Assembly (NCBI GenBank): GCA_023647555.1
Contig: JALRLY010000215.1
Span: 1-23,416 of the forward strand
Direction of reading: 5' to 3'
Origin: Pancytospora philotis
Lineage: Eukaryota > Microsporidia
Length of the DNA: 23,416 bases
Shown here: one piece after another, positions 1-23,416 of the stretch
Position numbering within the stretch: position 1 is the stretch's first letter
Layout: every line of letters begins with the position of its first letter
Notes under the pieces: model-generated
Database searches by the model: none
What the model was told of the DNA's origin: nothing
The model's input: only the letters and a program-made list of their open reading frames with translations
Program-made: the position numbers and the translations under genes

Positions 1-916
1 TAAAGTGCACAAACATGTATGGATCCTTTCCATGTTCAGAGAAGTACTCGTCACGTGCGCCGATACTAACTGCCTGAGCTATAACTCCTGTTGATAAATT
101 TTCCTGGAATGCATAAACATATTCAAGCGAATTTTTGCAGAACCGCGCAACTCTATTGATAAAATCGGCGTCAGTTATATCAGAGGTTTTAACTTTGTTC
201 AATACGCTGTCAGATATAAACTTGCGGAAGCATCCCGAGGGCACATTCTCTGCTTCAGCAGTTCGACCATTTAATTTTATCCTGAGTCTGTTCAGCTCCT
301 TAATCGTGGCGTCATCAAGATTTTCGAGTTCTTTATCATGCGGGTTCTCGACAACGCTTGCAATATCACGTGATGTGTGGATCATTGTTAACATTACAGC
401 ACCAAATTTCCTATAATTATAAGTATACGCACACAAAAGAGAGCGGGTATATGCATAACACGCAAGCACTCGTTCTGGAGATGCGAAAAGCTGCGCTATA
501 TCTTCAGCAAGAGCAGCAGTCGCAGCCTTTACGATACTTTCCTCGACGTGTTTGTCGAAGCCATTCTGATGATAGACTTCTTTTATATACTTTTTGAGTA
601 AAACTAGGTATTCTTTGAGGGACTTATCCTTCGCTTTTATATAAACATCTAAGGGAGCAGCATCCCATGCATTTATCGCTATTGTCTCGAGCGGGTTGTC
701 TCCACGAACCGGCTTTGCGAGCTTTGGCATTTCCTCGGTGAAGCGTGGGAACTTTTTCGGCTCGTAAAGCTTTCCGCCCCTGCTGGCAGATGAGCAGATG
801 CCAGCGCTGGTACATTTCTCATAAAGTTCATCCGTTAATAAACCGGCCTGGTGCAGCGTGGATAAGGACGCAGCGAGGCACTGCGCGATGCATGTGAACT
901 TGGACGCGCAACGCAT
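1..916 (-). CDS. Family A protein, copy A1 (3' end beyond window)
   Basis: An uninterrupted minus-strand frame of 305 codons runs from an ATG at 916 to the left edge with no stop, so the C-terminus is missing. I do not recognise a named family. The start is chosen because CCCC directly precedes the ATG and AAAATTTT lies just upstream. The protein is a paralogue of the gene at 1585-3144. Shared blocks are FTCIAQC and AGLLT near the N-terminus, YEP..F.RFT around residues 51-60, and LAKP.RGDNPL around 67-76; the downstream helical region is more diverged. The first 20-25 residues are moderately hydrophobic and could be a signal peptide, but this is weak. Codon use is A/T-rich compared with the housekeeping genes. 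The function is unknown; a host-exposed protein is an inference from family expansion and position. Confidence 0.82.
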   Translation of the reverse strand, partial: MRCASKFTCIAQCLAASLSTLHQAGLLTDELYEKCTSAGICSSASRGGKLYEPKKFPRFTEEMPKLAKPVRGDNPLETIAINAWDAAPLDVYIKAKDKSLKEYLVLLKKYIKEVYHQNGFDKHVEESIVKAATAALAEDIAQLFASPERVLACYAYTRSLLCAYTYNYRKFGAVMLTMIHTSRDIASVVENPHDKELENLDDATIKELNRLRIKLNGRTAEAENVPSGCFRKFISDSVLNKVKTSDITDADFINRVARFCKNSLEYVYAFQENLSTGVIAQAVSIGARDEYFSEHGKDPYMFVHF

Positions 917-950
917 GGGGCAAAATTTTCTTCATTTTTTGTAGTCAGCA
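917..950 (-). promoter_or_regulatory. Start-site promoter of A1 (CCC plus AAATTT plus A-tract)
   Basis: Read on the minus strand, this holds CTGACT, an A-tract, AAAATTTT and then CCCC touching the ATG. CCC and AAATTT are the known microsporidian start signals. The same order of elements recurs before the genes starting at 3144 and 20655. Confidence 0.6.
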
Positions 951-952
951 TA

Positions 953-1033
953 AAAGGGGTGAGATGATAGGTTCAGATGTACCAAATGGGTTGCACAACC
1001 CAATGAACATTGCTACACATATCTTACCCCTTT
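953..1033. repeat. Nested inverted repeat upstream of A1
   Basis: The outer arms 953-965 and 1021-1033 are complementary over 13 positions, one of them a G-T wobble. Inside, 987-993 and 996-1002 form a perfect 7-bp palindromic stem with a 2-base loop. The element sits 36 bp upstream of the A1 start codon. It may be an operator-like palindrome, a transcribed hairpin or a tiny mobile-element footprint; nothing in the window decides between these. Confidence 0.5.
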
Positions 1034-1584
1034 CAATTTTTGCTCTCGTATATTTGTAACAGCGCTAAACTGCTATAGAAGTGGATTCAGCGCACGGCCC
1101 GATACCTGGCACGCACTCATTAGTTCTTTATTCTATATGAATAATGGCACAACAGTTGAAGCGGAGAACCATCGACAGTAATGCATGGCCCGGTTGTTAT
1201 TATTAGTGTTGCGTGTCCACTACATATTAGGAAAACAGCTATACTATTAAACTCTTAAGTAACGACTATAAAGTGAACATTCTCATGGGTAAACCTATCA
1301 GCTCATATCACACTGACTTTAAAAAAGCGGCAGACTCATACTCAACAACTAAATCAATAGTCCACCCACGACAGTAGATCGCAGGCCCGTTTACTTCCGC
1401 ATCAGCATTACCCTGCGCCTCTACGACAGCTGTACTATCCAAAGCAGTAAAGAAAGTTCAAACAATCGAGCTCGGACAGAAATTACTAAGCTGGGATATT
1501 CCGCAGGCAATACTCTGAGCATTATAAATATAGCCATAAAAGCAAAACATTTATTACTATATACTTAAAATACGTCACACCGCC

Positions 1585-3144
1585 TTATTCCTCTGTCTCC
1601 GGCTGGCTCTGAGGATTACTCGGATGCACCTCCGTTTTGAGTTGGACTAACACGTTACACATGCGTTCGAGCAGTTCCGAATCTGATTGCGACTTGTCGA
1701 ATTCAACAGCTAAGATTACTTCTAACATACCCCTCATGCGTTCAATCGGCTCAGTATTAGAATACGGTTTTTTAGATTGAGGGGCCGCGTTCGTACGAGA
1801 ATGCTGGGGAACACCACCGACAGAGGTTGGGGTACCTTCAGCGGTCACAGCACTATAGGTCCTCTTGCGGCTCGGGCCAGGCGCATTATCATTACTAGTA
1901 ACCGTATCGTCTGCGCTCATAAGTTTGAAATCAGGATTAATAGCATTATCAGAACCTACCATATCTCCATCATTAGATTCAGTCTTATTAGCGGTCAGTT
2001 TATCAATGCCATCAAAACCCAGAGCAGAAATATTCTTGGCAACAGCTATGATCGCGCCATCAATTAACTCACGGCTTGCTGCACGATCACGGAAAAGGGT
2101 TCCAAGAGTCTTGAAGGTATAATCGGCATTCTCAACCAAATATTTTACATAGGACTCAAGTCTATGTCTAGATCGGCACCTTTGGACATCGTCAACATGC
2201 TTCCGTAAAGCTTCCAGTTCACCAGTGACTTGATTCTGAACCGCCCGCCAGGATGAGCCCCAGCCTTCATAATCTAACTCCGGATACACATAATGCACAT
2301 GCTTATAAATATCCTCAACGTATGTATGCTTTATGCAGCTTAGAGTAATTTTCCTTGATATTTCTTCTGGGATCTTATGTGCGTGTGCAAGCCCTTTTTC
2401 ACAGAAATCCCTATAGCTCTTAACAATATCATCACTAATTGCCTTCGGATTAGTAACAGTACCTAATATAACATTGGATATAGAGTGTTTAAACCTTCTT
2501 CCAACTGCAAATTTCGAGCGGTTGTCCAATTCCTCCCTAAGTGTATTCAGCTTCGCTATCGCGGCGTCTTCGAGACTGTCGAGGCTTTTATCCTCAAAAT
2601 CTTTGCCAAATTCTGGAAACTGCCTCCATAAACGATCTATTGCCGCTATAATTTCACCAAAATCATAACACATCGAATCATATAAACGCATTAGAGAAAG
2701 GATATAATCACGGCTCATACGCAGCTGTTCTGATGGCGAAAATAATCGCTCAAACTCTTCGGTGCGTTCGTTGATCAGCGCAACTAGGTCTACTGCGCCT
2801 TCGCGTTTTTCAAAACTATCTTCTTCATAGGCATGTTCCACATAAATTCTGAGCATTTTTTCAAGCAGCTGTTCCTTCCATTCCCTATAATTACCTACCG
2901 CAGTAGTATTATACCCATCTACCTGCAGCGGGTTGTCACCACGAATCGGTTTAGCAAGACACGTAATCTTTTGGGTGAAGCGTTCAAAGTCATGTGGCTC
3001 GTAGCTCTTGCCGCTATCGTTGGCGGGTAAAATACCTACACTAACCAATAATGCACAATCGTCCTTTGTTAATAAGCCGGCCCGGCGCCACATGTACGCA
3101 GCAAAGCATTGCGCGATGCATGTGAACGTAACTGTATAACGCAT
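1585..3144 (-). CDS. Family A protein, copy A2, complete
   Basis: This complete 519-residue paralogue of A1 belongs to a family I do not recognise. The open frame extends upstream to 3276, but the ATG at 3144 is preferred because CCC directly precedes it, AAATTT lies just before that, and the protein then aligns with A1 from its first residue (MR....FTCIAQC). The conserved block LAKP.RGDNPL is at residues 63-73. Residues about 75-400 look mostly helical and charged. Residues about 415-485 are polar, low-complexity and probably disordered, with a basic SRKR patch, followed by a short helical tail and a Pro/Glu-rich end. The first 20 residues could be a weak signal peptide or anchor. Codons are A/T-rich compared with the neighbouring housekeeping genes. 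An exported parasite protein is inferred; a nuclear protein is an alternative because of the basic patch. Confidence 0.85.
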   Translation of the reverse strand: MRYTVTFTCIAQCFAAYMWRRAGLLTKDDCALLVSVGILPANDSGKSYEPHDFERFTQKITCLAKPIRGDNPLQVDGYNTTAVGNYREWKEQLLEKMLRIYVEHAYEEDSFEKREGAVDLVALINERTEEFERLFSPSEQLRMSRDYILSLMRLYDSMCYDFGEIIAAIDRLWRQFPEFGKDFEDKSLDSLEDAAIAKLNTLREELDNRSKFAVGRRFKHSISNVILGTVTNPKAISDDIVKSYRDFCEKGLAHAHKIPEEISRKITLSCIKHTYVEDIYKHVHYVYPELDYEGWGSSWRAVQNQVTGELEALRKHVDDVQRCRSRHRLESYVKYLVENADYTFKTLGTLFRDRAASRELIDGAIIAVAKNISALGFDGIDKLTANKTESNDGDMVGSDNAINPDFKLMSADDTVTSNDNAPGPSRKRTYSAVTAEGTPTSVGGVPQHSRTNAAPQSKKPYSNTEPIERMRGMLEVILAVEFDKSQSDSELLERMCNVLVQLKTEVHPSNPQSQPETEE

Positions 3145-3475
3145 GGGTAAATTTTTCACCGTTTTTTTCTGTGCGGAAAAAGATATGTAATGGCCAGCTA
3201 CAATAGTGATGTAATACACACTGCCCATCAAATATCGCAGTATACAATTCATGCCTTTATCTTTATATGCTTGCATAATTAATTCAACTTCTGTTGATAA
3301 CTGAAAGGGATAGGCAAGTCCTCAACGGTCTTTCCATATGAGGCACAGCGACTTTATGAAATATAGGAATATAATAAAGCTTCACCGATACTTTAATCAT
3401 CTCTAGACAGGCTGCTAAGTATGCTATTTAATCCGTATGCACACAAAGCGCAAAATCGTTCATAAACCGCCACAA
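3145..3475. other. Spacer holding the A2 promoter
   Basis: The A2 start signals lie at 3145-3157 (minus strand: GAAAAATTTACCC, then ATG), with an A-tract up to about 3180. The rest is the 3' side of the gamma-tubulin complex gene. No gene or RNA is seen. Confidence 0.5.
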
Positions 3476-5236
3476 TTATCCATCGCACTGTAGGAAATCG
3501 CGGAGGCTGTACAGATACGTGTTTTCGAGGGAAGCTCCCGCAGAACTATAGAACTCGGCGAGCGAGGCCTGTATCTCGCCGTCGTCCAGCACGCCCGTCT
3601 TGCCGGCCTGCACAAAGGCCTTGTCCATGTAGAACAGCAGATACTCGATGCGCTTGGCCTGCGTGTTCAGAAACAGCGCGTCCATGATGGAGTCGAGCTG
3701 CCGGTTCAGCCGCGCGCGCAGCACGTCCATGGCCAGCGTGCCCGCGTCCCACGCCTCGAGCACCTCGGCCGCCCGGAACTTGGAGATCGCCTCGTTGAAG
3801 ACGTAGAAAATCAGCCGCTGCACGAAGTTCGAGTACTTGAGCGAGTTGACGCGCCGCACGAGGTGCTCGACCTTCTTGAGCTTCCACAGGAATTTGTAGA
3901 TGTAGGCGAGCTTGAGCACGAACTCCTCATCCAGCAGGAAAGTCACGGGGTAGTCCATGCGGCAGTACAGGCCGAACGCCTCGGTGAGCTCGCTCCCGGC
4001 GGCATCCATCCCGCTCTTCACAAAGATATCGATGTTGGCAGCCAGCGGGTTCCCGGGGAAGGCGTCAGCCAGCGCAGCCTCGAGGATGGCAAGGGCGTCT
4101 TTGCGCGTCGAGTTCCTGGACTGCTTGAGCGAGGCGAACAGATACTCGATGAAGTCGCCGCGCTTGCCGAGGAACACGGCCCGGATAAAATCGAGCAGCG
4201 CCCCGATCCGGTGCTTCTCTATGAAGTGCGAGAATATGAGACCGTTCGTGTAGCGCAGCATTGCATCCACCTTTGCAGCGGCGTCCTTCCGGGAGAGATC
4301 GATGGACTTGGCGAGCTGCGCGATCTCTGCAGGATGGCCCGTGTGTCGAAGGAAGCAGACGTACTTTCCGATGTACGCAATGCGCTCTGCCAGGGCCTTG
4401 TCGATGATGGACGGGATCTTCCCGTAGTCGAGGGCATGGTCCTTGACAAAAAACTCGGCATGCGGGTCGCAGAAGGCGCCGCTTAGCATGTACGAGACCG
4501 CGCACTCGTTGTGCACGCGGTAGGCCACATCGCCGTAGCGCTGCAGCTCGGCAAACAGGGCGCGGTGCCTCTGCTCGGCGGCGCAGTGCTCGCTGTTCGG
4601 GGACTTGATGCGCTTGGCCTGCGCTATGCTCGTATCCTCTCCATTCGATGCGTCGGTGATCAGATTATTCACGTGCCACATGTCCCTGAGCTTCACGAAG
4701 AGCGGGTACATGGCCGCGTGGAACCGCAGAAAGTCGCGGTCGGCGGCCACCACCTGCCGCTCGTACTCCCGGATGGTCGGCTCACAGGCCTGCAGGAAGA
4801 ATGCGTGGGTCTGGGAGCGCGGCGCTGCGCTCTCGATGCACAGCTGCTTGTAGCGCAGCGCCGCCTCGTAAATGCGCTGGAGAACGTGGTAGATGTGCAC
4901 GGGGAGCGCTTGTCTGACGGCCGGAAGGTTCGCCACCTGCGGGACGGGGAACCCCAGCGCAATCCTGTGGAGCGCCAGGCGCAGCTCCTCCTCGAGGCCC
5001 GGCGTAGAGGCGCAGAGAGACAGCAGCACGTAGACGGCGCGCTGCGCAGCGCTCCCGGGCGGCAGCTTCTTGTAGAGCGCCAGTGCCTTGGCAGACTGCA
5101 GGCCGAGCGGGCCCTCGATGTGCATCTGCTGCGGCGCGACCGGAACGGCGTATTTGCAGAGCGACTCGATGAACTGCGGCGACGGATCGGCCGGGTGCAT
5201 GAGGGCCTTTGCGAGTTTCTCCACCAGCCTCTTCAT
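3476..5236 (-). CDS. SPC98: Gamma-tubulin complex component (GCP3/Spc98-like)
   Basis: This 586-residue protein belongs to the Spc97/Spc98 (GCP) family, which binds gamma-tubulin to build the gamma-tubulin small complex at the spindle pole or spindle plaque and nucleates microtubules. Seen in the sequence: EFFV at 261-264; the segment IPS..D..LAERIAYIGK at 274-291, matching the family's IPSF...A.KIL..GK region; FLGKRGDFIEYL at 355-366; and the second GRIP block at 428-460, with DYPVTFLL followed by YKFLWKLKKVEHLV. The wording FLW, IGK and GDFI..L is closer to GCP3/Spc98 than to GCP2/Spc97 as I know them, so the subtype is moderately secure. It is shorter than fungal Spc98, with little N-terminal extension. 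The start is fixed by CCC touching the ATG and TTTATAA about 25-33 bp upstream. Codons are strongly G/C-ending. Confidence 0.88.
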   Translation of the reverse strand: MKRLVEKLAKALMHPADPSPQFIESLCKYAVPVAPQQMHIEGPLGLQSAKALALYKKLPPGSAAQRAVYVLLSLCASTPGLEEELRLALHRIALGFPVPQVANLPAVRQALPVHIYHVLQRIYEAALRYKQLCIESAAPRSQTHAFFLQACEPTIREYERQVVAADRDFLRFHAAMYPLFVKLRDMWHVNNLITDASNGEDTSIAQAKRIKSPNSEHCAAEQRHRALFAELQRYGDVAYRVHNECAVSYMLSGAFCDPHAEFFVKDHALDYGKIPSIIDKALAERIAYIGKYVCFLRHTGHPAEIAQLAKSIDLSRKDAAAKVDAMLRYTNGLIFSHFIEKHRIGALLDFIRAVFLGKRGDFIEYLFASLKQSRNSTRKDALAILEAALADAFPGNPLAANIDIFVKSGMDAAGSELTEAFGLYCRMDYPVTFLLDEEFVLKLAYIYKFLWKLKKVEHLVRRVNSLKYSNFVQRLIFYVFNEAISKFRAAEVLEAWDAGTLAMDVLRARLNRQLDSIMDALFLNTQAKRIEYLLFYMDKAFVQAGKTGVLDDGEIQASLAEFYSSAGASLENTYLYSLRDFLQCDG

Positions 5237-5270
5237 GGGTTCCCGCGCAAGGGCTTTGGTTTATAAAAGG
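5237..5270 (-). promoter_or_regulatory. TATA-like box and CCC start signal of the GCP gene
   Basis: On the minus strand, CCTTTTATAA lies at 5270-5261 and CCC immediately precedes the ATG, implying a leader of about 20 bases or less. This is one of the clearest TATA plus CCC pairs in the window. Confidence 0.6.
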
Positions 5271-5546
5271 CGTGCAAAAATAGCAATTGACGATCGCGAA
5301 GAAAAGTGCTGCTAGACAGTCATGTATTTCAATGCTACGGTGCGAGTTGGTACTCATAACTTTATTAAGTAGCAGTTCTATTACCTGGTGTAGGCGGTAT
5401 AGCACCTCATCTACAGCAAACTAAAAAAGTAAAGAAAACAGCAACAAAGTGCTCTAGAAACTATTACGAATTATCTGTAAAACTAATCGAAGAATAATTT
5501 AGTAATGCTTGTGCTTTGCCAATGCGTATAATGAAAAATCGCTGTT
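5237..5546. other. Spacer between the GCP and dynamin genes
   Basis: Apart from the GCP promoter at its left end, the spacer is A+T-rich sequence serving as the 3' side of the dynamin gene. No RNA gene, repeat or coding signal is supported. Confidence 0.5.
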
Positions 5547-7277
5547 TCACATTTGCAGCCGCAGTACGGCGTCCTGCAGCCGTTGGATGTCCTCCTTCAG
5601 CTTCTGCTGCAGCTGCTGGCTCTCGGCCGTCTCGATGCGCAGCCGCGGGTCGCTCTCCATCTGCAGTATCTCAGGGCAGATGGTGCCGCTGATGAACTGT
5701 GCGATCTTGGAGTGCACGAGCTTGATGCTGACATCCTTGATGTCCCTCATGAATATGCTGGTGTACTCGTATACGAGCAGCGCGGTGAGCTCCTTGATGA
5801 AGCCGCTCGTGAAGATGATCTCCTCCTCGCTGCTGCGCCGCCACGTGCTGTTCATCGACGATACGCGGTCCATCACCTTCCGGCTGATAATCTCGTGCCT
5901 GTTGAAGTCGGGATGCGCAAGGTTCACGAAAGAGCTGTGCAGCTCCTTCTGGCCGAGCAGCTCCTCGCGGAAAACCACGTGCCGCGTCCTGAGCTTGCCA
6001 ACAACCAGGGAGTTCAGATACTGAGCGGCCTCGGTGCTGGCAGGATGCGCGATCCCCTCCACAGCGGCAATCAGATTGGAGAGCCCAGTCTCGCAGACCG
6101 CAACCAACTCCTCGAAGACCCGCTTGCTCACGTCGGCGACTTTCTGCTCGAAGGCGCGGTCGGGGAGCAGCAAATACTGATTGTTGTCGATGTAGGCATC
6201 GAGGTCCTCGAGCTTGACGTGGAACTGGTAGCCCTGCACGTCCCTGCACCACGCGTTGATGTGGTTGCTGCGCGCGTGCTCGAACGCCGTGTCCCTGTTG
6301 GCTCCGACAAAGTTGTGCAGCGTGGCGACGTACTCATCGAGGAAGAACTTCACGTCGTTCTGCTTCGATGCATGGCCGAGCTCCCGCTGGAGCGCCTCGA
6401 TCGCGTTCTTGAGGAGCACGCGGATGCGCGGGAGCTCCCGCTCGAAGATCTCGAGGAAGATGTCGCACAGCTTCTTCAGCAGGAACTTGGAGCCGATCGC
6501 ATCGCCGTACTTCGCATACGGCGGGAGCGCGCGGAACTTCGCCATCTCCTTCTCCAGCGCCGCCTCGACAGACACGCCGTTGTTGATGTCGGCCTGCGAG
6601 CGGTTTATGATGCCCACGTAGCCGTAGCGCAGCGCGGGGTGCGTGTTGTCGAGCGTCTCCGTGCAGTCGGTGCCCTCGTCCATGAGGTCGATCTTCGTCA
6701 GCACGCCGATCGTGCGCTCGTAGTGCGGGTCGACCTCCCGCGCGATCTTGAGGGACTCAGACGTCGCGATGTCGGCGTTGGCAGCCACCACGCACAGAAT
6801 CAGCGTGTTGCTGCCCGAGATGTACTTCCGCGCCATCGCCAGAATCTGCTCCTCGATGTCGGACGGCTGATCGCCCACGGGAATCTTCGTCAGCCCGGGC
6901 AGATCCACCAGCACCAGATCGAGCGTGTTCGGCATGCGCAGCTGCACGCTGATCGGCCGGTCGACGATCCCCTTGTTGCTCCCGCAGTTCTGCGCCATCT
7001 TGGCCATCAGCGCGTGCGGGATCTGGTTGAAGTCGACGTCCGCGCCGTCGATCCTGCAGCTGCTCGTCTCCGCCTTCTTCAGCGAGATGATTATCGGGCA
7101 GCGCGTCACGAGGTTGTTCCCGCGCGGCAGAAAGTCCTTCTGCAGAATCTGCTCGAGCACGCTGCTCTTGCCGCTCGACTGCGAGCCGAGCACGGCGATG
7201 CGCGGGAGATTGAAGTCGGCGCCCACGCTGGTATCGATTATATCCTGCAGCGCGCGTATTCTATCCTGCTTGATCAT
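5547..7277 (-). CDS. Dynamin-family GTPase (Vps1/Dnm1 type)
   Basis: This 576-residue large GTPase of the dynamin family would self-assemble on membranes and drive fission in vacuolar/endosomal traffic or organelle division. All GTPase motifs are visible: GSQSSGKS at 31-38 (G1), the Thr in LVTRCP near 58 (G2), DLPG at 125-128 (G3), TKID at 194-197 (G4), and INRSQADI after GYVG (G5 region). A middle/stalk domain follows, and the last 120 or so residues match the GTPase effector domain, ending in a coiled segment. No PH domain or proline-rich tail is present, as in Vps1 and Dnm1, and it is shorter than either yeast protein. The start at 7277 is chosen over the open frame to 7322 because CCCCC and an A/T tract lie just upstream and the N-terminus then matches dynamins. 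Vps1 versus Dnm1 cannot be settled by eye. Confidence 0.95.
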   Translation of the reverse strand: MIKQDRIRALQDIIDTSVGADFNLPRIAVLGSQSSGKSSVLEQILQKDFLPRGNNLVTRCPIIISLKKAETSSCRIDGADVDFNQIPHALMAKMAQNCGSNKGIVDRPISVQLRMPNTLDLVLVDLPGLTKIPVGDQPSDIEEQILAMARKYISGSNTLILCVVAANADIATSESLKIAREVDPHYERTIGVLTKIDLMDEGTDCTETLDNTHPALRYGYVGIINRSQADINNGVSVEAALEKEMAKFRALPPYAKYGDAIGSKFLLKKLCDIFLEIFERELPRIRVLLKNAIEALQRELGHASKQNDVKFFLDEYVATLHNFVGANRDTAFEHARSNHINAWCRDVQGYQFHVKLEDLDAYIDNNQYLLLPDRAFEQKVADVSKRVFEELVAVCETGLSNLIAAVEGIAHPASTEAAQYLNSLVVGKLRTRHVVFREELLGQKELHSSFVNLAHPDFNRHEIISRKVMDRVSSMNSTWRRSSEEEIIFTSGFIKELTALLVYEYTSIFMRDIKDVSIKLVHSKIAQFISGTICPEILQMESDPRLRIETAESQQLQQKLKEDIQRLQDAVLRLQM

Positions 7278-7676
7278 GCGTGGGGGATAAAAAACTATTA
7301 AAACGGCCGTAAAATTTTTCATATTAATAAGAGTGCGAGGATGCGTATGGTAAGATGCGATGTGAGGTTATATTGGTAGCTGAGTTGTATTTCTCTATTT
7401 ATTGAGCAATAATAGATCTTCCACAACCACACTGCTGGTGCGTCTTAAACTGACATGCATATCAAACGGTTTGTGCAAATTTTTAATTCAGCGGTGCTGC
7501 GAATTGCGTTATGCGCAAACGTTCATAATATCGCATTCTATCCCATGACCGCATGCATTCAAACTCATTCGTTGCTGCGCAGAGCCCTGCCATGCTGCAA
7601 ATAATGCCATAGCATCTACTAGTGCTTGTACGCATCAATTTTATAGCACTCTACTATGCTAATATTTTTAGGAGTA
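7278..7676. other. Divergent spacer between dynamin and tRNA-Arg
   Basis: The left end holds the dynamin start signals: on the minus strand, TTTTTTATCCCCC spans 7294-7282, a few bases before the ATG. The remaining 370 or so bases are mixed-composition sequence with no coding or RNA signal that I can support. Confidence 0.5.
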
Positions 7677-7748
7677 GGACGCGTAGCTCAATGGTAGAGC
7701 GTCGGTCTACGGAACCGAAGGTTGTGGGTTCGAATTCCATCGCGTTCG
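7677..7748 (+). tRNA. tRNA-Arg (anticodon ACG)
   Basis: A complete cloverleaf of 72 bases without intron. The acceptor stem GGACGCG pairs with CGCGTTC (one G-T pair), the D stem GCTC pairs with GAGC, and the anticodon stem TCGGT pairs with ACCGA around the loop CTACGGA, giving anticodon ACG for Arg (CGN, A34 presumably read as inosine). The T loop is TTCGAAT. The T stem closes with G53-T61 instead of the near-invariant G53-C61, so the internal B box departs from consensus at one base. G is the discriminator base. CCA is not encoded, as expected for a eukaryotic nuclear gene. Confidence 0.95.
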
Positions 7749-7753
7749 TTTTT
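7749..7753 (+). terminator. RNA polymerase III terminator of tRNA-Arg
   Basis: A run of five T residues begins directly after the discriminator base, the usual polymerase III stop signal. Confidence 0.75.
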
Positions 7754-8167
7754 GCATTTTCGATTTCGTGCTGGAGGCGTAAAAGGGGCAGCAAAGTGCC
7801 GAACCACCGATTGGTGAAGGTGTAGCAAAAATGTAAACGCGCTCCCGTAGTGGTGATAATAGAACAGCACGTTCAATAATACAGCTCAGCACAGCCGTTT
7901 CAATGTAAATACAATACTGTATTGCGCTGCTTGCTATGAATCTCAGCAGGTAAAATGCACTGTTGCCTGCAAACCTGAGAAGCACAACAGTCTTCGCCTT
8001 GGCCGGTAGACAGCGCCTGTATCGAGCAAACAGGGCCGTATACACCGACAATCCGGCCCGCTGCGCCAGCCCCGCCCGGCAAAGTTTGCCTGCGCCGCCC
8101 AGGCAGAAGCCCTCCAAAACCACGCCGCCTCAAGAAAACTTGGCCACGCCAGCCCTCGATTTCTGGG
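7754..8167. other. Spacer upstream of SAS-6
   Basis: These 414 bases contain open frames on both strands, but none has a start signal or recognisable protein. The right end has GGG (8165-8167) touching the SAS-6 ATG. No TATA-like or AAATTT element is obvious close to that start. Confidence 0.45.
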
Positions 8168-9271
8168 ATGTCGGAACTTATGTTTAATGGAAAGGTCACA
8201 CTCAGCACGGCGTCATCCGTGATAACAGTCAAGGTGGACGTGATCAGGCACGATGCGTCGCTCGAGGTGCGGCTCATCGACACGTCCAACATCTTCACGC
8301 TCTACATCTGCACGATCACGCAGTCCGACTTCTACGTCCTGAAGCGCGACCAGGACATCCTCGTGGACTACGAGCGGTTCGTCAGCATCCTCGCGAGCCT
8401 CTTCCACTGCCTGTCGGTCAGCAAGCTCAGCGCGACCTTCAACGACGGCGTCCTGCGCTTCATCGAGAACGGCGAGTTCCGGAACATCTGCAAGCTCGAG
8501 CTGCGCTTCGCGAAGCCGGACGACACGCAGTACCGGCGCTACCTGGCGGACCTGCTGGCGCGCATGGAGGGCGACAACGTGAAGCTCATCAAGGAGAACG
8601 CGGTGCTGCGGGACCGCTGCGCGAACGGCGACCGCGAGCTTAAGGACCGGCTGCGCGCCACCGAGGCCGAGATGGCTGAGTGCCGCCGGCGCTACGAGCT
8701 GCAGAACAAGGACCTGGCGGGGCTCGAGGCGCGGTGCCGCGAGAAGGAGGACGAGCTGGCGCGTCTCAGCGCGCGGCTGTTCGAGATGGAGGGCGAGAAC
8801 TCGCAGCTGAAGTACGACCTGGAGAAGTACCAGCGCGACAACAGCCAGAGCTTCCGCGAGCAGCTGAAGGCGCGCGAGGACGAGCTCGAGGCGAGCCTGA
8901 AGGAGGTGAAGGTCGCGAACGAGATCATCAAAGAGATTCGGCGGGAGAACAGCGAGCTCAAGGGCCAGAAGCTGGAGAGCCTGAGCAGCCTGCAGAAGGA
9001 GACGGAGAAGAACGAGGAGCTGGGCGAGAAGTTCGGTGCTGTCAGCAAGAAGTACAAGGCGCTCGAGGATAAGTACAAGGCGCTGAAGGAGGACAGCCGC
9101 GCCAAGGCGAGCAAGCTGCAGGAGATCGAAAAGTCCAACAAGGTGCTGAGCAAAGAATTAGAGAACGCAAAGAATGTATATAACCACTTCTACTCCAAGA
9201 AGGTCGACGAGGCGAACGACAACTATTCTGAGACGTTTACGTTGCGCCCCGAGTCTCCCCCGCCGAGATGA
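8168..9271 (+). CDS. SAS6: SAS-6 homologue (centriole cartwheel protein)
   Basis: A 367-residue protein with a globular head and a long coiled coil. Residues about 8-128 match the SAS-6 head: LEVRLID..N.F.LY at 32-46, the PISA-type block SDFYVLKRDQDILVDYERF at 53-71, and ENGEFRNICKLELRF at 100-114. Phe104 aligns with the head-to-head Phe of known SAS-6 proteins (F145 in Chlamydomonas, F131 in zebrafish), which lets dimers join into the nine-fold ring. From about 130 to 350 there are almost only heptad-like charged residues, a parallel coiled coil shorter than in human SAS-6, then a short polar tail ending PPPR. GGG touches the ATG, supporting this start. A possible AATAAA lies three bases after the stop. 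SAS-6 templates centrioles and basal bodies, structures not reported in microsporidia. The relatives XRCC4, CCDC61 and SAS6-like are weaker matches by motif wording. Confidence 0.88.
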   Translation: MSELMFNGKVTLSTASSVITVKVDVIRHDASLEVRLIDTSNIFTLYICTITQSDFYVLKRDQDILVDYERFVSILASLFHCLSVSKLSATFNDGVLRFIENGEFRNICKLELRFAKPDDTQYRRYLADLLARMEGDNVKLIKENAVLRDRCANGDRELKDRLRATEAEMAECRRRYELQNKDLAGLEARCREKEDELARLSARLFEMEGENSQLKYDLEKYQRDNSQSFREQLKAREDELEASLKEVKVANEIIKEIRRENSELKGQKLESLSSLQKETEKNEELGEKFGAVSKKYKALEDKYKALKEDSRAKASKLQEIEKSNKVLSKELENAKNVYNHFYSKKVDEANDNYSETFTLRPESPPPR

Positions 9272-9661
9272 TTAATAAATTAGAGTTTTACTGGCGCATT
9301 TTTGCTTCTGTGCTGCACTGATATTGTGTGATTAATCGCTAACAGGGCTGATCCATCGCTCGACGCAGCCCCTCGCCGCTATTCAAGTGGCGTGCTCTCT
9401 GACGTTGTTCGGACACGATCGACTGGGTGTACGTTTTACGGATCTGGGTATTTTTATGCTATGTCCGAGCATTAATGATGGTGTTTACCCGCCCTCCTAC
9501 ATAATGACATGCTGTATGATGTTCATCTGTGCTACATGCCATGCCGTGTTTTCGCTAGACCGACGGCGAAGTGCAGCGCTGCGCTATTTTTACACGATGA
9601 CTCTCGTATTTCAATTATAACACATCATCTGAAGTTTATAAAAGCTCTGCTAAGAAAACCC
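9272..9661 (+). repeat. 5' flank of family B copy 1 (flank copy S0)
   Basis: The spacer opens with AATAAA just after the SAS-6 stop. Around 9400-9460 it shares a stop-free frame with the flanks of copies 2 and 3: the wording GHDRLGVRF here corresponds to KHGRLGICF near 12750. The right end holds TTTATAAAA (9635-9643) and CCC (9659-9661) before the ATG. It is the most diverged of the three flanks. Confidence 0.5.
9635..9661 (+). promoter_or_regulatory. TATA-like box and CCC start signal of B1
   Basis: TTTATAAAA at 9635-9643 lies about 19 bases before the ATG, and AAAACCC touches the ATG. The open frame runs upstream to 9509, but these signals and the signal peptide that follows place the start at 9662. 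Confidence 0.6.
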
Positions 9662-11140
9662 ATGCGCATTGCTTTAGCAGTAGCATTGATACAAGGTCTA
9701 CTGGCCCACACCGAAGCCTATGGGAATGACAATTTCGTTCGCGGGGTGGATGCAATCAAAGCCCCATTCAAATCTATGCGCAAAGGAGTAGCGTATGCCG
9801 ACCTTGATGGCCCGCTCAACATCCTCCGTGGGTATCGGCTCGCCAATGACGATATGATCGCGAAGAAGCGCATGTATACGTCTCCATTCCGTGCAAAATA
9901 CACATGCGAGTACAACCCTGCTTCATCCGACGGCCCACGCAATTGGACGGAATACGCACTTTCCTTGCTACCGGAGGATAGCCCGGCTACGGCGTATCTG
10001 TATAAGTACTATGCAGCGCTGGAGGCGATGTTCGACGTCGTTCGCTACGGTGACATACCCAAAGTTGAAAAATCAAGCACATTGGATACGTACTTTGCGG
10101 TATACAGGCATATGAATGTTCGCACGACCCTGCTATCCATAATGCTAGTGCTCGCTGGAGGCGGCGATATTCAGGTTGTATACGAAAAGAACGAGTACGG
10201 CGATGACACAGTGATTACTTGTAGGGTGGGCGATTATGAGTTGCTAAAAATTGATAAGCTAGCCCTTGAGAATGCAGGCTGCCCATCTGGCGCTTTCAGC
10301 AATCTGTGCGCAATCATAAAGTTCTTCCATGACTATGGCGGGCCAAGAGCAGCGAGCATCGCGGGCTACGACCTGCACTACAGCGATACCCCGGTTTTTC
10401 TCGCACAGGCATACGCCGCAGAGTTCTTCAGTGAGCCCGGACGCGGGCGCGAGATACTGGAGGCCGTGGATGAAATTCTTGCGAGAAGGTACGACGGCGG
10501 TGATCTCGACGTAATGTGGAACCGCTTCTTTACAGTAGAAGCGAACCCACTCGATAGCTACAGTGACACATTTGAAGCGCTTAGAGTGGTGGACAGCTTA
10601 GCTCTATCGGAATATCGTTCGCCTAATATAAAGATCAGCCTCAGCAAAAGCGAACACGCGCTCTTTATTGCAGTTAAAAAACGCGTTTTCGCTACAGAAG
10701 ACTCGTTTGGCGCGGTGGCACAACAAGCGGTAAAGAACTTTTTGGGCCACTTCTCCGGCTCGATCATGTTCGACCACCCCCTCATCGCGGAAGTGACGAT
10801 GGCAGCTAATCCATCGGCATTTTACAGCGCACTCACGCGCTGGGTTGCCTGCAGGCCTATGCGCTCGCCGCGCGATAAGCTGGCAGTGGTCGATCAGCTT
10901 ATACCCGCATTCAAAAAGCTGCTTAGGAGCGAGCAGAACAGGCACGATCGTAGAGCTTATCTGTCTAGCCATCCTTTGGTGATTTTCATTACCAATGTGC
11001 TAGGCACAATGAAGGATACCAAGTGCTACATTGCAGATAGATTTTCCGAGCTTATGTGGTGCTACCCCGCTGAGTACTATGAGATCTTTCCGTGCATGAA
11101 AACGTACGCCAGCAGATCGCGCAGCGACGAGGATATGTGA
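9662..11140 (+). CDS. Family B secreted protein, copy B1 (frameshift-shortened)
   Basis: A 492-residue protein of an unrecognised family with four members in this window. Residues 1-19 (MRIALAVALIQGLLAHTEA) form a signal peptide. Conserved blocks follow: DGPLNILRG at 49-57, AKKR near 67-70, YTCEYNPASSD at 80-90, and LVLAGGGDIQV at 162-172. The rest looks helical. Compared with B3 (769 residues), B1 stops about 277 residues early: near 11111 one base is missing relative to B3, the last 15 or so residues are read out of frame, and even the B3-like frame meets TAA within about ten codons, where the duplicated spacer begins. It keeps a good promoter and a long intact frame, so it may still make a shortened secreted protein. 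Export to the host is inferred. Confidence 0.8.
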   Translation: MRIALAVALIQGLLAHTEAYGNDNFVRGVDAIKAPFKSMRKGVAYADLDGPLNILRGYRLANDDMIAKKRMYTSPFRAKYTCEYNPASSDGPRNWTEYALSLLPEDSPATAYLYKYYAALEAMFDVVRYGDIPKVEKSSTLDTYFAVYRHMNVRTTLLSIMLVLAGGGDIQVVYEKNEYGDDTVITCRVGDYELLKIDKLALENAGCPSGAFSNLCAIIKFFHDYGGPRAASIAGYDLHYSDTPVFLAQAYAAEFFSEPGRGREILEAVDEILARRYDGGDLDVMWNRFFTVEANPLDSYSDTFEALRVVDSLALSEYRSPNIKISLSKSEHALFIAVKKRVFATEDSFGAVAQQAVKNFLGHFSGSIMFDHPLIAEVTMAANPSAFYSALTRWVACRPMRSPRDKLAVVDQLIPAFKKLLRSEQNRHDRRAYLSSHPLVIFITNVLGTMKDTKCYIADRFSELMWCYPAEYYEIFPCMKTYASRSRSDEDM

Positions 11141-11589
11141 TATAAGTAAATTCACTGGAGTTTAAAGTGTTTTCAAGGAGCCAATAGCGTTCTGTTCGCT
11201 TCCGCTCCCTCGCCTCCGTTGACTTTTTATCGAGCTGAATTCGCGTCGCCATTCGAAAGAGGCGCGCTCGGGCGCATTTTAGGCACGGGCATCTGGATAT
11301 CTGTTTCGTAAGTCACGCGTATTCCGACATCGCACACATGGCATTTGTAGTGTTGCGTAACCGCTTGTTTCGTATTATGTCGTACGCTTTGGCGTTGGCC
11401 CTCGCAGCGAATTCCTGGCTTCGCTAGTGAATGCGGGCTCTGTAGCAGCGAAGAATACAGACTCGACTGATACTAAAGTGAACAGAACCAACGACTATGA
11501 TACGGCCTTTTGTTCTTATTGATTGGTTTCCCACTGTTTAGATACGAACACGTCATCGCTGATTTATAAAAAAAATGCTGTGAAAACCC
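11141..11589 (+). repeat. Duplicated spacer S1 (between B1 and B2)
   Basis: This 449-bp spacer is homologous to the one at 12588-13051. Matching stretches include TCGCTTCCGCT (about 11196 and 12662), TCTGGNTATCTGTTT (about 11292 and 12760), TTTGTNGTNTTGCGTAAC (near 11344 and 12812), and CCTGGCTTCGC (11414 and 12882). A stop-free frame of 62 codons (11239-11424) ends in the same SWLR wording as its partner. At the right end, TTTATAAA (11563-11570) and AAAACCC precede the B2 ATG. So the flank was copied with the gene. Confidence 0.7.
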
Positions 11590-12597
11590 ATGCGAGGATT
11601 ATTAGCAGCAACGTTGATGCAGGTACTGCTTGCCTATGACAGTGTAGATTTCGCTCATGGGATAGATGCTATCAAAGAACCGTTTAACTCTGCGCGCAAT
11701 GGTGTGGCTCGCGTCCGCCCCGATGGCCCGCTGAATATCCTCCGTGGGTATAGGTTTGCCACCGGCGCCGTGATCGTAAAGAAGCGTCTGTCTTTGCTTT
11801 TATTATCTGCGAAGTATGAGTGCGAGCACAGTCCTGCCTCACCCGACTGCACATCCAGTTGGATGGGGCGCGAACTCCCCTTGCTTGCGGAGTACAGCCC
11901 AGCTATGGTCTACCTGTGCAAGTACCATGCGGTACTGGAAGAGATGTTCGACGTTTATTCCTCTTATTGCAACCGTGTGGTTGAAAATTCACGCTCATTG
12001 AATATATTTTTTGCAATGTATAGAAGCGTAGAAGCCCGCGCGAACCTGCTCGCTGTACTGCTTGTGCTTGCCGGGGGCGGCGATATCCAGGTTGAGTACC
12101 ACAAGGATAAAAATGGCGACGACGCGGTGATCGCTTGTAGGGCCGGCGACTATGAGCTGCTGAGGATTGATAAGCAGGACGTTAACGGCACTTGCTATAT
12201 TCCCACCCTTTTTGGCAGGCTGCATACAATTATAAAATTCTTCCACGAGTATGGTGGGCCGAGAGCAGAGAGAATTGCGGAGTATAACTTGCAGTACAGC
12301 GAAACCCCGATTTTTGTCGTGCAGGCATACATCGCTGAGTTCTTCACCGAGGATGAAAGCGGGCGCGAGATAATAGTGGCCGTGGATGATGTTCTCGCGA
12401 AAAGGTACAAAGGCAAGGACCACGACGTAGTGTGGAGCCGCTTTTTCACGAAGAGTGCAAGTGCGTTTGACAGTTACGCCGACGTGCGTGGAGCGTTACA
12501 AGCGATAGACAGCATGGCGTCCACGGGAAATCGTGCGCCTAATGAAGGGTCCCTCTTGGAGAGGGCGCCCGCGTGCTTTTTACAGCGTAGTAATTAA
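11590..12597 (+). CDS. Family B secreted protein, copy B2 (broken by frameshift and deletion)
   Basis: A 335-residue open frame with a signal peptide (about residues 1-18), DGPLNILRG at 45-53 and LVLAGGGDIQV at 158-168. It aligns with B1 and B3 until residue 320 or so. At about 12560 one base is missing relative to B3, so the last dozen residues are out of frame. The B3-like frame meets TAG at 12588-12590, and the sequence then jumps directly into the duplicated spacer. About half of the B3 protein is missing. CCC touches the ATG and TTTATAAA lies about 20 bases upstream, so the promoter is intact. It is probably a decaying copy; a secreted N-terminal fragment cannot be excluded. Confidence 0.7.
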   Translation: MRGLLAATLMQVLLAYDSVDFAHGIDAIKEPFNSARNGVARVRPDGPLNILRGYRFATGAVIVKKRLSLLLLSAKYECEHSPASPDCTSSWMGRELPLLAEYSPAMVYLCKYHAVLEEMFDVYSSYCNRVVENSRSLNIFFAMYRSVEARANLLAVLLVLAGGGDIQVEYHKDKNGDDAVIACRAGDYELLRIDKQDVNGTCYIPTLFGRLHTIIKFFHEYGGPRAERIAEYNLQYSETPIFVVQAYIAEFFTEDESGREIIVAVDDVLAKRYKGKDHDVVWSRFFTKSASAFDSYADVRGALQAIDSMASTGNRAPNEGSLLERAPACFLQRSN

Positions 12598-13051
12598 ATT
12601 TACTGAAGGTTAGTATATTTTTGAGTTTAAACAATGATCTTGTCAGCTAAATGCCTCTTGCTCGCTTCCGCTCTGCTGCCTCCGCCGGTTGTTCTGCGGA
12701 CTAGTGCCCGCGTCGTCATTTAATAGACATGCTCTTGAGCGCCTTTTTAAACATGGCCGTCTGGGTATCTGTTTTGATAAATTCGCGTATTTCCACTTCG
12801 CGCATGTTGTATTTGTGGTATTGCGTAACTGCTTGTTCTACGATACGTCTTACGCAATGGTGCTCACTCTTGCAACAAAATCCTGGCTTCGCATATTGAC
12901 GTGAACATCAAAATAGCGAACAACACAGCGACTTATCGATTTAACAAAGCCAGCGACAATGTCGCAGCGCGGTGCTATTCCCATGAATGTGCTTTACAGT
13001 ACTAATACCAAACCACCATCGATGATTTGCGAAAAATTTACTGTAAACCCC
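12598..13051 (+). repeat. Duplicated spacer S2 (between B2 and B3)
   Basis: Homologous to S1 at 11141-11589 over nearly its whole length. It holds a stop-free frame from 12689 to the TGA at 12902-12904 whose wording matches S1, but with no usable ATG at its start. At the right end, GAAAAATTTA (13031-13040) and CCCC (13048-13051) precede the B3 ATG; this is the AAATTT type of promoter rather than the TATA type of B1 and B2. Confidence 0.65.
13031..13051 (+). promoter_or_regulatory. AAATTT element and CCCC start signal of B3
   Basis: AAATTT lies about 13 bases before the ATG and CCCC touches it. These place the start at 13052 rather than the upstream in-frame ATG at 12959, and the signal peptide begins exactly here. 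Confidence 0.6.
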
Positions 13052-15361
13052 ATGCGGTGTGCTCTAGCAGCGGTCTTGGTCCAGGGACTACTTGCCTATC
13101 GCAATCGTGGCTTTGGCATCATGGTGAATGCCATCACAGCCCCGTTTCGATCCGTGCGCAACGGCAAGGCGTATGTGAACCCCGATGGCCCGCTGAACAT
13201 CCTCCGCGGGCATCGGCTCGTCAGTGACAATATAATCGCGAAGAAGCGTCTGTTTTCGCCCCCGTTCCGCGCAGAATACACATGCGAGTACAACCCTGCT
13301 TCATCCGACTGCACATGGAGTTGGACGGGGCAGGAGCTCCTCCTGCCTGCAGACGATAGCCCAACAGCGCTTTACCTGAGCAAGTACTATGCAGCAATGG
13401 AGGTGCTGTTTGACATCGTCCGCGAAGATGATAATTTTACTTTCGAAAAATCACACATATTGGATACATATTTTAACGAACACGAAAATCTGAAGACACG
13501 CTTGAATCTGTTCGCTGTAATGCTCGTGCTCGCCGGTGGTGGCGATATTCAAGTTGCATACGACGAGGATGTGTATGGCGATGACGCAGTGGTTACTTGT
13601 AGGGTGGGCGCTTATGAGCTGTTAAAGATCGATAAGTATGCCCTTGAGGATGCAGAATATCCACCGGACCTTTTTAGCAGCTTGTGTACAATCATAGAGT
13701 TCTTCCACGAGTACGGTGGGCCAAGAGCAGCGGACGTCGCGGGCTTTGGCCTGCACTACAGCGACACCCCGAGTTTTCTCGCACAGGCTTACATCGCTGG
13801 GTTCTTCAGCGAGCCTAAGCTCGGGCGCGAGTTACTTGTAGCGGTAGATAGAATACTCGCGAGAAGATATAAAGACAGTGACTTCGAAGCAGTGTGGAAG
13901 CGCTTTTTCACAAAGGGCCCAAACCCTTTCGACATTTACATTAATGTGTTCGAAGCGCTCGATGCGATGGGCTGTTTAACCCTCCGGAGATATCTTTTCC
14001 CCGATGATGAGGTCACACTAGACGAGGGCGACCGCGCATTCTTCACTGCGTTGATAAGGCACTCCCCCGCCACGGGAGGCTCATTTTACGCCGTGATGCA
14101 GCAGTCTATGAAGAGTTTCTTGGTTCTCTTTACTGGCCTAGCTTCGTCTGATACCCTCGTCGCAGATGTAGAAATAGCGGACAGTCCAATGGCATATTAT
14201 ATTGCACTCACACGCTGGTTGGCCTGCAGGCCCATGGGCTCGCTCGGCGACAAGCTGGCGGCGATTGACCAGCTCATGCCTGCGTTCATAAAGCTGCTTG
14301 AGGACAAGCGAAACGGACCCGAGCGGAGCGCCAAGCTGGCCCACCATCCGCTGGTGCTCTTTATCGCCAACGTGCTCGGGACTGTGAGTGATACCGAGTG
14401 GCACATCAGAGAGCTGTTCTTCGAGATCATGCGCTACTGCCCCGCCGAGCGCGATGAGCTCTTCCCCTGCATCAAAATTCCCGCCGACCAGTTCGCACAG
14501 CTGCAGGAACTGGTGGATGAGTGCCCCGACAGCGATCATCCGCTGTATTGCGTAATGTACTCGAATGTGTCCTTGCCCAACACAATTTGTGGCTACTTGA
14601 AGCTGGGCTCTCCAGCTGTCTATGGCTCCCGCGGGGAGAATGAGTTAGCTGATGGGGTTTCCAACTTTCTGAACAATCTCGGCTGCGTAGACGGTGGTCG
14701 CTTGGTTGACTACGTAGTCTCTAGTCTCGTCGAGACGAACCACAGGGAGGGCATGAAGCTGCTGAGCAACTACTACTGCCGGACGGTCGGCGCCAAGGAT
14801 TACGCCCTGCTGCTATCGTGGTTCCGCGTATGCGATTCGTACGGTCGCCATAAAGAGCTGCGCACAATCTGCAGAGCCTGGCAAGACCCGTTTTGCATGT
14901 TGAGCCTGTATCAGACGGAACAGCGCTATTTGCGAACGGATAGGAAGTTTACGCCGCTTTCAAAAAGCTTAGTCAGGAAAATCCTCTCTGAATACTTTGA
15001 TGAGGAGCGCCTAAAGTCGCTTCTGTGGATATACACTTTGTTTGCTGAAAGAGACGCCGATTACGATGCTTTACTGACCATTTTTAAATCCTACCCGCAG
15101 CTTCTTGATGCGAATTATGCAGTTTCGTACGCAAAGGCCACTGCTAGCGCCTACTGCAGAATCATCAGGGATTGGAACACCAGCGGTAGGCTAGAAGAAG
15201 CCCTATATCTTTTGCCCACCGCGCCGATCAAGCGTTTCATAGGCAGGCTGAAAGATCTTTACAGTGAACAGCAGTATTGTGGCGATCAGAACTGTTGCGA
15301 AGCCTTCGATATGATCATGGCTTGGATGGATAATCGCATTGCCGCTCCGCTATCTGAATAA
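13052..15361 (+). CDS. Family B secreted protein, copy B3 (full length)
   Basis: At 769 residues this is the longest of the three tandem copies and the reference for judging the damage in B1 and B2. A signal peptide spans about residues 1-16 (MRCALAAVLVQGLLAY). Blocks: NPDGPLNILRG at 43-53, a Cys-containing YTCEYNPASSDC segment, LVLAGGGDIQV, FFHEYGGPRA, and CRPMGS near the middle. The C-terminal third is shared with the inverted paralogue B4: both have W.DPFC, then LFA..DADY...L..F, ..LLDA.Y, and a L.L.P segment near the end, suggesting helical repeats. The stop overlaps a possible AATAAA. I do not recognise the family; export or cell-surface location is inferred from the signal peptide, lack of other membrane segments and lineage-specific expansion. 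Confidence 0.87.
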   Translation: MRCALAAVLVQGLLAYRNRGFGIMVNAITAPFRSVRNGKAYVNPDGPLNILRGHRLVSDNIIAKKRLFSPPFRAEYTCEYNPASSDCTWSWTGQELLLPADDSPTALYLSKYYAAMEVLFDIVREDDNFTFEKSHILDTYFNEHENLKTRLNLFAVMLVLAGGGDIQVAYDEDVYGDDAVVTCRVGAYELLKIDKYALEDAEYPPDLFSSLCTIIEFFHEYGGPRAADVAGFGLHYSDTPSFLAQAYIAGFFSEPKLGRELLVAVDRILARRYKDSDFEAVWKRFFTKGPNPFDIYINVFEALDAMGCLTLRRYLFPDDEVTLDEGDRAFFTALIRHSPATGGSFYAVMQQSMKSFLVLFTGLASSDTLVADVEIADSPMAYYIALTRWLACRPMGSLGDKLAAIDQLMPAFIKLLEDKRNGPERSAKLAHHPLVLFIANVLGTVSDTEWHIRELFFEIMRYCPAERDELFPCIKIPADQFAQLQELVDECPDSDHPLYCVMYSNVSLPNTICGYLKLGSPAVYGSRGENELADGVSNFLNNLGCVDGGRLVDYVVSSLVETNHREGMKLLSNYYCRTVGAKDYALLLSWFRVCDSYGRHKELRTICRAWQDPFCMLSLYQTEQRYLRTDRKFTPLSKSLVRKILSEYFDEERLKSLLWIYTLFAERDADYDALLTIFKSYPQLLDANYAVSYAKATASAYCRIIRDWNTSGRLEEALYLLPTAPIKRFIGRLKDLYSEQQYCGDQNCCEAFDMIMAWMDNRIAAPLSE

Positions 15362-15362
15362 A

Positions 15363-15620
15363 ATGGGTTATCTCTTTGTGTTTATTTTTTTTGCCTTTCT
15401 TACGGTGTGTCACCATAGATTTGCAATAGCTTTTTACTGCTGGGAAGCTGCGCTGCAGCACCAACTTCTGAATCAGCCTGCTTACCAATGCTGCTGCTCA
15501 CTCGACGCACAGTTTCATTGTCTTAGAAGACGAACGCTAGCAAAGCTTGATAATACCCTTATGCTAATGAAAGAAAATGAATTTACTACTCATTTCAGAG
15601 AATACTGCATCCGGCGGTAG
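15363..15620 (+). CDS. Possible small Cys-rich secreted protein (doubtful)
   Basis: An 85-codon frame begins one base after the B3 stop with a strongly hydrophobic N-terminus (MGYLFVFIFFAFLTVC), which looks like a signal peptide, followed by a Cys-rich middle. Against it: there is no CCC or AAATTT signal before the ATG, it overlaps the 3' end of B4 on the other strand by 26 bases, and no similar sequence occurs elsewhere in the window. It may only be the 3' region of B3. Confidence 0.2.
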   Translation: MGYLFVFIFFAFLTVCHHRFAIAFYCWEAALQHQLLNQPAYQCCCSLDAQFHCLRRRTLAKLDNTLMLMKENEFTTHFREYCIRR

Positions 15621-18600
15621 CGAGCTCTCGACTGTGCGCAGCCACAACATCCTCATAAACGATATTATCTAAATTCTTTTTCCCAACAAGCTCAGACCAG
15701 AAGTTCAAAATGGGTGTGGAGTCGCCAGGTAGATTTTCAAGTGAATGGCCTCGCCATAGCGCAGTGACGAAATCCTTCAACATGCCCACAGGCATTAATT
15801 TCAACTGCTCTCGAGTGGATCTGTCCTTCGACAAGCTTAAGCAATGGGCATCGCAGCACTTGACTAGTACTTTGATGTACTCCCGCTTGTAGTCGGCATC
15901 GAGCAACTCGCTGTACTCCTCAAATACTTCAAGCATCCCCTGGTAGTCAGCATCCGCGGTTGCGAAGAGCGCAAAGATCCGCACGAGCGCCCTTATCTGA
16001 TTTGCTGGAGGCCTCTTGGAGAATATCTTATCGACCATTCCGATGGAGAGCAGCCCGGGCTTGCGGATGTCGCGGAGAGCCGAACAGGCCTGGACGCAGT
16101 CGGTAAGATCACAGAACGGGTCCTTCCAAAGGTCGCAAACGGTGCGAATCTCATTGTAGTGCGCATCGGAAGCCCCACGGGACGACAGAGCAACCCAGCA
16201 CGCCATTTTGCAGTAATCGTTCGCCGATCTATCACGGGGACCAGGCAGGTACTTATTACGCAAGAACTCTAGTCCCTCTCTATCCCCGAGCCTGAAAATC
16301 GCCGCGAGCGCGGGATAGACGCGCTTATCCCAGGGGTCCCTAGCATACTTAGCAAATGGCACTGCGTTAGACTCGGCTATTGCCCACAACTCCTTCAGCT
16401 TACCGAGCAACACATTTGGAACATTGTAATCAGCTAACCAGTCGAAGGAGAGTATTGGCAGGTGCCCCGCGCTCACACTTATGCTCGTGATACCCAAAGC
16501 TTGTTCACCTACACAATAGCGCAGTAGACTGAAGATTAGATTTCGCTCCGTCTCATTTTCAAACCTGGCGTTTCCCAGAATATTGTCGAGCACAGCCACA
16601 AGCGAGCTTTCCGCGAGTACCGCTCCTCGTACTAATCTGCTTGGTCCGGCGCGCACCTCAATCTTCTCCAGCTGCTTCATGAGCGGCGAACAGAGCTGAT
16701 CGGCCGCGTTCAGCACTTCAGTGTAGGAATCCATGGGCCGATGCGCCATCCAGTTGTTCAGCGCGATGTAGCCCTTCAAGGAATTGCTAGGCGTTAGTAC
16801 GTCGGCACCGTACTCAGCAAGCGAAGACGTGTGCTTGCTGGTACCCAAGAAACGCTCGATGCATTCTCGGATCAATGTGCTGAGCAGAGAGCCCTCCCCG
16901 TCGGCCGGCATTTCCGCCAACGCAGCAAAGGACCTGCGCTTTTCCTCGCTGAATTCAACCAGCCGGGGTCCGGGGTAATGGCACGAAGGACGGCCAAAAG
17001 GTGGCATAAGCTCGAGCTCAACCGGATGCGAGGTTGAAGTACCAGCGCTAGAGCGTGAACTAAAAATGATTCTCAGCACGCCGAACAGTTTTTCCCTACT
17101 GACCTCGAGCTCGGTACACTCGATAGCACTGATGCGCATGATGGATGCCGGGTCAAGCAACTCACGAATGCACTCGCCCAAACGCTCGCAGGAAGAAACG
17201 TTGCTCGGATCAGCCAACACCATTTTTATCTGCTCGCGCAACTCCCTCACTGCAGCGACTGGAAGACGAAGCAGCTTTGCCAGGGCCATCAGAAAACTGC
17301 CGAGATCCGCTTCAAGCCATTCATCGTACCCTACACTATTGTGCATCGCAAAAATTCGCACTAGCCGCCCATCGTAATCGTAATTCCCATCGGAAGCCAT
17401 ACCCAGACCCATAATTACGTGCTCCCAGTCATCGCGATATTTGTGCTCGCCGATACGCTCGGGGCGTGGGCAGATAGTCCCAAAGAACTTGCACAGCCTC
17501 TCTGACGCGACAGCGCCTTTTCTGCGTAAGTGTTCGGCGCTGAAACCACCGGTAGTGGGATCAAAGCACAGGCAGCAGCATATATTGAGCAGCGCGGTTT
17601 CTGTGGAATCTGAACGCTCAATGGCAAAGATCCCATCATCATCTTTTTCAGTCGCTCGCATACAGGCTTCACGAATGTGCATACGCGCTTCACGATGAGA
17701 AGGCAGAGGCGCGGCACAGGAATTGAAGACGAAACGCGCACTGGTGACTGCCTCATCAATTTCCGAAAGAGCAGCGTACCTCGCTGAATAGCTCAGGGCA
17801 GACGCTTCGTCGGTCGTAAAGAAGCGCTCCCACAACGGCCTGTTGCTCTCAGCTACGCGCATGTTCTCGAGAAGGGCGCTAGCAGCTGCAAATACGCCCG
17901 CTGCATCTTCTTCACTGTCAATGATCTCACTGACATACGCCTGAATCAGGAAGCCCGGACTGTCTGTGTAGTGGAGACCGAAAGCCTCCACCTGGCTCAA
18001 GTTCTTGCCGCCGTAGCTATCCAAGAAACGAAAGACCGCCAATGCGCCATGTTCAGCCGGTTCTAGAGCGAGTTCGAGCAGAGGCTCAGAATCGCTCGCA
18101 GCAAAGGAAACGATCTTGCGGCAAGACGCACCATTTTCAGGCGTGTGGCGTTCGCGCTCAATATAAATCCGAATATCTCCGCCGCCAGCTAGCACTAAGA
18201 GCAACGCACAGAGCTGGTGACGCACTTCAGGCGTGGAGCAACGTGTAGAGAGCCTCTGAAAGGCCCCATCCATGACAACCGCCCCATCTGCAACCGTAAA
18301 CATGGCTTCGAGCGCTGCGTAGTACTCATTCAAAAACTGCACCTGGTCAGGATCGCCGCGCAGCTTACGGATGCCGTCTTTACGCGCATCCCTCGTGTGC
18401 GTGCACCTACCCCACGCACTGCCATCGTACACACAGCTGTATTCTGTACGCACGAACGCTGCATACTTGCGCTTTTTCGCAACCATGCCGTTGTTAAGCA
18501 AGGGATGTCCGCGCAGGATGTTCAACGGCCCCTCGGGGTTCACGTACACATCACCCGGATACCGCTTAACCAGGGCACGCCCAACGCCGCCCAAGTCCAA

Positions 18601-18654
18601 CCGCGCGCCTACAAGAAGCGCAAAGAAAAAGGCCTTCTCCGACAGTAGTCGCAT
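15595..18654 (-). CDS. Family B secreted protein, copy B4 (inverted, enlarged)
   Basis: A 1019-residue diverged family B member, tail to tail with B3. The start at 18654 is chosen over the open frame to 18696 because CCCC touches the ATG and a signal peptide follows (about residues 1-24, with FFFALLVG). Conserved blocks are NPEGPLNILRG at 39-49, VAKKR.YA, EYSC.Y, LLVLAGGGDIRI, a SYGG..L.....GLHYTDSPGFL stretch, and the C-terminal W.DPFC, ADADY, LLDADY and L.LMP segments shared with B3. It is about 250 residues longer than B3; much of the surplus lies in the middle, in a segment with CCCLCFDP and following residues that I cannot align to B3. Composition is intermediate. Function is unknown; an exported protein is inferred. 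Confidence 0.87.
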   Translation of the reverse strand: MRLLSEKAFFFALLVGARLDLGGVGRALVKRYPGDVYVNPEGPLNILRGHPLLNNGMVAKKRKYAAFVRTEYSCVYDGSAWGRCTHTRDARKDGIRKLRGDPDQVQFLNEYYAALEAMFTVADGAVVMDGAFQRLSTRCSTPEVRHQLCALLLVLAGGGDIRIYIERERHTPENGASCRKIVSFAASDSEPLLELALEPAEHGALAVFRFLDSYGGKNLSQVEAFGLHYTDSPGFLIQAYVSEIIDSEEDAAGVFAAASALLENMRVAESNRPLWERFFTTDEASALSYSARYAALSEIDEAVTSARFVFNSCAAPLPSHREARMHIREACMRATEKDDDGIFAIERSDSTETALLNICCCLCFDPTTGGFSAEHLRRKGAVASERLCKFFGTICPRPERIGEHKYRDDWEHVIMGLGMASDGNYDYDGRLVRIFAMHNSVGYDEWLEADLGSFLMALAKLLRLPVAAVRELREQIKMVLADPSNVSSCERLGECIRELLDPASIMRISAIECTELEVSREKLFGVLRIIFSSRSSAGTSTSHPVELELMPPFGRPSCHYPGPRLVEFSEEKRRSFAALAEMPADGEGSLLSTLIRECIERFLGTSKHTSSLAEYGADVLTPSNSLKGYIALNNWMAHRPMDSYTEVLNAADQLCSPLMKQLEKIEVRAGPSRLVRGAVLAESSLVAVLDNILGNARFENETERNLIFSLLRYCVGEQALGITSISVSAGHLPILSFDWLADYNVPNVLLGKLKELWAIAESNAVPFAKYARDPWDKRVYPALAAIFRLGDREGLEFLRNKYLPGPRDRSANDYCKMACWVALSSRGASDAHYNEIRTVCDLWKDPFCDLTDCVQACSALRDIRKPGLLSIGMVDKIFSKRPPANQIRALVRIFALFATADADYQGMLEVFEEYSELLDADYKREYIKVLVKCCDAHCLSLSKDRSTREQLKLMPVGMLKDFVTALWRGHSLENLPGDSTPILNFWSELVGKKNLDNIVYEDVVAAHSRELATAGCSIL

Positions 18655-18685
18655 GGGGTGCGTCGGCAATCTCTTTAAATTTTTC
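18655..18685 (-). promoter_or_regulatory. AAATTT element and CCCC start signal of B4
   Basis: On the minus strand, GAAAAATTTAAAGAG (18685-18671) is followed by CCCC touching the ATG. The element resembles that of B3. Confidence 0.6.
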
Positions 18686-19218
18686 GATGATGTCATCAGA
18701 TCACAGCAAAATGATGGGCCAAGCGCCGGGCCCCGTGGCGTATGCGCGTCTGCGATCGCCTAACAAGCGCTAAAAGTAATAGTAGGAAGTAAACTAGCTA
18801 GGGGTTACACGTTTTTATTTCTATTCAACCAGTGTGGGCGTGTTCTATACCTGCCGGCGCGCCTTCGCCATTGGAGTGATTCTGCTTGCAGAGCGCTCCC
18901 GAACGAGCTCCGCAGCGAGAGCCGAGAGACGCCCTATTCCGCCGTTTTAAGCGCCGGAATGCCATGATCCTGTACTTCATGCGTATCGAGATGGTGCTTG
19001 CGAACTGCTTTGCTGTGATCCTGTATAGTGTTACTGCGATTTCTGCTCTGCCAGCGGGCGGCTGCTTTAGCAATGCATAGTCCCGTTTAAAGCCGAACAT
19101 GTCGCGGCCTTTCTGATGGCTAACAGCGCTTTGCCTTTAGCGGACACCACCATGGACACCACAATACCTTTTCAAAAGGGGAGATTTAGCATTGCTACGC
19201 CAAAACCAAGAGAAGATC
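18655..19218. other. Spacer between gene C and B4
   Basis: Besides the B4 promoter, these 564 bases hold only weak open frames. One plus-strand frame (about 18963-19080) would encode a hydrophobic 38-residue peptide, and a minus-strand frame of 91 codons (18825-19100) is basic. Neither has the CCC start signal or similarity to the other proteins here. No RNA gene is seen. Confidence 0.45.
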
Positions 19219-20655
19219 CTATTGGTGCTTTCTTTTGCTACAGATATTCTTCGCTTGGTAAGCTATTGCATTTACTATAAACATATTTACGTGCCTCAAA
19301 AGCGCTTCATCATCTTTCCGCTCCGGCACAGAATTGCTCAGATAAGTACGCAGAGTATGCAGCCTCTCAGAAGTAAGGTTCGCTAGGACTACAGCCAGGC
19401 TGGTATTGCTGTAGGGAAGGAGCCTGAGCATCTCTGCCAAGCGTTTATCTTCGAAGGCACTAAATGTATCCCGTATGACATGCATTGTTTTAGCGCTGTA
19501 TTTTGCGAACGATACGAACGCCTTGGCGAGCAGAAGGTTCATGGGAACGGACAGCCGCGGAGAGTCGCCCGCCCAAAAATCTTTACAATACACCTTGAAC
19601 GACATGTTGGCCCGCCAGGATATGTTTTGACTCGTGTGGTCCACATAGCTTTGTAGGAGCCACATGCACACAGCTTCGAGAGCGCCTGGCTCGATCACAT
19701 CGAGCCTTATCAGAAACCTGATGAGTATTTCATCTGTCCGCCAGTTGAATTTTTTGAGCTCTCCAGGCGAAAGCAGCGGATAGACGTACACTTTCTTGTT
19801 AAACTCCGGTCTATCAAAAATGTCGACCGCCTTGCTCATTCCTCTGGTCGCTATTAGCTGGACCAGCATCCTTGCCACGCGTGTGTGCTCGCTGTCGTAC
19901 AGCAGGCCGGCATCCAGCACCTTGTGCATAAACGGCTGCACGTGTTGCAGGAAATAGTCCAAGTCGCCGCAGGCATCGCAGAGCTCGCGAAAAAGCGCTT
20001 GGAACTCGCTCTCGACCTTGCGCTTGTCCCAGCCGGCCCGAACGATGAGGTATACGAGATAATCGGCGCCTTGCATGCGCTTGCTGCTGACTAGCTGTTT
20101 GTAGTCCGCGGGCCCACCCCTAAGAGCAGCCATCTGGATTTCGATCATTTCGATAAATTCCCTGGCAGCTTTCACGTAGTCTTTGCACAGACGGACGGTA
20201 CTGTGCTTTCCAGCATATTTGTATTGGATCTGCCCCCGGGTCTTAGACCCGCAGCACTGCAAAAAGTAAACCAAGAACTTTCGTGTGCAGAGCATCATCT
20301 CTGCGTTGCAGTGCTTCAGCATCTCCGGCACGGAGCCTTTCGGACTATAGCTGAAGAGATCGAGCAGCCAGGCTACTACCTTATCAGCGTTGTTTATGCG
20401 AGTGAGCGCGCCCGGTAATCTTTCTTGCATCATTACAAAAAACTCTTGATCGGCGCTGCACTCCTTGCTGCTGGCCAGCTCTGATATAATGCCGTTCAAC
20501 GCAGCATGAAAGTACCTGTGCTCATAATCGTAGAGCGGCATGGGAGGGTTGTACCAGTTGACCATAGACCTGGCATCCGTACTCTCCACCGGTGCAGTAC
20601 CCAATACAAAGTGGAGCCCGTGCACGAAGAGTGAGGTTGCAATGGCACCCTGCAT
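19219..20655 (-). CDS. Gene C: unknown secreted protein
   Basis: A 478-residue protein that I do not recognise. Residues 1-19 (MQGAIATSLFVHGLHFVLG) form a good signal peptide; no further membrane segment is evident. The body is helical with scattered Cys (for example LQCC and LCDACGD). The last 110 or so residues resemble the C-terminal part of B3: a FVSFAKYSAKTMHVIRD stretch corresponds to VSYAKATASAYCRIIRD, and RLAEMLRLLP corresponds to RLEEALYLLP. So it may share a C-terminal module with family B while having a different N-terminus. The start is supported by CCT touching the ATG and AAAATTT directly before, and the promoter is nearly the same as that of family A. An exported parasite protein is inferred. 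Confidence 0.8.
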   Translation of the reverse strand: MQGAIATSLFVHGLHFVLGTAPVESTDARSMVNWYNPPMPLYDYEHRYFHAALNGIISELASSKECSADQEFFVMMQERLPGALTRINNADKVVAWLLDLFSYSPKGSVPEMLKHCNAEMMLCTRKFLVYFLQCCGSKTRGQIQYKYAGKHSTVRLCKDYVKAAREFIEMIEIQMAALRGGPADYKQLVSSKRMQGADYLVYLIVRAGWDKRKVESEFQALFRELCDACGDLDYFLQHVQPFMHKVLDAGLLYDSEHTRVARMLVQLIATRGMSKAVDIFDRPEFNKKVYVYPLLSPGELKKFNWRTDEILIRFLIRLDVIEPGALEAVCMWLLQSYVDHTSQNISWRANMSFKVYCKDFWAGDSPRLSVPMNLLLAKAFVSFAKYSAKTMHVIRDTFSAFEDKRLAEMLRLLPYSNTSLAVVLANLTSERLHTLRTYLSNSVPERKDDEALLRHVNMFIVNAIAYQAKNICSKRKHQ

Positions 20656-20696
20656 AGGTAAATTTTGCGCCCGTTTTTTGTGGAGTCAGGATAGCA
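20656..20696 (-). promoter_or_regulatory. Promoter of gene C, family A type
   Basis: On the minus strand the order is CTGACT, CCACAAAAAA, then AAAATTTACCT before the ATG. The arrangement and much of the wording match 917-950 (gene A1) and 3145-3180 (gene A2). Confidence 0.55.
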
Positions 20697-21062
20697 AACA
20701 AGATCAAGGGTCATTGCCAGCAAGGCGGGAAACGTGTGCCAGTCAGCACTGCTTTTATAACTTGTGCGCTAATGCTGGTTTATGTGGAATCGAGCAGAGT
20801 TATTTGAAGGCAATTTTGACTATAGAGCCTGGGTAGTATAAGATTGGTATGTGATCGATGCAAACAAAAGCACAGGATTAATTTGTGTCAATCTAAGCTC
20901 CTTATGCGCCTTTTAGCATAGCGCCAATGATAGATCCCTGGCGGTAATCACATCTTGGTTTACATCTGGCGTATCTCAGCTCCGCTCGAAATTGATTCAC
21001 TCATTCCAACTCGATTGGCACGGGCACATCTCGCAAAAATAAAAAGCCGGCCACCCCAAGAC
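20656..21062. other. Divergent spacer between gene C and guanylate kinase
   Basis: The gene C promoter is at its left end. At the right end, AAAAATAAAAAG (about 21035-21046) and CCCC (21054-21057) precede the guanylate kinase ATG. The open frame of the kinase runs upstream to 20955, but that part has no kinase similarity. Nothing else is supported. Confidence 0.5.
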
Positions 21063-21665
21063 ATGCAAAAGTTTATGCAAAAGTTTTTGGTCATAACCGG
21101 CCCGAGCGCCGTGGGGAAGTCAACCGTCATCAGCTACTTGCTGGGCAGCGCGTACTTCCACCTCAGCGTGTCCTACACCACGCGGCGCCCGCGGCCATGG
21201 GAGGTCGACGGCGTGGACTACGTCTTCGTGTCCGAGGATGAGTTCAAGGCGAAGCTCGCCGAGGGCTTCTTTCTTGAGCACACCGTCTTCAGCGGCAACT
21301 ACTACGGAACGCCATCCCACATCGGTGTGAGCGACAAGATCATATTATTCGATGTGGATGTGGACGGGTACCACTTCTTCAAGGAGCGCTATCCAGCCTC
21401 CTACTTCTGCCTGCTCACCGCCGACCGCGAGACTATTGAGCTGCGCCTGACCAACAGAATGCGTACGCAGCTCGTGGGCGACCCAGCGCGGGAGCTTGCC
21501 GTGCGGATGCGGAGCGTCGAGAGCTTCAAGGATATCGGCAGCCTGGACTCCTTCAACTTCATACTCAGCAACACTAGCAGCCTCGATGACAGCTACTTGC
21601 AGGCCGACAAGCTCATATCAGAGGCTAATGCGCACTATGCGAAGATTGACAGTGCAGAGAGCTAA
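21063..21665 (+). CDS. GUK1: Guanylate kinase
   Basis: This 200-residue enzyme phosphorylates GMP to GDP with ATP in the cytosol, an essential step of purine nucleotide supply. Seen: P-loop GPSAVGKS at residues 13-20; the GMP-binding segment SYTTRRPRPWEVDGVDYVFV, with the family's S.TTR.PR..E..G.DY.FV pattern; NYYGTP; FDVDVDG in place of the usual LDIDVQG; and an Arg-rich lid followed by AVRMRS. Length is normal for the family. CCCC lies six bases before the ATG at 21063. A second in-frame ATG at 21075 follows because a 12-base unit containing the start codon is duplicated (MQKFMQKF); initiation at either would leave the enzyme complete. The kinase is convergent with the V-ATPase gene. Confidence 0.95.
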   Translation: MQKFMQKFLVITGPSAVGKSTVISYLLGSAYFHLSVSYTTRRPRPWEVDGVDYVFVSEDEFKAKLAEGFFLEHTVFSGNYYGTPSHIGVSDKIILFDVDVDGYHFFKERYPASYFCLLTADRETIELRLTNRMRTQLVGDPARELAVRMRSVESFKDIGSLDSFNFILSNTSSLDDSYLQADKLISEANAHYAKIDSAES

Positions 21666-21813
21666 CGTGCATATTCTGATCGATTATTAAATATTTTTAG
21701 AATTTAAAGGTGTTATTATAGTCTCCTTGCCTACTTAGAATATTACATGCTTATCCATTAACTATCAAACATCTTAATAATCTTATTATTATTAATTACT
21801 CTTTATAATTTAA

Positions 21814-23416
21814 TTACTGTTCGTATAGCGCCTCATAGTCCAGCCCGAAGGAGAACGGCGCGAACTTCGTGCCGCCGCCCGCGTAGAACTTCGAGAAAAA
21901 CTCGATCCAGTTGAGTCTGAGGGCGTGGAGGCACGCGCTGAGGCCCTCGAGCCCGATCAGCAGCAGAATCGTGCAGGCCGCGTAGACCGGAAAGAGGCAG
22001 ACCGCCACGATCCAGCTGGAGCTCCCGATGGTGAACTGGTGGAGTACGGCCGTGAGCTGCACGTGCGCGAGCGATACCGCCCAGAGCCGCAGGTACGAGC
22101 TGGTGTTGGAGATCAGACTTAGCCCGAACTCGACGACGTGGATGCCCGATGTGATCCACAGATCGAGCATGCCCTCCTGCGGGATCCTGCGCCGCAGAAT
22201 GAGGAAGACCGGCTTGCTGAAGAACATCCACGGCACGCAGATGAGGATGATCGATAGGATCAGGAGCTGCACATAGAGCTGCCCGGGGTACATCTGCTGC
22301 GGGATGTTGAACGGCGCGGTGTACATGTTGATGAGCGTATTGACGAGCGATGGGTAGTTGCGCGTGACGAGCCACTTGTAAACGCACAGAAATACGAGGT
22401 AGCCGAGGAACAGCGTAAATACGATGAACTGCGGAATTGCCGTGCATACGAGCGTGATTTTATCTTTGAAGTGCAGGGCGTTGAGCACTGCGATGGCCGA
22501 TCCGATGCTCATGTGGACGAAGCCGAGCACCAGGCTGAGCTTCATCTTCAGATTGTTGATGAAGACGGTTTTGTTGGCGGCGTGGTGCCAGACGGGATCG
22601 ATCCCGAACGGATAGGCGTGGCCGGGGCCGTACCGGCCGCTGAATAGCGTAACGGGCAGCGACCCGAAGTCCCCGTACAGCAGACCGAACCACACGGACG
22701 TGAGAGCACAGAGGAGCATGACGTAGCGCCCCTCCAGAATCACCTGCAATACACCGCAGCGGTGGTTGAGGCGCTCGAAGCGGCGGATCATGAGGGCCGC
22801 GATGGCGCCGAGGATGAAGCCGTGGAGAATGTCACCGAACATCGCACCGAACATGAACGGGAAGGTGAACATAAGAAAGAGCGCGGGATTGATCTCACGG
22901 TACTTGGGAACGCCGAACACATCCGTGAAGCCTTGGAAGGCCTCAGCCACCTTGGGCGTGTCGAAGCACGTCGGATGCGCCTCCTCGGACTTGGTAACCT
23001 CAAAGGCCAGGCGCCCGCTGCCTTTGATCTTCCTGGCCAGCGCTTCCAGGCTCGGAATGTCCCGGCGGCGCACCCAGCCCTCGCCGGTCACGCAGCTGGC
23101 GCCCTCGTGCGCGGTGAGCACACCCATGGCGGTCAGCAGCTGCCTTTCCCTATTGACCGCGTACACCCAGGACTTGTAGGCGCCCGTGACCCTTTTGAAG
23201 AAGCTGCTGATCTGCTGCTCAGTGGCGAGGTTCATTCTGCGCAGCCGCCTGTATTCCTTTCTGTACTCCTCCGCCTGCCCGGGCTTCGCTTCCTGCAGGA
23301 CATGGCCGCCGAGCGCCGCTATGCTCTCGCGCGCGACCCGGATGGCGTCCGCGTTCGGCGCATACGCAATAACAGCGACCTTGCGCCCGCCGGCGCCTGC
23401 CAGGCCCACATCCACC
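21814..23416 (-). CDS. VPH1: V-ATPase subunit a, membrane domain (N-terminus beyond window)
   Basis: The 534-codon open frame continues past the right edge, so the N-terminal cytosolic arm is incomplete. Subunit a anchors V1 to Vo and forms the proton half-channels. Seen: HPTCFDTPKV..AFQGFTDVFGVP..REINPALF, the family junction before the first membrane helix; MFGDILHG; YPFGIDPVWH; KMKLSLVLGFVHM; several hydrophobic helices; then SNTSSYLRLWAVSLAH and HALRLNWIEFFSKFYAGGG. Both arginines essential for proton transfer (equivalent to R735 and R799 of yeast Vph1) are present, at 443 and 500 of the visible 533 residues counted from 23412. Nothing indicates more than a single general a subunit. Codons are G/C-rich. 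The 3' spacer shared with guanylate kinase (21666-21813) is very A+T-rich. Confidence 0.96.
   Translation of the reverse strand, partial: VDVGLAGAGGRKVAVIAYAPNADAIRVARESIAALGGHVLQEAKPGQAEEYRKEYRRLRRMNLATEQQISSFFKRVTGAYKSWVYAVNRERQLLTAMGVLTAHEGASCVTGEGWVRRRDIPSLEALARKIKGSGRLAFEVTKSEEAHPTCFDTPKVAEAFQGFTDVFGVPKYREINPALFLMFTFPFMFGAMFGDILHGFILGAIAALMIRRFERLNHRCGVLQVILEGRYVMLLCALTSVWFGLLYGDFGSLPVTLFSGRYGPGHAYPFGIDPVWHHAANKTVFINNLKMKLSLVLGFVHMSIGSAIAVLNALHFKDKITLVCTAIPQFIVFTLFLGYLVFLCVYKWLVTRNYPSLVNTLINMYTAPFNIPQQMYPGQLYVQLLILSIILICVPWMFFSKPVFLILRRRIPQEGMLDLWITSGIHVVEFGLSLISNTSSYLRLWAVSLAHVQLTAVLHQFTIGSSSWIVAVCLFPVYAACTILLLIGLEGLSACLHALRLNWIEFFSKFYAGGGTKFAPFSFGLDYEALYEQ

What the first reader, a model, noticed from the sequence alone, without database searches (positions are those of the whole stretch)
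8168..9271. A SAS-6 homologue in a microsporidian-type genome
The head domain carries the SAS-6 wording, and Phe104 aligns with the residue that joins SAS-6 dimers into rings. Microsporidia are described as lacking centrioles, flagella and cartwheels, and divide with spindle plaques. An intact gene with a start signal, strong codon bias and full head plus coiled coil implies retained function: a relic centriole, a role at the spindle plaque, or re-use elsewhere, for example in building the invasion apparatus. I am not aware of a described microsporidian SAS-6, but I could not search.
Basis: partly seen in the sequence, partly recalled or inferred. Interest (0 to 1): 0.85.

Follow-up and report, generated by a model that had tools for sequence, protein, structure and literature searches.

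The report
SAS-6 kept by centriole-less microsporidia
The gene is a genuine SAS-6, the protein that builds the hub of centrioles, in a parasite whose group is described as dividing without centrioles; microsporidian SAS-6 was already known, but a small companion protein resembling part of another centriole builder, SAS-4, seems to be kept alongside it.

The parts
8168..9271 (+). SAS-6 gene, 367 aa, one copy found in the assembly
8168..8515 (+). head domain, residues 1-116 (SAS-6_N matches residues 21-114)
8477..8479 (+). codon of Phe104, equivalent of zebrafish F131 / Chlamydomonas F145 (numbers recalled; F145 and human F131 also in PDB titles) that joins SAS-6 dimers head to head
   Evidence: alignments; Phe in 50 of 50 rows
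8522..9181 (+). predicted coiled coil, residues 119-338, with a break at 225-228
   Evidence: model; hydrophobic period near 3.5: residues 229-338 reached by 1 of 1000 shuffles, 119-338 by 36 of 1000, 119-224 by 423 of 1000 (not significant)
8915..8929 (+). coil motif ANEII (residues 250-254), also present in two animal-type SAS-6 coils (P0099, P0100)
   Evidence: 31 of 50 rows have it; profile of residues 235-270 scores 16.4 and 10.2 bits on P0099 and P0100, none of 352 and 300 scored shuffles reach that
9152..9205 (+). conserved end of the coil, residues 329-346 (consensus LENAQNVYNHFYSKKV)
   Evidence: mean pairwise identity 0.74 against 0.36 for residues 229-328
9248..9268 (+). conserved proline-rich C-terminus PESPPPR, residues 361-367
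   Evidence: P361 in 47 of 50 rows and E362 in 48 of 50; mean pairwise identity 0.74
3476..5236 (-). gene for a gamma-tubulin complex component (GCP), two genes away; context only, no functional link shown
   Evidence: Pfam GCP_N_terminal 40.6 bits and GCP_C_terminal 36.5 bits

Best explanation
The gene is the orthologue of SAS-6, retained in many microsporidia. Shown here by sequence and prediction: full head, ring-contact Phe, coil with a motif shared with animals, conserved C-terminus, and a second protein in the same genome (L005:1441-1848 minus, 135 aa, contig C81) whose C-terminal half is predicted to fold like part of the TCP domain of SAS-4/CPAP. Inferred: SAS-6 dimers assemble head to head through Phe104 into a ring or stack at the spindle plaque, the disc in the nuclear envelope that replaces the centrosome; the outward-pointing coil ends carry the conserved C-terminal motifs; the SAS-4-like protein docks there or nearby and links the scaffold to the gamma-tubulin layer. 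It would be a centriole-building module cut down to a plaque-duplicating scaffold, without flagella and, as far as detected, without STIL.
Confidence: 0.6

Rival explanations
1. SAS-6 has been re-used in the invasion apparatus (polar tube or anchoring disc), as the SAS6L relative was in the apical complex of Toxoplasma.
For: [quoted passage not shown]
Against: The protein is SAS-6 type with a long predicted coil, not the coil-less SAS6L; a SAS-4-like protein occurs in the same genome and, by named entries, in three other species with SAS-6, which fits a spindle pole better. No direct test of an invasion role was made.
Confidence: 0.12
2. Microsporidia build a cryptic, very small cartwheel or centriole relic that electron microscopy has missed.
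For: The ring-contact Phe is invariant in 50 of 50 and a SAS-4-like protein is present.
Against: Three tubulin matches only (the tool calls such counts lower bounds), one gamma, the others alpha and beta by my reading; no dynein heavy-chain match (but no control rang). The passages that I saw of two ultrastructure papers name plaques; the word centriole does not occur in the main text of PMC9114889 and was not looked up in PMC5179134.
Confidence: 0.1
3. The protein belongs to another branch of the XRCC4 superfamily (XRCC4, XLF, PAXX, CCDC61) and only resembles SAS-6.
Confidence: 0.02
4. SAS-6 is kept for a cytoplasmic or meiotic role unrelated to microtubule organisation.
For: I found no localisation data; function is inferred from family.
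Against: Co-retention with a TCP-like protein fits a spindle-pole role better.
Confidence: 0.13

Closest known systems
SAS-6 (centriolar cartwheel hub protein; zebrafish 2y3v/2y3w, Chlamydomonas Bld12p 3q0x/6zz8)
   Different: 367 aa instead of generally about 600 (PMC3697468); a shorter head (ranges); its own conserved C-terminus; an organism whose group is described as lacking centrioles.
Encephalitozoon cuniculi SAS-6 (P0082)
   Same: Orthologue, 41-42% identical over 99% of the length; SAS-6 of this species already noted in print.
   Different: Tail ends PESSPH rather than PESPPPR.
SAS6L (Toxoplasma conoid)
   Same: Shares the head domain.
   Different: SAS6L lacks the coiled-coil tail; this protein is predicted to have it.
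TCP (G-box) domain of SAS-4/CPAP, for the companion protein
   Different: Nine strands instead of about 20; 135 aa against 1124 for zebrafish CPAP; below Pfam's cut-off where scored.

Membership tests
SAS-6 | SAS-6_N head domain above the curated cut-off | tested here: met
   67.1 bits, cut-off 25; family matched in 50 of 50 aligned sequences at E <= 0.01
SAS-6 | hydrophobic ring-contact residue in the head (F131 zebrafish, F145 Chlamydomonas) | tested here: met
   F104 aligned; Phe in 50 of 50 rows
SAS-6 | long coiled coil after the head | tested here: met
   helices 119-338 in the model; heptad signal strong in the second half only; dimerisation itself not tested
SAS-6 | self-assembly into rings or spirals | not testable with these tools
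   needs purified protein
SAS-6 | residence in a centriole or cartwheel | not testable with these tools
   needs microscopy
SAS6L | head without coiled-coil tail (PMC3697468) | tested here: not met
   220-residue helical coil predicted
XRCC4/XLF/PAXX | match to that family better than to SAS-6 | tested here: not met
CCDC61 | closest structural match is CCDC61 | tested here: not met
SAS-4/CPAP (companion protein) | Tcp10_C above Pfam's cut-off of 36 bits | tested here: not met
   22.1-23.7 bits in P. philotis; 24.2-30.8 bits in 8 of 10 relatives scanned one by one, no match at E <= 0.001 in 2; bits of the other members not seen
SAS-4/CPAP (companion protein) | TCP-type single-layer beta meander | tested here: met
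SAS-4/CPAP (companion protein) | about 20 strands | tested here: not met
   nine strands in the model
SAS-4/CPAP (companion protein) | STIL-contact Glu (E1021 zebrafish, E1235 human) and aromatic ladder | tested here: inconclusive
   E176, E185, F170, F179, Y157 and Y159 (P0028 numbering) are invariant in 48 of 48, but alignments differ by one strand, so which Glu corresponds is open
SAS-4/CPAP (companion protein) | N-terminal tubulin-binding (PN2-3) region | not tested
   no profile of it was compared; the 135-aa protein has only a helical hairpin before the sheet

The most novel reading that the evidence does not exclude
Microsporidia keep a two-protein relic of centriole assembly, SAS-6 plus a miniature TCP-domain protein, as the core scaffold of the spindle plaque, and the proline-rich C-terminus of SAS-6 itself docks on the TCP sheet in place of the missing STIL, so that the cartwheel-to-outer-layer link has been reduced to one direct contact.
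Probability: 0.2. Interest if true: 0.85.

Novelty: new member of a known kind. Interest (0 to 1): 0.5.

Why it matters
SAS-6 is widely read as a marker of centrioles. Microsporidia from many genera break that rule, and the SAS-4-like protein suggests that the loss was not complete: a small module outlived the organelle. If it works at the spindle plaque, it would show what SAS-6 and the TCP domain can do without a centriole, give a molecular handle on plaque duplication in parasites whose division machinery is poorly known, and connect centrioles with fungal-type spindle pole bodies.

Tried and rejected
XRCC4, CCDC61 and SAS6L as the identity: rejected on Pfam, PDB sequence and structure scores.

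Novelty of a microsporidian SAS-6: rejected. Paper searches: SAS-6 with microsporidia 3 papers, SAS6 with microsporidia 1, 'spindle assembly abnormal protein' with microsporidia 0, SAS-6 with Encephalitozoon 2, SAS-4 with microsporidia 0, microsporidia with centrioles and spindle pole body 3. A looser search (two of centriole, Encephalitozoon cuniculi, SAS-4) gave 294 papers; I saw the 25 listed, none of which holds the species name. I did not search for CPAP, CENPJ or TCP together with microsporidia. The library holds open-licence papers only; Hodges 2010 (reference 60 of PMC3697468) is not held, so I cannot say whether a microsporidian SAS-4 was noted there.

Coil similarity of P. philotis (229-338) to an animal-type SAS-6 by best ungapped 14-mer: no better than shuffles (41 of 60 reach it). 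The narrower profile test did separate: 16.4 and 10.2 bits, 0 of 352 and 0 of 300 scored shuffles reach it, 500 having been made for each and the rest not reported. The stretch was chosen after I saw the shared motif, so it is supportive rather than independent.

Heptad period for coil residues 119-224 is not significant (423 of 1000 shuffles). The coil also draws chance coiled-coil matches: other coil families in Pfam match up to 32 of 50 members, and BICD and myosin chains are mixed in with SAS-6.

STIL_N, PACT and dynein heavy chain: no match in the assembly, but no control genome rang, so absence is not shown. A centrosomin-type CM1 candidate was found below cut-off and left as a lead; there two prokaryote control genomes rang as well, below cut-off.

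The idea that the SAS-6 tail is a STIL motif: not accepted, since PESPPP lacks the Arg and the spacing of PRxxPxP. Direct docking is kept only as the novel case.

Of the 52 hits, two non-microsporidian ones (P0099, P0100) were left out of alignment A3 and its counts; A3 holds the window's own protein and 49 relatives. Alignment A2 held 29 of the 48 companion proteins, A4 all 48. That the unnamed proteins are microsporidian is inferred from similarity. Nematocida is not among the named hits; that is no evidence of loss, because the search needs shared 5-residue words and scored only the 7,996 candidates sharing most words.

Full report

Phe104. In one search the query Phe lies on the Phe of zebrafish 2y3v and Chlamydomonas 6zz8; chains that read Asp or Glu there (2y3w, 6zzc, 3q0x) show the mismatch at the same column. 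That this Phe joins dimers into rings is established knowledge; titles of several PDB mutants at the equivalent site appear. It is Phe in 50 of 50 aligned sequences.

Which organism. The 135-aa protein from contig C81 of this assembly is identical over its length to PAPHI01_0719 of Pancytospora philotis, on a contig of the same length, 76,843 bases. P. philotis infects the gut of the nematode Oscheius tipulae and belongs to clade IV (PMC5179134, passages); P. philotis is among the genomes of PMC10393165 (passages), in whose main text neither 'centriole' nor 'SAS-6' occurs.

How widespread. A first search with the head gave 27 proteins including the window's own; a profile search gave 52 including it, of which 50 look microsporidian and two do not. 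Named ones: Enteropsectra breve, Hepatospora eriocheir, Glugoides intestinalis, Nucleospora cyclopteri, Nosema granulosis, N. bombycis (named laminin), Encephalitozoon cuniculi, E. intestinalis, E. hellem, Ordospora colligata, Vairimorpha bombi, Edhazardia aedis. SAS-6_N matches 50 of 50 aligned members. So the gene is ordinary for the group. [quoted passage not shown]

What is conserved. Mean pairwise identity over 49 full-length rows of 50 is 0.57 in the head, 0.73 in residues 98-116, 0.67 in 117-152, 0.36-0.38 in the middle coil, 0.74 in 329-346, 0.43 in 347-360 and 0.74 in 361-367. A motif in the coil, ANEII, is present in 31 of 50 rows and in two animal-type SAS-6 proteins. In centrioles the SAS-6 head is at the hub and the coil end points outward (established knowledge), so the two conserved C-terminal blocks lie where an outer partner would bind.

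Other parts of the machinery. The assembly gave three tubulin matches, one gamma-tubulin by PDB match, the others alpha and beta by my reading; a kinase with a polo box (kinase 245.7 bits, polo box 24.2 against a cut-off of 23; 20 bits in the six-frame search); a GCP gene in the window. STIL_N, PACT and dynein heavy chain were not found, without a working control.

How it most likely works. In fission yeast, fly SAS-6, Bld10 and SAS-4 move to the spindle pole body while Ana2 (STIL) and Plk4 do not, and SAS-6 is brought there by Pcp1 through its conserved C-terminal region (PMC6559791, passages). The set kept here, SAS-6 and a SAS-4-like protein without detected STIL, fits that picture. [quoted passage not shown] I infer that SAS-6 scaffolds the plaque. 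Steps shown: identity, conservation, co-occurrence in this genome and, by named entries, in E. breve, Glugoides and Ordospora. Steps inferred: location, assembly, and any contact between the two proteins.

Verdict. Observation confirmed; identity right; novelty claim wrong; functional question real and open. The part I found no report of, within the searches named, is the TCP-like companion.

Noticed in passing
L005:1441-1848 (-), = G000:C81 around 72,855-72,917: 135-aa SAS-4-like TCP protein, annotated hypothetical (PAPHI01_0719); the 206-aa annotated start is probably too far upstream, as most relatives start at the internal Met.
   Followed up: yes
L007:1378-2736 (+), = G000:C41 around 119,902-120,117: 452-aa coiled-coil protein with a centrosomin CM1-like N-terminus, 19-22 bits, below the cut-off of 28.5; candidate gamma-tubulin complex tether.
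   Followed up: partly
L006:211-1689 (+), = G000:C41 around 143,830-143,925: Polo-type kinase with one polo box detected, 24.2 bits, cut-off 23.
   Followed up: partly
window 9509-11140, 11590-12597, 12959-15361 (+) and 15595-18696 (-): Four ORFs without Pfam match that share a GPLNILRG motif, with GC3 0.57-0.62: an apparent expanded family side by side.
   Followed up: no
window 2-916 and 1585-3276 (-): Two ORFs without Pfam match sharing FTCIAQC and RGDNPL words, another apparent family.
   Followed up: no
P0094 (Nosema bombycis): A SAS-6 orthologue is recorded as 'Laminin subunit beta-4', evidently a wrong database name.
   Followed up: no
window 3476-5236 (-): A gamma-tubulin complex component lies two genes from SAS-6; whether this neighbourhood is conserved elsewhere was not tested.
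   Followed up: no
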